Shown here: in pieces, positions 1 through 64,000 of the stretch | Position numbering within the stretch: the first letter of the stretch is position 1 | How the letters are laid out: each line of letters starts with the position of its first letter | Source: Vicinamibacteria bacterium | GTDB taxonomy: Bacteria; Acidobacteriota; Vicinamibacteria; Fen-336 | Assembly: GCA_035570235.1 (NCBI GenBank) | Contig: DATMML010000015.1 | Span: 124,001-188,000 of the forward strand | Length of the DNA stretch: 64,000 nt | Direction of reading: 5' to 3' | Translations under genes and position numbers: made by a program | The notes under the pieces: model-generated | Told to the model about the DNA's origin: nothing | The model's database searches: none | Seen by the model: the letters and a program-made list of their open reading frames with translations, nothing else

Positions 1-84
1 CGCGTCCAGGGAGTGGATGGGCGGATGGTGGTGGCGGACGTGATGCAGAGGGTAGAGGTGCCGATCGACCTCGAGCCGGCCTGA
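1..84 (+). CDS. C-terminal tail of a probable MoxR-family AAA+ ATPase (cut by the window edge)
   Basis: An open frame runs from base 1 to a TGA at 82-84 and encodes 27 residues. The tail has the pattern G-V-x4-V-x-D-V-M-x2-V-x-V-P, which resembles the extreme C-terminus of MoxR ATPases, where a short helix ends in V-P. Downstream are DUF58 and DUF4129-like genes, the usual MoxR partners. No ATPase motif lies inside the window, so the assignment rests on context and a short tail match. The next gene starts 2 nt after the stop. Confidence 0.5.
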   Translation, partial: RVQGVDGRMVVADVMQRVEVPIDLEPA

Positions 85-86
85 CC

Positions 87-1367
87 ATGGATGGAGGGTC
101 GTCGCCCGCCTATCGCCACGTGCTGCTTGCCGCCTGTCCTCTGGCCGGCCTGCTCGGCCTGGCTCTGGGCCTACCCGCCCTGAGGGCCTTCGCCGCCGCC
201 TCCTCCCTTCTTCTTCTCTTCGCTTACGCCCTCCCGCACCGGCGCCTGCGCGGGCTCGCCATCCGCCGCGAGCTCTACCCCAGCGCTTTCGAGGGCGAGG
301 GGGTCGCGGTGTCCCTCGTTCTAGAAAACCACGGGGGAAGGACCGTCCATCTCGTGGAGATTGCGGATAGTTTCGGCCCGGGTCTGGCCCACCGGCAGCT
401 CCTCCTCGAGCCCGGACCCCTGCACGGGCGGTGTAGCCGTCGCCTGACCTACCGAACCTTCTGCTCGCGCTCGTGGGGGATCTATTCCGTGGGGCCCCTC
501 TCCCTCCGCACGGCTGATCCCATGGGGCTCTTCCCGACCCGGCGCTCCATCCTCCAGGTCGAGCCCTTCGCCGTCTACCCCCGGGTCTATCCGGTCGAGG
601 GCATCGAGCGCCTGGGTGGGCGGGCAACCGCCACGCCCCAGCCCACGACCCGGGACCGGTCCGGCCAGAGCCTGGCCTACCTCGGGGTGCGGGACTACCA
701 ACCCGGAGACGAACTGCGGCGGGTGCACTGGCCGGCCACCGCCCACCGGGGCCGCCCGGTCGTTAAGGTGCAGGAAGTCGACCTTGTGCCCTACCTGTCG
801 TTGTTCCTCGATCTCGAGCGCGCCCACCGAGCGGGCACCGGCCTGAAGTCCACCCTCGACTACCTCGTGCGCTCGGCGGCCTCCTTGCTGGCCTCCGCCC
901 TCCGCGTGGGCGACACCGTGCAAGTCTTCGCCGAGGGACGCTCGCCCCTCCTCCTGCCGCCGGGGCAGGGGGACGTCCACCTCGCCCATGGGCTGTGGGA
1001 GTTGATCCGGGCACGGCAGGAAGGGACGGCGTCGCTCTTCGAGCTGGTACTCCGTCACCGCCCGGCCCTTCCTGAGGGTTCCACGGCCGTGCTCCTCCTC
1101 GGGACCATCTCCTTTGCGGACGAGGATCTCGACGAGGTCCTGGAAGCCCTGGCCGCCCGGCGCATCCAGGCGTTCGTCCTGCTCGTGAACAATCACTCGT
1201 TTATCCCCATCGACCATCGGGTGCTGCCCCGAGAGCAGGCGGAGGAGCGGACGCGTGAGCTTCTGGCCCTCCTTCGCCACCGGGGCGTGGCGGGGACGGT
1301 GCTGAGCGCGGAGGATGACTTGGAGGAGGCCTTGGGACGAGTGGACAGCCTGGGGATGCCGGCGTGA
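87..1367 (+). CDS. DUF58 domain protein
   Basis: 426 residues. Two N-terminal hydrophobic segments (about residues 10-50) anchor the protein. The DUF58 signature follows at about residues 200-230: G-V-R-D-Y-x-P-G-D-E-L-R-x-V-H-W, then A-x-R-G-x-P-V-V-K. The remainder has the VWA-like fold typical of the family. DUF58 proteins usually accompany a MoxR ATPase and are thought to help assemble or regulate secreted or membrane complexes; the exact role is unknown. The ATG lies 2 nt after the preceding stop, and the last codons overlap the GTG start of the next gene (GTGA), so the genes are probably translationally coupled. Confidence 0.9.
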   Translation: MDGGSSPAYRHVLLAACPLAGLLGLALGLPALRAFAAASSLLLLFAYALPHRRLRGLAIRRELYPSAFEGEGVAVSLVLENHGGRTVHLVEIADSFGPGLAHRQLLLEPGPLHGRCSRRLTYRTFCSRSWGIYSVGPLSLRTADPMGLFPTRRSILQVEPFAVYPRVYPVEGIERLGGRATATPQPTTRDRSGQSLAYLGVRDYQPGDELRRVHWPATAHRGRPVVKVQEVDLVPYLSLFLDLERAHRAGTGLKSTLDYLVRSAASLLASALRVGDTVQVFAEGRSPLLLPPGQGDVHLAHGLWELIRARQEGTASLFELVLRHRPALPEGSTAVLLLGTISFADEDLDEVLEALAARRIQAFVLLVNNHSFIPIDHRVLPREQAEERTRELLALLRHRGVAGTVLSAEDDLEEALGRVDSLGMPA

Positions 1368-2530
1368 GCGCGCCCCGCCCCCCGGCGGCGGGGGCTGCCT
1401 TGGCCTCCGCCCGCTCCCTGGCTCTCTACGGGCTTTCCCTGAGCGCGGGGGCGGGCGTGGCCCTCGCCTGGCCGGGGCACGGAGACCCAACCCTGGGGCT
1501 CGCGGGGGCGGCCCTGGGCCTGGCCGCAGCCCAGGTCCTGGGGGACGGACTCTCCCCGTGGCTGGAGGGAACTCTGGGGCCCCGCGCGCGCCTCAAGGCG
1601 CGCTCCTGGGCAGGCGTGCTGTACACCGGCATCGCCCTCCTCGGTCTGGCCGTCGTCGTCGTAGAGCCTAGACTGCTGCGTCCGGCAGGCACCCTTTTTC
1701 TTCTCTTGCAGGGGTTGTTCCTCCTCGGCGGGCCTCCCTTCGGGGGTTCGGTCCTGGCCGTGGCCAACGCCCTCGTGCTCGTGTTCCTGGTTTCCTTCCG
1801 CGGGGGGCTGGTCGCCGCCGCCTGCGTCACGGGTTCGCTGGGCCTGCTCGTCTTTTTCCTGACCCTCGACCACTACACACGCCAGCTCTCCTGGTATCCC
1901 CACCGGGATGTCTTCTTGACGGGGGCGGCCCTGCGCCAGGCCGCAGCCGTAGCCGCGCCCCTGGTGCTGGGCCTTTCCCTTTTCTTTGCCCTCTACCCAC
2001 CCGCGTCCTACGCGCGCCTCCCCCTCCCGGACACCGACTCCGCGGCGCGGTCGGAGCAAGTGGCCAAGGCCTACCGCCGCCTTCTCCTGCTCGCGATCGC
2101 GGGCGGAGGGTGTGTTCTTCTCGCGACCCGGCTTTTCCGGCGGGGTCCGAGGGAAGAGCCGCCCCGGGAGGAGCTGGTGGAGCCCCAGCGCGGCCAGGAG
2201 GAGACCCTCCCGAGACCGCCCCACCGCCGTCGACTCTACCTGGGCACGCGGGGCCGCATCGTGCGTGCCTACCTGCGCGTCCTTTCCCAGGGCCCTCGCT
2301 TGGGCCTCCGTCTCCGGCCGAGCCTGACCCCCCGGCAGATCGCGGCCTACCTTCGTTACCCGGCGGCGGCGGTGGCAACCCTCACAACCCTCTTCCTGGA
2401 GGCCCGTTACGGTCCGGAAGAACCCGTAGAGACGGAGGCCCGCGCGGCCGAAGCAGCGGCCGGGAGCATCCTGGCCCGACCACGCTCCGCCGCGGTCGCT
2501 CGCCGCGCGGTGCCCGAAGCCGGGGGTTGA
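1364..2530 (+). CDS. Multi-pass membrane protein with a DUF4129-like C-terminus
   Basis: 388 residues from a GTG that overlaps the DUF58 stop. The first two-thirds hold about seven hydrophobic segments. The C-terminal soluble part (about residues 280-350) has the DUF4129 layout: an amphipathic helix, an R-x-S-L-T-P-R-Q-I motif and a final L-F-L-E-A-R-Y-G-P segment. In MoxR/DUF58 operons the corresponding protein often also carries a transglutaminase domain (TgpA-like); I see none here. The final 30 residues are alanine-rich and low in complexity. Membrane location is clear; the function is not known. Confidence 0.7.
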   Translation: MSAPRPPAAGAALASARSLALYGLSLSAGAGVALAWPGHGDPTLGLAGAALGLAAAQVLGDGLSPWLEGTLGPRARLKARSWAGVLYTGIALLGLAVVVVEPRLLRPAGTLFLLLQGLFLLGGPPFGGSVLAVANALVLVFLVSFRGGLVAAACVTGSLGLLVFFLTLDHYTRQLSWYPHRDVFLTGAALRQAAAVAAPLVLGLSLFFALYPPASYARLPLPDTDSAARSEQVAKAYRRLLLLAIAGGGCVLLATRLFRRGPREEPPREELVEPQRGQEETLPRPPHRRRLYLGTRGRIVRAYLRVLSQGPRLGLRLRPSLTPRQIAAYLRYPAAAVATLTTLFLEARYGPEEPVETEARAAEAAAGSILARPRSAAVARRAVPEAGG

Positions 2531-2535
2531 GGGCT

Positions 2536-4077
2536 ATGGACTTCGATCGGCTGGTCGACTTGGTCGATCGCGTCCGATCCACCACAAAAAAGACAGAGAA
2601 GGTCTCGCTTCTCGCCGAGTTTCTCCGCCAGACGGAGGGGAGAGAGACCGCGCTCGCGACGCTCTATCTCTCGGGCGACCTCCCCCAGGGCCGGATCGGC
2701 ATCGGCTGGAAGATGGTGCAGGCCGCGATGACCGAGCAGCCCCCCTCCGGACCCCCCCAAACCCTGCTCGACGTGGACCGGGCCTTGGGCGCGATCGCGG
2801 CCGAGGAGGGCCCGGGCTCCTCCGAGCGCAAGATCCGAGGTCTCCGGGCCCTTCTGGAGCGAGCCGACGCCCGAGGCCGCCGCCTGTTGGCCGGGCTACT
2901 CATGGGGGAGCTCAGGCAGGGAGCGCTCGAGGGGCTCGTGAAAGAGGCGGTCGCCCAGGCCGCCCGTCTTCCCCCGGCGGACGTCCGGCAGGCCGCCATG
3001 TTCTCGGGCAACCTCGGGGAGGTGGCGCGGGCCGCCCTAGAGGAGGGGGCGGCCGGCCTCTCCCGGTTCTCGCTCCGGCTCCTCTCGCCGGTGGCACCCA
3101 TGCTCGCCCACACCGCGGACGACGTGGGCGAGGCCCTCGAACGGCTGGGGGAGGCAGCCTTCGAGTACAAGCTGGACGGGGCCCGGATCCAGCTCCACAG
3201 GGCGGGGGACGACGTCCGGGTCTTCACCCGTCAGCTCCAAGATGTCACGCCGCGGGTGGGGGAAGTCGTGGCCTGGGCCCGGGCCCTCCCCACCCGGGGC
3301 ATCGTGCTGGAAGGGGAGACCATATCCCTAAGGCCCGAGGGAAAACCGCAACCCTTCCAGGTCACCATGCGGCGGCTGGGCCGGTCGAAGGGGGTGGAGG
3401 CGGCCCGTCAAGAGCTCCCGCTCTCTTCGTTCTTCTTCGACTGCCTATACCTGGAGGGCGAGGGTCCGCTCGTCGCGCTCCCCTACGCGGAACGGGCGGA
3501 GCGTCTCCAGCGCATGATCCCCTCCGCATCCCTCCTGCCCCGCATTGTTACGGGCCGCCCGGAAGTGGCCCAGCAGTTCATGCGCCAGGCTCTGGAGGCG
3601 GGGCACGAAGGGCTCATGGCCAAATCGCTGACCGCTCCCTACACCGCCGGCCAACGCGGCTTCCACTGGCTCAAGCTCAAATCCGCGCGGACGCTCGACC
3701 TCGTAGTTCTGGCCGTGGAGTGGGGGAGCGGCCGTCGGAAAGGCTGGCTCTCCAACTTGCACCTGGGAGCACGCGATTCCGCGAGCGGCCAGTTCGTCAT
3801 GCTCGGGAAGACGTTCAAGGGGCTCACCGACGCGAGCCTCAAATGGCAGACGGAGAAACTCCTCTCCCTGGAAGTGGGACGGGATGACTGGACGATCTAT
3901 GTGCGCCCGGAGCTGGTGGTGGAGATCGCGTTCAGCGATGTCCAGGAGTCGCCTCGGTATCCCGCCGGTCTCGCCCTGCGCTTCGCGCGCGTGAAGCGCT
4001 ACCGTCCTGACAAGTCGGCCCAGGAAGCCGATACCATCCAAACCGTCGCCGAGATCTTCCGCCAGCAGCGGGCCTGA
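2536..4077 (+). CDS. ATP-dependent DNA ligase
   Basis: 513 residues from the ATG at 2536, 5 nt after the previous stop. A longer upstream frame is only a shadow of the membrane-protein gene. Motif I is E-Y-K-L-D-G-A-R, with Lys212 as the AMP-accepting residue. Motif III is F-F-D-C-L-Y, motif IV G-L-M-A-K-S and motif V H-W-L-K-L-K, followed by an OB-fold domain. An N-terminal helical DNA-binding domain occupies residues 1-190. The size and order match the roughly 510-residue ligase of archaea and of mycobacterial LigB, not the short LigD or phage forms. It would seal nicks using ATP in addition to the essential NAD-dependent ligase. No Ku or LigD partner lies nearby. Confidence 0.93.
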   Translation: MDFDRLVDLVDRVRSTTKKTEKVSLLAEFLRQTEGRETALATLYLSGDLPQGRIGIGWKMVQAAMTEQPPSGPPQTLLDVDRALGAIAAEEGPGSSERKIRGLRALLERADARGRRLLAGLLMGELRQGALEGLVKEAVAQAARLPPADVRQAAMFSGNLGEVARAALEEGAAGLSRFSLRLLSPVAPMLAHTADDVGEALERLGEAAFEYKLDGARIQLHRAGDDVRVFTRQLQDVTPRVGEVVAWARALPTRGIVLEGETISLRPEGKPQPFQVTMRRLGRSKGVEAARQELPLSSFFFDCLYLEGEGPLVALPYAERAERLQRMIPSASLLPRIVTGRPEVAQQFMRQALEAGHEGLMAKSLTAPYTAGQRGFHWLKLKSARTLDLVVLAVEWGSGRRKGWLSNLHLGARDSASGQFVMLGKTFKGLTDASLKWQTEKLLSLEVGRDDWTIYVRPELVVEIAFSDVQESPRYPAGLALRFARVKRYRPDKSAQEADTIQTVAEIFRQQRA

Positions 4078-4216
4078 GGGCGCGCCCGTCGACCGCTCTC
4101 CCGCGGGCCGGGCGTCCAATGGCCAAGGAGCGGGCGCAGCGGGGAGGGGCCGGTTGACCGCACTGGAGGAAGGGCGTAGGTTTCCCCCCGACCGAGGAGG
4201 GAGCCCCAAGATCGCC

Positions 4217-5908
4217 ATGGAGATATTGGACCCAGGTAAGGCCTACGACGTCTGCATTGTCGGCTCGGGAGCCGGCGGGGGGATGGCGGCCAAGGTACTG
4301 ACGGAGGCGGGGGCGGACACGGTTCTGCTGGAAGCGGGGCCCTGGTGGGACGTCGAAAAGGACGGGGCGATGTTCAAGTGGCCGTACGAATCGCCGCGCC
4401 GGGGAGCGGGCCACCGCTTGAAAGGCTTCGGAGAGTTCGACGGGAGCATCGGAGGCTGGGACCTGGAGGGCGAGCCGTTCACGACCGCTAAGGGCAGCTC
4501 GTTCATGTGGTGGCGCAGCCGCATGCTGGGCGGGCGCACGAACCACTGGGGGCGCATCTCCTTGCGCTTCGGTCCCTACGACTTCAAGGGCCGGAGCCGC
4601 GACGGGCTCGGCGACGACTGGCCCATCTCTTACGAAGAGCTCAAGCCCTTCTATGACAAGTTGGACCGGCTGGTGGGCATCTTCGGCTCCCAGGAGAATC
4701 TCCCCAACGAGCCGGACGGCGTCTTTCTTCCCCCGCCCGCGCCGCGCTGCTACGAGCTTCTGGTCAAGCGCGCTTGCGACGACCTCAAGATCACCTGCAT
4801 CCCGTCCCGGCTCTCCATCCTCACCCGGCCGCTCAACGGCCGGGAAGCCTGCCACTATTGCGGACAGTGCAACCGTGGATGCTCCACGCACTCCAACTTC
4901 TCCACCCCCTCCGTCCTCCTGCCCCCCGCGCTCAAGACCGGCCGGCTCAAGATCGTGACCGGGGCCATGGCGCGGGAGGTGCTGAGCAATTCCGAGGGCC
5001 GGGCCACCGGCATCTCCTACATCGACACCGCCACCGGACGCGAGAAGCAGGTCCGGGCCCGCATCGTGGTACTCGCCGCCAGTGCCTGCGAGTCGGCCCG
5101 CCTCCTCCTCAACTCGAAGTCGTCGCGTTTCCCGGACGGTCTGGCCAACGGCAGCGGCGCCGTCGGTCGCTACCTGACCGACACCACCGGCACCGAGGTG
5201 GTGGGGCACTTTCCGCAGCTCATGGACGGGCTCCCCCACAACGACGACGGCACGGGGGGCATGCATCTCTTCATGCCCTGGTGGTTGGACAACCGGAAGC
5301 TGGATTTTCCCCGCGGTTACCACGTCGAATTCTGGGGTGGCCGGGGCGTCCCCAGCTACGGGTTCATGCACAACATCCACAAGATGAGCGGGGGGGGGTA
5401 CGGCCGGTCGCTGAAGGCCGACTACCGCAAGTTCTACGCTTCCACCATTGGCTTCTCCGGCCGCGGGGAGATGATCCCCAATAAGGACTCCTTTTGCGAG
5501 ATCGACCCCGACGTGGTCGACCGCTGGGGGATCCCGGTGCTGCGGTTCCATTGGAAGTGGTCAGACTACGAGCTCAACCAGGTCAAACACATGCAGGAGA
5601 CGTTCCGGCTCATCGTCGACAAGTTGGGTGGCAAGGCCCTGAGCAAGATGCCGGACCGGGAGGAGGAGTACGGGATTTCCAAAGGGGGACAGATCATCCA
5701 CGAGGTCGGGACAACGCGGATGGGCGACAGCCCGCGCACGTCCGTGCTCAACAAGTACTGCCAAGCCCATGAAGTCCCAAACCTTTTCGTGGCCGACGGG
5801 GGTCCCTTCGTCAACAACGCGGACAAGAACGTCACTTGGACCATCCTCGCTCTGGCCATGCGGACCTGCGAGTACATCGCGGAGGAGAGGCGGAAGGGAA
5901 CGCTTTAA
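4217..5908 (+). CDS. GMC-family FAD-dependent sugar dehydrogenase, large subunit
   Basis: 563 residues. The Rossmann motif V-G-S-G-A-G-G-G (residues 13-20) binds FAD. The motif G-G-R-T-N-H-W places His110 where pyranose-2-oxidase attaches FAD covalently. Cys212, Cys215, Cys218 and Cys222 form a CxxCxxCxxxC cluster, comparable to the Fe-S-binding cysteines of FAD-glucose dehydrogenase. The C-terminal H-E-V-G-T-T-R-M-G and N-V-T-W segments supply the active site. There is no signal peptide. The next gene has a Tat signal, so I infer co-export as a folded complex. No cytochrome c subunit is present. The ATG at 4217 follows GAGGAGGGAG at about 4193-4203; an in-frame TTG at 4154 is less likely. 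Confidence 0.88.
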   Translation: MEILDPGKAYDVCIVGSGAGGGMAAKVLTEAGADTVLLEAGPWWDVEKDGAMFKWPYESPRRGAGHRLKGFGEFDGSIGGWDLEGEPFTTAKGSSFMWWRSRMLGGRTNHWGRISLRFGPYDFKGRSRDGLGDDWPISYEELKPFYDKLDRLVGIFGSQENLPNEPDGVFLPPPAPRCYELLVKRACDDLKITCIPSRLSILTRPLNGREACHYCGQCNRGCSTHSNFSTPSVLLPPALKTGRLKIVTGAMAREVLSNSEGRATGISYIDTATGREKQVRARIVVLAASACESARLLLNSKSSRFPDGLANGSGAVGRYLTDTTGTEVVGHFPQLMDGLPHNDDGTGGMHLFMPWWLDNRKLDFPRGYHVEFWGGRGVPSYGFMHNIHKMSGGGYGRSLKADYRKFYASTIGFSGRGEMIPNKDSFCEIDPDVVDRWGIPVLRFHWKWSDYELNQVKHMQETFRLIVDKLGGKALSKMPDREEEYGISKGGQIIHEVGTTRMGDSPRTSVLNKYCQAHEVPNLFVADGGPFVNNADKNVTWTILALAMRTCEYIAEERRKGTL

Positions 5909-5922
5909 GGGAGCAGAGACAG

Positions 5923-6549
5923 ATGGCCGAGATCGGACGCCGGGGACTGCTGAAGATGCTGGGGGTCGTACCCGTGGCCGCCGCCCTGCCCGTGGCTCGG
6001 GCGGAGGTCCCGCCCGCCGCTCCCCGCGCCCGGGAGGCGAAGGCCCGAGCGGGCGCTTTCCCGCCAAAATTCTTCACCACCCGCGAATACGCCACCGTGC
6101 GGGTGCTCGCGGACGCCGTGATCCCCCGCGACGAGCGCTCGGGAAGCGCCTCCGACGCCTTGGTGCCCGAGTTCATGGACTTCATCATGATCGATCCCAT
6201 GGCCAACGACCGTGAGCGCGAGCGGCGGCAGACCGCGATGCGGGGCGGCCTGGCCTGGCTGGACGCGGAGTGCGGGCGGCGCTTCGCCAAGGCCTTCCTC
6301 GAGTGCAGCGAGGGGGAGCGGGCGCAGGTGCTGGACGATATCGCCTGGCCAGAGAAGGCCCGCCCGGAGATGAGCCACGGCGTGAAATTCTTCAACGACT
6401 TCCGCGACCTCACCGCTTCCGGCTTCTGGAGCAGCCGCATGGGGGTCGAGGACCTCCAGTACCAGGGCAACACGGTCGTCGTGGACTGGACGGGGTGCCC
6501 CCCGGAAGTGCTCAAGAGGCTCGGACTCTCGCCCGCAACCAAGCCCTGA
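5923..6549 (+). CDS. Gluconate 2-dehydrogenase subunit 3 family protein (Tat-exported small subunit)
   Basis: 208 residues. The N-terminus has a twin-arginine signal: G-R-R-G-L-L-K, a hydrophobic stretch and A-R-A near residue 27. The mature part has the subunit-3 pattern F-F-T[18 protein letters not shown] at about residues 46-70. In FAD-glucose and gluconate dehydrogenases this gamma subunit carries the only Tat signal and takes the catalytic flavoprotein with it to the periplasm. It starts 14 nt after the GMC stop, with GGGAGCAGAG upstream. A frame opening at 5836 inside the GMC gene is an artefact; the Tat motif fixes the start at 5923. Confidence 0.88.
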
Positions 6550-6578
6550 AGCGGCGACGGCTACGAAAGAGGCCCCCC

Positions 6579-7703
6579 ATGCCAGAGGTGAACGTCGCCC
6601 TCATCGGCTACGCCTTCATGGGGCGGGCCCACAGCAACGCCTATCGCCAGGTCGGTCCTTTCCTCAACCCCCGGCTCAAGCCGCGGCTCAAGGTCCTGTG
6701 CGGCCGGAACGCCCGGGCGGTGGGGGAGGCGGCCCGTCGGCTGGGCTGGGAGGAGACCGCTACCGACTGGCGCCAGGTGGTGAACCGCAAGGACATCCAC
6801 CTCGTTGACGTGAGCACGCCTGGAGACAGTCACGCCGAGATCGCGATCGCGGCCGCGCGCGCGGGAAAAGCCGTCTTGTGCGAGAAGCCTCTGGCCAACA
6901 CCCTCAAGGACGCCAAGGCCATGCTGGCGGCGGTTCGAAAGGCTGGCGTCGTCCACATGGTGTGCCACAACTACCGCCGCGTCCCCGCCGTGCAGCTCGC
7001 CCAAAAGCTCATCGAGCAGGGCCAGCTCGGCGAGATCCGCCATTTCCGCGCTACCTATCTCCAAGACTGGATCGTCGATCCCTCATTTCCCCTCGTCTGG
7101 CGCTTGCGCAAGGAGCGGGCGGGCTCGGGGGCTCTGGGTGACCTCGCATCGCATGCCGTGGATCTCGCCCGCTTTCTGGTCGGGGAGATCACGGAGGTGG
7201 CGGCGGCCCTGCGCACCTTCATCAAGGAGCGCCCGTTGCCCGAGAACCCCAAGAGGCGAGGGCGGGTCAGCGTCGACGATGCCGCGGCCGCGGTGGTCCA
7301 CTTCGCGGGGGGTGCTCTGGGGACCATCGAGGCCAGCCGTATGGCGCCCGGCCGCCGTAACTACAACCGGTTCGAGGTCAACGGAAGCCTAGGCAGCGTG
7401 GTCTTCGATCTTGAGCGCCTGAACGAGTTGCAGGTCTTCCTGCGCTCCGACGCGGGCGCCATCCAGGGCTTCCACGACGTGATCGTCACCGACTCCGCGC
7501 ACCACCCGTACATCAAGGCCTGGTGGCCGCCCGGCCACCTCATCGGCTACGAGCACACCTTCACCCACACCGTCTACGACTTGCTGGAGGCGATCGCGGA
7601 CGCGAGAGTACCCCGCCCCAGCTTCGAGGACGGCGTGATCAACCAAACGGTGCTCGAAGCCATGGAGAAGGCCGCGCGGATGCGGCGCTGGGTGACCGTT
7701 TAG
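6579..7703 (+). CDS. Gfo/Idh/MocA-family oxidoreductase (cytoplasmic)
   Basis: 374 residues. The N-terminal NAD(P)-binding fold begins [12 protein letters not shown]. The family hallmark E-K-P lies at about residue 108 in L-C-E-K-P-L-A-N. The C-terminal alpha/beta domain includes the L-x-D-L-x-S-H-x-V-D segment common in sugar and inositol dehydrogenases. There is no signal peptide, so the enzyme should act in the cytoplasm. It lies 29 nt after the small-subunit gene on the same strand. In related 3-keto-sugar clusters such enzymes interconvert 3-keto and hydroxy sugars; that role is inferred from context. The substrate is not known. Confidence 0.9.
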
Positions 7704-7707
7704 GCCT

Positions 7708-8493
7708 CTACGGCCTCTCCTCCGGCAATTCTCGGAGCCAGATGTTGCGGTAGCGGACGGGGTTGCCGTGCTCCTGGAGCATGAGCGGGAGCCTGTCTGG
7801 ATGGGGCCCGTACGGCGGCCGCGCCTTGTGCGCCGTGGGCCCCGTGAGCTCGGTGGCGTGCTGCACGACCACACCGTTGTGGAACACCGTGACCCGCGCT
7901 GGGCGGCGCAGCGCGCCGGTGACCGCGAAGCGTGGGCCCTCGAAAACGATGTCGTAGCTCTGCCACTGGCCGGGCCGACGGGAAGCGTTCACGAGCGGCG
8001 GGGTCTGCCCGTAGACGGCGGCCGCTTGACCGTCCGCGTAGGTGGGGTTCTCATACGAATCGAGAACCTGGATTTCGTACCGCCCCATCAGGAAGACCCC
8101 GCTGTTCCCCCGCCCTTGGCCATCGCCCGCCACCGAAGCGGGCGTCGCCCATTCCACGTGGACCTGGCAATCCCCGAACGCCTGCTCGGTCACGATGCCC
8201 CCCACGCCCTTGACCACTTCCGTGTAACCGTTCTCAACCTTCCAGCCTGCGGGACCTTCCTTTTCCGAACGCCACCGGGAGAGGTCCTTCCCGTCGAAGA
8301 GCACGATGGCATCGGAAGGCGGTCGCCCAGGAAGTTCGGGCGTCCCGGGTGTTCCCGGATCGACCACCGCGGGCAGGGGCCGCTTCGGGTCGTGAATCTC
8401 CCACTGTCGCGGCGGGCCCTGTTCCGCCGCGGCGACGACAGCACTCAGGGCCAGAATGAAAGAGGCGCGGTGGGCACTCGCGGTGAAGCTCAT
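7708..8493 (-). CDS. DUF1080 (3-keto-disaccharide hydrolase-like) secreted protein
   Basis: 261 residues with an N-terminal signal peptide (about residues 1-23). The jelly-roll DUF1080 domain begins at I-V-L-F-D-G-K-D-L-S-R-W (about residue 62). It contains G-N-S-G-V-F-L-M-G-R-Y-E-I-Q-V-L-D-S and ends in Y-R-N-I-W-L-R. DUF1080 proteins studied elsewhere hydrolyse 3-keto-O-glycosides. The position next to a GMC sugar dehydrogenase and a Gfo/Idh enzyme fits that activity. The gene converges on the Gfo/Idh gene with only 4 nt between the stops and no T-tract terminator. It probably shares an operon with the upstream isomerase gene, 50 nt away. Confidence 0.85.
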   Translation of the reverse strand: MSFTASAHRASFILALSAVVAAAEQGPPRQWEIHDPKRPLPAVVDPGTPGTPELPGRPPSDAIVLFDGKDLSRWRSEKEGPAGWKVENGYTEVVKGVGGIVTEQAFGDCQVHVEWATPASVAGDGQGRGNSGVFLMGRYEIQVLDSYENPTYADGQAAAVYGQTPPLVNASRRPGQWQSYDIVFEGPRFAVTGALRRPARVTVFHNGVVVQHATELTGPTAHKARPPYGPHPDRLPLMLQEHGNPVRYRNIWLRELPEERP

Positions 8494-8543
8494 GTCGGCG
8501 GCACTCCTTTCCTATGTGGCGCGCGGGCGGGGTCGGCCCGCTT

Positions 8544-9416
8544 CTAGGTCTTCTCCTCCAGGGCCCGCCGGAAGTACTGCAGGGCGTGCCGGACACCCTC
8601 CGTCGGGTCGCTCTCCTCGATCTCGTACTCGAGATTGGCGCCATAGCGGAAGTGGACTTCCTTCAGGACCCGTGCGATCTCCCGCAGGGGCGTGGCGCCC
8701 TCCCCGAAGCGACGGTAGCTGTGCGCGGGGTCCCGATCCCGATCCTTGATGTGGAGGCTCACGATGCGGTCATGGTGCTCCCGGAGGTAAGCCACGGGGT
8801 CGTGCCCCGCCGCGTAGAAGTGCCCCACGTCCAGGTTGATGGCCAGGAAGCGGGAGCGCCCGGCCAGCGCTTCCGCGAAGTCATCGGGGCCTTCGAACTC
8901 CTGCTTGCGGTCCCCCTTGAACCAAGGGTCGCCAAACCAGTGGTTGTGAAGACCCAGGTAGACCTCGTGCTTGCGGCACCACTGGTCCAGGCGCGGCACG
9001 AGGCTCTTGCGCACGGAAGCCGTCATCACCTTCGTGCCCAGCCGCTTCGCCCCCTGGAAGCCCCGCTCGAGTTGCTCATCGGTGGAGTCGGGGGAGAAGT
9101 TCACGCAATAGGCGCTCACGGTGATCCCCGCCGAATCGAGCTTCTGGCGGGCAGCGTCGAAGTCGGCGTCGCTGGCCTTGGCCGGGTCGAGGTGCCCCTG
9201 CCACAGCTCGAGGCTGCTGATACCCACGGATCTCATGGCCCCGATCATGCGGTCCAGCCCGAAAGCGCGGAAGGTGTAGCTTTGGACCCCGACCTTTATG
9301 CCCCCGAACACCGACGGCGGGATCTTGCCCGCCTCCGCGCGGGCTCGGGGCAAGAAGAGGCCGGCTGAGGCCCCCGCCAACCCGGCCGAGAACGCACGAC
9401 GCGTGACTTTAGTCAT
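8544..9416 (-). CDS. Sugar phosphate isomerase/epimerase-like TIM barrel, Tat-exported
   Basis: 290 residues. A Tat signal (T-R-R-A-F-S-A-G, then a hydrophobic stretch to A-R-A) fixes the start at the ATG at 9416; a much longer upstream frame is spurious. The xylose-isomerase-like barrel shows the expected metal and substrate motifs: G-L-H-N-H-W, N-L-D-V-G-H-F-Y, L-H-I-K-D-R-D and a C-terminal E-Y-E-I-E. Export and clustering with DUF1080 and GMC genes suggest action on an oxidised sugar, for example C-glycoside or 3-keto-sugar cleavage or epimerisation, rather than on a sugar phosphate. The exact reaction cannot be read from the sequence. Confidence 0.82.
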   Translation of the reverse strand: MTKVTRRAFSAGLAGASAGLFLPRARAEAGKIPPSVFGGIKVGVQSYTFRAFGLDRMIGAMRSVGISSLELWQGHLDPAKASDADFDAARQKLDSAGITVSAYCVNFSPDSTDEQLERGFQGAKRLGTKVMTASVRKSLVPRLDQWCRKHEVYLGLHNHWFGDPWFKGDRKQEFEGPDDFAEALAGRSRFLAINLDVGHFYAAGHDPVAYLREHHDRIVSLHIKDRDRDPAHSYRRFGEGATPLREIARVLKEVHFRYGANLEYEIEESDPTEGVRHALQYFRRALEEKT

Positions 9417-9549
9417 GATGCCTCCCCGTTGGTACTGATGGTATGCCGAGGCGCCGCTTCCGCAAAGGCTTCCGTGGCCGGCCTGTGGGTTGACGGCCGT
9501 GGGCCACTGAGCGTAACGTGCGCCCCTATCCTCCGCGCGAGGAGGCATC

Positions 9550-10791
9550 ATGTCCGTCTCTGCGTTCCGACCCCTATTCATGCGGATCGGCGTCCTCACC
9601 GCCGCCCTGCAGGAGCTGACCCCGCGGGCTATTCGCGACCCTGACCCCGATCGAGCCATCGAGGACTGGCTAGCCTTTGCCCGCGAACTGGGCGTGGACG
9701 ATATCCAGCTTTCCGCCGCCCTGCATCCGACGGAGGCGGACGTCCCGGCCGAGGCCTTGCTGGACCCGGTGGCCAACACCCTTGACCTCCGGGCGCCCTT
9801 CGATCGGGGCCGAGCGGGACGCGTGCACGCGGCCCTCCAGTCTTACCGGGTGGGACTCTCCGACCTCGCCTACTTCGATAACATGCTCCACGACGACCCG
9901 GCCATCCGAAGAAAGAAGCACGCCTTCATGGGGCGGGTGTTCGAAGCGGCAAGCCTGCTTGGGGTGTCGGCAGTCTGCGGGTTCGTGGGACGGAACCAGA
10001 CCCTGAGCATGGACCAGAACCTCGAGGACTTCCGGGAGAGCTTCGTGCCCCTGCTCAGGGAGGCGAAGGCTAGAGGGCTCGTCTACCGCGTCGAACAGTG
10101 CCCGATGCCGGGCTGGACTACGGGGGACAACTTCCACAACAACATCGCCTACACCCCCGGAACCTGGATTGCCCTCCACCGGATCTGCGAAAGGGCGGGG
10201 GTGGGGGATCAGTTCCGAATCCACTACGACCCCTCCCACGCCATCCTGATGGGGCAGGACACCCGCTCGCTCTTTCAGTACCTCCGGGACGAGGGCTATC
10301 CCTTCTTGATCGGCGGCTTCCACGTCAAAGGCCAGGTCATCGACGCCCGCGGCGTGGCCGGCTGGGGTTACGGCGGGCAGACGGTGGAGCGCGGGGACTG
10401 GAAGGACGGGCGGCCTTCCGAGAAGCCGGCGGACCAAGCCCTGGCCTGGCGAAAGCAGACGGTGTTCTGCGAGCACGAGCTTCCGGGCACTGCGCGCCAC
10501 GACCCGCTGGCCTACCTTCAGAACCGAACCGTGGACTGGCTGGACCATCAGCTCGCCGCCCGCGAGCTGCTCGCGCTGGACATCCCCAGGACCCACCTGG
10601 TGGTGGAGCACGAATACCCGAAGGCCCGCATCCAGGACAAGGAGCGGCTGCTCCCGATCCTGGCCGGGTCCATCGCGTTCACGCGCAAGATCGACGAGGC
10701 GGCCGCCTGCATGTACGCCCTCCAACGCGAGGTTCTGCCCGGCCAGGGCATCCCCGTTCAAGGTCGGGGCCGAGAGGCTTACCGGAGCTAG
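9550..10791 (+). CDS. Xylose isomerase-like TIM barrel protein (cytoplasmic sugar isomerase/epimerase)
   Basis: 413 residues; the ATG is preceded by a strong GAGGAGG. Barrel motifs are Y-R-V-E-Q-C-P-M (Glu metal ligand), H-Y-D-P-S-H (Asp/His pair), G-F-H-V-K-G and a late V-V-E-H-E-Y. It is longer than the usual 260-300 residues because of an N-terminal helical region and an insertion around residues 275-310. There is no signal peptide. It is divergent from the Tat-exported paralogue, with 133 nt between them that should hold both promoters. The family includes inosose dehydratases, hydroxypyruvate isomerases and 3-keto-glycoside lyases; the choice among them is open. Confidence 0.82.
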
Positions 10792-10994
10792 GACCCGAGG
10801 AACCGGAGAATCCTCCCTCCCCGCACGAGCGGAGCCATCTCGTTGTTCTGAAGCGATTTCCATTGATCACGGACGCGCTCTATCGCCTCCAGGGGTGGCC
10901 GGTTAACCTGGCTCGGGCGGTCCCGCCCGCTGGAGAAGGGTCCCTCCGATGAGGTCGACTGCAGTTCGGCTATGATCGAAGGCTGGAGGTAGAG

Positions 10995-12668
10995 TTGCGG
11001 GTCCGCTTCCAGACCAAGGTCTTGCTCCTCGTGCTGGCCGGGGTCGGTTTGCCCGTGTCGCTGATGGGCTGGTACCTGCTCCACGCCAACGGGGAAGTGC
11101 TGGCGGAGAAAGTGCGCGAGGCGCTCTCCAACCAGGTCTTCCGCAGCAGCAGCCAGCTTGATGACTGGATGCAGCAACGCCTGCACGAGGTCTCACGGTG
11201 GTCGGCGTCGTTTGTTGTCTTCGAGAGTGTGGAAGCGCTCACCCGGCCCGCGGTAGAGGCGAACAAAGCGCGCCGAGATCTCGCCGCTTACCTAGAGTCC
11301 GTGCTGGGGCACTACCGGAACTACGAGTCCCTGTTCGTCATCGACCCCCGGGGAAGGGTCCTGGCCTCCACCCGCCAGGAGCGTTGGGAGGACTGGGGCC
11401 AGGCCCTGCTCGATCGCGGGGGCCTGGAGCGCGGGGGCGTGGTGAGTCCAATTCATCAATCTGCCTTCGAAGGCCGGCCCACGATGCTGGTGGTGCACAC
11501 GATCCAGGGCCGGTCCGATAGCGCCATTGGCTATTTCGTGGAGCGGGTGGATCTGCGGGAGCTGGAGTCGCTCTTGGGGCCCACCGACACCGACCCGCCA
11601 TACTCCTTCTGGCTGCTGGACGAGCGGGGTCGGGTGATGATGCGTGCGGGTAAGGTGCCCGATGCCCCCGGCGAGCAAGTGTTTCCGGGGACGCTGCCCC
11701 CGGAGGGCCAGGAGACGGGCCCTGCGGCCAGCGTCTTCATGCCCGGCACAGGCACGGTGATCTACGCCGTGCGCCGCCTGAGCGGACCCACCCGCGGCTT
11801 CGTGGCCGCCACCGTGTCCGCCAGCGCGGCCTACCGCCTCCTGAACGAGGCCCGCACTCGGCTTCTCATCATCGTCCTGCCCCTGGTTGGCCTGGTGCTT
11901 CTGACCAGCTTCCTGGTGGCGCGCAATCTTCTCCGGCCGGTCTTAAAGCTGTCCGAGGCGGCCAAGGGAATCAGCGCCGGCGATCTCGAGGTCTCGCTCC
12001 CCGTGCGTGGGAACGACGAGATGGCCGATCTCACCCGCGCCTTCAATGAGATGACCCTGCGCGTGCGAGAAAGCCAGAGGACGCTGGAGTCGTTGGCCAT
12101 CACCGACGGCCTCACCGGGCTCTACAACCGCCGCCACTTCGAGGACACCGTGGACAAGGACCTGCGCCTCTGCGAGCGCGACGCACGCACGTCCAGCTTG
12201 CTCCTGCTCGATCTCGATCACTTCAAGGAATACAACGACCACTGGGGCCACACCCAGGGCGACACCGAGCTCAAGCGAGTGGCGGCCGCGGTCAAAGACT
12301 CGATCCGCGCCACCGACATGGCCTTTCGCTACGGGGGAGAAGAGCTGGCCGTGCTGCTCCACTCCTGCCCCAAGGGCCAGGCGGTGCAAGTGGCGGAGAA
12401 GATCCGCCAAGCGGTGCGCGCGCCCGCGGTGAAGCCGGGGGCCCTCGAGGGACGCACCACCACCATCTCCATCGGGGTGTCTACTTTTCCGGAGGATGCC
12501 CACGGCGTGCGGGAGCTCGTGGACGCGGCCGACGGCGCGCTATACGCGGCGAAGGACCAGGGCCGAGACCGCGTCATGCTGGCTAAGGCGATTCCCCCCG
12601 CCCCCACATCACCCGCAGAGGCACGACGAGACGCCAAGAAGGAAGGGACGCCCGTCCGCCCGTCCTAG
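10995..12668 (+). CDS. Membrane diguanylate cyclase (Cache-HAMP-GGDEF)
   Basis: 557 residues from a TTG chosen because GGAGGT sits 4 nt upstream (10985-10990). TM1 spans about residues 8-30. A periplasmic Cache-like sensor runs to TM2 (about residues 288-312), then come a HAMP segment and a GGDEF domain. The active-site signature is G-G-E-E-L (residues 447-451), with Leu where Phe is usual. An inhibitory-site R-x-x-D (R-A-T-D) lies five residues before it. The tail is proline- and charge-rich. It should make c-di-GMP in response to an extracytoplasmic signal, provided the Leu variant is active. A TATGAT box at 10971-10976 may be the -10 element; I see no convincing -35. Confidence 0.9.
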   Translation: MRVRFQTKVLLLVLAGVGLPVSLMGWYLLHANGEVLAEKVREALSNQVFRSSSQLDDWMQQRLHEVSRWSASFVVFESVEALTRPAVEANKARRDLAAYLESVLGHYRNYESLFVIDPRGRVLASTRQERWEDWGQALLDRGGLERGGVVSPIHQSAFEGRPTMLVVHTIQGRSDSAIGYFVERVDLRELESLLGPTDTDPPYSFWLLDERGRVMMRAGKVPDAPGEQVFPGTLPPEGQETGPAASVFMPGTGTVIYAVRRLSGPTRGFVAATVSASAAYRLLNEARTRLLIIVLPLVGLVLLTSFLVARNLLRPVLKLSEAAKGISAGDLEVSLPVRGNDEMADLTRAFNEMTLRVRESQRTLESLAITDGLTGLYNRRHFEDTVDKDLRLCERDARTSSLLLLDLDHFKEYNDHWGHTQGDTELKRVAAAVKDSIRATDMAFRYGGEELAVLLHSCPKGQAVQVAEKIRQAVRAPAVKPGALEGRTTTISIGVSTFPEDAHGVRELVDAADGALYAAKDQGRDRVMLAKAIPPAPTSPAEARRDAKKEGTPVRPS

Positions 12669-12703
12669 GTGTGACTCGACGAGGGGGCGCAGGCGTGCTT
12701 CCC

Positions 12704-13408
12704 TCAGGGAGGCGGCGGGCTCGCCTCCCGGCCCTTGGTGACCATGTCCTGGACCTTGCGGGCGAAGAACACGGCCGCTCCGAAGTTGTTCTCGCTGAGC
12801 TGACGCTCGGCCTTGGCCAGCAGCTCCTGGCAGCGCCCTAGGGTCACCTTGTCCCGCGCGTCCAGGCGACCCATGAGGATGCGCGCCTCCGCAATTGCGG
12901 ACGACGCATCAGCCTTGGTCTCGATTCCCTGCAGCCGAGCTTTGGTCCGCACGACCTCTGTCTCCGTCAGCTCCAACTCGCGCTGCAGCAGGCTTACCCG
13001 CTGTTCCAGCCGCCGTCGCTCTTCCTCGCTCCGGCGCAGTCGGCCCGCGACCTCCGAGTTGTCGTGCGCGGCCTTGTCGGTAGGCGGGCCCTTCGGGTAA
13101 AGGCGGGTCAGGTCGGTGGCACAACGGGCTTCCGCCGCGGCCAGCCGCCCTAGAATTTCGGCCCTCTGCGTGGCGTCGGGCGCGGCCGCGCTGTTCGCGC
13201 TGAGCGCCTCCGCCTCCTTCAGATGGCCCTCGGCCTGATTGAAGATTTCGGGAACCCGCTGGGGGGCGCCGGCGCGGCGGGCCTCGTCTACGGCAACACG
13301 GGCAGGTCCCAGGTCCAGCCCTCCCGTGCGTTTGGTCCCCCCCTTTGTGCTGGCGCAAGCGACGAGGGAGACCGCGAGCAGGACGACCCAAGAGACCCTA
13401 AAGAACAT
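12704..13408 (-). CDS. DUF4398-like lipoprotein with coiled coil
   Basis: 234 residues from the ATG at 13408. The signal peptide ends in the lipobox L-V-A-C (about residues 16-19), so this is a lipoprotein. The start of the mature part (A-R-x-A-V-D-E-A-R-R-A-G-A and N-Q-A-E-G-H-L-K-E-A-E) looks like DUF4398. It is followed by a long charged coiled coil (about residues 115-165) and a final helical hairpin. DUF4398 proteins are envelope lipoproteins of unknown function, often near OmpA-like proteins; none is encoded here. The gene is downstream of korB on the same strand with a 69 nt gap. Confidence 0.75.
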   Translation of the reverse strand: MFFRVSWVVLLAVSLVACASTKGGTKRTGGLDLGPARVAVDEARRAGAPQRVPEIFNQAEGHLKEAEALSANSAAAPDATQRAEILGRLAAAEARCATDLTRLYPKGPPTDKAAHDNSEVAGRLRRSEEERRRLEQRVSLLQRELELTETEVVRTKARLQGIETKADASSAIAEARILMGRLDARDKVTLGRCQELLAKAERQLSENNFGAAVFFARKVQDMVTKGREASPPPP

Positions 13409-13477
13409 ACCCAGGAAGAGTCTAGCACGGGGTGGGCGACGGGCTTCGCGACCCCCCAAATGGGGGTTGCCCCACGG

Positions 13478-14359
13478 TTACATCGTCTCTGCCAAGAGCT
13501 CCCTAAAGGTGTCGCGGCCCAAGCCCAAGGGCTGCCCGACCAGAGGACCCTTCTTCAGGATCGGCTCGCTGTCCTCGTAAGTGGGCCGGTCCCCTTGATA
13601 GAGGCACCCGATGGGGATCCGGGAGCCAAACTCCATCGACTTCTGCAAGGCCGCCGCCTGGTCGGTCGGATCGTAGCCCTTCTCATCGTCGAGCTTGTAG
13701 ACCCGCTCCTTGAACCAGGGGTAGGTGTTGACCTTGTTGAAGGTGACGCAGGGACTGAACACGTCGATCAAGGAGAAGCCCCGATGCGCGATGGCGGCCG
13801 CGGTGAGCTTCGTGAGGTGCTTCTGCTCTCCGGAGAAGCCGCGGGCCACGTAGGTGGCGCCGGTGGCGATGGCCAGGGCCAGGGGTTGGACGGGCTTCTC
13901 CGCGTTGCCACGGGGAGTGCTCTTGGTCTTGTGGCCCTCCGCGGTGGTGGGGGAGGCCTGGCCGGTGGTGAGACCGTAGATCTCGTTGTCCATGACGATG
14001 TAGGTCAGGTTCAAGTTCCGCCGCATGGCGTGGATGAAGTGCGCCATCCCGATCCCGTACCCGTCGCCGTCTCCCCCCACGGCCACGACGTGCAGGTCGT
14101 GGTTGGCCAATGCCGCCCCCGTGGCCACGGGCAGGGAGCGCCCGTGCAGGCTGTGCACGCCGTAGGCGTGTATGAAGCCGGGCAGGTTCGAGGAGCAGCC
14201 GATGCCGGAGACCACGAGCACCTTGTGGGCCGGTATGCCCAGCTCGACGATGGCCTCCTTGAGCGACTTGAGCACCCCGAAGTCGCCGCACCCGGGACAC
14301 CAATCGGGATCGACCGCTCCCTCCAGGCTCTTGAGGGTCAATTCGACGGTGGTGGTCAT
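13478..14359 (-). CDS. korB: 2-oxoacid:ferredoxin oxidoreductase, beta subunit
   Basis: 293 residues. Cys21 and Cys24 (W-C-P-G-C-G), Cys55 (I-G-C-S-S) and Cys204 (S-P-C-V-T-F) are the four ligands expected for the single [4Fe-4S] cluster of this subunit. The thiamine diphosphate motif runs from G-G-D-G-D-G-Y to D-N-E-I-Y-G-L-T-T-G-Q (about residues 95-134). With the alpha subunit encoded just upstream it would oxidise a 2-oxoacid to acyl-CoA and reduce ferredoxin, most likely 2-oxoglutarate given the resemblance to KorB. No separate delta (ferredoxin) subunit is present. The gene starts 65 nt after the korA stop. Confidence 0.93.
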   Translation of the reverse strand: MTTTVELTLKSLEGAVDPDWCPGCGDFGVLKSLKEAIVELGIPAHKVLVVSGIGCSSNLPGFIHAYGVHSLHGRSLPVATGAALANHDLHVVAVGGDGDGYGIGMAHFIHAMRRNLNLTYIVMDNEIYGLTTGQASPTTAEGHKTKSTPRGNAEKPVQPLALAIATGATYVARGFSGEQKHLTKLTAAAIAHRGFSLIDVFSPCVTFNKVNTYPWFKERVYKLDDEKGYDPTDQAAALQKSMEFGSRIPIGCLYQGDRPTYEDSEPILKKGPLVGQPLGLGRDTFRELLAETM

Positions 14360-14424
14360 AGCGGTCCTCCTCCTTCTCCGGCTGGGTAACGCGCTGCCCT
14401 GTCCCCCGATTCCCTGTCCGCTCC

Positions 14425-16437
14425 TTACCCTGCCTGCGGTTGGCTCGACGCCATGGAATGAAAGCCATGAATGGAGCCCGTGTCCATGCCGATGACGAGC
14501 ATCCCTTCGAGGTTGCCGTCGGCGCTATTCACGAGCTCCACCTCCCAAACGGCTTCGCCGTATCGTCCGCGGGCAGCCTGTGCGAGACGGGCGGGCCGAG
14601 CCCGGTCGTGCATGTGGATGCGTACGTAGTGGTAAGCCATTTCCCTCGCCTCGTGCTCCTGAACTGTGAGGTCTACGGGCGTGCCCGCGATGAAGTTCTT
14701 GACCAAGCGGGCGATGTAGGCCGGCTCAAAGGGCTCGCCGTCGTACCGCGTGAGAACGTGATCAACGGTGAAACCGGTCTCCGCCCGCAGATGGCGGGCG
14801 AACTGGCCGCTGAAGTTGTTCTCGACCACGATCGTCCGCTTGCAGGCCTTGAGGATGGCCGTGGCCTCGCTGTCATGGAAGGGGTGCATGTACTTGAAGT
14901 GGAGCTGGTTGGTCGCGATGCCATCCCGGGTGAGCTGAGCGGCCGCCTCCCGGATGACGCTCCACGTGGAGCCCCACCCGATCAGCGTGACTTCGGCCTG
15001 GGCGGGGCCCTCCAGGACGGGAGGCTTGAGCCGGGCCCGCACGCCCGCCATCTTCCGCATCCGCTTCTCGTGCATCTTCCGGCGGATGGCGGCATTCGTG
15101 TGCTCGTCGCTGATGAGGATCCCGCTCTCGTCGTGGTCATCCGTGCCGGAAACGTGGATCAGCCCCGCGAGGCCGGGCCGGGCTCGCGGCGACACTCCCG
15201 AGGGGGTGAGTAGGTAGCGCTTGTAACCTCCATTCACCGAGTCCTCGGGGCTGAGCTCGGTGACCCACTCGCCCCGCTCGATCGGAACCTCGCTCGAGAT
15301 TGCCTCCGGGTCGACCGTGGAGCGGTGCTCCCCCAGGAGGAGGTCGGAGATGAGGATGACGGGCAGCTGGAAGGTCTCCGCGAGGTTGAAGGCCTCGACC
15401 GCGGTATGGAAGCTGTCGGCCGCGTCCCGCGGCGCGATGATCACGCGCGGGAAGTCGCCCTGCGAAGCGCCCAGGGCCTGGTTCAGGTCGCCTTGCTCGG
15501 TCTTGGTGGGAAGACCGGTGGACGGGCCCCCGCGCTGAACGTTGACGATGACGACCGGGGTCTCGATCATGCCCGCCATTCCGATCGCCTCGCTCATGAG
15601 GGCGAAGCCTCCCCCGGAGGTGGCGCACATGGCGCGGACCCCCGCGTGGCCGGCCCCGATGGCGAGATTGATGACCGCCAGCTCGTCTTCCGCCTGCTTG
15701 ACGAGCACCCCGCACTTCTCGCTGTGGGCAGCGAGCCAGTGGAGGATGAACGAGGCCGGGCTCATGGGGTAGGCAGAATAGAACTTGCAGCCCGCGGCCA
15801 CCGCCCCCAGGGCGGTCATGAGGTTGCCGGTTACCACCGGCCGACTCTTGCGCGTGAAGTTCCAGCGGTAGCTCAGGGGGGGAACCTTACCCGCCGCGTA
15901 TTCGTAGCCGGCCCGCAGCACGCCCATGTTCTGGTCGATGATCTCCTTCTCCTTGCGCCCGAAGGTCTCGGAAAGGATCTTGGCCGTCGCTTCCAGCTCG
16001 AAGCCGATCAGGTGCAAGAGCGCACCCAAAGCCGCCGTGTTCTGCATGACGGGCAGGAGTTTACCCAGGCGCGCGGTCAGCTCGGGCACGGGCAAGGGTA
16101 CGAGGGCGACCCCTTTCCGTACGAGGGCGGGATCGCACTTGAACCTCGCGCTGTTGAAGATGATCGCCCCCCCGGCTTCCACTTCGCCGGCATGGCGTTC
16201 GATGCTGTCCTGGTTGAGGGCGATCAGCACGTTCAAATGGTCGCCGTGGTTGTCGACCTTCTCCTCCGAGAGCCGGAGACGCAGCCAAGTGTGTCCGCCC
16301 CGGATCAGCGACTGATAGCTGTTGTAGGTGAAGAGGTGCAACCCCAGCCGCGCGGCGGTGCGGGCGAGGGTATCGCCCGTCCGGTCGAGACCATCGCCGG
16401 CAGCACCTGCGATTCCGACCACGATCTCCGTCGTCAT
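14425..16437 (-). CDS. korA: 2-oxoacid:ferredoxin oxidoreductase, fused gamma-alpha subunit
   Basis: 670 residues. The N-terminal gamma domain (residues 1 to about 190) begins with the nucleotide-like motif G-I-A-G-A-A-G-D-G. The alpha pyrimidine-binding domain follows: a Y-P-M-S-P-A-S segment near residue 230, M-C-A-T-S-G-G-G-F and the conserved R-G-G-P-S-T-G-L-P-T. The C-terminal domain contains the G-W-G-S-T-W segment. This gamma-alpha fusion with a two-subunit enzyme is the layout used in many aerobic bacteria and archaea. It starts 5 nt after the small NapD-like gene and precedes korB. Confidence 0.93.
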   Translation of the reverse strand: MTTEIVVGIAGAAGDGLDRTGDTLARTAARLGLHLFTYNSYQSLIRGGHTWLRLRLSEEKVDNHGDHLNVLIALNQDSIERHAGEVEAGGAIIFNSARFKCDPALVRKGVALVPLPVPELTARLGKLLPVMQNTAALGALLHLIGFELEATAKILSETFGRKEKEIIDQNMGVLRAGYEYAAGKVPPLSYRWNFTRKSRPVVTGNLMTALGAVAAGCKFYSAYPMSPASFILHWLAAHSEKCGVLVKQAEDELAVINLAIGAGHAGVRAMCATSGGGFALMSEAIGMAGMIETPVVIVNVQRGGPSTGLPTKTEQGDLNQALGASQGDFPRVIIAPRDAADSFHTAVEAFNLAETFQLPVILISDLLLGEHRSTVDPEAISSEVPIERGEWVTELSPEDSVNGGYKRYLLTPSGVSPRARPGLAGLIHVSGTDDHDESGILISDEHTNAAIRRKMHEKRMRKMAGVRARLKPPVLEGPAQAEVTLIGWGSTWSVIREAAAQLTRDGIATNQLHFKYMHPFHDSEATAILKACKRTIVVENNFSGQFARHLRAETGFTVDHVLTRYDGEPFEPAYIARLVKNFIAGTPVDLTVQEHEAREMAYHYVRIHMHDRARPARLAQAARGRYGEAVWEVELVNSADGNLEGMLVIGMDTGSIHGFHSMASSQPQAG

Positions 16438-16442
16438 CGTGC

Positions 16443-16685
16443 CTACTCCTCTTCTAGTTCCTCTCCCAGCAGCGTCGGGTACACCTCCAGGATCTCCGGA
16501 CTCAGGGCGTGCAGGACCTCGGCCAGGCCCTCCAGGGTGCCGCTGTCATGGACCCTCCAGACGGCGACCACCCGATGGTCGCCGTCGGGCGACGGCAACC
16601 CCATGCGCTGGATACGTCCCAGCTGCTCGGCGACTGCGAGTGCTTTTCCGGGCAGCGTCTCGACCACGATCTTGGCAACAAGCAT
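16443..16685 (-). CDS. Small NapD-like (ferredoxin-fold) protein heading the kor operon
   Basis: 80 residues from the ATG at 16685. Longer frames start in GC-rich noise. The pattern resembles NapD chaperones: a first strand L-V-A-K-I-V-V-E-T-L-P-G-K, a helix, a strand D-H-R-V-V-A-V-W, a second helix and a last strand E-V-Y-P-T-L-L-G-E-E. NapD binds the Tat signal of nitrate reductase, but no such enzyme is nearby. The stop lies 5 nt before korA, so the protein is probably made with the oxidoreductase. The fold similarity is by eye and the function is unknown. Confidence 0.65.
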   Translation of the reverse strand: MLVAKIVVETLPGKALAVAEQLGRIQRMGLPSPDGDHRVVAVWRVHDSGTLEGLAEVLHALSPEILEVYPTLLGEELEEE

Positions 16686-16743
16686 GACGTCCTCCGGCGG
16701 CCTTGGTACGACGGGCGCGGGAGCGCGAGTCGGTCGCAAGGCA

Positions 16744-16772
16744 GGTATACGCCTGTCGGGCGGGGGGGTCAA
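16744..16772 (-). promoter_or_regulatory. Promoter of the NapD-like/korA/korB operon
   Basis: Read on the minus strand: -35 TTGACC (16772-16767), a 17 nt spacer, -10 TATACC (16749-16744). Transcription should begin near 16737, giving a leader of about 50 nt. Three direct repeats abut the upstream edge of the -35 box. Confidence 0.7.
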
Positions 16773-16810
16773 CCTCGATCTGATCCTCCTCGATCAGATC
16801 CTCGATCTGA
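16773..16810. repeat. Three direct repeats CCTCGATCWGA next to the kor promoter
   Basis: Eleven-base copies lie at 16773-16783, 16788-16798 and 16800-16810; copies 1 and 3 are identical and copy 2 has A for T at one position. The first two also form an inverted repeat (GATCTGATC at 16777-16785 and GATCAGATC at 16792-16800, 6 nt loop). The position directly upstream of the -35 box suggests an activator site for the kor operon, or a site shared with the divergent TPR gene. Confidence 0.6.
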
Positions 16811-16866
16811 CCCTCGTATGGCGGCCTATCTACGAGCAGGGGAGACCTGATGCTCGACATCCGAAA

Positions 16867-16893
16867 TACAATCAGGTCCTCACGAGGAGGAGG
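16867..16893 (+). promoter_or_regulatory. Possible -10 box and strong ribosome binding site of the TPR gene
   Basis: TACAAT at 16867-16872 is a good -10 match; no clear -35 lies 16-18 nt upstream. GAGGAGGAGGG (16884-16893 region) gives a strong ribosome binding site for the ATG at 16899. Confidence 0.4.
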
Positions 16894-16898
16894 GTCTT

Positions 16899-18599
16899 AT
16901 GGCGAAGGCGTTCCCGTCCGCATTTGCGCGCGCGTGGGGGGTGTGGGGAGGGGTCTTGGCCTTGTTGGTGACGCCGGCCCTCGCCCAAACGAACCACAAG
17001 CACTATGAAAAGCCCGCGGGCGCGGACAAACCCGGCCCCTCCGGGCAGCTCGCGCCCCGGCTCCAGAACCTGGGTCCACACGCTTTTCTCGTGACCACCC
17101 GGTCAAAGCCAGCGCAGCTCTTCATTAATCAAGGCGTGAACCTGACCTTCGGTTTCAATCACGCCGAGGCCGGCCGGGCCTTTCGGGAGGCGGCGCGGCT
17201 CGATCCCGACTGCGCGATGGCCTACTGGGGACAGGCCCTCGTACTCGGCCCCAACATCAACGCGCCCATGTCGCCTGAGGACGAACCGAAGGCGCATGCG
17301 CTGGCTCAGAAGGCCCTCGCCATGAAGGCCAAGGCGTCGCCCCGGGAGCGGGCGTACATCGACGCCGTGGCCCAGCGTTATTCCGGCAAGGCAGACGACC
17401 GCCCCGTTCGTGACCGAGCCTATGCCGACGCCATGCGAGCCGTCTCTCGAAAGTACCCGAATGACCTCGACGCCGCCGCGTTCCTGGCGGAGGCTCTCAT
17501 GGACCTCCGGCCCTGGAACTACTGGGCCCCGGACGGCTCACCCTACCCGGAGACGCCAGAGATCGTGGCCGCTCTCGAGTCGGTGCTGGCCCGCAAGGCC
17601 GACCACCCGGGCGCGACCCACTACTACATCCACGTAATGGAGTCCACGAAGAGCCCGGAGCGGGCGGAGGCCGCGGCCGACCGGCTACTCAAGCTGATGC
17701 CGGGAGCCGGACACATGGTCCACATGCCCTCTCATATCTATCAGCGCCTGGGGCGCTATGCCGATGCCTCGGCTGCCAACGAAAAGGCCATCCTCGCCGA
17801 CGAGGACTACATCGCCCAGTGCCAGGCCCAAGGCATCTACCCAATGGGCTACTACCCCCACAACATCCATTTCCTCTGGTCCGCGGCCACGATGGAAGGG
17901 CGCAGTGGGCTGGCCATCGAGTCCGCGCGCAAGGTCGCCTCCAGGGTCGCCGATCCCATGCTGGAGCAGGTCCCCCTCCTCGCGGGCTTTCGCGTCGTGC
18001 CGTACTTCGCGCTGACACGCTTTGGCCATTGGAACGAGATGCTGCAAGAGGCTCCCCCCCCGGAGCGTAGCCTTTACCTCACCGGCGTGTGGCACTACGC
18101 CCGCGGAATCGCTTTCGTCGGCAAGGGCCAACTGGACGACGCCGACAAGGAGCTCGCGGAAGTGCGGCGTATCGCCGCCGATCCGGGCCTGAACTTCAAC
18201 CTCTTCTCGCCCAACACCGCGGCCGCCATATTCTCCATCGCGCCCGAGGCCCTGGCCGGCACCCTGGCCGCGGGTCGGAAGCAGTACGAGGAAGCGATTG
18301 CGCATGTCGAACGCGCCGTGCACCTGGAAGACTCACTCGCGTACACGGAACCTGCGGAATGGCACTACCCGACCCGCCAGCTCCTGGGTGCGGTGCTCCT
18401 GGAGAGTGGGCGAGCGAGGGAGGCCGCGACCGTCTACTGGGAGGATCTGAGCCGCAACCGGGAGAACGGCTGGTCGCTCTTCGGGCTGACGAAAGCCCTG
18501 CGCACCCAGGGCCGGGACGCCGAGGCCGCGGCCGTGGAAAAGCGCTTCCAAAAGGCCTGGGTCAAGGCCGATGTCGAGCTGACGGCCTCGCGGTTCTGA
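16899..18599 (+). CDS. Secreted tetratricopeptide-repeat protein
   Basis: 566 residues. A signal peptide (residues 1 to about 29, ending A-L-A-Q) exports it. Helical repeats start near residue 75 (F-N-H-A-E-A-G-R-A-F-R-E-A-A-R-L-D-P). They continue through segments such as H-Y-Y-I-H-V-M-E, H-M-P-S-H-I-Y-Q-R-L-G-R-Y-A-D-A and a C-terminal pair around residues 460-545. The histidine-rich motifs H-Y-Y-I-H and H-M-V-H-M-P-S-H-I are conserved-looking and could bind metal, but that is a guess. The stop TGA is followed directly by the ATG of the phosphatase gene, so the two are cotranscribed. I recognise the family as common in environmental bacteria but know no function for it. Confidence 0.85.
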   Translation: MAKAFPSAFARAWGVWGGVLALLVTPALAQTNHKHYEKPAGADKPGPSGQLAPRLQNLGPHAFLVTTRSKPAQLFINQGVNLTFGFNHAEAGRAFREAARLDPDCAMAYWGQALVLGPNINAPMSPEDEPKAHALAQKALAMKAKASPRERAYIDAVAQRYSGKADDRPVRDRAYADAMRAVSRKYPNDLDAAAFLAEALMDLRPWNYWAPDGSPYPETPEIVAALESVLARKADHPGATHYYIHVMESTKSPERAEAAADRLLKLMPGAGHMVHMPSHIYQRLGRYADASAANEKAILADEDYIAQCQAQGIYPMGYYPHNIHFLWSAATMEGRSGLAIESARKVASRVADPMLEQVPLLAGFRVVPYFALTRFGHWNEMLQEAPPPERSLYLTGVWHYARGIAFVGKGQLDDADKELAEVRRIAADPGLNFNLFSPNTAAAIFSIAPEALAGTLAAGRKQYEEAIAHVERAVHLEDSLAYTEPAEWHYPTRQLLGAVLLESGRAREAATVYWEDLSRNRENGWSLFGLTKALRTQGRDAEAAAVEKRFQKAWVKADVELTASRF

Positions 18600-19334
18600 A
18601 TGCGGGGCCCGACCAAGACGATGCCCCGCTGCCCCCGCACGATTGTCCGTGGCGTCTCGACCATCACCTGGGCCGCCCTTGCGATACTCGCGACAGGGGG
18701 TTGCTCCAGCGGCTCGAGGATCGCGCCCGTCCCCAACCTCTTCGACGCCCAGAGGCAGATCGAGACCTACATCTCCTCAGGCCGGTACGAGTCGGACTGT
18801 GTGGCGGTCGCGGATAGGGCCCAAGCCTACCTCGAGGCGCGTGCCCGCCAAGTCTCGAAGCCGGCCGTCGTGTTTGATATCGACGAGACATCCCTCTCCA
18901 ACTGGCCCGCATACCGAGCCAACGGCTGGGGACGCGTCACGTCGGGTGGGTGCGACCTCGACACGGGCCCTTGCGGCTTGCGGGCCTGGCAGGCGATGGG
19001 GAAATCGCAGGCCATTCGGCCCACCCTCGAACTGGCCCGCCGGGCACGATCCTTGGGGGTAGCCGTCTTCTTCATCAGCGGACGCCCGCCCCAGCTCCGA
19101 GAGGCCACGGAGCGCAACCTCAGGGAGCAGGGCTATGAGTGGGACGGGCTGATCCTGTTCCCTGAGGGGGCTCACTTCACGAGCGCGGTGGATTTCAAGG
19201 CCCCGGAAAGGCGCCGCCTGGCCGAGCAGGGCTACACCATCCTCTTCACCATCGGCGACCAGGAGAGCGATCTCACAGGCGGCTACGCGGAGCGCACCTT
19301 TAAACTTCCCAACCCCGTCTACTTCTTGCCTTAG
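18600..19334 (+). CDS. HAD-superfamily class B-like acid phosphatase, probable lipoprotein
   Basis: 244 residues. The N-terminus carries a hydrophobic signal ending near L-A-T-G-G-C, with Cys35 as a possible lipidation site. The HAD core is complete: motif I F-D-I-D-E-T (Asp93 nucleophile, Asp95), motif II F-I-S-G-R, a lysine in D-F-K-A-P and motif IV I-G-D-Q-E-S-D. The layout matches the plant-type/HAD-IIIB acid phosphatases exported by bacteria. It should remove phosphate from organic phosphates in the periplasm. The ATG directly follows the TPR gene stop; an internal ATG at 18621 would also keep the signal. Confidence 0.87.
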   Translation: MRGPTKTMPRCPRTIVRGVSTITWAALAILATGGCSSGSRIAPVPNLFDAQRQIETYISSGRYESDCVAVADRAQAYLEARARQVSKPAVVFDIDETSLSNWPAYRANGWGRVTSGGCDLDTGPCGLRAWQAMGKSQAIRPTLELARRARSLGVAVFFISGRPPQLREATERNLREQGYEWDGLILFPEGAHFTSAVDFKAPERRRLAEQGYTILFTIGDQESDLTGGYAERTFKLPNPVYFLP

Positions 19335-19389
19335 GGAATTCGCGGCCGCCCCGTTGACGCTGCGCCGCCCCCCGTTTCCTGCCAATCGA

Positions 19390-19821
19390 TCAGTTGGTGG
19401 CCGTGATGCGTCCCGTCATGCTGGGATGGATGGCGCAATGATAGGTGATCACCCCTGGAGTCCTGAAGGTGATCGAGGACGTCGTGGCCCCGGGCGTCAC
19501 TTGATCCGTGCTGAAACCTGACCCACCCGAACCCCCACCGCCGTAGTCCCCACTGCCCCCTTGACCGCCGCTATCCTGGACGATCTGATGGATGATCGTG
19601 TCGCTGTTCTTCCACGCGATCGCCGCGCCCACGTGCAGCGTCACTGGGTTCGGTGAAAAGGACATCGAGCCATTCTCGCTAACGATCGTCACCACAATGG
19701 CTGGAGCCCCACTCGTAGTGACGCCAGAGGGGGCGGAGATCATGGACGGCGAACTCCCGCCACACATCACGGCGCCGAGGCTTCCGACGACAAGAAGAAC
19801 TCCGAGAGCGATTCGATTCAT
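19390..19821 (-). CDS. Cupredoxin (plastocyanin/amicyanin-like) with a glycine-rich insertion
   Basis: 143 residues. The N-terminal signal has Cys20 as a possible but non-canonical lipidation site (A-V-M-C). The cupredoxin fold supplies a complete type 1 copper site: His78 (I-I-H-Q), Cys129, His132 and Met135 in H-C-A-I-H-P-S-M, the C-x2-H-x2-M spacing of amicyanin. Between the two ligand regions, residues 85-103 are almost pure Gly/Ser (G-G-Q-G-G-S-G-D-Y-G-G-G-G), longer than the usual loop. It would carry electrons in the periplasm. It converges with the phosphatase gene and is divergent from blaI. Confidence 0.85.
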   Translation of the reverse strand: MNRIALGVLLVVGSLGAVMCGGSSPSMISAPSGVTTSGAPAIVVTIVSENGSMSFSPNPVTLHVGAAIAWKNSDTIIHQIVQDSGGQGGSGDYGGGGSGGSGFSTDQVTPGATTSSITFRTPGVITYHCAIHPSMTGRITATN

Positions 19822-20022
19822 CTTGGGCTACCCTCCGCTGCGGGGTAGAGCAAGAACCGTACCCCAGTGCGGCTCCCCATAACCCATTGACGGCGCTGGC
19901 CCTAAGCCACGCCCGACCATCAACGGTACTTACCGGGGCCGTAAGTGATTTACCAAGCTCGGCACAAGTCGGCCGCGACCACACTCCTGCCCCGAAGAAG
20001 CGGCGGGTCTCCAAATCAATAT

Positions 20023-20065
20023 ACGAAGATTATCGTTGACACGACGAAGACCTTCGTAGTAGCGT
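20023..20065 (+). promoter_or_regulatory. blaI promoter with two tandem BlaI-type operators
   Basis: Two 14-mers, ACGAAGATTATCGT (20023-20036) and ACGAAGACCTTCGT (20044-20057), match at 11 of 14 positions and both have dyad symmetry. The second extends to a 20 bp dyad (20041-20060) with one mismatched pair. Their centres are 21 bp apart, two helical turns. Between them lies -35 TTGACA (20036-20041); a -10 TAGCGT (20060-20065, 18 nt spacer) follows. The start point would fall at about the ATG (20072), so the message may be leaderless. BlaI dimers here would block RNA polymerase. Confidence 0.72.
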
Positions 20066-20071
20066 CTGCCC

Positions 20072-20455
20072 ATGGTCTCACCTCCGCGCCCAACGCCGGC
20101 CGAGTTGGAAATCCTGCGTTTGCTCTGGGAACACGGGCCCAGCACGGTGCGCGAGGTCCAGGAACGCATGGAGCAGCACCGCCCCACGGGCTATACCACG
20201 GCGCTCAAGCTGCTCCAGATCATGACAGAGAAGAACTTGGTCCGACGGGACGAAACCGCGCGCGCCCACGTTTACACGCCGCGGGCTCCCGAAGACCAAA
20301 CGCAGCGGCAGCTCGTGCACGACCTGCTTGACCGGGCGTTCGGCGGCTCGGCGACCAAGCTGGTCATGCACGCGCTCTCGGCGCGACAAACGTCGCGCGA
20401 GGAACTGGCGCGTATCCGGGAGATGCTCGATCGGCTCGAGGGAGGTGGAGAATGA
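20072..20455 (+). CDS. blaI: BlaI/MecI/CopY-family transcriptional repressor
   Basis: 127 residues. The winged helix (residues 6-75) begins P-T-P-A-E-L-E-I-L-R-L-L-W and has the recognition segment T-G-Y-T-T-A-L-K-L-L-Q-I-M, as in BlaI and MecI. The C-terminal helices (about residues 80-125) form the dimer and contain the region cut on induction in the classic system. The stop overlaps the start of the M56 peptidase (ATGA). The two operators just upstream suggest autoregulation of the whole three-gene unit. No beta-lactamase gene is nearby, so the regulon is something else. Confidence 0.93.
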   Translation: MVSPPRPTPAELEILRLLWEHGPSTVREVQERMEQHRPTGYTTALKLLQIMTEKNLVRRDETARAHVYTPRAPEDQTQRQLVHDLLDRAFGGSATKLVMHALSARQTSREELARIREMLDRLEGGGE

Positions 20456-22443
20456 TCCGGGCCCTTGGCTGGAGCCTTCTACATTTCGTCTGGCAGGGAG
20501 CCGCGGCCGCGGCCTTGCTGGGGAGCCTGAACCTCCTCTGGCGACGCTCGGCGCCCCAAGTCCGGTATCTGCTCGCTACCGCGACACTCCTTCTCATGCT
20601 GCTCCTCCCGGCCCTGACGTTCTGGCTCATGCGCGCCTCCACGGACCCCGTTGGGCCCATGGCGGACGCGGGGAACCCGGTGGGGAAGTGGTCGCCCTGG
20701 GCGTTCTCGACCCTGGGATCGACAAACGCGCCGCGCTCAGCGACCGCGGGACTGAACCGGCGGATCGAACCGCTGCTCCCCACCTGCGTGGTCCTCTGGG
20801 GGGTGGGCGTTCTCGCCCTTTCCTTACGAACGGTCGGTGGTTGGGCATTGGTGCAGCGCCTCCGGCGCTCCCGGCTCACGAGGCCGACACCGGTGAGCGA
20901 GGGGACGCTGGAGCGGCTACTTGGGGCCCTGCGGGTCTCGGCCCCCGTGCGCCTGTACGAGTCCGCCCTTGTCCAGGTGCCCACGGTCATCGGGTGGCTG
21001 CGGCCAATCATTCTCCTGCCCGCCTCCGCCGTGATCGGACTGTCGCCGACCCAACTCGAGCTGATCCTCGCCCACGAGCTCGCCCACATCCGCCGCCGTG
21101 ACTACTTGGTCAACTTGCTCCAGGCCGCGGTGGAGACCCTTCTCTTCTACCATCCGGCCGTCTGGTGGGTTTCCCACCGCATGCGAATCGAACGCGAGCA
21201 CTGCTGCGACGACCTCGCGGTGGCGGCGGGCGGGGACGCGGCCCGCTACGCGCGGGCTCTGGCCGACCTGGAGGGGCTCTGCTCCGCGCCCGCGTTGGCG
21301 ATGGCCGCCACGGGCGGTTCGCTCTGGGACCGGATCGCGCGGCTGGTGGGCCCGCCGCAACATCTGTCGCGAGCGTCGCGCGGCCTCGCCACGGTGCTGA
21401 CTCTGACCGTGCTCGGCCTCGCCCTCGGGGTCGGGTCGTCGCTCCTGTGTGGTCCCTCGACCCTTAAGGCGACGTTCGCCGCGTCGACCCTATCCGACGA
21501 TCATCCCTCCCAGCCGGCCACGTCGGAGGATCCCTCTGCTCCGGCGACCGCGGCCGCGCTCGAGGAGCCTCCGCAGGGGGCGCCCGCACCGGAGCCGAAG
21601 CCGAAACCACGCCCCGCACCGGTGCCCCGCGCCGCCCCGCGCGCCTTCCCGCTGGAACGCGTCCTCGAGCTGGCCCGCGCCGGCGTCACCCCCGAATACA
21701 TTGACGCCATGGACGCCCTCGGCTACCCGTCGCTCACCGCCGATCAGCTCATCGCCCTGCGGTCACAGGGGGTCGGTCCCGAATACATCCGCGACCTCGC
21801 CGGCGAGGGATACAAGAGCCTTTCGCCGGATCAACTCATCTCGCTCCGCGCGCAGGGAGTCTCCGCTCGCTACGTGCGCGGGCTCAAGGAGCAGGGAATC
21901 ACCGGCCTCTCAATTTCTAACCTTCTCGAGCTGCGCGCCCAGGGCGTCTCGCCGGAGTACGTGGCGGAGATGAAGGGGGCTGGGTACGAGGAGCTGTCGG
22001 TGTCCAGACTCATCGCCCTGCGCAGCCAGGGAGTAAGCGGCCGGCTTGCCGCCGAGCTGAAGGCGCTCGGCTATGACAAGCTGCCCCTGTCCAAGCTGAT
22101 CGCGCTGCGGAGCCAGGGGGTGAGCCCCACCTATATTCGCGAGATGGCTGGCCTGGGCTACCCCGGGCTCGACTTGCCGGTGTTGCTGGGACTCCGCACT
22201 CAGGGGGTCACGCCCGAGTACGTGCGCGAGCTTAAGGAGGCGGGATACGAGGACCTCCCGGCCGGCATGCTCATTGAGCTCCGGTCGCATGGGGTCACGC
22301 CTGCGTTCATCCGTGAACTGAAGGAGGCCGGCTTCAACAAGCTACGGCCCGAGGAGCTGATCGAGCTCCGCAACAGCGGGTTACGCGGCGGGCTGCTCAA
22401 GCGGCTTAAGAGCCTGCAGCAACCGGGGGGGGTACAGCCATGA
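20452..22443 (+). CDS. BlaR1-like M56 metallopeptidase with a C-terminal array of 29-residue repeats
   Basis: 663 residues. Membrane helices lie at about residues 5-29, 38-60, 107-130 and 312-333. The cytoplasmic M56 peptidase domain has H-E-L-A-H at 208-212 and E-R-E-H-C-C-D-D downstream for zinc. In BlaR1 the last part is a penicillin-binding sensor; here it is replaced by a Pro/Ala linker and eight full plus one partial 29-residue repeats (residue 405 to the end), predicted to be periplasmic. The repeat consensus is L-I-A-L-R-x-Q-G-V-x-P-E-Y-I-R-x-L, then x2-G-Y-x2-L. It overlaps blaI upstream and the next repeat protein downstream by 4 nt each. I infer that repeat-mediated sensing triggers the protease to inactivate BlaI. 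Confidence 0.88.
   Translation: MIRALGWSLLHFVWQGAAAAALLGSLNLLWRRSAPQVRYLLATATLLLMLLLPALTFWLMRASTDPVGPMADAGNPVGKWSPWAFSTLGSTNAPRSATAGLNRRIEPLLPTCVVLWGVGVLALSLRTVGGWALVQRLRRSRLTRPTPVSEGTLERLLGALRVSAPVRLYESALVQVPTVIGWLRPIILLPASAVIGLSPTQLELILAHELAHIRRRDYLVNLLQAAVETLLFYHPAVWWVSHRMRIEREHCCDDLAVAAGGDAARYARALADLEGLCSAPALAMAATGGSLWDRIARLVGPPQHLSRASRGLATVLTLTVLGLALGVGSSLLCGPSTLKATFAASTLSDDHPSQPATSEDPSAPATAAALEEPPQGAPAPEPKPKPRPAPVPRAAPRAFPLERVLELARAGVTPEYIDAMDALGYPSLTADQLIALRSQGVGPEYIRDLAGEGYKSLSPDQLISLRAQGVSARYVRGLKEQGITGLSISNLLELRAQGVSPEYVAEMKGAGYEELSVSRLIALRSQGVSGRLAAELKALGYDKLPLSKLIALRSQGVSPTYIREMAGLGYPGLDLPVLLGLRTQGVTPEYVRELKEAGYEDLPAGMLIELRSHGVTPAFIRELKEAGFNKLRPEELIELRNSGLRGGLLKRLKSLQQPGGVQP
21664..22359 (+). 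repeat. Eight 87 bp (29-codon) protein-coding repeats in the M56 gene
   Basis: Eight in-register 29-codon units, with a ninth partial unit after 22360. The DNA copies are diverged, so this is an old array, not a recent slippage expansion. Each unit encodes two short helices (P-E-Y-I-R-E-L and D-Q-L-I-A-L-R-x-Q-G). Confidence 0.85.
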
Positions 22444-23438
22444 CGGAGCGGGGGAGTCGGAAGTGGGGTCTCGGCGCCTGCGCGCTGGTTGCCGTGCTCT
22501 TCGTGACCGGGGCCGCAGGCTCTCCGACGTCGGAGGGTATTAGAGGTGTGTGGACGGCGGAGCGCTCCACCTGGCCTGTCGACACGGGCGGGACGACCAC
22601 CCTCGTTCAACTCTCAATCCGGCGCGCCGGCGGAGGCCGGGGGAACTGGGATTCGTCGCATCCCGTTCCCCTGGCCGAACTCGAAGGGCTCACGACGGCC
22701 CTGATGGACGCGGCCTCGGCCGACGTCCGTTTCGCCTGGAAGCGCGACGCGGGCAGTCTCGGTTTCGAGGGCCGCTTCCAGACGGGGGAGGGGGCTGGGC
22801 ACTTTACCTTTACTCCCAGTGTAACCTTCATCGCCGATATGCGAAGCCGCGGCTATGGCGACATCGATGACGAGAAAGCCCTGACCCTCGCTATTCACGA
22901 TGTCAGCCGGGCTTTCCTGGAACAGCTGGCCGCTCTCGGTTACGAGCGCGTGCCGATGGACAAGCTGATGGCGTTGCGCATCCACGGCGCGAGCCCCGAG
23001 TTCATCCGCGGCCTGGCTGGTCTCGGGTACAAGCGCCTTCCCGTAGATCAGCTCGTGGCCCTCCGGATACACGGTGCCAACCTCGATTTCATCCGTGACA
23101 TCCGAGGCCTCGGGTTTACCGATCTGGCCCCCGATCAGCTCGTGGCCTTCCGGATCCATGGGGTGAGCCCCGACTACATCCGTACCTTCCGGGGCCTGGG
23201 CTACGACCGGCTCACCCCGGACCAGCTGGTTTCCATGCGGATCCACGGCGTCACGCCTGAGTTCGTGACGGAGCTGAAGGGCCTCGGCTACTCGGGCGTG
23301 GCCGTGGATGTCCTCGTCAGCCTGCGCATCCACGGAGTGACCACCGAATTCGTCCGCCGCGTGCAGGGCCGAGCGGGGAAGGCGGTCACCGTCGACCACC
23401 TCGTTTCGATGCGGATCCACGGCGAGGAACCGGAGTAG
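22440..23438 (+). CDS. Secreted protein with the same 29-residue repeats as the adjacent M56 peptidase
   Basis: 332 residues; the ATG overlaps the M56 gene stop (ATGA). A signal peptide covers residues 1 to about 27. A small beta-rich domain (about residues 33-125) ends in G-R-F-Q-T-G-E-G-A-G-H-F-T-F. From about residue 127 comes a half repeat, then six full 29-residue repeats and a short last piece. The consensus, L-V-A-L-R-I-H-G-V-x-P-E-F-I-R-x-L, then x-G-L-G-Y, matches the M56 array except that R-I-H-G replaces R-S-Q-G. A shared repeat and translational coupling suggest the two proteins meet in the periplasm. No enzymatic motif is seen and the function is unknown. Confidence 0.8.
   Translation: MTERGSRKWGLGACALVAVLFVTGAAGSPTSEGIRGVWTAERSTWPVDTGGTTTLVQLSIRRAGGGRGNWDSSHPVPLAELEGLTTALMDAASADVRFAWKRDAGSLGFEGRFQTGEGAGHFTFTPSVTFIADMRSRGYGDIDDEKALTLAIHDVSRAFLEQLAALGYERVPMDKLMALRIHGASPEFIRGLAGLGYKRLPVDQLVALRIHGANLDFIRDIRGLGFTDLAPDQLVAFRIHGVSPDYIRTFRGLGYDRLTPDQLVSMRIHGVTPEFVTELKGLGYSGVAVDVLVSLRIHGVTTEFVRRVQGRAGKAVTVDHLVSMRIHGEEPE
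22881..23402 (+). repeat. Six 87 bp (29-codon) repeats in the secreted-protein gene
   Basis: Six in-register units with R-I-H-G at the same place in most copies, followed by a partial unit to 23435. The period equals that of the upstream M56 gene, which points to common origin. Confidence 0.82.
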
Positions 23439-23906
23439 TCGGCTGCGCCCTGACCAAGGGATCAGGGCTCTGGCGTCCACCCCGGACGGCCTCGGGCTAG
23501 CGCCGGCGAGTGGTATTGGATCCCCGTGACCTTCTTGATGTCACATCGATTGCCAGCGCGGGAGCGTTTGACGCTTCGCCTCCCTCCGCGGGGCCGGCGA
23601 ACGCACCGAGCGCTCCGCGTTGAGGTGGGCCGGGCCTAGTAGGCGGCCTCCTGATCCATCTCCCCGCGCGAACGGCAGGCAGAACTCCTCGCGCCCGGCC
23701 TTGCCGGCCCACCAGCTCTTCTTCCCCGACACCCAGCTCGCGTTGCTCGCGCGTCCTTGATACGAGACGCCCCCAGCGTGGTTCGAGGTAAGCTAGCTGA
23801 ACCCGATATCAGGCATGCTGCACTCTAGGGCCAACGAGAACCGGCAAAGCGGCCTTGTCAGGGGTCGCTGACCGTCGACGCGGTGTGGGGATGGCAAGGA
23901 GGAACC
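23439..23906. other. Intergenic stretch of 468 bp without a recognisable gene
   Basis: No frame here has a plausible family match or ribosome binding site. A minus-strand frame near 23541-23760 contains an uncommon W-W-containing segment (G-K-K-S-W-W-A-G-K-A-G-R-E-E-F), but I cannot tie it to a family; it may be noise or a gene remnant. The ribosome binding site of the next gene (AAGGAGG) lies at 23895-23902. Confidence 0.5.
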
Positions 23907-25088
23907 ATGGTCGCTGAGCGAGCGGGGCGGCGCGAGTTTCTGAGATCGTCCATCACTACCGTGGCGGGGCTCGCCTGGGCCTCTGCCCCCCCTGAGGGAG
24001 TCTCGGCTTCCCCACGGCTTCTCGCGAACGCCTCGCCGCAAGCGGGAGAGCCGGCGCGGGCCAAGGGCGCGCGCATCCGCTTCGCGGCCGTCGGCCTGAA
24101 CCACGGTCACATCTATGGACAGGTGGAGGCGGTCCTTCACGGAGGGGGAGAGCTGGTCTCGTTCTTTGCGAAGGAGCCGGACCTCGCCAGCGCTTTCTCC
24201 AAGCGTTACCCGCAAGCAAGGCTTGCCGGGGGCGAACGGGAGATCCTCGACGACCCCTCGATTCAGCTCGTTGTGAGCGCCTCGATCCCAAATGAACGCG
24301 CACCGCTCGGCATCGAGGTCATGCGCCACGGCAAGGACTACATGGTCGACAAGCCGGGAATCACCACCCTCGGGCAGCTTGCGGAAGTGCGCCGCGTCCA
24401 AAAGGAAACCCATCGCATCTACTCGATTCTCTACAGCGAGCGGCTCGAGAATCGAGCGTCGGTGAAGGCGGGGGAGTTGGTCAAGGCGGGAGCCATCGGC
24501 GAGGTCATCCAGACCATCGGGCTGGGGCCGCACCGCATGAACCCCAAGACCCGCCCGGAGTGGTTCTTCGAACGCGAGCGCTACGGCGGCATCTTGTGCG
24601 ACATCGGCTCGCACCAATTCGATCAGTTCCTGTTCTTCACTGGATCCACACGGGCCCAGGTGATCGCCTCCCAAGTGGGCAACGTTCATCATCCCGACAC
24701 TCCCGGCATAGAGGATTTCGGCGACGTGATGGTCTCCGGAAACGGAGGCAGCGGGTACATCCGCGTCGATTGGTTCACCCCGGGCGGGCTGAACACCTGG
24801 GGAGACGGCCGGCTCACCATCCTCGGCACGGAGGGGTACATCGAGCTCCGCAAGTACGTCGACATCGCGGGCCGGCCGGGGACGGATCACTTATTCCTGG
24901 TCGACCAGAAGGAGACGCGCTATATCGACTGCAAGAACCAAGAGTTGCCCTACGGCGAACAGTTGGTCAACGACATCCTCAACCGGACGGAAACGGCGAT
25001 GTCGCAGGAGCACTGTTTTCTGGCGATGGAGCTTGCGCTGCAGGCGGAGGAGCGAGCGCAGCGGGTGGGCCCTAGGAAGGTCGTTTGA
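23907..25088 (+). CDS. Gfo/Idh/MocA-family oxidoreductase, Tat-exported
   Basis: 393 residues; AAGGAGG sits just before the ATG at 23907. The Tat signal is G-R-R-E-F-L-R-S-S followed by a hydrophobic stretch. The Rossmann fold starts F-A-A-V-G-L-N-H-G-H-I-Y, and the usual E-K-P is V-D-K-P-G here. The C-terminal domain has D-I-G-S-H-Q-F-D-Q-F. Tat export fits a protein that binds its nicotinamide cofactor tightly before export, as in glucose-fructose oxidoreductase. It stands alone, about 13 kb from the sugar cluster. The substrate is unknown. Confidence 0.87.
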   Translation: MVAERAGRREFLRSSITTVAGLAWASAPPEGVSASPRLLANASPQAGEPARAKGARIRFAAVGLNHGHIYGQVEAVLHGGGELVSFFAKEPDLASAFSKRYPQARLAGGEREILDDPSIQLVVSASIPNERAPLGIEVMRHGKDYMVDKPGITTLGQLAEVRRVQKETHRIYSILYSERLENRASVKAGELVKAGAIGEVIQTIGLGPHRMNPKTRPEWFFERERYGGILCDIGSHQFDQFLFFTGSTRAQVIASQVGNVHHPDTPGIEDFGDVMVSGNGGSGYIRVDWFTPGGLNTWGDGRLTILGTEGYIELRKYVDIAGRPGTDHLFLVDQKETRYIDCKNQELPYGEQLVNDILNRTETAMSQEHCFLAMELALQAEERAQRVGPRKVV

Positions 25089-25110
25089 ATATTCCGCCAA
25101 CCAAAGTATT

Positions 25111-25674
25111 TCAATGGAAGGCCTCGCCTCTGGCCAGCATGGCCAGAATGATTTCCATGCGCCTCTGCCTCGCTTCGGGCTTCTTGGCGGTTTGCAGCCG
25201 GTAGGCAATCGCATACCGGTTCGCTTTGTTGAGCGACTCGAAGAAAGCCTTCGCTTTCTTTTGTCGGCGTAAGGCCGCCAGAAAATCCTTCGGAAGGGTC
25301 GCCTTGCTTGGGGAGTCGTAGGCGGCGGCCCAACGACCATCCTTCTTCGCGGCATCGACTTGGGCCCGACCGGCCGCCCGCATCCGGCCGGCCCCCGTCA
25401 GCCGTTTCGCGTGTTGCGTGTTGATCTTGGACCAGCCACTCTTGGGGCGTCTTGGGGTGAACCTTTGCAACCATGAAGAGGCGTCGTAGCGCTCCTTTCG
25501 GGCGTCGATCCATCCAAAGCAGAGCGCCTCATCCAGCGCCTCGGGATATGTGATGGAGGGCTTTCCTGAGCCCTTCTTGAAAATGCGCAGCCAAATCCCA
25601 CCTGACTTGAGATGATTCGCGCTCAACCATTCATGAAACTCCAAGGGTGATCGAAAGCTGAGGGTTTCAGTCAT
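25111..25674 (-). CDS. YdeI/OmpD-associated family protein
   Basis: 187 residues from the ATG at 25674 (five extra N-terminal residues would come from an upstream TTG/CTG region). The family pattern is clear: F-R-S-P-L-E-F-H-E-W-L at the start, G-I-W-L-R-I-F-K-K-G-S-G, A-L-C-F-G-W-I-D-A and W-S-K-I-N, then the Lys/Arg-rich C-terminal helices ending in R-R-M-E-I-I-L-A-M-L. It is cytoplasmic. Members are annotated as bacteriocin-protection proteins, but the biochemical role is not established. It converges on the Gfo/Idh gene with 22 nt between the stops. Confidence 0.88.
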   Translation of the reverse strand: MTETLSFRSPLEFHEWLSANHLKSGGIWLRIFKKGSGKPSITYPEALDEALCFGWIDARKERYDASSWLQRFTPRRPKSGWSKINTQHAKRLTGAGRMRAAGRAQVDAAKKDGRWAAAYDSPSKATLPKDFLAALRRQKKAKAFFESLNKANRYAIAYRLQTAKKPEARQRRMEIILAMLARGEAFH

Positions 25675-25796
25675 GAGGCCCAAGAGCACTCGTCAGCTGC
25701 TCCAACGTTAAATCTCCCCCGGTGAGTCTATGCCGACAAGCGGCTGGACGAAATGCGGCTGGTGCGCAGCGGATAGTTTTGCTCTAATTGGACCCT

Positions 25797-26318
25797 ATGA
25801 CACCCGATCAAGCCTTGCTCATTCTCAACTCGGTTGGCTTGCCTTCGTTGCACGCCGAGTACCCCACGACCAAGAAGGTCATAGCCGCCATTCCCGCGGA
25901 CAAGGCCGACTATCGTCCGGATTCGATCTCCCGCAGCGCGCTCGATCTTGCCTGGCACATCGTCACGGCCGAGAACCGCTTTCTGGAGGCGGTCTTATCG
26001 GGCGCGTTCGATCTAACACCGCGGCCTCGACCGGACACGGTTCTGTCGCCGGCAGACGTCAACTCCTGGTACGAAGAACGGTTTGCCACGAGCATCGCGC
26101 GATTGAAGGGTCTATCTGGCGACCAACTTCTAAAGACGATCGATTTCCGTGGCGTATTCCGACTCCCCGCCGTCAGCTTCATACAGATCGCCCTGAATCA
26201 TTCCATCCATCATCGCGGCCAGCTGACGATGTACCTGCGGCCCCTAGACGCCAAGGTGCCCTCGATCTACGGCGAGAGCTACGACGCGCGCATGGCACGC
26301 GAGGCGCTTCGGACCTGA
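25797..26318 (+). CDS. DinB-family protein
   Basis: 173 residues from the ATG at 25797; a TTG three codons earlier is also possible. A four-helix bundle typical of DinB/YfiT proteins carries the metal-binding histidine triad: one His in L-A-W-H-I-V and two in N-H-S-I-H-H-R-G-Q-L. These proteins are metal-dependent thiol S-transferases or of unknown substrate. No ribosome binding site is obvious. It stands between unrelated accessory genes and has its own orientation. Confidence 0.88.
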   Translation: MTPDQALLILNSVGLPSLHAEYPTTKKVIAAIPADKADYRPDSISRSALDLAWHIVTAENRFLEAVLSGAFDLTPRPRPDTVLSPADVNSWYEERFATSIARLKGLSGDQLLKTIDFRGVFRLPAVSFIQIALNHSIHHRGQLTMYLRPLDAKVPSIYGESYDARMAREALRT

Positions 26319-26523
26319 GGGCGGGGGCGACGCTCTTCCCACGTTGATGTCTGAGTCTCATCGCCCTCGTCAGAGGAGCAGTACGTCGTCCAAGCTGAGG
26401 TAACTCTCCTGGCGCCCGCGTCACTCGTAGGGCCCCGGGTTCCTCGAACCGCTGCCCCCTGCGCATGTAGCCGGGAAACAAGCATCGCTCAGTCCGTTGG
26501 TACTGGCCGGCGGAGGCCTACCA

Positions 26524-26559
26524 TTGCCATACGTGCGAATAGAGTGATATCGTACGTAC
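26524..26559 (+). promoter_or_regulatory. Promoter and palindromic operator of the toxin-antitoxin pair
   Basis: -35 TTGCCA (26524-26529), an 18 nt spacer, -10 TATCGT (26548-26553). Transcription would start at about 26560, exactly the ATG, and no ribosome binding site precedes it, so the message is probably leaderless. The perfect palindrome GTACGTAC (26552-26559) overlaps the -10 box and the start point, the expected place for antitoxin binding. Confidence 0.5.
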
Positions 26560-26799
26560 ATGAGCAAGCTGACCTTGAGCGTGGACGAAGAGGTCGTGGA
26601 GCGGGCTAAGCGGTACGCCGCCAAGCGAGGGACCTCTGTTTCGCGCTTGGTGGAGACTTATCTCGACGCGCTCGCCCGGCCACTGGCGGTGAGGGATCAA
26701 GACCTGCCGCCCATCACCCGACGGCTCCGAGGGATTCTCAAAGGCGCAAGGTACAGCCGCGAGGACTATATCGACCACCTCGAGCGGAAGTACCGTTGA
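26560..26799 (+). CDS. DUF6364-like ribbon-helix-helix antitoxin
   Basis: 79 residues. The N-terminal segment K-L-T-L-S-V-D-E-E-V-V-E-R-A-K-R-Y-A has the pattern of a ribbon-helix-helix DNA-binding domain, followed by S-V-S-R-L-V-E-T-Y-L. The C-terminal half (about residues 45-79) is the likely toxin-binding part. The stop overlaps the TTG start of the PIN gene (TTGA), the usual type II antitoxin-toxin coupling. It would bind the palindrome overlapping its own start and neutralise the nuclease. Confidence 0.85.
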   Translation: MSKLTLSVDEEVVERAKRYAAKRGTSVSRLVETYLDALARPLAVRDQDLPPITRRLRGILKGARYSREDYIDHLERKYR

Positions 26800-27326
26800 A
26801 ACGGCTGCTCTTCGATGTCAACGTTGTCCTCGATTTCTTCCTCGACCGACCGCCCTTTGCGGATGCCGCAGGTGCCCTTTGGGCTGCAGCGGAGAGGAAG
26901 GAGATCGAAATTCTAGTCCCCGCCCACGGGGTCACGACCATCTTCTACCTGGCCGCCCGCCAGCGGGGCGCCTCGTTTGCACGCCGCGTCGTGAGCGATC
27001 TGCTCGCCCTCCCGACCGTCGCCGCTGTCGATGGGGCAGTCCTTCGCCGCGCGCTGCTGCTCGGCCAGCCCGACTTCGAAGATGCGGTTTGCGCTGCCGC
27101 AGCCGAAGCTGCTCAATGCCACGTACTCGTGACCCGGGACCCGAAAGGCTACCCAAATTCTCCCGTGCTGGTCGCGGACCCGCCCACGGCGTTGTCTCTG
27201 CTCGATGGCCCGAGCCCCAGAGGGGTGGCTGAGCGACCTCCGGCGGCCTACACGAAGACTCTCCGTGGCCGCCCCCGCCCACGGGGGCGCAGACGTCGAC
27301 CCCATAGGCCTCGTCGGCCGAAATGA
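26796..27326 (+). CDS. PIN-domain toxin (VapC-like ribonuclease)
   Basis: 176 residues from a TTG that overlaps the antitoxin stop. PIN acidic residues are in place: Asp7 and Asp13 (F-D-V-N-V-V-L-D), the D-F-E-D group at 93-96 and Asp115 in T-R-D-P-K-G-Y. The domain ends near residue 137 (A-L-S-L-L-D-G). The last 38 or so residues are very rich in Arg and Pro. They look like translation running on into intergenic DNA after loss of the original stop, or a late start of degradation. The nuclease core is intact. Confidence 0.85.
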   Translation: MKRLLFDVNVVLDFFLDRPPFADAAGALWAAAERKEIEILVPAHGVTTIFYLAARQRGASFARRVVSDLLALPTVAAVDGAVLRRALLLGQPDFEDAVCAAAAEAAQCHVLVTRDPKGYPNSPVLVADPPTALSLLDGPSPRGVAERPPAAYTKTLRGRPRPRGRRRRPHRPRRPK

Positions 27327-27825
27327 GATCGGCCACCCCGACCTTATTGTCACTGGCCCTGCCCTACTCAAGGGCGAGAGTAGGGGAGCTTCATCCACAC
27401 TGCTAGGCTGCAAGCCACCTTAGCCTCTCTCCGGCTACCTACCCCAAAGGAGGCTTGGCAGGCCCGTTTTGGCGTCGCCCGGGCTGACCTCGGTGGGCAT
27501 CTAGCTTACGCAGAGCCAAGTCCTGACCAAGCAGCAAGCACGGACCACTCTCTCGAGACCGTGGGCACGCCTGGCGGCCTTCTCTTGGGGCCACCGACCG
27601 GTCCTCAGCCCTGCGAAGAAGTGGTGCCTTACAGGTCCTTCCACATACCTAGGTTTACATAATATATCTTATCGGAAGCTAGAATCCCCGCTTTCTGCTT
27701 GGCCGCGAGCCGCCCGGGGCGGGTCGCCCGGGCTCAGGGACACCTATGAAGACCACGTCTCGAGCCTGCCGGCGCTCGCCGGTTCGGAAGAGTCGGCATC
27801 ACTGTAGAATCGGCCGACTCCGAGG
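27327..27825. other. 499 bp intergenic stretch; AT-rich patch, GC-rich hairpin and a possible promoter
   Basis: No coding frame or RNA gene is recognised. An AT-rich patch at 27653-27673 is striking in this GC-rich DNA. A GC-rich imperfect hairpin lies at 27707-27735 (GAGCC and GGCTC outer arms) without a T-tract. A possible promoter for the phosphatase gene is TTCGGA (27783-27788), 16 nt, TAGAAT (27805-27810). The region may be the scar of an inserted accessory segment. Confidence 0.45.
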
Positions 27826-29256
27826 ATGCCCCGCTTAGCTACAGCCCTATTGCTCGAAGTGACGCGTGCGGATGTCGGGCGCATGCTGCGCGCCGATGCC
27901 CTCAACCTTGGCCTCGGGCCGGTCTTGGTCGTCGTGGGCATCACTACGCTCGTTGTCTACGCTCGGCCCATGGTCCGCCGGACGGAGTCGTCGCTGCCGT
28001 GGTTCGGCCTGTTTGCCCTTTTCTATGGCCTGCGGCTCCTGGCCCACACCGAAACGTTCCGCCTCTTCTTTGGTCTACCCACCACGTTTTGGCTCTATTT
28101 GGTCTCAGGCCTGACCTACGTGATGCCGCTTCCCGTGGTCCTCTACCTGCGGGCCATCTTCCCTCGGTGGCGCCGGCGCCTGGGCTGGTTGGCTTTCTTC
28201 CTGGCCGCGTTCGCCTTGGTTGCCTTCTCCGGGGACGCGGTGCTGCAACGGCCCGGCTCGGCGGGAACCCCTAACAGTCTGATCGCGATCGCGTTCATGG
28301 TGGGAGCCTTAGCGGTCCTGTTTCGCTGGAGGTGGCCGCCCAGCCGTGACCTGAGTACGCTGCGTGTGGGCCTCATTAGCCTCGCGGTGACGGCGGTGCT
28401 CGACAACTTGCGGGGACTCGGGGTGCTGTCCTGGTCCGGCCCCAACCTGGAACCGGTGGGGTCCACCGTGCTCATCCTGTGCCTGGGCGCGATAGCGGCG
28501 CGGCGTGTCCTCCGGGATGCGGAACGCCTACTCGCCCTCGACAAGGAGCTCAGCATCGCGCGCCAAATCCAGTCGTCGATCCTGCCCCGTTCCATGCCGA
28601 GCGTCGCCGGGCTCACGGTTGCGACGCGCTATCGACCCATGACCGCCGTGGCCGGGGACTTCTACGATTTCTTAGAGATGGGCGACAGCCGCCTGGGCGT
28701 CCTCGTGGCCGACGTATCCGGCCATGGAGTGCCGGCGGCCATGCTCGCCTCAATGGTCAAGGTGGCGGTTGCAGCGCAAAAGCTACAGGCGGACGATCCC
28801 GCGGCGGTCTTGACCGGAATGAACGAGACGCTCGAGGGCCAGCTGGGCGGCCAGTACGTGACGGCGGCCTATCTCTTCTTAGACCGCGAGGCGGGAGTGA
28901 TGCGATACAGCGCCGCCGGTCATCCACCGCTCTTGCGCTGGCACCCAGACGAGTCGCGGATACACGAGCTCGAGGAGAACGGCCTGCCCCTGGGGTTGAT
29001 GGACGTCGCCCACTACCATCAGCTCGAACAGCCACTGCGGACGGGCGATCGTTTCCTGCTCTACACCGACGGGCTCGTGGATGCCACAAATGCCGCGGGC
29101 GAGTTCTTTAGCGTCGAGCGGGTGAAGGCCGCGGTTGCCTCAAGTGCGGCCCTCTCCGCGGAGAGCGCTGCGGACCTGCTCCTGGAGCAGGCACGAGCCT
29201 GGGCTCTCGGGAACGTTGCCGATGATTTGACCCTTGTGCTCGTGGATTGCGTTTGA
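27826..29256 (+). CDS. Membrane-bound SpoIIE-type PP2C serine phosphatase
   Basis: 476 residues. The N-terminal half (about residues 25-230) holds six or seven hydrophobic helices, resembling 7TM sensor regions. A linker helix with the R-Q-I-Q-S-S-I-L-P motif leads into the SpoIIE/PP2C domain. Its metal-binding aspartates are in A-G-D-F-Y-D-F, V-A-D-V-S-G-H-G and the late N-V-A-D-D-L-T-L-V. Such enzymes dephosphorylate anti-anti-sigma factors in partner-switching systems; no anti-sigma or STAS gene is adjacent. The ATG follows a GAGG. Confidence 0.9.
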   Translation: MPRLATALLLEVTRADVGRMLRADALNLGLGPVLVVVGITTLVVYARPMVRRTESSLPWFGLFALFYGLRLLAHTETFRLFFGLPTTFWLYLVSGLTYVMPLPVVLYLRAIFPRWRRRLGWLAFFLAAFALVAFSGDAVLQRPGSAGTPNSLIAIAFMVGALAVLFRWRWPPSRDLSTLRVGLISLAVTAVLDNLRGLGVLSWSGPNLEPVGSTVLILCLGAIAARRVLRDAERLLALDKELSIARQIQSSILPRSMPSVAGLTVATRYRPMTAVAGDFYDFLEMGDSRLGVLVADVSGHGVPAAMLASMVKVAVAAQKLQADDPAAVLTGMNETLEGQLGGQYVTAAYLFLDREAGVMRYSAAGHPPLLRWHPDESRIHELEENGLPLGLMDVAHYHQLEQPLRTGDRFLLYTDGLVDATNAAGEFFSVERVKAAVASSAALSAESAADLLLEQARAWALGNVADDLTLVLVDCV

Positions 29257-29335
29257 CCGCGGCGCGAGGCCCACAAACCCCGAAGCGTCTCAGGAGAATT
29301 GGCGAGAAGCGATCCTTTGTTCGCGTGTCCGAGCG

Positions 29336-29593
29336 ATGAAGTTCAACAGTCCAGACGAGCTGCATCAATTCGTAACGGCCGTGCGGCGGGAGCTAGGCGA
29401 GTCTCGACTCCCGGAGGCCGCGCGCCGGCTCGCCAATGTGCAAGCGACTGTTTTCACGACTTCCTCTGAGTGGCTTGGGGAGCTTGGCGCAGCGGTTACT
29501 CAGATTCGCGCGGAGATGGAAATACCACCGGCTCTGGACAACAAGCTTGAGATCATCCTCACTGCGGTACGCGAGGCCTGGCCATCGACCTAG
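29336..29593 (+). CDS. Hypothetical small helical protein
   Basis: 85 residues from the ATG at 29336. Predicted mostly helical: S-P-D-E-L-H-Q-F-V-T-A-V-R-R-E-L at the start and L-E-I-I-L-T-A-V-R-E-A at the end, with no Cys, signal or membrane segment. Codon use is like its neighbours, and the alternation of hydrophobic residues supports a real gene. It lies 79 nt after the phosphatase gene. The size and helical build would suit a small regulator or adaptor, but I recognise no family. Confidence 0.55.
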   Translation: MKFNSPDELHQFVTAVRRELGESRLPEAARRLANVQATVFTTSSEWLGELGAAVTQIRAEMEIPPALDNKLEIILTAVREAWPST

Positions 29594-29817
29594 GCGGCAT
29601 TCACCGGAGTTTGCAGTCGCCCGCGCAGTAAAGATGGCCTTTCCCCCTCCGCCGGCGCAGCCAGCGCCTTCCGGCATTCGTCTGAGGGAACAGGAGTTAC
29701 GGTCAGATCGTCGGATCCGCGTGGGCCGCGGGCGACGGAGGGGCGTTCCGGCTCCCCCCCTCACTCCTGGGTTACAATTGGACTTCGGTAAGCGACTACC
29801 CTTCGGAAGGAAACCGC

Positions 29818-30234
29818 ATGGCCAAGCGCGTTCTCGTCGTCGACGATCACGTCCCCACGCGGTCCCTCATTCGGACGCTCCTGGAGGCAGAGAAGCAGGA
29901 GACGTTTGAGGTTGTGGAGGCGGGATCGGGCACCGAGTGCCTGAAGGCGGCCGACCAGAAGGGCCCCTTCGACTTGGTGTTGCTGGACGTGAACCTTCCC
30001 GACATGGATGGCTACGCCGTATGCAAGGCCTTGCGTCACGTCGACAAGAGAGTGCCCATCGTTTTTGTGACCGCTAAGGGCGACCTGAAGGACTACACGA
30101 CCGGCCGCGACGCCGGCGGCGACTCCTACCTCGTGAAGCCCATCGCCCGGGCCGCGCTCCGATCGATTGTGAGCCTCTTCACCAGCATCGAGCGGAGCAA
30201 AAATCCCGACCAGGCACCGGGCGCCAAGCCGTGA
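29818..30234 (+). CDS. Single-domain response regulator (CheY-like)
   Basis: 138 residues; only a receiver domain. Asp9 and Asp10 bind metal, Asp57 (L-L-D-V-N-L-P) is the phosphate acceptor, and Thr85 and Lys107 (L-V-K-P) complete the switch. A TACAAT at 29773-29778 may be its -10 box, and AAGGAAA precedes the ATG. The stop overlaps the GTG of the kinase gene by 4 nt (GTGA), so the pair is cotranslated. With no output domain it must act by protein contact or phosphorelay. Confidence 0.93.
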   Translation: MAKRVLVVDDHVPTRSLIRTLLEAEKQETFEVVEAGSGTECLKAADQKGPFDLVLLDVNLPDMDGYAVCKALRHVDKRVPIVFVTAKGDLKDYTTGRDAGGDSYLVKPIARAALRSIVSLFTSIERSKNPDQAPGAKP

Positions 30235-31898
30235 GCACCGGCGCGTACCAGGGCCACATCGCGATCGTCCACGAGGATCCGGAGCGGGCGGAGGCCCTGG
30301 CCCAGATTCTGCGCTCGGTCGGGCATCGGGTGACGCTGGTGCCCCCCGGCCGCCGCGTCGTCCAGGGTGTGATCGATTGCGCGCCCGACCTCCTCATCGG
30401 CTCCCTCTCCCTCATCGACCCCAGCCTGGGCACGGTCGTGCGGAGCGTACGCCAGGCCCTCGGGCAGGAACCTCCCGTCCTCGTGGTCTTCCGCTTCGAC
30501 GCCCGCGACGTGCCACCCGAAACAGATGAGGTGTTGCGCGAACCCGTGGACGCCGTGGAGTTGGAGCTGAGGGTGTCGCGGCTCCTCCGGAACCAGGCCG
30601 AGAAGCGGATCCTCCAGCGCAAGGCGCAGGAACTGCTGGGCCTCTACAAGATGTCCTGGGCCTTCTCGCTCGCGGGCGGGGCGGGCGCGCTCTTCGGCCA
30701 CCTGGCCCGCCAGAGCGCCGATCTGCTCAAGGCGGAGCGGGGGCTGGTCTTTCTCTTCGAGCCCGAGCGTCGTCAGATGGTCGCCCAGGGCCCTGGTTTT
30801 GGGCTCACCCCCGAACAGGTCAGCCGGGCCCGCTACCCGGTCGACGGAGAGGCCCGCTCGCGCTGGAACTTCCGCAAGAACGGCCCCCTCGTCTCGAACA
30901 AGGCCCAGGCCGACACTCGTCTCCTCGCCGACGTCGTGCAGGACCTGGGGATCAGCTCGGTGATGATCGCCCCCATAACGCGGGGGCCTCAGATCCAGGG
31001 GCTGCTCATGGTCGCGGACCGTCCGGCCCGGATTCCCTTCGGAGACGAGGACTTGAACCTGCTCCTGGCCCTTGCCGGTCAGGCCACGGTGGCGGTGGAG
31101 AACCTGCGCCTGCACGAGGAGCTCAAGCGCGCCAACGTCCTCCTCCAGGAGTACGATCGGCTGAAGAGCGAGTTCGTAGGCATTGTGGCCCACGACTTCC
31201 GCCGGCCGCTCATGGCCATCCGGGGCTTCGCGGAGCTCGTGCTCGAGGAAGAGGATCTCACCCTCGAAGCCCGCCGGGAATTCATGCGTACGGTCATCAG
31301 CGAGACCGAGCACCTGGCCCTGCTCGCTAACGACACCCTTCTCATTACCCAGATCGAGACCGGTCAGTTCTCTTTCAACTTCACCGATGTCGATCTCGGG
31401 CCCTTCATCCTGGACGCCGTTCCCCTGGGCCTGTCCGACCATTCTGTGCTCATGGACATTCCTGCGGGGTTTCCGAAGGTCGTGGCCGACCCCGAGCGCC
31501 TGCGCCAGGTCATCACCAACCTGACCATGAACGCGGTGAAGTACTCGCCGGAGGGCGGCTCCATCACCGTTCGCTGCCGCGAGCGCGGCAGCCATCACGT
31601 GGTCATCGAGGTCCTCGACCACGGCCTGGGCATCCCCCAGGACCAGATCAGCAAACTCTTCCAGAAGTTCGCGCGGATCCGAAGTGAGAAGCACCTGTCG
31701 ATCTCGGGCACCGGCCTGGGCCTCTACATATGCCGGCTGATCGTGGAAGGCCACGGCGGCCAGATGTGGGTGGAGTCAGAGGTGGGCAAGGGCAGCACGT
31801 TCGGCCTGGTCCTTCCCCTGGACGCGCGCAGCGCGCAAAAGGTGGTCAAGGAAACAAGCGAGCACGCCCAGGCCCGGGACCCCGCATCTCCCGCTTGA
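30231..31898 (+). CDS. Sensor histidine kinase with N-terminal pseudo-receiver and GAF domain
   Basis: 555 residues from a GTG overlapping the response-regulator stop. Residues 8 to about 125 are receiver-like, but the acceptor position is in D-L-L-I-G-S-L-S, with no Asp, so it is probably a pseudo-receiver. A GAF-type domain spans about residues 150-300. The HisKA motif A-H-D-F-R-R-P-L puts the phosphorylated His at 321. The ATPase domain has the N box (N-L-T-M-N-A-V-K-Y-S), D-H-G-L-G-I and G-T-G-L-G-L. There are no membrane segments. It should phosphorylate the preceding receiver protein. Confidence 0.92.
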   Translation: MSTGAYQGHIAIVHEDPERAEALAQILRSVGHRVTLVPPGRRVVQGVIDCAPDLLIGSLSLIDPSLGTVVRSVRQALGQEPPVLVVFRFDARDVPPETDEVLREPVDAVELELRVSRLLRNQAEKRILQRKAQELLGLYKMSWAFSLAGGAGALFGHLARQSADLLKAERGLVFLFEPERRQMVAQGPGFGLTPEQVSRARYPVDGEARSRWNFRKNGPLVSNKAQADTRLLADVVQDLGISSVMIAPITRGPQIQGLLMVADRPARIPFGDEDLNLLLALAGQATVAVENLRLHEELKRANVLLQEYDRLKSEFVGIVAHDFRRPLMAIRGFAELVLEEEDLTLEARREFMRTVISETEHLALLANDTLLITQIETGQFSFNFTDVDLGPFILDAVPLGLSDHSVLMDIPAGFPKVVADPERLRQVITNLTMNAVKYSPEGGSITVRCRERGSHHVVIEVLDHGLGIPQDQISKLFQKFARIRSEKHLSISGTGLGLYICRLIVEGHGGQMWVESEVGKGSTFGLVLPLDARSAQKVVKETSEHAQARDPASPA

Positions 31899-31925
31899 TT
31901 TAAGCTGGCCGCGGAGGCAGAAACC

Positions 31926-32567
31926 GTGACCAACAAGTGCCTGAGCGTCGCCCTCGTGGCCGCAGTCTTTGCGGGGCCGTCCGCCCCCAGCCGCGGCGGC
32001 GACGCCTCTGAAGAGCTGGATGCCCGGGTGCGGGGGTTCCTCGAGCACTCTCGCAACGATTGGCATGATCTCAATGTCCCCTACGAGGATGGCCAGGTGC
32101 TCCACGACCTCATCGTGAAGAAGGGATTCAAGCGCGGCCTGGAGATTGGGACCTCCACCGGGCACTCCGGGGTCTGGATCGCGTGGGCCATGAGCCAGAC
32201 GGGAGGGAAGCTCGTGACCATCGAGATCGACGAGCGCCGGCACGGGATCGCCCAGAAGAACTTCGAAGCCGCCGGCGTCGCCCGTTTCGTCGATGCCCGG
32301 CTCGGCAATGCCCATGAGCTGGTGAAGGAGCTGCCCGGCCCGTTCGACTTCGTCTTCTCTGACGCGGACAAAGACTGGTACACCCAATACTTCAAGGACC
32401 TCGACGGGAAGCTCGCGGTGGGCGGCTGCTTCACCGCCCACAATGTCCTCGACGGGTTTGCCGGCGTGGGCGCGTTTCTGGACTACGTGCGGGCCCGCCC
32501 AAACTACGAGACGACCATCGACCACACGAGCCGGTCGGGGATCTCGGTGAGCTGCAAGACGCGATAG
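31926..32567 (+). CDS. Class I SAM-dependent O-methyltransferase with a signal peptide
   Basis: 213 residues from the GTG at 31926. Residues 1 to about 24 look like a signal peptide. The fold is that of caffeoyl-CoA/catechol-type O-methyltransferases: G-L-E-I-G-T-S-T-G-H-S-G (SAM binding), V-T-I-E-I-D-E (acidic strand end) and F-S-D-A-D-K-D-W-Y (metal ligands). Export of a methyltransferase is odd because SAM is cytoplasmic, so the hydrophobic start may be an anchor or a wrong start. It follows the kinase gene by 27 nt. Confidence 0.82.
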   Translation: MTNKCLSVALVAAVFAGPSAPSRGGDASEELDARVRGFLEHSRNDWHDLNVPYEDGQVLHDLIVKKGFKRGLEIGTSTGHSGVWIAWAMSQTGGKLVTIEIDERRHGIAQKNFEAAGVARFVDARLGNAHELVKELPGPFDFVFSDADKDWYTQYFKDLDGKLAVGGCFTAHNVLDGFAGVGAFLDYVRARPNYETTIDHTSRSGISVSCKTR

Positions 32568-32649
32568 CGGGCCGGGGATCCCCGCCCCGTGGTTTCCGCC
32601 CGCCGTCGTCCGCCTCCGCAAGAGGGACGCGGATCCGCCGGCAAGCGTC

Positions 32650-33027
32650 TCAGTGGCGGTGCCGATCGGGCAGCCCGAAGCGCCGGGCAGTGTCGCCCTC
32701 GGCATCGAACTCGATGAGCACCGCCGTCTCCTCCCCCACCACCCAAGCGTCGTGGCCGGGATCCAGGGCGAGAACGCAGGGAGCGACGAGGTCGAATTCG
32801 CACCCGTCCGGGTAACGGCCCCCGACGTGCCCGCGGGCCAGAAAGCCCACATGGGCATGCATGCAGAGATCGGTGCCCACGACCGGCTTCATGTGGGTCG
32901 ACCAGCGGAAGCCGGGCGGGTAGATCACTCGCTTGACCCGGCCGTTCGCCGCCGGCACCACATCCAACTTCACCCCCCCGACTTCGCGATGGTCGGCACC
33001 GGAGATTGCGGCGAGCAGTGAGTCCAT
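32650..33027 (-). CDS. Cupin-like protein
   Basis: 125 residues from the ATG at 33027. The sequence reads as a single cupin barrel: W-S-T-H-M-K-P-V-V-G-T, C-M-H-A-H-V-G-F-L-A-R-G-H-V-G-G and a late D-P-G-H-D-A-W-V-V-G-E. Several His residues could form a metal site. No signal peptide. It lies 47 nt downstream of thrC on the same strand and may be cotranscribed. A much longer in-frame reading through thrC is an artefact. The function is unknown. Confidence 0.75.
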   Translation of the reverse strand: MDSLLAAISGADHREVGGVKLDVVPAANGRVKRVIYPPGFRWSTHMKPVVGTDLCMHAHVGFLARGHVGGRYPDGCEFDLVAPCVLALDPGHDAWVVGEETAVLIEFDAEGDTARRFGLPDRHRH

Positions 33028-33074
33028 GACCACCTCCAGGATCGACCCCGGGGTTCTCGCCCTCCCGGGATCGT

Positions 33075-34349
33075 TCAAGCCCTTCCCTTCCCGAACCTGC
33101 TCCTCTCGAGCAGCTTCTCCACCGCCGAGACGGTGGCTTCGATCGCCCGGGGTGGGTTCGCCCCCCGGGCCCGGCCCTGGTGGAATTCGATGACGCTCTG
33201 CGGGTCCTTGAGAAGGTGGCCGGTGAGGACGGCGACCACCGACTCCCCCGCCCGGATGAGCCCGCGACTCTTGAGCTGCCGGGCTCCGGCCACGGCCGCG
33301 GCGGAGGCCGGCTCGCAACCGATGCCCGCCCCATCCACCACCGCCTTGGCCTCGAGGATCTCGCGGTCGTGGACCGCCGCCACCACCCCCTTGGTCGCGC
33401 GCACCGCCCGCACGGCGCGCTCGAAACTTGCGGGGTCGCCGATGCGAATGGCCGTGGCCACGGTCTCTGCCTTGACGCGGAAGCGCTCGCGGAAGCCGGT
33501 GCGAAAGCTGCGGTAGAAGGGATTGGCGCCCGCGGCCTGGATGGCGGCAATGCGGGGGAGCCGCTTGATGAGCCCCAGCTCGCGGGCCTCCAAGAGCGCC
33601 TTGCCGAAGGCGGCGGTGTTGCCGAGATTGCCGGCGGGGACCACGATCCAGTCCGGGGGTTCCCAGCCGCGCTGCTGCAGCATCTCCAGGACGATCGTCT
33701 TCTGGCCTTCGATCCGCCAGGGGTTGATCGAGTTCAGCAGCATGAGGCCGAGGGCCTCGGAGGCTTCCCGCGCCAGGCGCAAGCAATCGTCGAAGTCGCC
33801 GCGCACGAGGAGAGTGCGCGCCCCGTAGGCCAGGGCCTGGGCCAGCTTCCCCGCCGGCACCTTCCCCGCGGGAACGAAGACCAGGGCGGGCAGGCCGGCC
33901 TGGGCCGCATAGGCGGCCATGGAGGCGGAGGTGTTGCCGGTGGACGCGCAAGCCACGGCCCGGGCGCCCGCCCGCACAGCCTGGGTCACGGCCACCGTCA
34001 TCCCCCGGTCCTTGAAGGAGCCGGTGGGATTCTCGCCCTCGTGCTTCAAGGCGAAGTCCGTGAGCCCCACGTAGCGGGAGACCCGGGGCCGCCGGTAGAG
34101 CTCGGTGTTGCCCTCGGGATGGGAGACCGGTGTGACGCCGGGCAGGACCAGTTCCCGGAACCGCCAGACGCCGCTCCCTTGCCCCGCCCGGTCCGCGGCC
34201 AGGCGCCGGTCGAAACGGGCGCGCAGCTGGCGGCCGGAAGGCCCTGGACAGTGCAGCACGTCCAAGAGGCCTCCGCAGGCGCATTGAACGCGGGACGACC
34301 GAGCGGGCACCTGCGTGCCGCAGGTCGCGCAGCGGAGGAGAAGGCTCAC
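33075..34349 (-). CDS. thrC: Threonine synthase
   Basis: 424 residues from a GTG that overlaps the thrB stop (GTGA). The N-terminal zinc-ribbon-like part has C-A-T-C and C-A-C-G-G, typical of the longer bacterial/archaeal form. The PLP-binding lysine is in E-N-P-T-G-S-F-K-D-R-G-M-T, and the cofactor phosphate loop is G-N-L-G-N-T-A. It converts O-phosphohomoserine to threonine, using the product of the adjacent thrB. The C-terminus is basic. Homoserine dehydrogenase and aspartokinase are not in the window. Confidence 0.94.
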   Translation of the reverse strand: MSLLLRCATCGTQVPARSSRVQCACGGLLDVLHCPGPSGRQLRARFDRRLAADRAGQGSGVWRFRELVLPGVTPVSHPEGNTELYRRPRVSRYVGLTDFALKHEGENPTGSFKDRGMTVAVTQAVRAGARAVACASTGNTSASMAAYAAQAGLPALVFVPAGKVPAGKLAQALAYGARTLLVRGDFDDCLRLAREASEALGLMLLNSINPWRIEGQKTIVLEMLQQRGWEPPDWIVVPAGNLGNTAAFGKALLEARELGLIKRLPRIAAIQAAGANPFYRSFRTGFRERFRVKAETVATAIRIGDPASFERAVRAVRATKGVVAAVHDREILEAKAVVDGAGIGCEPASAAAVAGARQLKSRGLIRAGESVVAVLTGHLLKDPQSVIEFHQGRARGANPPRAIEATVSAVEKLLERSRFGKGRA

Positions 34350-35263
34350 GGCAGGACGCGCGCCCCCTGCCCGTCGACCTTCGCCACGTGGGTGGTGGCC
34401 GCCATGCCCAGGGTGCGGTACGCGTCCTCGAGTGCGCGGGCCACGGGGCCGGAGCCCCCCTGGGTGACGATGGCCACGAGAGTGGGCCCGGCCCCGCTCA
34501 CGGCCACGCCTAGGGCCCCCGCCTCCCGGGCCGCGGCGCGCGCCTCCGGGTAGCCCGGATAGAGGGGGGCGCGGGCGGGCTCGGCGATGCGGTCTTCCAT
34601 GGCCCCCCGCACCAACTCGGCGTCGCCGTGCTCGAGGCCGAGAAGCAGGGCCCCGAGGTGAGCGGCTTGGGCCACGGCCGCGGAGCGTCCCACCTGCCGC
34701 GGCAGCACCTTCCGGGCCGCCGCCGTCTCCACGCCGTAGGCGGGGGTGACGAGGACGAAACCCAGGCTGGAGTGGACTTGGACCAGTCCGAGCCGCGGGG
34801 GGTCGAGACTCAGCACCAAGACCGCCCCCCCCAAGAGCGAGGGGGCGACGTTGTCGGCGTGGCGCCCCGCCACGACGCTCTCCGCCTCCAGCGCGGCCAG
34901 CAGCAGGTCGTCACGGCCCAGGCGGGCGCCGACCACCACGTCTGCCGCCACCGCCCCCGCCACCGCGGAAGCTGCGCTCCCCCCCATGCCGCCGGAGAGA
35001 GGGAGGCCCTTCTCCACCGTCAACTCCAGACCGGCCTCCGAGCCGGCGCGCCGAAGGACCGCGGCGGCGGCGATGGCCGCGGTGTTGCGGTCAGCCTCGA
35101 CGGGGATGCGGGGATCGGATACTTGCACCACGCGCACCCCGGGCGGGCCATGCCGCGCAGCGGTGACGCGATCGCCTTTGCCCGTGAAGGCCACGCCCAA
35201 GCAATCGAAGCCCGGGCCCAGGTTTGAGGCCGAGCCCGGCGCATAGACCGTGACCCGGTCCAC
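34346..35263 (-). CDS. thrB: Homoserine kinase
   Basis: 305 residues from a GTG at 35263. A GHMP kinase: the start has P-G-S-A-S-N-L-G-P-G-F-D-C-L-G, the ATP loop is P-L-S-G-G-M-G-G-S-A-A-S-A, and a C-terminal G-A-V/S-G-A-G-P-T segment completes the fold. It phosphorylates homoserine for threonine synthesis and is translationally coupled to thrC. The gene is divergent from lptFG with about 130 nt between the starts. Confidence 0.95.
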   Translation of the reverse strand: MDRVTVYAPGSASNLGPGFDCLGVAFTGKGDRVTAARHGPPGVRVVQVSDPRIPVEADRNTAAIAAAAVLRRAGSEAGLELTVEKGLPLSGGMGGSAASAVAGAVAADVVVGARLGRDDLLLAALEAESVVAGRHADNVAPSLLGGAVLVLSLDPPRLGLVQVHSSLGFVLVTPAYGVETAAARKVLPRQVGRSAAVAQAAHLGALLLGLEHGDAELVRGAMEDRIAEPARAPLYPGYPEARAAAREAGALGVAVSGAGPTLVAIVTQGGSGPVARALEDAYRTLGMAATTHVAKVDGQGARVLP

Positions 35264-35396
35264 CTAGCCTCCGTCCTCCCTTGCCCTCGTGCCCACCACC
35301 TGGACCTCCCGCCCGCGCGCCTGCTCACGATATCGCAAGGCGATCACCCGGGAAAGCCGCCCCGCGGGGCGGGGGCATTCGCACCTGCGTGCTACG

Positions 35397-37838
35397 ATGG
35401 GCCGGATGGCGTCTCTCTCGCTGCGGCCCACCATTCTCGACCGCTACATCCTGCGCGAGATGCTCCCACCCACCGGCCTCGGGCTCCTGGTCTTCACCTT
35501 CGTCCTCCTCATCAACGAGATCCCCCGCCTGCTCGCCATCCTCGTGGCACGCAGCGCCGACTTCTACACCATCCTGCGCGTGTTTTTTAATCTGCTGCCC
35601 AGCATCTTCGCCGTGACCATACCCATGGCCTTCCTGCTCGGGGTGTTGCTGGCCTTTGGGCGCCTGGCCAGCGACAGCGAGATCGTGGCCTTGCGGGCCA
35701 CGGGCGTGAGCCCTCTGCGCCTGCTGGGACCGGTGCTCATTCTCTCCGCCATTACGGGCCTCCTCACCTTCTACATCAACGCGGTGGCCCTGCCCGCGGC
35801 CAACCAGGCCCACCGAGAGTTGGTCTTCTCGCTGGTGGTGACCAAAGCCCGGACGGTGGTGAAGCCGCGGACCTTCACCGACGAGCTGCTCCCCGGCCGC
35901 ATGATGCTCTATGTCTCCGACATTTCCGCCGAAACCGGGGACTGGAAGAACGTCTTCATTCATGACAGCCGGGAGCAAGACGCCCCCAAGGTGATCCTGG
36001 CCCGCACCGGCCGGTTGGTGATCGACAAGAACCAGAGGGCGGTGACGCTTCACCTGGGGCCGGGCACCCAGCACACGTTCCCGCCCGCCGACCCCGCGAA
36101 GTACGAGGAGTCCCAGTTCAAGTTTGCGGACTTCCCCCTCCCCTACGACGAGTTCTTCCCTCGGTTGCCCCTGGCCAAGGGGGACCGGGAGATGACCCTG
36201 CCCGAGCTTCAGGCGGCCATTCGGGAGGCCCAGGCCAAGGGTAAGCCGCCCAAGGAGTACGCCCGATTCGCGGTGGAGTGGCAGAAGAAGTTCGCGATCC
36301 CCACCGCCTGCCTGGTCTTTGGCGTTCTCGGGCTGGGTCTGTCCCTGGGTAGCCGGAAAGAGGCTCGCTCCGCCGCCTTCGCCCTTGCCATCGGTGTGAT
36401 CTTCGTCTACTACGTCTTCCTCCGCATGGGGGAGCAGGCCGGTGACAACGGCATGGTCTCTCCCTTCCTGGCTATGTGGACGGCGAACATCGTTCTGGGG
36501 GCGGCGGCGGTGGCGCTCCTCGCCTTGAACAATCGCGAGGCCGCTTTCGATCCCCTGGACCCAACCCATTACCTCGGGTGGGTGCCCAAGGTGCGCCGGG
36601 CCGCGCCACCCCCCGGGGCCGGCTCCCCCCGGCCCCCGGCCCAAAGGGCGGCGGTGGTGCTCCGCATCCCCCGGGTGGTGGTGCGCTTCCCCACCCTCCT
36701 CGACCGCTACATCGCCCGCGCCTACTTCGGGCACTTCCTGCTCGTGCTCACCGGCTTCGTGTCCATCTTCACCCTGGCCGAGTTCCTGGACCTCTTCAAC
36801 GACATCCAAGAGAACAAGGTCAGGGGGGTGGTGGTCGTGCACTTTTACGCGTTCCACCTCCTCGCCATCGTCAACCTGGTGGCCCCGGTGGCGATCCTGG
36901 TGGCGGTGCTCGTGACCTTCGGCGTGCTCGCCCGTCGCAACGAGATCACGGCCATGAAGGCGGGCGGCATAAGCGTGTACCGCGCCGCCGCCCCCCTCCT
37001 CGGCGTGGGTCTCTTGCTGAGCCTCAGCCTCTACCTCGCCCAGGAGTTCGTGCTGCCCAGCACCAACCGCATCGCGGCCCTGGACTTCAACGTGATCAAG
37101 GGACGGCCGCCCCAGTCCTCCGGCTTCCTGGACCGACGCTGGATCCTGGCCAGCGACAACAAGCTCTACAACTACGATTACCTGGTGGAGCGGAAGAACC
37201 CGGCCGAGGCCGGGATCAAGGACCTCCGGAGCCGACCCGAGTTCGCCCTCTTTGGCCTTTCCATCTACGACGTGGACGGCAAGACCTGGAGCATGCGGGA
37301 GCGGGTGTTCGCCAGCCGTGCCGCCTGGAACCCGGCCTCCGAGACCTATGACCTGGAGCGGGGCTGGCGGCGCCTGCTCGAGCCCCCCAGGTCCTTCCGG
37401 AGTTTCGACCTGGAGAGGGTGCGGGCCCTCGGCCGCGACCCCGGGGGCGAGATCGACCCTCCCCACTACTTCCGCCGCGAGGAGAAGCCATCCGATACCT
37501 TGGGATTTGCCGAGCTCCGGACCCACATCGCCTCTCTCGAGGCCCTGGGCTTCGATACCGCTCCCCTCCAAGTCCAGCTCCACCGCAAGCTGGCCTTCCC
37601 GGCGGTGGGCCTCATCATGACCCTGCTCGGGATCCCCTTCTCGTTCACGGTAGCCCGCCGGGGCGCTCTTTACGGGATCGGAGCCTCGGTCGTGATCGCG
37701 ATCGTCTACTGGGCTTGCCTGGGAATCTTCGAGGCCCTCGGCAACAATGCCCTCCTGCCTCCCCTGCTCGCGGCCTGGGCCCCGAACCTGATCTTCGGGG
37801 CAGCGGGTCTCTACCTGATGCTGACGCTCGAAACCTGA
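35397..37838 (+). CDS. lptFG: Fused LptF-LptG lipopolysaccharide export permease
   Basis: 813 residues. Two YjgP/YjgQ permease units lie in tandem. Unit 1 spans residues 12 to about 385 (L-D-R-Y-I-L-R-E-M and I-V-A-L-R-A-T-G-V-S). A Pro-rich linker of about 40 residues follows, then unit 2 to the end (L-L-D-R-Y-I-A-R-A-Y-F and I-T-A-M-K-A-G-G-I-S). Each has six membrane helices around a periplasmic beta domain. In most Gram-negatives these are two genes. With LptB it would pull LPS from the inner membrane. The start is the ATG at 35397 or 35406; neither has a ribosome binding site, and TACGAT at 35393-35398 could be a -10 box of a leaderless message. Confidence 0.88.
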   Translation: MGRMASLSLRPTILDRYILREMLPPTGLGLLVFTFVLLINEIPRLLAILVARSADFYTILRVFFNLLPSIFAVTIPMAFLLGVLLAFGRLASDSEIVALRATGVSPLRLLGPVLILSAITGLLTFYINAVALPAANQAHRELVFSLVVTKARTVVKPRTFTDELLPGRMMLYVSDISAETGDWKNVFIHDSREQDAPKVILARTGRLVIDKNQRAVTLHLGPGTQHTFPPADPAKYEESQFKFADFPLPYDEFFPRLPLAKGDREMTLPELQAAIREAQAKGKPPKEYARFAVEWQKKFAIPTACLVFGVLGLGLSLGSRKEARSAAFALAIGVIFVYYVFLRMGEQAGDNGMVSPFLAMWTANIVLGAAAVALLALNNREAAFDPLDPTHYLGWVPKVRRAAPPPGAGSPRPPAQRAAVVLRIPRVVVRFPTLLDRYIARAYFGHFLLVLTGFVSIFTLAEFLDLFNDIQENKVRGVVVVHFYAFHLLAIVNLVAPVAILVAVLVTFGVLARRNEITAMKAGGISVYRAAAPLLGVGLLLSLSLYLAQEFVLPSTNRIAALDFNVIKGRPPQSSGFLDRRWILASDNKLYNYDYLVERKNPAEAGIKDLRSRPEFALFGLSIYDVDGKTWSMRERVFASRAAWNPASETYDLERGWRRLLEPPRSFRSFDLERVRALGRDPGGEIDPPHYFRREEKPSDTLGFAELRTHIASLEALGFDTAPLQVQLHRKLAFPAVGLIMTLLGIPFSFTVARRGALYGIGASVVIAIVYWACLGIFEALGNNALLPPLLAAWAPNLIFGAAGLYLMLTLET

Positions 37839-37911
37839 GGCGGGGTCATTCACGCCCGGGGGGGGCGCCGACCGGCGTCAGGCTCTTCCCGGCAGGTCCG
37901 CTTGCGAACCC

Positions 37912-39063
37912 TCAGCGCTTCATGAAAGAGCGGAGGGCCTCGGCCTTGTCCGTCCGCTCCCAGGTGAACTCCGGCTCGCTGCGTCCGAAGTGGCCGTAGG
38001 CGGCGGTCTTCTTGAAGATGGGTCGGCGCAGGTTCAGGTACTCGATGATCCCTTTGGGGGTGAGGGGAAAGATCTCGCGCACCGCTTCCACGATCTTGGT
38101 CTCCGGGACCTTGCCCGTGCCCATGGTGTCGACCATCACCGAGACTGGATCCGCCACCCCGATCGCGTAGGCAATCTGCAGCTCGAGGTGATCGGCGAGG
38201 CCGGCGGCCACCACATTCTTGGCGATATGGCGGGCCATGTAGGACGCCGAGCGGTCCACCTTCGTCGGGTCCTTCCCCGAGAAGGCGCCGCCCCCGTGGC
38301 TGCCCACGCCTCCGTAGGTGTCCACGATGATTTTGCGACCGGTGAGGCCACAGTCCCCCTGGGGCCCCCCCACCACGAACCGTCCGGTGGGGTTGATGAA
38401 GTACTTCGTCCGCGAGTCGAGGAGGTTGCTGGGGATCACGGCATGGATGACCTTCTCCAGGATGTCCTCCCGGATGGTCTCGATCTTGACCAGGCTGCTG
38501 TGTTGGGCGGAGATGATCACGGCCTCCACCCGGACCGGCTTCTGCCCGTCGTACTCCACCGTGACTTGGCTCTTGCCATCCGGCCGGAGGTAGTCGAGGA
38601 TCTCCTCCTTCCGGACCTGGGTGAGCCGCCGCACCAGCTTGTGCGCGAGCATGATGGGCAACGGCATCAGCTCTTCGGTCTCGTTGCAGGCATAGCCGAA
38701 CATCAGGCCTTGGTCCCCCGCCCCCCCCGGATCCACGCCCTGGGCGATGTCGGGGGACTGCCCGTGAATGGAGGAGATGACCGCGCAGGTTTCGTAGTCG
38801 AAGCCGTACTTGGCGCGCGTGTAGCCGACATCCTTGATGGTCTGGCGGACGATGTCGGGGAGCTCCGCGTAGGCCTGGGTCGTGATCTCGCCCGCCACGA
38901 AGGCGAGGCCGGTGGTGACCAGGGTCTCGCAGGCCACGCGGCTATAGGGGTCCTGCGCGAGAAGCGCGTCCAGGACCGCGTCCGAGATCTGGTCCGCGAT
39001 CTTGTCGGGGTGCCCTTCGGTCACCGACTCCGAGGTGAAGAGATGACGCCCGTTTTTCGCCAT
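37912..39063 (-). CDS. metK: S-adenosylmethionine synthase
   Basis: 383 residues, the normal family length. The start is the ATG at 39063 ([21 protein letters not shown]); an upstream TTG/ATG extension is not needed. Signature segments are G-E-I-T-T, the methionine/ATP loop [11 protein letters not shown], and G-G-G-A-F-S-G-K-D for the phosphate loop. It makes SAM from methionine and ATP. It has its own promoter inside the xerD-metK gap and converges on lptFG with 73 nt between the stops. Confidence 0.97.
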
Positions 39064-39129
39064 GATTGTCTCGATCTCCCGGGGCCCGGCCTCTCCCTTG
39101 CGGCAACTCCGGGCCACCCAAAAGCTGGT

Positions 39130-39158
39130 AGGGTATCACCCGCGAGAGGGGGGGTCAA
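39130..39158 (-). promoter_or_regulatory. metK promoter with a structured leader
   Basis: On the minus strand: -35 TTGACC (39158-39153), 17 nt, -10 TACCCT (39135-39130). The roughly 60 nt leader can pair GGCCCGG with CCGGGCC (7 bp, about 19 nt loop) just before the start codon. It does not match a SAM riboswitch class I can recognise. Confidence 0.7.
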
Positions 39159-39165
39159 CGGAGTC

Positions 39166-40053
39166 TCAGGCCCGAGGGTGGAACTGATCGTAGAGTTTGC
39201 GCAGCCGCTCGCGCGTGACGTGGGTGTAGATCTGGGTGGTGGAGATGTCGGCGTGCCCGAGCATGGCCTGCAGCGACCGCAGGTCCGCACCCCGCTCCAG
39301 CAAGTGGCTGGCGAACGAGTGGCGGAGCACGTGGGGAGTCAGGACTCGCTCCACCCCCGCCGTGACCGCGTGCCGCCGCACGATCGACCACAGCCCCATG
39401 CGCGAGAGGCGTCGACCGCGCTGGTTCAGGAAGAGACTGGGGTCCCCGCCGTCCTTGGCCAGCCGGGGCCGGACCTCGCGGAGGTAGCGCTCCACCCAGC
39501 GCACGGCCACCCCCCCCACCGGCACCAGCCGCTCCTTGCGCCCCTTCCCGAAACAAGTCAGGAGCCCCACCTCCAGATCTAGATCCCCCGGCTTGAGGCC
39601 GATGAGCTCCGAGACCCGCAGGCCGCTCGCGTAAAGGACCTCCAGGATGGCCCGGTCCCGGATCCCGAGGGGGGTCGCGGCATCCGGGGCCTCCAGCAGG
39701 GCGTCCACCTGCGCCGGGGTCAGGCAGCGCGGCAGTCCCTTGAAGGCCCGGGGGGCCTTCAGGTTTTCCATGGGGTCGACCGGGAGCCGACCCTCGCGGA
39801 CCGCGAAACGATAGAGGCCGCGGATGCAGTGCACGCTCCGCGCCACCGACCGCGGGGAGAGCCCTGCCGAGCGCAGGCTGCCCATGAACGCCGCGAGGTC
39901 GGCTTGGCGGAGGGCGAGAAGGCTCTTCCCACGCCGCCGCGCGTAGGCCCCCAGCCGGGCCAGATCCCGGCCGTAGGCCAGGAGCGAATTGGGGGCGAGA
40001 CCGCGCTCCACCCGCAGGTGGTCGAGGTACTCCTCCGTGATGGCCACACTCAC
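39166..40053 (-). CDS. xerD: Tyrosine recombinase XerD
   Basis: 295 residues from a GTG. The N-terminal SAM-like core-binding domain (L-x-V-E-R-G-L-A-P-N-S-L-L-A-Y) is followed by the catalytic domain. Catalytic residues: Arg in S-G-L-R-V-S-E-L, Lys in G-K-G-R-K-E-R, the H-V-L-R-H-S-F box, His in L-G-H-A-D-I-S-T-T and the nucleophile Tyr in Q-I-Y-T-H-V. The C-terminus F-H-P-R-A is typical of XerD. It resolves chromosome dimers at dif with XerC. No integron, phage or attachment site is nearby, so this is a housekeeping recombinase. Confidence 0.93.
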   Translation of the reverse strand: MSVAITEEYLDHLRVERGLAPNSLLAYGRDLARLGAYARRRGKSLLALRQADLAAFMGSLRSAGLSPRSVARSVHCIRGLYRFAVREGRLPVDPMENLKAPRAFKGLPRCLTPAQVDALLEAPDAATPLGIRDRAILEVLYASGLRVSELIGLKPGDLDLEVGLLTCFGKGRKERLVPVGGVAVRWVERYLREVRPRLAKDGGDPSLFLNQRGRRLSRMGLWSIVRRHAVTAGVERVLTPHVLRHSFASHLLERGADLRSLQAMLGHADISTTQIYTHVTRERLRKLYDQFHPRA

Positions 40054-40086
40054 CCCGCACTCCCCGGGTGATGGAACGGCCGCGCG

Positions 40087-40872
40087 CTAGATGCTCAGCT
40101 CCCCGCCGATGAGCCAGCCGGTCATCTCGAAGTTGACGTAGTCCCGGCTGTTCCGGCCCTCGACGGAGAAGCGCCGGTAGCCCCCGGAGACGGCCAGGTG
40201 GTCGGAGAGGTGGAGGCGCGCCGTGACCTCGAGTTCCCAGAGGTGTCCGCGATCCCCGATCGTGAACCCCGAGAACTCCCCCTCCAGGCTGAAGTGCCCC
40301 TGGTAGATACGACCCGCGAGGCCGAGAATGGGTGCGGGTATGCTCGCGCTCTCGAGGTCGCGCTGGCCTTGCGCGCTAGCCACGATGACGGCATCCACGG
40401 TCAGGTACTTGGCACCGATAAAGGCCCCGAAGAAGCCCTGCCGGCTCTTGACGAAATCCCACTCGAGGGCCCCGGTGTAGTACCCGCCCTTGAGGCTCGT
40501 GTTGACCGTGCTGCCCGCCCGATAGAGGTTCTGTCCGAAGCTGAAGTTGGCGGCCGCGGTCGTGTTCCCGGTGTAGTTGAAGGACGTGTAGTCACCGCGG
40601 AGCTTGAAGCCGGGGCTGAGCTTGAGAGCCCCCCTCACCTCCCACGTGGACTGGTCGGTGACGCCGAGGTCGTTCTTGACGTCCAGGAGCGTCCCCGGCG
40701 TGGTGCTGAACCCCTTCTGGATCTGGGAACTCAGATTGGGCCACCACTTCCAGTATTCCGCGCGCAAGTGGTAGTTTTCTTGGCTTGGCAGCTCCTGGAC
40801 CTGGGCCATCCCCAGTGCCGGCAGGGCCAGCAGCAGGAGAACGGCACCAGGAGCAGGGACAGGTCGTATCAT
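40087..40872 (-). CDS. Outer-membrane beta-barrel-like protein
   Basis: 261 residues from the ATG at 40872. A signal peptide ends near G-M-A-Q (about residue 24). The mature part is made of alternating beta strands with aromatic girdles (L-R-A-E-Y-W-K-W-W, F-K-L-R-G-D-Y-T-S-F-N-Y, W-D-F-V-K-S-R-Q-G-F-F, F-S-L-E-G-E-F-S-G-F). The C-terminus ends in a strand, W-L-I-G-G-E-L-S-I, though not in Phe. Barrel topology is inferred from this pattern. The ligand or role is unknown. It lies 33 nt upstream of xerD. Confidence 0.75.
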   Translation of the reverse strand: MIRPVPAPGAVLLLLALPALGMAQVQELPSQENYHLRAEYWKWWPNLSSQIQKGFSTTPGTLLDVKNDLGVTDQSTWEVRGALKLSPGFKLRGDYTSFNYTGNTTAAANFSFGQNLYRAGSTVNTSLKGGYYTGALEWDFVKSRQGFFGAFIGAKYLTVDAVIVASAQGQRDLESASIPAPILGLAGRIYQGHFSLEGEFSGFTIGDRGHLWELEVTARLHLSDHLAVSGGYRRFSVEGRNSRDYVNFEMTGWLIGGELSI

Positions 40873-40972
40873 TGGCCTCCTCGAGCCCGCAAGCTGCGGA
40901 CCGGGCAGACGATACCATGAGATCCCCATCAACCACAAGCCTTTGTGTGGGTCCGGACGACGACTCCTAGGG

Positions 40973-42580
40973 CTAGAGGTCCCGCCGGCCCGCCCCCTTC
41001 AGGAGATCCAGGACGGCCCTCGCCTCCGGAACCTTGAGGCCGTAGGCGGCCAGGCCGTAGACGAGGACGCCCACGACGACGGGCCCGAGCCCCGTGGCCA
41101 GCTGAGCGAGAAGACCCTCTGACCCCAGCCAGGCCTCGAGCTGCTGCGCCAAGAGCCAGGTCACGAGCGCCATCACGGCCGTGGCCCCCAGGATCCGCAG
41201 AAACCGCATCGGCCAGCCCCGCCCTCCGAGGCCGCCCACCCGCCGCTCGAAGACGGCGAGCAGCACCGCCACGTTGGCGAGCGATCCCACCGCGGTTCCC
41301 AGGGCCACCGCGCGGAACCCCACGCGCGTGAAGAAGAGCACGTTGATGACCACGTTGGTAACGACGGCGAGGGCGCTGGCGAGGAGGGGGACTCGCGGCT
41401 TGCCCAGGGCGTAGAAGGCGGGGGCCAGCACCTTGACCCCCGTATAGGCCAGCAGACCGATGGAATAGGCCAGAAGGGCAGCCGCGGTGTTGGTGGTGTC
41501 GGAGGCCGCGAAGCGCCCGTGCTGGTATAGGAGGCGCACGATCGGCACCCCTAGCACCATCAGGCCCGCGGTGGCGGGCAGGGTCAAGAACGCGAGCATG
41601 AAGAGCGATTGCCTCAAGGTCTCGCTCAGGCCCACGAGGTCACCCGCCGCCGCTCGGCGGGCGAGGCCGGTGGTGGCGATCGTCCCCAGGGCCACCCCGA
41701 AGATCCCGATGGGGAGATAGAGGATCCGGAAGGCATAGTTGAGCCAGGCCACGCCGCCGGGCTCAAAAGACGCGAAGTAGCTGTTGACGAAGATGTTGAT
41801 CTGGACCGCGGCCAGGCCCACGGTGGCAGGGGCCATGAGCCCAGCGATCCGCCGGATACCCGGATCGCCGGGGGCCCACTCGGGGACGAACCACCAGCCC
41901 ATCCGTCGCAGGGACGGGAGCTGAACCAGGAGCTGGGCCGCTCCCCCGAGCAGGGTGCCCGCCGCCCAGCCGAGCGCGACCTGCTCCAGGGGAAAGCCCA
42001 GGGCCCAGAGCGCCCCTCCCCAGACGATGGCGACGAGGTTGAACATGGCGGGGGCGAAGGCGGGCGGCCCGTAGCGCTCCTCCGCATTCAGCATCCCCAT
42101 GGCCACAGCCGCGAACGAGACGAGGGGCAGGAAGGGCATCATGACCCGGGTGAGTCGGACCGTGAGCTCCGCCTTGCCGGGCACGGCCCTAAAGCCGGGG
42201 GCCAGGACCGCCACCAGGGGACCCGCGAACACGATGCCGGCCGCGACCACAACCCCCAGGAGCGCGGCCAGGAGGGTCAGGAGGCGGGAGGAGAGCCGGT
42301 GCGCGCCGGGACGGCCCTCCTCCGCCAGGGCTCGGGTGTAAACGGGCACAAACGCCGCGGAAAGGGTGCCTTCCGCGAAAAGGTCCCGGAGGAGGTTGGG
42401 GATGCGGAAGGCGATTTGAAAAGCATCGGCGTGAAGGCCGGCGCCCAGGAGGGCGGCGAAGACCTGCTCCCGCACCAGGCCCAGAACGCGCGAGACCAGG
42501 GTGAGGCCGGAGACGAGGCCGGCCGCGCGCAGGAAGGACCCGCTGCCTCCCCCCTCCTCGCCCTTGACCTGCGGGTCCAA
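40973..42580 (-). CDS. murJ: Lipid II flippase MurJ
   Basis: 535 residues from a TTG at 42580. It has about 14 membrane helices. The N-terminus carries the MurJ signature S-R-V-L-G-L-V-R-E and the D-A-F-Q-I-A-F-R-I-P-N-L-L-R-D segment, then E-G-T-L-S-A-A-F-V-P-V. It moves the peptidoglycan precursor lipid II across the inner membrane. The start codon overlaps the divergent rpsT promoter region, so expression of the two genes may interfere. Confidence 0.94.
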   Translation of the reverse strand: MDPQVKGEEGGGSGSFLRAAGLVSGLTLVSRVLGLVREQVFAALLGAGLHADAFQIAFRIPNLLRDLFAEGTLSAAFVPVYTRALAEEGRPGAHRLSSRLLTLLAALLGVVVAAGIVFAGPLVAVLAPGFRAVPGKAELTVRLTRVMMPFLPLVSFAAVAMGMLNAEERYGPPAFAPAMFNLVAIVWGGALWALGFPLEQVALGWAAGTLLGGAAQLLVQLPSLRRMGWWFVPEWAPGDPGIRRIAGLMAPATVGLAAVQINIFVNSYFASFEPGGVAWLNYAFRILYLPIGIFGVALGTIATTGLARRAAAGDLVGLSETLRQSLFMLAFLTLPATAGLMVLGVPIVRLLYQHGRFAASDTTNTAAALLAYSIGLLAYTGVKVLAPAFYALGKPRVPLLASALAVVTNVVINVLFFTRVGFRAVALGTAVGSLANVAVLLAVFERRVGGLGGRGWPMRFLRILGATAVMALVTWLLAQQLEAWLGSEGLLAQLATGLGPVVVGVLVYGLAAYGLKVPEARAVLDLLKGAGRRDL

Positions 42581-42592
42581 GATCGCTAAACT
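42564..42592 (+). promoter_or_regulatory. rpsT promoter
   Basis: -35 TTGACC (42564-42569), 17 nt spacer, -10 TAAACT (42587-42592). The -35 box lies inside the first codons of murJ. The 13 bp palindrome AAACT-GTT-AGTTT (42588-42600) overlaps the -10 box and the start point and could be a binding site. Confidence 0.65.
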
Positions 42593-42624
42593 GTTAGTTT
42601 GTCGCCGTTAAGAGGGAGGAGAGA

Positions 42625-42900
42625 GTGGCACAACACGCGTCGGCTCTGAAGCAGATGCGGCAGAGCTTGAGGCACCGGGCCCGCAACAAGAAGAGCCTGT
42701 CCCAGCTCAAGACCCAGGTGAAGAAGCTCCGCGCGGCCATCGCCAAGGGTGACGCCGACGCCGCCCGCGCGCTCCTGCCCGCGACGGTCGGGCAGATCGA
42801 CAAGGCCGCCCGCAAGGGCGTCGTCCACGACAACGCGGCCGCCCGATACAAGAGCCGGCTCTCGCGCAAGGTCAACGCCCTGGCCGGGGCGCGTTCCTAG
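42625..42900 (+). CDS. rpsT: 30S ribosomal protein S20
   Basis: 91 residues from a GTG preceded by GGGAGGAGA. A short, Lys/Arg-rich, all-helical protein with the S20 pattern: S-A-L-K-Q-M-R-Q, H-R-A-R-N-K-K, a central T-x-V-K-K-L-R-x-A-I and the final K-G-V-V-H-D-N-A-A-A-R-Y-K-S-R-L-S. The last 29 bp overlap the 3' end of holA on the other strand. It has its own promoter inside the murJ start. Confidence 0.95.
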   Translation: MAQHASALKQMRQSLRHRARNKKSLSQLKTQVKKLRAAIAKGDADAARALLPATVGQIDKAARKGVVHDNAAARYKSRLSRKVNALAGARS

Positions 42901-43864
42901 CCCCCCGCGGGGACCCGCAGGCCTCCGCCACCGCCGCCGTCAGGGCCACGCGGGCGTCGGCCCCCTTCTTCATCCCCCGGTCGGCGCGGCCGAGGGCCGC
43001 TAGCGCCCGCTTCAGCTCGGGCTCTGCCCAGCGCTCCGCGGCCTCCAGGAGCGCGGGCAGCTTGAAGGCCATGGTGGGCGGGAGCAGCCGGGCCAACTCC
43101 GCCCGCGAGGCCCGCCGCTCGCGGAGGGCGACCGCCCCCCGCACCTGCCGGAGCGAGCGGTGCAGCGTGCCCACGATCTTCGGCGGCTCCTCCCCCTCCT
43201 CCAGCAGCGCCTCCGTAAGGGCCAGCACCCGGTCCGCGTCCCGCCCCGCGATCGCGTCGCTCAGCCTATAGAGAGGCGGGGCCAGGCCCCGGCCCAGGAC
43301 GGCTGCCACCTCCTCCGCGGAGAGTGCGCGCTCGCCTTCGCCGTAGGCCTGCAGCTTATCGAGCTCGCCCATGAGCCGCCGCAAGTCCTGGCCGACGCGT
43401 TCCAGGAGCTCTTCGAACCCCTCCTCCGTGAGCTTGAGCTTGCGCCGGCGTGCGTGTTCGGCCACGTAGGCGCGGAGCGCCTGGCCCTTCTTGGGATCCG
43501 CTCGCACCACCGCCGCCTTGGCCAGGAGATGCTTAAAGGCCGTGCGCCGCTTGTCGGGCCGGGCGGCGAGGAAGATGAGGGTCACGCCCGAGGTGGGGCT
43601 CTCGAGATAAGACTCAAGACCCTCCCCGTCTCCCTTGAGGCCTTCCGCCCCCCGGACCACGATCGCCCGGCGCTCTGCAAAGAGGGAGCCCATGCCCGCG
43701 GAGTCGAGCACGCGGGCCCAGCTCGTCTCATCTCCGTGCAGGCTCTGAACGGTGGCCGCCCGGTCGAGCCCGACCGCGCCGCGCAGGAGTTCCTCCAAGG
43801 CCTCCTCGGCCAGAAAGGAGTCCGAGCCCAGAATCAGGTGGACGCCCGCCGAATGGCCGCTCAC
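42872..43864 (-). CDS. holA: DNA polymerase III delta subunit
   Basis: 330 residues from a GTG at 43864, 16 nt after the lptE stop; a longer reading through lptE is an artefact. The AAA+-like clamp-loader fold shows H-L-I-L-G-S-D-S-F-L-A near the start, V-V-V-R-G-A-E-G-L and L-D-K-L-Q-A-Y-G-E-G-E at the sensor position, then helical domains (K-I-V-G-T-L-H-R-S-L-R-Q). It opens the sliding clamp during loading. The weakly conserved C-terminus overlaps rpsT. Confidence 0.88.
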   Translation of the reverse strand: MSGHSAGVHLILGSDSFLAEEALEELLRGAVGLDRAATVQSLHGDETSWARVLDSAGMGSLFAERRAIVVRGAEGLKGDGEGLESYLESPTSGVTLIFLAARPDKRRTAFKHLLAKAAVVRADPKKGQALRAYVAEHARRRKLKLTEEGFEELLERVGQDLRRLMGELDKLQAYGEGERALSAEEVAAVLGRGLAPPLYRLSDAIAGRDADRVLALTEALLEEGEEPPKIVGTLHRSLRQVRGAVALRERRASRAELARLLPPTMAFKLPALLEAAERWAEPELKRALAALGRADRGMKKGADARVALTAAVAEACGSPRGARNAPRPGR

Positions 43865-43880
43865 CGGCAATCGGCCGGGC

Positions 43881-44405
43881 TCAGAAAGCCTCCAGCATGG
43901 CCGCCACCAGCGTACGGGCGAAGGCGGAACCCAGGCGATCGATGGTCTGGTCCTCACGGTCGAAGTAGCCCGTGGCCGCATCCCCGATGTCGTACTCGTC
44001 GCGGAACGAGAAGCCTTCGCTGGCCCAGATCGGATCCTTCTGCCCGATCTTCTTGTAGGTGATCTTGGCCACGAGCGTGATCGCGTAGCGGTTGGCCTGG
44101 GTGCGGGTCCCCTCCGCGCCCAGACCGACGGGGGTGACGGTGTAGGCCGTGATCTCCCCCTCCACCAGGGCGTCCACTCCCGACGGTTCCTGCACCACCG
44201 TGAACCGATTGCGCTTCTGAAGCTCTTCGATGACCTTCTGGGTGATCTTCTGGTCGAGGCCCGGCTTGCCCGTGCGGTCTTTGAACAGGGGCACCCCGAG
44301 GCGCTTGATGGTGGGATCGGTCGTGATCCCCTTGCCCACAAGGGCGTACCCACAGCCGGGCCCGAGGGCGAGCAGACCGAGGATGGCCGCCGCCCGCGCC
44401 CTCAT
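43881..44405 (-). CDS. lptE: LPS-assembly lipoprotein LptE
   Basis: 174 residues. The signal peptide ends at the lipobox region L-G-P-G-C-G-Y, with Cys18 as the lipidated residue. Typical LptE features follow: I-K-R-L-G-V-P-L-F-K-D-R-T, L-D-Q-K-I-T-Q-K-V-I-E-E-L, R-F-T-V-V and the V-E-G-E-I-T-A-Y-T-V-T-P-V strand. LptE plugs the LptD barrel in the outer membrane. The ATG overlaps the leuS stop (ATGA). With lptFG this shows an LPS-producing envelope. Confidence 0.87.
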   Translation of the reverse strand: MRARAAAILGLLALGPGCGYALVGKGITTDPTIKRLGVPLFKDRTGKPGLDQKITQKVIEELQKRNRFTVVQEPSGVDALVEGEITAYTVTPVGLGAEGTRTQANRYAITLVAKITYKKIGQKDPIWASEGFSFRDEYDIGDAATGYFDREDQTIDRLGSAFARTLVAAMLEAF

Positions 44406-46870
44406 CGGGTCACCACGCTGACCAGCCGCCCGGGCACCACCACCACCTTCACGATCTCCTTCCCCTTCACGTGCTCGGCTACCTCGGTCAGGGCCCAGCG
44501 GCGGACGTCCTCCTCCCGCGCTTCCCGCGGCACCGTCACGTGCCCGCGGACCTTGCCGTTGACCTGGACCGCCAGCTCCAACTCCTCCTCCCGCGCGGCC
44601 GCGGGATCCGCCACCGGCCAGGCCGCGCGCACGAGCCCGCCCTTCCGGCCCAGCCGCTCCGCGAGCTCCTCGCAGAGATGGGGCGTGAAGGGGTTCAGGA
44701 GGAGGACCAGCGTCTCCAGGGCCTCGCGGAGCACCGCCCGGCCCCCCTCCTCCGCGGACACCCTCGGCTCGAGCTCGACGATGGTGTTGTAGAGCTCCAT
44801 CATGGCCGCCACCGCGGTGTTCATCTGCAGCCGCCCCTCGATGTCACGGGTGACCTTGGCCACCGTCTGATGCACCTTGCGCCTGAGATCCCGGCCGGCG
44901 GCGGGCAGCTCCTGGGGGAGGGCGGGGGCGGCGGCCAGCGCCTCCGCGTACCGGTCGATCAGACGCCACACTTTGTTGATAAAGCGGTGGGCGCCCGCGA
45001 TGTTCTCGTCGCTCCACTCCAGAGGGAGATCCGGGGGGGCCACGAACAGGATGTAGAGGCGGAGGGTGTCCGCCCCGTAGCGGTCGATCATGTCGTCGGG
45101 AGCCACCGTGTTCCCCTTCGACTTGGACATCACGTCCCCGTCCTTGTGGACCATTCCCTGGGGGAAGAGACGGGTGACCGGCTCGTCGAAGGGCACGAGC
45201 CCGAGGTCGCGCATGAACTTGGTCCAGAAACGGGAGTACACGAGGTGCAGGATGGCGTGCTCGATCCCGCCCACGTAGAGGTCGATGGGGAACCAGTAAC
45301 GCACGGCCGCGGGGTCGAAGGGCCCGTCCTTCTTGCGCGGCGAGAGGTACCGGTAGAAATACCAGGACGAGTCCACGAAGGTGTCCATGGTGTCGGTCTC
45401 GCGGCGGGCCGGACCTCCGCAGCGAGGGCAGGCGGCCTCCACGAACGTGGCCACCTTCTCGAGCGGGTTCCCGCCCTCTCCCGTGAAGGGGGCGTCGGGG
45501 GGCAGGACCACGGGAAGGTCCTCCTCGGGAACCGGGACCAGCCCGTCCTTCGGGCAATAGAGGACGGGAATCGGCGTCCCCCAGTAGCGCTGCCGGCTGA
45601 TCAGCCAGTCCCGAAGCCGGTAGGTCACGGTCGCCTTGCCGAAGCCCTGGGCGGCGGCATGGGCGGCCAGGCGGGCCTTGGCCTCGTCGAAGGGGAGGCC
45701 GTTGAAGCCCCCGCTGTTCACGAGGCGGCCCGGCCCGTCGTAGGCCGCCGTCAGGGCGTCACCCTCGAGCGGTGTCCCCTCCCCCTGAATCACGACCCGG
45801 ATGGGGATCCCGTACTTCCGCGCGAACTCGAAATCGCGCTGGTCGTGGGCAGGCACGGCCATGATGGCGCCCGTTCCGTACCCCATGAGCACGAAGTTAC
45901 CCACCCAGATCGGGATCCGCTCCCCGCTGAAGGGGTTGATGGCGTAGCGCCCGGTGAACACGCCCTCTTTTTCGATGCCGCCCTCCAGCCGCGCGCGTCG
46001 ATCCTGGGCGCGCAGGCGGGCGATCGCGGCCCGCGGCTCCTCCGCCTCGGGAGCGCCCGCGAGGAGGGTTTCCACCATCCCGTGCTCGGGGGCCAGCACC
46101 ATGAAGGTCGCGCCGAAGATGGTGTCGATGCGGGTGGTGAAGATGCGAATCGGCTCCCCCCCCGGGACCGGAAAGTCCACCTCCGCCCCCGGCGAGCGGC
46201 CGACCCAGTTGCGCTGCTGGACGAGCACGCGCTCCGGCCAAGCCTCGAGCTGGGCCATGTCGTCGAGGAGCTGATCCTGGTAGGCGGTGATGCGGACGAA
46301 CCACTGGTCCAGCTCGCGCTCCTCGACCTTGCTATGGCAGCGCCAGCACTCTCCTCCCTCCGCCTGCTCGTTGGCGAGCACGGTCTGGCAGGAGGGGCAC
46401 CAGTTGACGGCCGCTTTCTTCCGGTAGGCGATCCCCCGCTCCAGCATGCGCAGGAAGAACCACTGGTTCCAGCGGTAGTACTCGGGGTCGCAGGTCGCGA
46501 TCTCGCGGCTCCAGGGGTAGCTGAAGCCGAGACGCTGGAGCTGCCGCTTCATGCCCGCGATGTTGTCCCGAGTCCATTTCTCGGGGTGGATGCCGTGCTT
46601 GATGGCCGCGTTCTCCGCGGGCAGGCCGAGGGCGTCCCAGCCGATGGGATGAAGGACGTTGAAGCCCCGCATCGTCCGGTAGCGGGCCACCACGTCGGTG
46701 ATGCAGTAGTTGCGCACGTGCCCGACGTGGATGTCGCCCGAGGGATAGGGCAGCATCTCCAGGCAGTAGTACTTCGGCCGGGAGGGGTCTTCGGTCACCT
46801 CGAAGGCCCCCTGCTCCCGCCAGCGCTCCTGCCACCGCGGCTCAATCTCGTCGAAGAGGTACTCGCTCAT
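44402..46870 (-). CDS. leuS: Leucyl-tRNA synthetase
   Basis: 822 residues from the ATG at 46870 (M-S-E-Y-L-F-D). The HIGH motif is H-V-G-H (residues 48-51) in G-D-I-H-V-G-H-V-R-N-Y; the KMSKS loop is V-M-S-K-S-K-G-N. The editing domain (about residues 225-420) contains T-R-I-D-T-I-F-G-A-T. A zinc-binding-like C-P-S-C and C-x2-C set sits near residues 160-180. It charges tRNA-Leu. The stop overlaps lptE, and the gene heads leuS-lptE-holA. Confidence 0.97.
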   Translation of the reverse strand: MSEYLFDEIEPRWQERWREQGAFEVTEDPSRPKYYCLEMLPYPSGDIHVGHVRNYCITDVVARYRTMRGFNVLHPIGWDALGLPAENAAIKHGIHPEKWTRDNIAGMKRQLQRLGFSYPWSREIATCDPEYYRWNQWFFLRMLERGIAYRKKAAVNWCPSCQTVLANEQAEGGECWRCHSKVEERELDQWFVRITAYQDQLLDDMAQLEAWPERVLVQQRNWVGRSPGAEVDFPVPGGEPIRIFTTRIDTIFGATFMVLAPEHGMVETLLAGAPEAEEPRAAIARLRAQDRRARLEGGIEKEGVFTGRYAINPFSGERIPIWVGNFVLMGYGTGAIMAVPAHDQRDFEFARKYGIPIRVVIQGEGTPLEGDALTAAYDGPGRLVNSGGFNGLPFDEAKARLAAHAAAQGFGKATVTYRLRDWLISRQRYWGTPIPVLYCPKDGLVPVPEEDLPVVLPPDAPFTGEGGNPLEKVATFVEAACPRCGGPARRETDTMDTFVDSSWYFYRYLSPRKKDGPFDPAAVRYWFPIDLYVGGIEHAILHLVYSRFWTKFMRDLGLVPFDEPVTRLFPQGMVHKDGDVMSKSKGNTVAPDDMIDRYGADTLRLYILFVAPPDLPLEWSDENIAGAHRFINKVWRLIDRYAEALAAAPALPQELPAAGRDLRRKVHQTVAKVTRDIEGRLQMNTAVAAMMELYNTIVELEPRVSAEEGGRAVLREALETLVLLLNPFTPHLCEELAERLGRKGGLVRAAWPVADPAAAREEELELAVQVNGKVRGHVTVPREAREEDVRRWALTEVAEHVKGKEIVKVVVVPGRLVSVVTR

Positions 46871-46918
46871 GACTTGGGGTCGAAGATTCGATGCTAACAC
46901 AGGCCCCGGGAACGGCCC

Positions 46919-47953
46919 TCAGGAGCTCAGGATCGGCCAATGCTCCCGGAGTTCCCGGCAGTAAGCGGGCACGAGGGTGCCCGCCCGTCCCCCCGCGGCG
47001 GGAGGCAGGGGAGCGTGCTTCTCCCCCAGGAGCAGCCGCGTGACCGATGCCGCTCCCCCCGCGAGCGCGTCCAGGCCGTAGCCGCCCTCAAGGACGAAGA
47101 GGGCCCGGCCCTTGGCCGCCCCCGCGGCGATGCCTAGGCAGACGTCCGTGAGCTCCGCGTAGCCCTCGGCGGTCAGGTCCATGCCGGCCAGGGGATCCCC
47201 GCGGGCGGCGTCAAAGCCCGCGGAGACCAGCACCAGCTCGGGGTCGAAGGCCCTGCCCACCGGCTCCACGATCGTCCGGTAGATTCGGGCAAAGTCCTGG
47301 TCCCCCATCCCGTCGGGCAGGGGGAGGTTCACGGTGAAGCCGCGGCCTTTGCCTTCTCCCACCTCGTCGAGGGCTCCCGTGCCCGGGTAGAAGGGGTAGG
47401 CGTGGGAGGAGACGTAGAGCACGCGGGGATCGTCGTAGAAGATCTCTTGCGTTCCGTTCCCGTGGTGCACGTCGAAGTCGACGATCATCACCCGATGCAG
47501 GCCCCGGTGGAGGGCATGGGCCGCGGCCACGGCGACGTTGTTGAAGAGGCAGAAGCCCATGGCCTGGTCTGCCCGGGCGTGATGGCCGGGGGGACGCACC
47601 GCGCAGAAGGCCCTATCGATCTCTCCCTCCAGGGTCCGGTCCACGGCGTCGACCACCGCTCCCGCGGCGAGGAGGGCGGCGGCCTGCGAGCGGGGGCCGG
47701 CCTCGGTGTCGGGATCGAAGCGGAAGCGCCGGCCCTTGGTCGAAGCCACCCGCCCCACGTGGCCCTCGGTGTGGACGCGCAGGAGCTCGGCGGGGGTGGC
47801 GGAGCGGGGCGGAATGAGGTCAAGCCGCCCCTCCAGCCCCGCCTCGCGGATCCCCTTCCGCACCGCATCCAGCCGCTCCGGCCGCTCGGGATGGCCGAAG
47901 CCCGCATCGTGCTCGCGAAACAGGGGGTCGTCGTAAAGGGCGACGCGGGGCAT
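46919..47953 (-). CDS. Histone deacetylase-family (acetoin utilization AcuC-like) amidohydrolase
   Basis: 344 residues from the ATG at 47953. The zinc-dependent deacetylase fold is complete: R-P-P-G-H-H-A (catalytic His pair), D-F-D-V-H-H-G-N-G-T-Q (metal Asp and His), S-A-G-F-D-A-A-R-G-D-P-L (second Asp) and a final L-E-G-G-Y. Bacterial members deacetylate acetyl-lysine, acetylpolyamines or acetoin-pathway enzymes. It lies 10 nt after the ETF-QO gene and may be linked with that operon. The substrate is not known. Confidence 0.9.
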   Translation of the reverse strand: MPRVALYDDPLFREHDAGFGHPERPERLDAVRKGIREAGLEGRLDLIPPRSATPAELLRVHTEGHVGRVASTKGRRFRFDPDTEAGPRSQAAALLAAGAVVDAVDRTLEGEIDRAFCAVRPPGHHARADQAMGFCLFNNVAVAAAHALHRGLHRVMIVDFDVHHGNGTQEIFYDDPRVLYVSSHAYPFYPGTGALDEVGEGKGRGFTVNLPLPDGMGDQDFARIYRTIVEPVGRAFDPELVLVSAGFDAARGDPLAGMDLTAEGYAELTDVCLGIAAGAAKGRALFVLEGGYGLDALAGGAASVTRLLLGEKHAPLPPAAGGRAGTLVPAYCRELREHWPILSS

Positions 47954-47963
47954 GGTCCTAAGA

Positions 47964-49646
47964 TCAGAGGTCGTCGTACCGCGGGCCGCCCCCGCCTTCG
48001 GGCGTGACCCAGGTGATGATCTGGTAAGGGTCCATGACATCGCAGGTCTTGCAGTGCACGCAGTTGGAGAAGTTGATCTGGAGCTTGAGGTCGCACGAAC
48101 CTCCGCTCTTGGGCACCATCTCGTAAACCGCGGCCGGGCAGAATTTTTCGCAGGGGTTGCCGTACTCCTCCCGGCACCTCGTCTCACAGATGCCGGGATC
48201 GGCCACGTGCAGGTGGACGGGCTGGTCCTCGTCGTGCTTGGTCCCCGAGTGGTAGACGTCGGTCAAGCGATCGAAGGTGAGGACGCCATCCGGCTTGGCC
48301 CGCTGGAAGTCATCGCGGGTCTTCCCCTCCCCGTAGTAGTCGGCGAGGGAGTGCACCTCCGCGTAGCCGCGGGAGGGGCGCAGAGGGTCGACCAGCCCCC
48401 GACCTGCGGTGAGCATCTGCAGGCCGCTGTGGAAGAGGCCCGCGTAGAGACCGTGCTTGAAGCCCTGATGAAAATTCCGCACCCGCCAGAGCTCCTCCTT
48501 GACGTAAGAGGCGTCGACCCTATGCTCGAACTGCTGCAAGCGGGCGGCCGAGCTATCCCCGGCCAGGACCGCCTCCAGGGCGGTCTCCGCGGCGAGCATC
48601 CCGGTCTTGATCGCGAGGTGGATGCCCTTCAGGCGCATCGCATTCAGGTAGCCCGCGGCCTCGCCCACGAGAAGGACGCCGTCCGCGTAGGGCCGGGGGA
48701 TCGAGTACCAGCCCCCCTCGCTGATGGTGCGTGCTCCGTAACGGACCATCTTCCCGCCCTCCAGGATTCCCCTCAGCAGGGGGTGCCGCTTAAAGGCCTG
48801 GAAAAGACCGTGGGGATCGAGGAAGGGGTCGTGATAGTCGAGGCCGACCACGAGGCCGAGGGAGACGCGCTCCTCCGTGAAGCCGTAAATGAAGCCCCCG
48901 CCAAACGTGCGCGCGTCAAGCGGGTAGCCCATGGTGTGGATCACGGCCCCCGGGGCCAGGCGTCCCTTGGGCACCTCCCACAGCTCCTTGATCCCGATCG
49001 AATAGACCATGGGGAACCGGCCCCGATCGAGCCCGAGGCGGGGCACGAGCTCCTTGGCGAGGCTGCCCCGGGCCCCTTCGGCGAGGATCGTGACCTTGGC
49101 CCGGAGGTCCACCCCGGCCTCGAAGTTGCCTTTCCGCTGGCCGTTCTTGTCGATGCCCTTGGCGCCCGTGCGCACGCCCACGACACGCTCGCCCTCGTAC
49201 AGCATTTCCGCGCCCGGGAACCCGGGCAGGAGGTCAATCCCCCGCGCCTCCGCCTGCTGGGCCAGCCATTTCACGAGTTGGTTCAGGCTGATGATGTAGT
49301 GGCCGTGGTTCCGCAGAGGGGGCGGGACGAGGGGAAGCCCGAGCTTGCTCCCCGCGGTCAGCATGTAGACGCGATCCTCGGAGACCCGCGTCGCGACAGG
49401 TGCCCCCCTCTCCTCGAAATCGGGGATCAGCTCCCGCAGGGACACCGGATCAAGCACGGCTCCGGAAAGGCAGTGGGCCCCGAACTCGGCCGCCTTCTCC
49501 ACCACCATGACGGAGGCCTCGGCCGATCGGCCCGTCGCCCGCCCGTGCGCCCCTAGCCGGTCCTTGAAATGGATGGCGGCGGCCAGGCCGGCAGGGCCGC
49601 CCCCCACCACCAGGACGTCGGTCTCGAGTGTCTCGCGCTCGGGCAT
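47964..49646 (-). CDS. Electron transfer flavoprotein-ubiquinone oxidoreductase
   Basis: 560 residues from the ATG at 49646. The FAD motif is V-V-G-G-G-P-A-G-L-A-A-A (residues 12-23). The C-terminal [4Fe-4S] domain has C-E-T-R-C, N-P-C-E-K-F-C-P and F-S-N-C-V-H-C-K-T-C-D. It passes electrons from reduced ETF to the quinone pool at the inner membrane. The gene is downstream of etfB and etfA on the same strand after a 127 nt gap that contains a hairpin. A full ETF branch supports respiratory growth on fatty or amino acids. Confidence 0.95.
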   Translation of the reverse strand: MPERETLETDVLVVGGGPAGLAAAIHFKDRLGAHGRATGRSAEASVMVVEKAAEFGAHCLSGAVLDPVSLRELIPDFEERGAPVATRVSEDRVYMLTAGSKLGLPLVPPPLRNHGHYIISLNQLVKWLAQQAEARGIDLLPGFPGAEMLYEGERVVGVRTGAKGIDKNGQRKGNFEAGVDLRAKVTILAEGARGSLAKELVPRLGLDRGRFPMVYSIGIKELWEVPKGRLAPGAVIHTMGYPLDARTFGGGFIYGFTEERVSLGLVVGLDYHDPFLDPHGLFQAFKRHPLLRGILEGGKMVRYGARTISEGGWYSIPRPYADGVLLVGEAAGYLNAMRLKGIHLAIKTGMLAAETALEAVLAGDSSAARLQQFEHRVDASYVKEELWRVRNFHQGFKHGLYAGLFHSGLQMLTAGRGLVDPLRPSRGYAEVHSLADYYGEGKTRDDFQRAKPDGVLTFDRLTDVYHSGTKHDEDQPVHLHVADPGICETRCREEYGNPCEKFCPAAVYEMVPKSGGSCDLKLQINFSNCVHCKTCDVMDPYQIITWVTPEGGGGPRYDDL

Positions 49647-49673
49647 CAAGGCCTCTCCGCAACCCAGAAGATC

Positions 49674-49693
49674 ACGGCCCCCCCTGGGGCCGT
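49674..49693. other. Perfect 8 bp hairpin between etfA and ETF-QO
   Basis: ACGGCCCC (49674-49681), loop CCCT, GGGGCCGT (49686-49693). No T-tract follows on either strand, so it is not a standard intrinsic terminator. It may stabilise the etfBA message or set the ratio between the ETF and ETF-QO products. Confidence 0.6.
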
Positions 49694-49773
49694 CCAGGTG
49701 GCTATCCCCGGGGCCTCCGCGGCGTGCGGGAATCTCCTGTCCGTGGGGCTCCCTCCGTCCCGCCGCGCCCCTC

Positions 49774-50754
49774 TCAGCCCTTGGCTAGAAAGTAGGCCTT
49801 GGCCGCCTGGGTCAGGCGGGGCAGGATCTCGAAAACATCGCCCACCAGGCCATAGTTGGCCACCTTGAAGATGGGTGCGTCGGGGTCCTTGTTGATAGCC
49901 ACGATGTACTTGGAGGACGACATGCCGGCCAGGTGCTGGATGGCCCCGCTGATCCCGCACGCGATGTACAGGGTCGGGGAGACCGTCTTTCCCGTCTGGC
50001 CCACCTGCATCTGATGATCCACCCAGCCCGCGTCCACGACCGCCCGTGAGGCCCCCACCGCCGCCCCCAGGGCCTCCCCCAGGCTCTGCACGAGGTGGAA
50101 GTGCTCGGGGCCCTTCAGCCCCCGCCCGCCGGAGACGATGATCTGAGCCTCGCTCAGCTCGATCTTGCCCGCCTCGGCCGCGTGCACCGCGGTGACCCGG
50201 GCCCGGGCCGCCGCCTCCACGGTGCCCGCCACGACCTCCACCCCGCGGGTGGCGTCCGGCGGGCGGAGGGCGAACACGTTGGTGCGGAGGGTGGCCATTT
50301 GGGGCTCCCCCTCCCAGCGTACGGTGGCGTAGGCCTTGCCAGCGTACATCGGTCGCCGGGCCAGAAGCCGCCCCTCCTTCAGGGTCAGGGCCACACAGTC
50401 GGAGACGAGGCCGGCCCCGATCTCGGCCGCAACCCGCGGAGCCAGGTCTTTGCCCATGGCGGTGAAGGGGACGAGGACCACGCTCGGCTTCACCGCCCGG
50501 ATGGCCTGGGCCAGGGCCCGGGCGTAGGTCTCGGTGGCGTAGTGGGCGAGGGCGGGGTCGTCAAAAACGTGGACCCGGTCCCCCCCGTAGTGGCCCAGTT
50601 CCGCGGCCAGGCCCTTGACCCCCGAGCCCAGGAGAACGGTCTCCACCCGGGCGGCGAGGGCGTCGGCCAGACGCCGCGCCTCCGACACCGCCTCCAGAGA
50701 GGGGCGCCGCAGGCGGCCGTCCCGAACCTCCGCGAAAGTGAGGATTCCCCCCAT
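49774..50754 (-). CDS. etfA: Electron transfer flavoprotein alpha subunit
   Basis: 326 residues. The N-terminal domain begins with I-L-T-F-A-E; the C-terminal FAD-binding domain has [22 protein letters not shown] and the final [20 protein letters not shown] is the standard FAD loop. The partner etfB ends 3 nt upstream. ETF takes electrons from acyl-CoA and other dehydrogenases. Confidence 0.96.
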
Positions 50755-50757
50755 GGG

Positions 50758-51537
50758 TCAGATCACCTTGGCTTCTTCGTGGAGGAGGCGGATCAGCTCC
50801 CTGGCCTGCGTCTCCGGATCACCCTCGATCATCTTGACCGCGGGGCGGGCGGGCGGCAGCTCCATCGACACCACGCGGGTCCGCGGAGCCAGGGCCGCTC
50901 CGTCCAGGCCCAGGGCCGCCGCGTCCAGGGCCTGCATCGGCTTCTTCTTCGCGGCCATGATCCCCTTTAGGCTCGCATAGCGCGGCTCGTTCAGCCCTTT
51001 TTGGGCGGAGAGCACCGCCGGAAGCGACACCTCCCAGGTCTCGTGCGCGCCCTCGATCTCCCGCTCCACCACCGCCTTGCCATCCTGGATCTCGACCTTC
51101 ACCACCACCGTTACCTGGGGGAGGTCCAGCAGCGCGGCCAGGACGCCGGGAACCTGGCTATGGTCTCCGCCCACGCCCTGCTGGCCGGTGAAGACGAGGT
51201 CGAAGGGGGCCAGGGTCTTGATGGCCGCGGCCAGGGCCCGCGCCGTGCCCAGACTGTCCGTCGCCTCGAAGAGGGGATCCTTGAGGTGAAGGGCCGAGTC
51301 CGCGCCCATGGCCAGCCCGTTGCGCAGCGCGGATTGCACCCGGTCCGGCCCCAGCGCGACCAGGATCACCTCCCCCCCTTTCTTCTCCTTGATCTGGAGA
51401 GCCTCCTCGATCCCGAACTCGTCGTAGGGAGACACGATCCAGTTGATCTCCGCCTCCGAGATCGCGTCGCCGGAGGGATCGATGCGGATCCGGGTTTCCG
51501 TGTCCGGGACTTGCTTCACGCAGACGATGATCTTCAC
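50758..51537 (-). CDS. etfB: Electron transfer flavoprotein beta subunit
   Basis: 259 residues from a GTG at 51537. The start V-K-I-I-V-C-V-K-Q-V-P-D-T is the ETF-beta signature; an upstream TTG extension lacks it. The core has the AMP-binding loop L-V-F-T-G-Q-Q-G-V-G-G-D-H and S-L-P-A-V-L-S-A-Q-K-G-L-N-E-P-R-Y. It binds AMP and ETF partners. It leads the etfB-etfA-ETF-QO series, and its promoter carries a TetR/FadR-like operator. Confidence 0.95.
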   Translation of the reverse strand: MKIIVCVKQVPDTETRIRIDPSGDAISEAEINWIVSPYDEFGIEEALQIKEKKGGEVILVALGPDRVQSALRNGLAMGADSALHLKDPLFEATDSLGTARALAAAIKTLAPFDLVFTGQQGVGGDHSQVPGVLAALLDLPQVTVVVKVEIQDGKAVVEREIEGAHETWEVSLPAVLSAQKGLNEPRYASLKGIMAAKKKPMQALDAAALGLDGAALAPRTRVVSMELPPARPAVKMIEGDPETQARELIRLLHEEAKVI

Positions 51538-51568
51538 GTTCAGGAACCCTTCTCCCGCTCTCGACTGC

Positions 51569-51616
51569 ACGTTAGTCCAGGTCGGGCCCTGCTGGCAAAT
51601 GAATCACGGTTCATTT
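51569..51616 (-). promoter_or_regulatory. etfB promoter with a FadR/PsrA-like inverted repeat
   Basis: On the minus strand: -35 TTGCCA (51598-51593), 18 nt, -10 TAACGT (51574-51569). Overlapping the -35 and extending upstream is the perfect 7 bp inverted repeat AAATGAA (51597-51603), 6 nt, TTCATTT (51610-51616). The arms resemble the TGAAT/ATTCA boxes of TetR-type fatty-acid regulators, which are known to control etf genes elsewhere. A bound repressor would block RNA polymerase. Confidence 0.6.
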
Positions 51617-51652
51617 TCGGGATGGCGGGAGCTCTCCGCGGGGGGACCCGGC

Positions 51653-52900
<1,248 letters not shown>

Positions 52901-52924
52901 GAGCCCAGCTCCCTTGCCCGGCCC

Positions 52925-53173
52925 CTACTTCTTGGCCTTGTCGCCGTGCTTGTCGATGTAGTCCACCGCCTCCTTGACGCGCGTGATCTTCTCCGCGTCC
53001 TCGTCCGGGATCTCGATCCCGAACTCCTCTTCCAGCGCCATGACCAGCTCTACGGTATCGAGGCTGTCCGCCCCCAGGTCGTCCACGAAGGACGCCTCGG
53101 GCGTGACCAGTTCCTCCTCCACCCCCAGCTGGTCCACGATGATCTTCTTCACGCGATCGGCAACAGGCTCCAT
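52925..53173 (-). CDS. acpP: Acyl carrier protein
   Basis: 82 residues, acidic, helical. The phosphopantetheine-bearing Ser is in [10 protein letters not shown]. The standard start [12 protein letters not shown] is present. A 155 nt gap with a strong hairpin separates it from fabG. It carries acyl groups for FabD, FabG, FabF and PlsX. Confidence 0.97.
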
Positions 53174-53224
53174 GAGGCTCCTCTCTAATCAAGTCCGGAA
53201 GGCGCGGCCCCCCACCCCCCGGGC

Positions 53225-53245
53225 CCCCCGCGCGCTCCGCGGGGG
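53225..53245. other. 8 bp GC-rich hairpin in the fabG-acpP gap
   Basis: CCCCCGCG (53225-53232), 5 nt loop, CGCGGGGG (53238-53245), with no T-tract. ACP is needed in much larger amounts than FabG, so this may be a processing or stability element, or part of an extra acpP promoter region (a TAGAAT lies at the very end of fabG on the minus strand). Confidence 0.5.
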
Positions 53246-53328
53246 TCGATCCCCCTTCGCGCGCGGCCGCGACGCGGGGCCGGCGATGAGTTGTTCCCCT
53301 TTTCCGTCATCCGGGGGTCCCTGGCATT

Positions 53329-54072
53329 CTACATGTGGAAGCCACCGTCCACCCCCAGCACCTGACCCGTAATGTAAGCCGCTGCTTCCGAGACCAGAAA
53401 GGCCACGGCTGCGGCCACGTCCCCCGGTCGGCCCACCCGGCCCATGGGGATGGCGGCCACCACCGCCTCCCGGGCCTTGTCCGTCATGGCCGCCGTCATG
53501 TCCGTCTCGATGAAGCCAGGAGCCACCGCGTTCACGGTGATGGACCGGGAGGCCACTTCCCGGGCCACGGACTTTGTGAAGCCCAAGATCCCCGCCTTGC
53601 TGGCCGCATAGTTGGCCTGGCCGGGGTTCCCGGTGAGGCCCACCACGGAGGTCACGCTCACGATCCGTCCACTGCGCTGCTTCAGCATGGGGCGCAGGGC
53701 GGCCTGGGTGCAGTGGAACACCCCGCTCAGGTTGGTGGCGAGGACTTCCTCCCACTCCTCCGCTTTCATGCGCAGGAGCAGGTTGTCCCGGGTGATGCCC
53801 GCGTTGTTGACCAAGTGGTCCAGGCGCCCGTGCGTCTTCAGGATGCCCGCCACCGCCGCCTCCACCGAAGCCCGCTCGGCCACGTCCAAAGAGACGGCCT
53901 CCGCACGTCCGCCCTCCCCCACGATTTCCGCCACCGCCTCCGCCAGTCGGATCGTGTCCCGTGCCCCCAGCACCACGGTGGCCCCGTCCGCGGCCAGAGC
54001 CCGCGCGATGGCCCGCCCGATCCCCCGGGAGGCCCCCGTGACCAGCGACACCCGGCCCGTGAGCCCTCCCAT
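53329..54072 (-). CDS. fabG: 3-oxoacyl-ACP reductase
   Basis: 247 residues from the ATG at 54072, overlapping the fabD stop by 1 nt (TGATG). The short-chain dehydrogenase motifs are V-T-G-A-S-R-G-I-G, N-N-A-G-I-T, the catalytic Ser in V-T-S-V-V-G, and Y-A-A-S-K-A-G. The C-terminal V-D-G-G-F-H-M is typical of FabG. It reduces 3-oxoacyl-ACP with NADPH. Confidence 0.96.
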   Translation of the reverse strand: MGGLTGRVSLVTGASRGIGRAIARALAADGATVVLGARDTIRLAEAVAEIVGEGGRAEAVSLDVAERASVEAAVAGILKTHGRLDHLVNNAGITRDNLLLRMKAEEWEEVLATNLSGVFHCTQAALRPMLKQRSGRIVSVTSVVGLTGNPGQANYAASKAGILGFTKSVAREVASRSITVNAVAPGFIETDMTAAMTDKAREAVVAAIPMGRVGRPGDVAAAVAFLVSEAAAYITGQVLGVDGGFHM

Positions 54073-55022
54073 CAAAGCTCCGCCCGCGCCGGCGCGGAGA
54101 GGGCGGACACCGCGCTCTCGAGCGACGCGGGGTCGTTCACGTTCAGGGTCCGCACCCCCTTGGCGATCTTCTTCACCAGACCGGTGAGCACGGTCCCCGG
54201 ACCCACCTCGACCATGGTTTGCACTCCCTCTCGGACCAGCCGCTCGACGCATTCCTGCCAGCGCACGGGGGCCGAGACCTGGCGGACCAAGCCCTCCCGG
54301 CAGGCGGCCGCGGTACGCACCACGGCCGCATCCGCGTTGTTGACGAGGGGAACGAGGGGATCCCGGAAGTTTAGCCGGGCCAGATCTGGGGCCAGCCTCT
54401 CCTGGGCGGGTACCATAAGCGCGCAGTGGAAAGGCGCGGAGACGGGCAGGCGCAGGGCCCGGCGGGCTCCCGCGGCCTTGCACCGCTCGGCCGCGCGGTC
54501 CACGGCGGTGGCGTGCCCCGCGATCACGACCTGGCTGGGGCTATTGATGTTGGCGGGGGAAACCACCTCGCCTTGGGCAGCCTCCCGGCAGGCTCTCTCG
54601 ACGCCGGGGAGGTCCAGGCCAAGGATGGCCGCCATCGCCCCCTGGCCAACGGGTACCGCTTCCTGCATGTACTCTCCGCGCCGGCGCACCGCCACCACCG
54701 CTTCTCCCAGGGGCAGCGCGCCCGCCGCTACCAACGCGGAATACTCGCCCAAGCTGTGCCCGGCCACCCAGGCCGGGCTGAGGCCCCGCGCGAGCAGGGG
54801 GCGAACCGCGGCCACGCTCGCGACCAGGATCGCGGGCTGGGCATTGGCGGTGAGCTGCAGTTCGGACTCCGGCCCCTCGAAGCAGAGGCCGGACAGCGAG
54901 AAGCCCAAGGCCCGGTCGGCCTCCGCGAAGGCGGCGCGGCTCTCCTCGAAGTGCTCGACCAGGGCCCGGCCCATGCCCACTTGCTGGGAGCCCTGACCGG
55001 GGAACAGGAGGGCCAGGCTCAC
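54072..55022 (-). CDS. fabD: Malonyl-CoA:ACP transacylase
   Basis: 316 residues from a GTG that overlaps the plsX stop (GTGA). The start L-F-P-G-Q-G-S-Q and the active-site G-H-S-L-G-E are present, as is the His region S-A-P-F-H-C. It loads malonate onto ACP. Tight overlaps on both sides show translational coupling across plsX-fabD-fabG. Confidence 0.96.
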   Translation of the reverse strand: MSLALLFPGQGSQQVGMGRALVEHFEESRAAFAEADRALGFSLSGLCFEGPESELQLTANAQPAILVASVAAVRPLLARGLSPAWVAGHSLGEYSALVAAGALPLGEAVVAVRRRGEYMQEAVPVGQGAMAAILGLDLPGVERACREAAQGEVVSPANINSPSQVVIAGHATAVDRAAERCKAAGARRALRLPVSAPFHCALMVPAQERLAPDLARLNFRDPLVPLVNNADAAVVRTAAACREGLVRQVSAPVRWQECVERLVREGVQTMVEVGPGTVLTGLVKKIAKGVRTLNVNDPASLESAVSALSAPARAEL

Positions 55023-56053
55023 GCCCCCGCCTCTTGCTTGCGCGCGCCCAAGGCCCGGAGCTCGGCCCCGATGCTCTCGTTCACCCCGCTCCGACCGAAC
55101 TCCGCCGCCACCCGGATCCCGTGCTTGATGGCCCGCGTGTTGGAACGTCCGTGGCCGATCACGCAGCAGCCTTTCAAGCCAAGGAGGGGCGCTCCTCCGT
55201 ACTCGGCGGGGTCGATCCGGCGCTTCAGGGCTCGGAACGCCGGCCCGGAGAGAAGGGCCCCCAGGCGGGTCCAGGGCGTGCGCTGGAGCTCCTCCCGCAG
55301 GAGCTGCAGAAGAGACTCGGCCAGGGTCTCGCTGGCCTTTAGGGCCACGTTCCCGGTGAAGCCGTCCATGACGATCACGTCCACCCGGCCGGAGAAGAGG
55401 TCGTGCCCCTCGACGTTCCCGATGAAGTTCAGGCTGGAGCCCTTGAGCGCCTCGTGGACCTCTTTGGTCAGCTCGTTGCCCTTGGTCTCCTCCTCCCCCA
55501 TGCTCATGAGACCCACCCGTGGATTCGGGGTATGGAAGACGTCACGGGTGTACGCATTCCCCATCACCGCGAACTCCAACAGATGGCGTGCCTTGCAGGC
55601 GGCATTGGCGCCCACGTCCAGGAGCACGGTGCGGCCGTGGACGTGGGGAACAACCGCAGCCAGCGCCGGCCGGTCCACCTCCGCGATCGTGCCCAGAGCC
55701 AGCTTGGCGATGGTCCAGCACGCCGCGGTGTTGCCCGCGGAGAAGAAAGCGCCCGCTTCTCCATCCCGGACCAGCTCCACCGCCACCTGAATGGACGAGC
55801 GCCTCTTCAAGGTGGTGCGGTTGACCTTCTCGCCCATGCCCACGACGTAGGGTGCGTCCACGACCTCGATGGGCAGCCCTTCGCCGCCCGTCCGGCGCAG
55901 CTCCGCCCGCACCGTCCCTTGGGGGCCCACTAGAATGGAGGGGAGGCCGAGCTCACGGCAGGCGATGACCGCTCCCTCCACCACCACGGCCGGCCCGTGG
56001 TCGCCCCCCATGGCGTCCACGGCCACGCGGGTTACGGGCGCTGCTTCTGGCAT
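55019..56053 (-). CDS. plsX: Phosphate acyltransferase PlsX
   Basis: 344 residues. The N-terminus V-A-V-D-A-M-G-G-D-H-G-P and the K-R-R-S-S-I-Q segment are PlsX signatures; G-A-P-L-L-G-L-K-G-C-C-V-I-G-H-G lies near the C-terminus. It makes acyl-phosphate from acyl-ACP for phospholipid synthesis. Its stop overlaps fabD, and rpmF ends 26 nt upstream. Confidence 0.95.
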   Translation of the reverse strand: MPEAAPVTRVAVDAMGGDHGPAVVVEGAVIACRELGLPSILVGPQGTVRAELRRTGGEGLPIEVVDAPYVVGMGEKVNRTTLKRRSSIQVAVELVRDGEAGAFFSAGNTAACWTIAKLALGTIAEVDRPALAAVVPHVHGRTVLLDVGANAACKARHLLEFAVMGNAYTRDVFHTPNPRVGLMSMGEEETKGNELTKEVHEALKGSSLNFIGNVEGHDLFSGRVDVIVMDGFTGNVALKASETLAESLLQLLREELQRTPWTRLGALLSGPAFRALKRRIDPAEYGGAPLLGLKGCCVIGHGRSNTRAIKHGIRVAAEFGRSGVNESIGAELRALGARKQEAGA

Positions 56054-56079
56054 GCCCCGCCGCAGATCGAGGCCCTACC

Positions 56080-56262
56080 CTAGACCTCCTCCACCCCGAC
56101 CACGGGCTTGCCCTTGTAGTACCCGCAACGAGGGCAGACCCGGTGCGACAGCTTGGGCTCGTGGCAATTGGGACAGAGGCTGAGCCCGGGGGATGTTAGG
56201 TGGTCGTGGGCGCGCCGGCGATCGCGGCGGGCCTTCGAATGACGGCGCTTGGGATTGGGCAT
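56080..56262 (-). CDS. rpmF: 50S ribosomal protein L32
   Basis: 60 residues. The start [19 protein letters not shown] is diagnostic. Four cysteines (C-P-N-C and C-P-R-C) form a zinc ribbon, so this is the zinc-binding form of L32. It lies between the DUF177 gene (9 nt gap) and plsX, a conserved arrangement in bacteria. Confidence 0.97.
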
Positions 56263-56271
56263 GTCGAACTC

Positions 56272-56826
56272 CTAGTGAGAGCCTTCGTTCAAGAGCTTCT
56301 TCAGGCCGGCGAGGCGGGGATCCGGCTCCTCCGTCGGGGCCGGGCATCCACAGCTCCCTTGATTCCAGTTCGCGCCGCAGGACGCGCAGCGCCCGCGGCA
56401 GTCCTCGCGGCAGAGCCGCTTCAGGGGGACGCTCAAGAAGAACTGCTCCCGGACCATCTCCCCCAGGTCGAGGCGCTCGCCCTCGTAATAGGCCACGACC
56501 ATGTCGCGGTCGGTGAGCTCGACCTCGTCCTCCTCCTCTTCCGCCTCCTCCCCCGCCCGGTGCGGCAAGTAGAACAGGTCCAGCTCCTGGTCGATGGAGA
56601 ACAGGAAGGGCTCGAGGCAGCGGCCGCACTCCAGGCCCAGCCCGGCCTTGAGGTGCCCGCGCACATGCACGGTATCCCCGTCCGTCTTCTCCAGGCGGCA
56701 GCGCAGGCTCCCCCCCGGCTCCAGGGTGAAGCTCCTCTCGTTTTCGACGTGGACCGCCCCTGGCTTGAGGGCGTCGTCCACCTCCATTCCCTCGGGAGGG
56801 ATGTGGCCTATTTCAATGACGAGCAT
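56272..56826 (-). CDS. DUF177 (YceD-like) protein
   Basis: 184 residues from the ATG at 56826. The YceD domain shows G-L-E-C-G-R-C-L-E-P-F and, at the C-terminus, a Cys-rich L-C-R-E-D-C-R-G-R-C-A-S-C-G zinc-binding-like segment followed by D-P-R-L-A-G-L-K-K-L. DUF177 is linked to 23S rRNA and L32 expression in other bacteria. It precedes rpmF in the conserved order. Confidence 0.9.
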   Translation of the reverse strand: MLVIEIGHIPPEGMEVDDALKPGAVHVENERSFTLEPGGSLRCRLEKTDGDTVHVRGHLKAGLGLECGRCLEPFLFSIDQELDLFYLPHRAGEEAEEEEDEVELTDRDMVVAYYEGERLDLGEMVREQFFLSVPLKRLCREDCRGRCASCGANWNQGSCGCPAPTEEPDPRLAGLKKLLNEGSH

Positions 56827-56848
56827 CGGGCGTGCGCTCAAACCTTCG

Positions 56849-56876
56849 ATTTTACCGATTCCTTCTGTTTCGTCAA
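56849..56876 (-). promoter_or_regulatory. Promoter of the DUF177-rpmF-fatty-acid operon
   Basis: On the minus strand: -35 TTGACG (56876-56871), 16 nt, -10 TAAAAT (56854-56849). It overlaps the deoB stop, so the operon can start independently of deoB transcription. Transcription should start near 56842, 16 nt before the ATG. Confidence 0.75.
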
Positions 56877-58081
56877 GCACTTACCCCCAGAAGGTCCGTC
56901 AGGAAAGAGGTGCCCGCGGCCAGGGGGGCGACTCCGAAGTTGTCCGCCAAGGTGGCCCCCAAGTCCGCGAACGTCGCCCGCACACCGAGGTTCACCCCCT
57001 CCCGCACCCGGGCTCCGACGACCAGAACGGGGACATGCTCACGGGTGTGGTCGGTGGAGGTGTCCGAGGGGTCGCAGCCGTGGTCGCCCGTGAACAGGAG
57101 CACGTCGTCGGGGCCCAGCGCCTCCCGCAGATCGGGGAGCCGGACATCGAGGGCCTCCAGGTTGGCCGCGTATCCCGCCACGTCATTGCGGTGGCCATAG
57201 AGGGTGTCGAAGTCCACCAGGTTGGTGAAGATGAGCCCCCCCTCTGCCGTGCCCAGGGCCTCCAGCGTCCGGTCGATCCCATCCGCGTCGGACCGAGTGT
57301 GGACGTCGGTGGTGAGGCCGCGTCCGGAGAAGATGTCCCCGATCTTGCCTACACCGTGTACGGCCACTCCCCGCGCGGAGAGGCGGTCGAGGAGCGTCTC
57401 CCCGGGGGGCGGCACCGGAAAGTCCCGCCGGTTGGACGTGCGCTTGAAGTCGTCGCGCGTCTTCCCCAGGAAAGGCCGGGCGATCACCCGGCACACCCCG
57501 TGGCCCAGGCAGGCGATCTCGTAGCCTATGCGGCAGATCCGGTAGAGCTCCGGGAGGGGGACGACCTCCTCGTGCGCAGCCACCTGGAACACGCTGTCCC
57601 CCGAGGTGTAGAGGATGGGCGAGCCCGTGCGCAAGTGCTCCTCCCCGAGGTCCTTCAGGATCTCGGTACCCGAGGCCGCGCGGTTGCCGAGCACCTTGCG
57701 GCCGATCCGCTCCTCGAAGGGCCGCACGACCTCGGGGGGAAAGCCGTGCGGGTAGGTGCGGAAGGGAACGGTGGTCAGGACACCCGCCATCTCCCAGTGG
57801 CCGCTGGTCGTGTCCTTGCCCGCGCTGCCCTCGGCCATCTTGCCGAAGGCCCCCAGCGGTCGCGGATAGCGCGCCCCCTTGAAGGTCGGGGTCAGGTTCC
57901 CGAGGCCGAGGGCGGTGAGGTTCGGGATGCGGACGGAACGGGAGGCGAGCACGTGGCCGAGGGTATCGGCCCCGTCGTCCCCGAAGGCCGCTGCGTCGGG
58001 GGCCGCCCCCACCCCGAGGCCGTCGCACACGATCACCACCGCTCTGCGGAACGGCCCCGTGCCCGGCTTGCTCCCGGCCAT
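56873..58081 (-). CDS. deoB: Phosphopentomutase
   Basis: 402 residues. It belongs to the alkaline-phosphatase-like superfamily: V-I-V-C-D-G-L-G-V-G at the start, the catalytic Thr segment A-D-T-L-G-H, metal-binding D-F-D-T-L-Y-G-H-R-N-D and T-G-D-H-G-C-D-P. It interconverts ribose/deoxyribose 1- and 5-phosphates. The ATG at 58081 overlaps the miaA stop by 1 nt (TGATG); a GTG at 58084 would add one residue. Confidence 0.95.
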   Translation of the reverse strand: MAGSKPGTGPFRRAVVIVCDGLGVGAAPDAAAFGDDGADTLGHVLASRSVRIPNLTALGLGNLTPTFKGARYPRPLGAFGKMAEGSAGKDTTSGHWEMAGVLTTVPFRTYPHGFPPEVVRPFEERIGRKVLGNRAASGTEILKDLGEEHLRTGSPILYTSGDSVFQVAAHEEVVPLPELYRICRIGYEIACLGHGVCRVIARPFLGKTRDDFKRTSNRRDFPVPPPGETLLDRLSARGVAVHGVGKIGDIFSGRGLTTDVHTRSDADGIDRTLEALGTAEGGLIFTNLVDFDTLYGHRNDVAGYAANLEALDVRLPDLREALGPDDVLLFTGDHGCDPSDTSTDHTREHVPVLVVGARVREGVNLGVRATFADLGATLADNFGVAPLAAGTSFLTDLLGVSA

Positions 58082-59010
58082 CACCCCTCCGCCCGGTCCA
58101 GCCAGGCCACCGCAGCCGCGTAGGCGCTATCGAGGTCGGGACACCAGGCCACCGAAGCCTGGTGGCGGAACCAGGTCATCTGCCGCTTAGCGAGCCGCAG
58201 AGTGTCGGAGACGATATCACGCTCGGCCTCGGCCCGCGCAAGTTGGCCCCCCAGGAGGGCCAGCGCCTGCCGGTATCCGATGGCCCGCAGCGGCCGCAGC
58301 TCGGGGGCGTAGCCACGGGCCAGGAGGCCCCTGACCTCATCGAGCAGGCCGCGGGCGAACATGTCGCGCGTGCGCTGCTCCACGGCCAGGCGCAGGGCCG
58401 GGCGTGCGGGCGTGATCCCGACCAGGAAGGAGACGAAGCCGCCCAGGGGCTCGCCGGCACCGCGGTGGTGCTCGGAGATCGGTCGGCCGGTGGCCCGGAA
58501 AACCTCCAGGGCTCGCACCACGCGCAGGCGATCCCCCACCGGTAGCCGGGCCGCCGCTTCCGGGTCTACCCGGGCCAGCAGGCGGTGGAGCCGGGCCTCC
58601 CCGTAGCGCTCCGCGATCGCCTCCAGCCTCCGCCGCAGGGCGAGGTCTCGGGAGGGCCCCACGAAGAGGCCCTGGAGCAGCGCCCGGAGATAGAGACCCG
58701 TGCCCCCCGCCACGATCGGCAACCGCCCCCGCCGCGTGATGTCGAGGAGCGCGGCCCGCCCCCGGCGGGCGTACTCCGCGGCCGAGAACTCCTCGTCGGG
58801 GTCCACCACGTCCAGGAGATGATGGGGCACGGAGCGCCGCTCCTCGAGGCTGGCCTTGGCGCTGCCGATGTCCAGACCGCGGTAGACCTGGAGGCTATCG
58901 CAGGAGACGATCTCGCCCCCGCGTTCCCGGGCCAGGCGCAGGGCGAGGGCGCTCTTGCCCGCCCCCGTGGGCCCGACCACCGCGATCAGCCGCGGCAACA
59001 CGGCGGTCAA
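58081..59010 (-). CDS. miaA: tRNA dimethylallyltransferase
   Basis: 309 residues. The P-loop is V-G-P-T-G-A-G-K-S; D-S-L-Q-V-Y-R-G-L-D-I-G and the later P-H-H-L-L-D and A-I-G-Y-R segments complete the MiaA pattern. It adds the isopentenyl group to A37 of tRNAs reading UNN codons. The start is probably the TTG at 59010; a GTG three codons later is also possible and no ribosome binding site separates them. Confidence 0.95.
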   Translation of the reverse strand: MTAVLPRLIAVVGPTGAGKSALALRLARERGGEIVSCDSLQVYRGLDIGSAKASLEERRSVPHHLLDVVDPDEEFSAAEYARRGRAALLDITRRGRLPIVAGGTGLYLRALLQGLFVGPSRDLALRRRLEAIAERYGEARLHRLLARVDPEAAARLPVGDRLRVVRALEVFRATGRPISEHHRGAGEPLGGFVSFLVGITPARPALRLAVEQRTRDMFARGLLDEVRGLLARGYAPELRPLRAIGYRQALALLGGQLARAEAERDIVSDTLRLAKRQMTWFRHQASVAWCPDLDSAYAAAVAWLDRAEG

Positions 59011-59070
59011 GCCGTCAGGACCGCGGCCCGGGGAGTGCGGGGCCGGGAAGGCCCGCGGGCGGAGGCGACG

Positions 59071-60189
59071 TCAACGCTCGCGGAAGGCCTTGATGATCGT
59101 GCTCTCGTGTTCGGCCCCGAGGGTGCGCTTCACGGCCAAGAGCTCGGCATAGAGCAGCTCGTTCAGGGCGTCCACGAGGAGGGCCCGTCGCTCCTCTTCT
59201 GGCAGCTTGTTCAGGTTCCGCTCCACCACCGCCGCATCGAGGGAGCCGTCCTTCTGGAGCTTCACCCCCCCGAAGACCTCCTTGCGTGCCTCCCGAAGGC
59301 CCCCCAAGTATTTCTCGAGGACGTTCTCGGCGATGGGGCCAACCTCCCGCACCATGTACCGGAAGATGAAGCCGTACATCTGGTTGAAGGAGGTGAGCAC
59401 GGAATAGAGGGTGTCCGCGGGGACGAAATCCTGGTCGAGGGTGTGGACCTTCCTGCCCTTGGCGCGGACGATCCCCGTGCTGAGCAGGGCATAGAGGACC
59501 TTCAGCGTCTCGTTGTCGCCGATTTCGCTCTCGTGGCAAATGTCGAGCACGCTGCGTTCGCCGTCCACCAGGGCCAGCACGTGCAACTCGTAGGACTCGA
59601 GGGCGCTCTCGGGCAGGAGGTTGTCCGGCTCCAGCACCAGCAGGCCCTCGGGGTAGCGGCCCTGGATGGCGCCGTTCGCGTCCACCCGGCGGAGCCCGGC
59701 CAGGATCAGGCGCTGGATGTCGAGGTCGACAGTGATGCGCTCCTTCTCGGGGAGGCTGGACTCCTCGAAGTGGAATTGCCCCTCGTCCCACTGGAAGAGG
59801 CTGGAAACGATCTCCTGGACCTGAAACTGCACGCCCTCCCAGAGGTCCTTGGGGGAGAGCGCTCCCATCTCCACCAGCACCTTGCCCTGGCGCTTCCCCT
59901 TGGAGATGGCCTTGATCGAAGTCTCGTACTCCTCCACCGTGATCTTTCCATCCCGGATCAGGATCTCGCCCAGCCGGTCGTTGGGCAGGTTACTGGAGCC
60001 GAACACCACCCGCCCGTCCTTGAGGTAAATGGCCTTGCGCGCGCCGCCCGAGACCAGGGAGAGGATCCCGGTGTTCTTCGAGAGGCGCAGCTGTTCGAGG
60101 ATGTCGGGAAGCGGGAGCTGCGTGAGCTGCCCCCGTAGACCCCCGGGCACGACGAATGGCTCAAACCGCTTCGGGAGTGTCGTGGTCAT
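59071..60189 (-). CDS. DUF4388 (PATAN) domain protein
   Basis: 372 residues. The N-terminal DUF4388 domain (about residues 17-170) begins L-R-G-Q-L-T-Q-L-P-L-P-D-I-L-E-Q-L and repeats the G-x-L-x-L-x-S-G-x2-K-A-I-Y-L-K-D-G pattern. The C-terminal part is helical with a winged-helix-like V-L-Y-A-L-L-S-T-G-I-V segment. PATAN domains bind receiver domains and act in gliding and surface behaviour in myxobacteria and cyanobacteria. It heads the DUF4388-miaA-deoB run. Confidence 0.85.
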   Translation of the reverse strand: MTTTLPKRFEPFVVPGGLRGQLTQLPLPDILEQLRLSKNTGILSLVSGGARKAIYLKDGRVVFGSSNLPNDRLGEILIRDGKITVEEYETSIKAISKGKRQGKVLVEMGALSPKDLWEGVQFQVQEIVSSLFQWDEGQFHFEESSLPEKERITVDLDIQRLILAGLRRVDANGAIQGRYPEGLLVLEPDNLLPESALESYELHVLALVDGERSVLDICHESEIGDNETLKVLYALLSTGIVRAKGRKVHTLDQDFVPADTLYSVLTSFNQMYGFIFRYMVREVGPIAENVLEKYLGGLREARKEVFGGVKLQKDGSLDAAVVERNLNKLPEEERRALLVDALNELLYAELLAVKRTLGAEHESTIIKAFRER

Positions 60190-60212
60190 GGCGGATGTCT
60201 AAGACACGCCAC

Positions 60213-60241
60213 ATTTTATGGGAATACGGGGCGGGCGGCAA
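60213..60241 (-). promoter_or_regulatory. Promoter of the DUF4388-miaA-deoB run
   Basis: On the minus strand: -35 TTGCCG (60241-60236), 17 nt, -10 TAAAAT (60218-60213). Transcription should start near 60206, 17 nt before the ATG. Confidence 0.65.
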
Positions 60242-60273
60242 GCCGGCGGCGAGGGCCGTCGGCCCCGACCGCG

Positions 60274-62517
60274 CTAGCCGACCTTGCCCAGGCTGATTCC
60301 GGAGTAGTAGTGCCGGAGGATCTGCTCGTACGTGGCCCCGGCCTGGGCCATGCCGAAGGCGCCGACCTGGCAGAGACCGACCCCATGGCCCCAGCCCTTG
60401 CCCGTGAAGACGAAGCGCTCCACCGCTCCCTTGGCGTTGGTCTCGCGATCGATCACGAACAGGCTTTCCCGCAGCCCCAGCCCCAAGCGCACACGGAGGC
60501 CCCTCAGGAAAAGATCGCCGCGCTCCCCCCGGATCTCGAGCTCCACCACGCGCCCGGACACTCCCAGGCGCTTGGGCACCAGGTCTCGGACCCGGCCCAC
60601 GTCGCCATAACGGGCCAAGGCTTGACCCAGCTCGACCGGGGTCGCCCTCACTTCCCAGCGGTAGTAGCCGGAGCTGCGATCCGCGGCCACGCCTTTCCGG
60701 TTCTGCTCTGCCTCCAGGTAGGTGACCCGACCCTCTTGCAGGACGAAGCTCACGCGGTCGCCCACGGCCAGGCTCAGCTCCGAGGCCGCGGCCCGCACGC
60801 CGTCCAGGTTGCGGTAGAGCCTCGCGGCCGCGTCGAGCGGATAGGACTCGGCGTTCTCCGCACGCATGACGGTGATCTGCCCCTCGGCCGCCCCCGCGAA
60901 CTCCGCGGTCACGAGGCCGGGCAGACCCGCCTTCTCCCCCGCCCGGGCCAGCAGGGTCACCGCCTCGGCCCGGGTGAGGGCGACGTTGGCGCGCAGCGTA
61001 TTGTCGGGGAAGGGCGAGAGCACGCCCTCTTGCACCAAGACCGCGGTGGCCACCCGCTCGCCGTCGCCCGAAAAGTCGCGGCGGTCTTCCACCTGCAACA
61101 GATAGTCGGCATCCTGCGGGTTCAGGAGGCGCTCACCCCGCTCCTCCCAGCAGAGCGACCCCACCAGGAACTGGGCGAAGGTCCCCCGGCGCGCCAGGGA
61201 CGCCCCCACCGGGCTCTCACAGCCCTTGCGCCGCAAGGCGATCAGCATGCGTCCGGTCCAGGCCTTGAGCTCGGCGTCCGTGGGGATGCCCTTGAGGGCG
61301 GGCACCGCGTACAGGCGGGGCTCGAGGACGCCGAGGGCGACGAGAAGGCCGGCGTCCCGGGAGAGCCCGGGCACGTCCCCGAAAGTGCGGGGGGAGGCGC
61401 TCGTCCGGACCGTGGCCCAGGCCGAGCGCTCGGGGGCGCAGGACACCCCCCGGAGGTAGGGAGCGGTCTCGCCCTCGAAGACGTTTTCCCCGTCCTCGGT
61501 ATGCCCGCCGCAGGTGGAGGTGTAGAAGGCGTTGATGGGCTTGCCCCCGTACAGGGCCACGATCCCCCGGGTCGCTTCCACCGCCTGGTCGCTGAGCGGG
61601 TTCTCCGAGGACCGGCCGCGGTACACCTGGCAGGCTGCGCTGGCGCAGAGGTCGAAGCCCTTCAGCTTGTACTCGACCCGGTGCCCAAGGGCGTAGCTCC
61701 GCGCCGCCACCGCCTGGGCCTTCAGCGCCTCGAGCTGGGGGAAGGCCTGAGGGGACAGCTCGTTCGGGACCACGCCCCGCACGTAGTCTTCGAGGTTGAC
61801 GATGTTGACGACGGTGAGAGTGCCCGCGTCGCCGGGCCGGACCTCGAAGAGACCTCGGTAGGGCAGGGCGTCGGCGGACAAGATCTCGGTCGCGACGGAG
61901 GGCACGACCGTGACCACCCCGAACTCCTCCCCCGTCTCCAGGAGGCGGATGCGCCCGCCACCGGGGCCCGCCTCCTCCACCACCCAGGCCCCGGGCAGGC
62001 CGCTCCGGCCGAGGCGGCCGGCCAGCCCCTGGGCCTCGTCGCGGCTCTGAAACTCCCCCACCCGGACTTGGTGGGTCTGGGTGGCGGCGTTCCAAGCGAC
62101 CGTGGGGGCGATCCCCAGCGTCTCCTGCACGCGCTGCGCGATGGCCCGGGCCCCGCTCTCGCTGGCTAGGCTCACCACCTGCACGCGGAAGCGACGCGGG
62201 GGCGCCGCCGCGCGGGAGGCGGCCATGAAAGTGGCGCGGGGTAGATGGCTCTTTCGACCCCCCTCGCCTTGGTGGGCGGCGGTCCAGATCACAACCCCGG
62301 ACTCCGCGCCGATGGAGACCCGCGACACCTCGGAGAGGATGCCCACCCGGATGACCGGCAGCGGCACGGAGGCGTCGGGGGGCAGGGCGGGGGGAACGGG
62401 TGGAGCGGGCGCTCCCCGGGGAGGGACCGTGCGGCAGCTGGCTGCCGTCATCCAAGCCGCGATGACGGCGCCGGCCAAGGCCGCGCCGCGAGTGCCCAGG
62501 GCGGCTCTACGACTCAC
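60274..62517 (-). CDS. SpoIID/LytB-domain lipoprotein with SPOR and SLH-like segments
   Basis: 747 residues from a GTG overlapping the tonB-like stop. A signal peptide ends at T-A-A-S-C, so it is a lipoprotein. A SPOR-like segment (about residues 105-180: R-F-R-V-Q-V-V-S-L, H-Q-V-R-V-G-E-F) comes first. The SpoIID domain follows (N-L-E-D-Y-V-R-G-V-V-P-N-E-L; A-L-K-A-Q-A-V-A-A-R-S-Y-A; S-T-C-G-G-H-T-E). A long insertion holds an SLH-like stretch (F-P-D-N-T-L-R, L-T-R-A-E-A-V-T-L-L). The end has G-W-G-H-G-V-G-L-C-Q. SpoIID enzymes cut peptidoglycan strands lacking stem peptides, which SPOR domains bind. That fits an envelope lytic role during division. Confidence 0.88.
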   Translation of the reverse strand: MSRRAALGTRGAALAGAVIAAWMTAASCRTVPPRGAPAPPVPPALPPDASVPLPVIRVGILSEVSRVSIGAESGVVIWTAAHQGEGGRKSHLPRATFMAASRAAAPPRRFRVQVVSLASESGARAIAQRVQETLGIAPTVAWNAATQTHQVRVGEFQSRDEAQGLAGRLGRSGLPGAWVVEEAGPGGGRIRLLETGEEFGVVTVVPSVATEILSADALPYRGLFEVRPGDAGTLTVVNIVNLEDYVRGVVPNELSPQAFPQLEALKAQAVAARSYALGHRVEYKLKGFDLCASAACQVYRGRSSENPLSDQAVEATRGIVALYGGKPINAFYTSTCGGHTEDGENVFEGETAPYLRGVSCAPERSAWATVRTSASPRTFGDVPGLSRDAGLLVALGVLEPRLYAVPALKGIPTDAELKAWTGRMLIALRRKGCESPVGASLARRGTFAQFLVGSLCWEERGERLLNPQDADYLLQVEDRRDFSGDGERVATAVLVQEGVLSPFPDNTLRANVALTRAEAVTLLARAGEKAGLPGLVTAEFAGAAEGQITVMRAENAESYPLDAAARLYRNLDGVRAAASELSLAVGDRVSFVLQEGRVTYLEAEQNRKGVAADRSSGYYRWEVRATPVELGQALARYGDVGRVRDLVPKRLGVSGRVVELEIRGERGDLFLRGLRVRLGLGLRESLFVIDRETNAKGAVERFVFTGKGWGHGVGLCQVGAFGMAQAGATYEQILRHYYSGISLGKVG

Positions 62518-63470
62518 GATCCGTGCGGCCCTTCGTTGTAGAAGAAGCTCACCTGTATCGTGACGCTCGCCGGTCCGTAGTCCGAGGGCAGAGCCAGGAA
62601 GCGGCTGCCTTGGAGGGCGTTCTGGGCGGCCCGATCCATGGCAGGGGTGCCCGAAGACTTGAGCATCCGTAATGCGGAGAGGCTACCGTCCCTCTCGACC
62701 GTGAACTCGAAGTCCACGTGACCCTTGAAGCCCATGAGCGCGGGCTGGGGCACGATCCAGTTCCGGTAGACCTCGTTCTTGAAGTGGTTGATCCAGAGCG
62801 TGAAGTCCGCCCCTTGGGGGTCGAAGAACAACCCGCCCAGGTTCTGCCCCCCCGTCCCCGTCGGGATCCCCAGGCGGGCCTCCCGGTCCAGTCGCCTTTC
62901 CACGTTCTCGATGGCGGAGTTGATGGACGGCCCCAGGGACCCCGGCCGGGCCTTCGATCCCTCGCTTCCACGGGTCAGCTCGCTGCCGAGCCCAGGGGGG
63001 ACACGCAGGCCCTCTCGACCCGGGACTTGGGGAGAAGGAGCCCCGGCGTCGGCCGTTTTGGGGAGCGGGCTCGCGGGAGCGGAGGGCGCCGGGGTCTGCT
63101 GGGCATCCGGCCGACCCTTCGGGGCCTTGGTCAGGTCATCTTCGCGGCGGAGTATGAGCGGGCCCTTCGTTCGCACATCGGTCGGGGGGCCAATGCTGAT
63201 CCGGTCCTTGGCCCGGGGGTCGGGAGGCTTGGCGGGGGCCGGGGTCGCCATGGGCCGAGGCTCCCGCCGCCGCATGGGAACCAGCCGCCGCAAGACCTCT
63301 TGGGGGGGCAGGAAGACGGCTTCCTTGCGCTCCAGCGTGGCCGGATCGGGGGGTTCGACTGTTCGGGCCGTTGGGACCCGGCTCACAAGCATCATTAGGA
63401 TCGTCAGGTGAACGATCGCCGAGACTAGGAAGCCCTGCCGTTGGTTGAAAGGCCCCACTAGCTCCACCAC
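62514..63470 (-). CDS. TonB-like energy transduction protein
   Basis: 318 residues. One membrane helix (about residues 13-31), then a long Pro-rich periplasmic linker, then a C-terminal TonB domain (about residues 225-318) with N-E-V-Y-R-N-W-I-V-P and V-D-F-E-F-T-V-E-R-D-G-S-L. The start is one of two adjacent GTG codons (63470 or 63467), with GCGAGG just before them. It may drive an outer-membrane receptor; no ExbB, ExbD or receptor gene is in the window. Confidence 0.85.
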   Translation of the reverse strand: MVELVGPFNQRQGFLVSAIVHLTILMMLVSRVPTARTVEPPDPATLERKEAVFLPPQEVLRRLVPMRRREPRPMATPAPAKPPDPRAKDRISIGPPTDVRTKGPLILRREDDLTKAPKGRPDAQQTPAPSAPASPLPKTADAGAPSPQVPGREGLRVPPGLGSELTRGSEGSKARPGSLGPSINSAIENVERRLDREARLGIPTGTGGQNLGGLFFDPQGADFTLWINHFKNEVYRNWIVPQPALMGFKGHVDFEFTVERDGSLSALRMLKSSGTPAMDRAAQNALQGSRFLALPSDYGPASVTIQVSFFYNEGPHGS

Positions 63471-63525
63471 CTCGCAAAACGACCCTTGATCATAGCATAG
63501 ACCGTCGCCACGGCCGCAGCGTTGA

Positions 63526-63541
63526 CCACAAGATATTGTGG
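63526..63541. promoter_or_regulatory. Perfect 16 bp inverted repeat upstream of the TonB-like gene
   Basis: CCACAA, GATA, TTGTGG: 6 bp arms around a 4 nt centre. It lies between the Gfo/Idh stop and a possible -10 TATGAT box (63494-63489, minus strand) of the TonB-like gene. The size suits a dimeric regulator, such as an iron or sugar regulator; the protein is unknown. Confidence 0.45.
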
Positions 63542-63575
63542 CATTCCCGCCGCTGCCACGATTACTCGTGTAGTT

Positions 63576-64000
63576 TCAGCGACGTACGGCGTCGGTCTCG
63601 GCCATTCGAGCCAGGATCGAATGGGCCAGCGCCAGGGCCCGCCGACCGTCCCCACCCGTCACCACGGGCTGAGAGCGCCTCAAGACCGCCTCCAGGAAGG
63701 CCTCGTCTTGCCGCCGCAGCGGCTCCTCCTCGGGGGCACTCGTCCTTTCCGCGCTGATCTCGGGCCTCCCGTCCGCCCCCTGTGTCAGACGGCAGACCTG
63801 GGCCTCTCGGCCGGCAAAATCGACGGAAACGTAGGTCCGGGGTGAGAAAACCCGGAATTTCCGCACCTTGTCCATGGAGACACGGCTCGCGGTCAGGTTG
63901 GCGATCAGTCCGGAGGCGAAACGCAAGCGGGCGTTAGCAATGTCCACCTTCGGGGTCAGCACCGGGACCCCCACCGCGTCCACCTGGAGCGCCTCCGAAC
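63576..64000 (-). CDS. Gfo/Idh/MocA oxidoreductase, C-terminal part (cut by the right edge)
   Basis: The frame is open from the window edge down to a stop at 63576, about 141 residues. The segment A-V-G-V-P-V-L-T-x-K-V-D-I-A-N-A-R-L, then N-L-T-A-S-R-V-S and the end A-L-A-L-A-H-S-I-L resemble the C-terminal half of UDP-N-acetylglucosamine 3-dehydrogenase (GnnA), which acts in lipid A synthesis. The GTG at 63983 is internal, not the start. The GnnA match is a resemblance by eye; the rest of the gene lies outside. Confidence 0.72.
   Translation of the reverse strand, partial: SEALQVDAVGVPVLTPKVDIANARLRFASGLIANLTASRVSMDKVRKFRVFSPRTYVSVDFAGREAQVCRLTQGADGRPEISAERTSAPEEEPLRRQDEAFLEAVLRRSQPVVTGGDGRRALALAHSILARMAETDAVRR

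Follow-up and report, generated by a model that had tools for sequence, protein, structure and literature searches.

The BlaR1–BlaI and MecR1–MecI systems of Staphylococcus and Bacillus combine a BlaI-family repressor with a membrane M56 protease that has an intact HEXXH...E site, a sensor at the extracytoplasmic C terminus of the protease and an autoregulated promoter with two operators. The sensor in these systems is a penicillin-binding domain. The BlaI–BlaR system of Mycobacterium tuberculosis uses such a pair outside the classical bla operon, and that system is not known to include a repeat array or a secreted partner with such repeats. To our knowledge, BlaI–M56 pairs are common outside beta-lactam resistance, and the signals that they sense are mostly unknown. 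Here we describe a locus in a 64,000-nt stretch of DNA from a Vicinamibacteria bacterium (contig DATMML010000015.1; hereafter the window), a soil Acidobacteria-type genome, that shares the repressor, the protease and the extracytoplasmic C-terminal position for a sensor, and that has a promoter with two candidate operators, predicted to be autoregulated. In this case an array of 29-residue helical repeats replaces the penicillin-binding domain, and the operon contains an additional gene encoding a secreted protein with the same repeat. No description of the module was found in our search of the freely available literature.

The three-gene operon and its products

Three genes lie in series on the forward (+) strand and encode a 127-aa winged-helix repressor of the BlaI/MecI family (blaI, 20072..20455), a 663-aa M56 receptor-protease with a C-terminal repeat array (20452..22443) and a 332-aa secreted protein (22440..23438) whose N-terminal beta domain we named secN. 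Neighbouring genes share 4-nt ATGA overlaps at 20452 and 22440, and no beta-lactamase or PBP gene adjoins the operon. A first-pass annotation of the window had correctly described this overlapping arrangement, the HELAH motif of a BlaR1-like M56 protein, eight to nine repeats in that protein and six to seven repeats of the same period in the secreted protein. Its starting position, 20023, falls within the promoter, as coding begins at 20072. The beta domain and two promoter palindromes had been overlooked.

The repressor matched Pfam PF03965 (Penicillinase_R) with 98.4 bits against a cut-off of 22.6, as well as PDB entry 1sd4 (E 5e-7). Its best PDB match was 2g9w; this entry is labelled a conserved hypothetical protein and is probably mycobacterial BlaI. 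The Asn101-Phe102 cleavage site of S. aureus BlaI is not conserved; the window protein has His-Ala at these positions, and P1′ is Ala or Leu at 55/57 loci. Judging from these residues, cleavage specificity may be shifted relative to S. aureus BlaI. When the BlaI and M56 autocleavage sites were compared, the M56 loop did not align, and we draw no evidence from this comparison.

Residues 47–279 of the M56 protein matched PF05569 (Peptidase_M56; 104.9 bits, cut-off 31), as did 34/34 relatives, and the HELAH zinc motif lies at residues 208–212 (21073..21087). Eight active-site residues with assigned roles have been described in BlaR1: H201, E202, H205, D210, E242, D246, Y261 and R294 (PMC9834060). 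Our alignment found these eight residues in 57/57 M56-repeat proteins, and by sequence the protease is catalytically intact. The predicted model matched the BlaR1 cryo-EM structures 8ext, 8exs, 8exq, 8exp and 8exr (E 1e-4 to 1e-3) and contains the same membrane-embedded four-helix protease fold. The predicted membrane helices and protease core end with a last membrane helix at residues 308–329, which is followed by a Pro/Ala-rich disordered linker (residues 330–400, 21439..21651; pLDDT below 50 over much of its length) and then by nine 29-residue helical-hairpin units (residues 401–661, 21652..22434). The array was modelled as 18 helices forming nine hairpins, mostly with pLDDT above 90; eight units are strong and the ninth, which is the last, is degenerate. 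By homology to BlaR1, the array is predicted to be extracytoplasmic. No Pfam match to a class D-like penicillin-binding domain with its SXXK motif was found in the M56 protein, whose C terminus is the repeat array, and the NCBIfam model blaR1_generic matched the peptidase part only, with 80.9 bits against a cut-off of 400. Because the penicillin-binding domain is absent and this cut-off was missed, we do not regard the module as a beta-lactam sensor, even though it appears BlaR1-like in its working.

The secreted protein has a hydrophobic N-terminal stretch, common to 40/40 relatives, and no lipobox. Its predicted structure (mean pLDDT 91.4) consists of the six-stranded secN domain (residues 34–126, 22539..22817), which had no match in the libraries searched, and a helical-hairpin solenoid of 29-residue units containing an R-x-H-G-V motif (residues 128–327, 22821..23420). 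Five or six of these units are strong and are flanked by degenerate ends, with seven hairpins predicted. The 29-residue period was evident in both proteins, as the lag-29 autocorrelation was 2.06 for the M56 protein and 2.56 for the secreted protein, compared with −0.19 and −0.25, respectively, for the best of 500 shuffles.

A fold search with the model of the secreted protein returned no PDB match at E ≤0.001, and none of the models in Pfam, NCBIfam, PHROGs and PADLOC matched secN or the repeat convincingly. Individual units of the repeat gave many low-scoring Pfam matches, such as LYTB and SAM_GIDA_C, which were short and scattered and were judged to be spurious. We also considered homology to TALE proteins, which share a tandem two-helix repeat and showed weak profile and fold similarity. 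The profile match to TALE chains (E 6e-12) was inflated by the repeats and was unsupported by the fold searches, in which the match to BurrH was not significant (E 0.66). TALE and BurrH repeats are 33–35 residues long rather than 29, and the repeats of this module are exported and lack a DNA-binding context. Homology to TALE proteins was rejected. The anti-phage defence models of PADLOC matched neither the M56 nor the secreted protein and gave only a weak HTH match for BlaI, and no relatives of the module were found in the viral contigs searched.

Promoter and candidate operators

The predicted blaI promoter consists of a −35 box (TTGACA, 20036..20041) and a −10 box (TAGCGT, 20060..20065) with an 18-nt spacer. 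Two palindromes are candidate operators. O2, ACGAAGACCTTCGT (20044..20057), is a conserved perfect palindrome that fills the spacer, while O1, ACGAAGATTATCGT (20023..20036), is an imperfect palindrome with a 3′ arm touching the −35 box; most relatives have the perfect ACGAAnnnnTTCGT at the position of O1. The promoter pattern TTGAC(A), 16–19 nt and TAnnnT was present at 18/19 loci having the operator. Among 54 blaI genes that precede M56-repeat genes, the palindrome CGAAnnnnTTCG occurred within 150 bp upstream in 42 (0.085 expected from shuffles), a count in which the window promoter was scored with one exact copy, and two copies about 19–23 bp apart were found in 39. Other blaI promoters contain different palindromes, such as TGCTAnnnnTAGCA, with TACAnnTGTA-like sequences in sphingomonads. 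We read the promoter palindromes as candidate sites through which BlaI would feed back on its own operon.

O2 is the only copy of the palindrome in this genome that precedes a gene start. Further ACGAAnnnnTTCGT sites are within genes or away from gene starts, in a number close to the control count, and the 16-mer, with one mismatch allowed, occurred at the blaI promoter and at one further place; a control pattern likewise occurred at two places. In other genomes, further sites precede an outer-membrane beta-barrel gene in G276 and G311, DUF5916 genes in G287 and G315, a thioredoxin-like gene in G362 and, again in G287, a secN-repeat gene that stands alone. A wider BlaI regulon in these five genomes is only suggested, and other BlaI proteins may exist there.

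Distribution of the module and asymmetry between the arrays

The first-pass annotation had proposed that the secreted protein is a partner of the M56 protein, and the distribution of the module supports this proposal. A profile of the secreted family matched 66/396 genomes of the phylum, and the three genes stood in series at 20 phylum loci (18 counted by script and two more, L078 and L026, recognized by eye) and at 33 loci of named genomes, comprising 19 from Acidobacteriota, 9 from Myxococcota, 2 from Alphaproteobacteria and 1 each from Rhodothermia, Eisenbacteria and Latescibacterota. Thus, the secreted gene is kept beside blaI–M56 in relatives. In L026 the reading frame is broken where the repeat array follows the M56 core. 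A single fused M56-secN-repeat protein was encoded behind blaI at five phylum loci and one named-genome locus, so that six fusions were found altogether, in at least two BlaI subtypes, and the fused loci have no separate secreted gene beside the fusion. No secN gene adjoins four of the M56-repeat genes in the phylum. The named genomes also contained 30 secN-repeat genes without an adjacent M56 gene and 15 loci cut by contig ends.

Since secN-repeat genes of named genomes stand without an adjoining M56 gene about as often as with one (30 versus 33), the family probably also has M56-independent functions. Members were also found in Gemmatimonadota, and at four loci (L022, L024, L061 and L069) a secN-repeat gene is the last gene of an operon for an ECF sigma factor and a putative anti-sigma factor (zf-HC2-like or HEAT) that also encodes a DUF4097 or HEAT/TPR exported protein. 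At L075, genes for anti-sigma-like and DUF4097 proteins are present, and the contig stops short of any sigma gene. These operons use the same secreted family, with transmission through sigma and anti-sigma factors rather than BlaI–M56, and their composition suggests an envelope-stress theme.

The repeat itself proved to be nearly confined to the two protein types. A profile of the repeat alone matched 47/297 genomes of the phylum, almost exclusively in M56-repeat and secN proteins rather than broadly in unrelated cytoplasmic proteins; the exceptions were a truncated ORF with the repeat (L275) and a pair of marginal matches (E 1e-4 and 6e-4). Outside the phylum, repeat matches in ten genomes, four of them myxobacterial and 9.5–13.4 Mb in size, lay at operon or secN loci, as assigned by position and frame length. 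Neither of the two findings that the first-pass annotation had named as refuting, a broad spread of the repeat in unrelated cytoplasmic proteins and absence of the secreted gene beside blaI–M56 in relatives, was observed.

The arrays of the two proteins differ at unit position 10, just past the first helix. His occupies this position in 86% of the units of secreted proteins encoded in operons, in 86% of those of solitary secreted proteins and in 94% of those of fused proteins, versus 32% of M56 units. Across 34 operons the mean was 0.94 for the secreted and 0.30 for the M56 array, and the secreted array had the higher value in 31, an equal value in three and a lower value in none, although the species are not independent. 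A relaxation of constraint on M56 arrays could also explain the asymmetry. We infer that selection for binding acts on the secreted or fused array, with the M56 array perhaps kept as a scaffold. The first-pass annotation had proposed the repeat array as the sensor. Its sensor position is supported, but because the unit His is mostly lost from M56 arrays and kept in secreted and fused ones, a sensor role for the M56 array itself is less likely.

Evolutionary distances of secN and M56 proteins were correlated (Mantel 0.45; 0/300 permutations), although BlaI co-diverges with M56 more tightly (0.91) than secN does (0.43). In a comparison asking whether secreted units are closer to M56 units from the same operon than to those from others, the values were 0.174 and 0.138, respectively; unit register was uncontrolled in this comparison, and we do not use it as evidence.

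A possible two-part sensor

We tentatively favor, at a probability of roughly 0.4, a model in which the module is a BlaR1-type receptor-protease with one BlaI repressor and a two-part extracytoplasmic sensor, whose ligand-binding part is secreted as a protein of its own. The secreted protein would bind ligand through its beta domain and His-bearing solenoid and would dock on the M56 array; in the fused forms it is attached covalently. The ligand-bound protein would activate M56, leading to cleavage of BlaI and derepression of the operon, secreted protein included, until the ligand is bound up. Our best guess is that the ligand is an envelope component or envelope damage. This model draws on the intact active site in all 57 proteins, the match of the M56 model to BlaR1, recurrence of the operon at 20 phylum and 33 named-genome loci in several phyla, the fusions and the near-exclusive occurrence of the repeat in M56 and secN proteins. 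It also draws on the preference of the His for secreted and fused arrays, the recurring promoter palindromes and the correlation of secN and M56 distances. Conversely, it is weakened by the 30 solitary secN loci, the four M56-repeat genes without secN and the looser co-divergence of secN.

The secreted protein could instead be the output of the system, as in the BlaR1/BlaZ logic in which the receptor sensor resembles the class of enzyme that is induced. The M56 array would then sense the ligand and trigger BlaI cleavage, and the induced secreted protein would bind and neutralize the same ligand. We consider this rather unlikely, as a common ligand is hard to reconcile with M56 arrays that mostly lack the His of the secreted array, and no additional gene for a secreted protein adjoins the fused forms. 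Nevertheless, the secreted protein is the sole exported output seen, with the operator preceding no other gene start in this genome; moreover, its gene ends the operon, is duplicated in tandem at three loci (L062, L066 and L194) and, where it stands alone in G287, has an operator. Negative feedback by a secreted inhibitor or competitor would fit the shared repeat and the predicted autoregulation, and the terminal position of secN-repeat genes in ECF sigma/anti-sigma operons as well. Such a protein would keep the M56 array off until titrated by envelope stress, like CpxP or RseB. However, covalent fusion would make the receptor inhibit itself, which is possible but not specially suggested, and this alternative seems improbable to us. 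We give the least credence to a structural role in which the arrays anchor both proteins, for example on peptidoglycan or matrix, and the signal reaches M56 in some other way; many genomes do have secN-repeat proteins alone, but the fused forms, and the fact that the repeat is found almost exclusively in M56 and secN proteins, point to the receptor.

More broadly, the module may represent a widespread, undescribed transmembrane signalling family in which a diffusible ligand-binding half docks on M56 through matching arrays, fused and split forms are interchangeable, and the envelope-sensing module is shared with ECF sigma systems, a generalization about which we are more doubtful than about the model itself. 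The analysis gives one large BlaI–M56 subfamily with a sensor module that is defined, a secreted partner encoded in the same operon, and a mapped promoter with candidate operator. Its cultured carriers, species of Myxococcus, Corallococcus and Pyxidicoccus, make the signal and the direction of control testable by gene deletions.

Further M56 and repeat sequences

A second M56-family match in the window's own genome (G000, contig C35, 18415-18696) lies in a 330-aa open frame, in which no match to the 29-residue repeat was found. At L026, a locus of a relative, the M56 core and the repeat array (1267-2304 and 333-1673) are not in one reading frame, the break being a frameshift or an assembly error. 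At L235, in a record titled Chloroflexi, two adjoining ORFs consist of 9 and 4 units of the repeat; neither an M56 part nor secN, the N-terminal beta domain of the secreted protein, was recognised in them. Elsewhere in the window (26560-27326), a small protein gene is followed with a 4-nt overlap by a PIN-like protein gene, an arrangement that, judged by eye, resembles a toxin-antitoxin pair.

The blaI-promoter palindrome at other genes

The palindrome of the blaI promoter, a putative operator, was also present upstream of a stand-alone secN-repeat gene (L083; genome G287, contig C1, 39977-39991). In two related genomes (L141, L142, L140 and L143), it precedes a TPR protein gene as well as an outer-membrane beta-barrel gene that adjoins a gene for an M2 (ACE-like) peptidase.

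Tandem and sigma-linked secN-repeat genes

Three operons (L062, L066 and L194) each contain two tandem secN-repeat genes; the L062 pair differs in its units, which are RIHG in one copy and DHG in the other. A secN-repeat gene is the last gene of ECF sigma/anti-sigma operons at L022, L024, L061, L069 and L075 (the L075 contig stops before any sigma gene), which also encode exported proteins with DUF4097 or HEAT/TPR. These operons are a second signalling setting for the secN-repeat secreted family.
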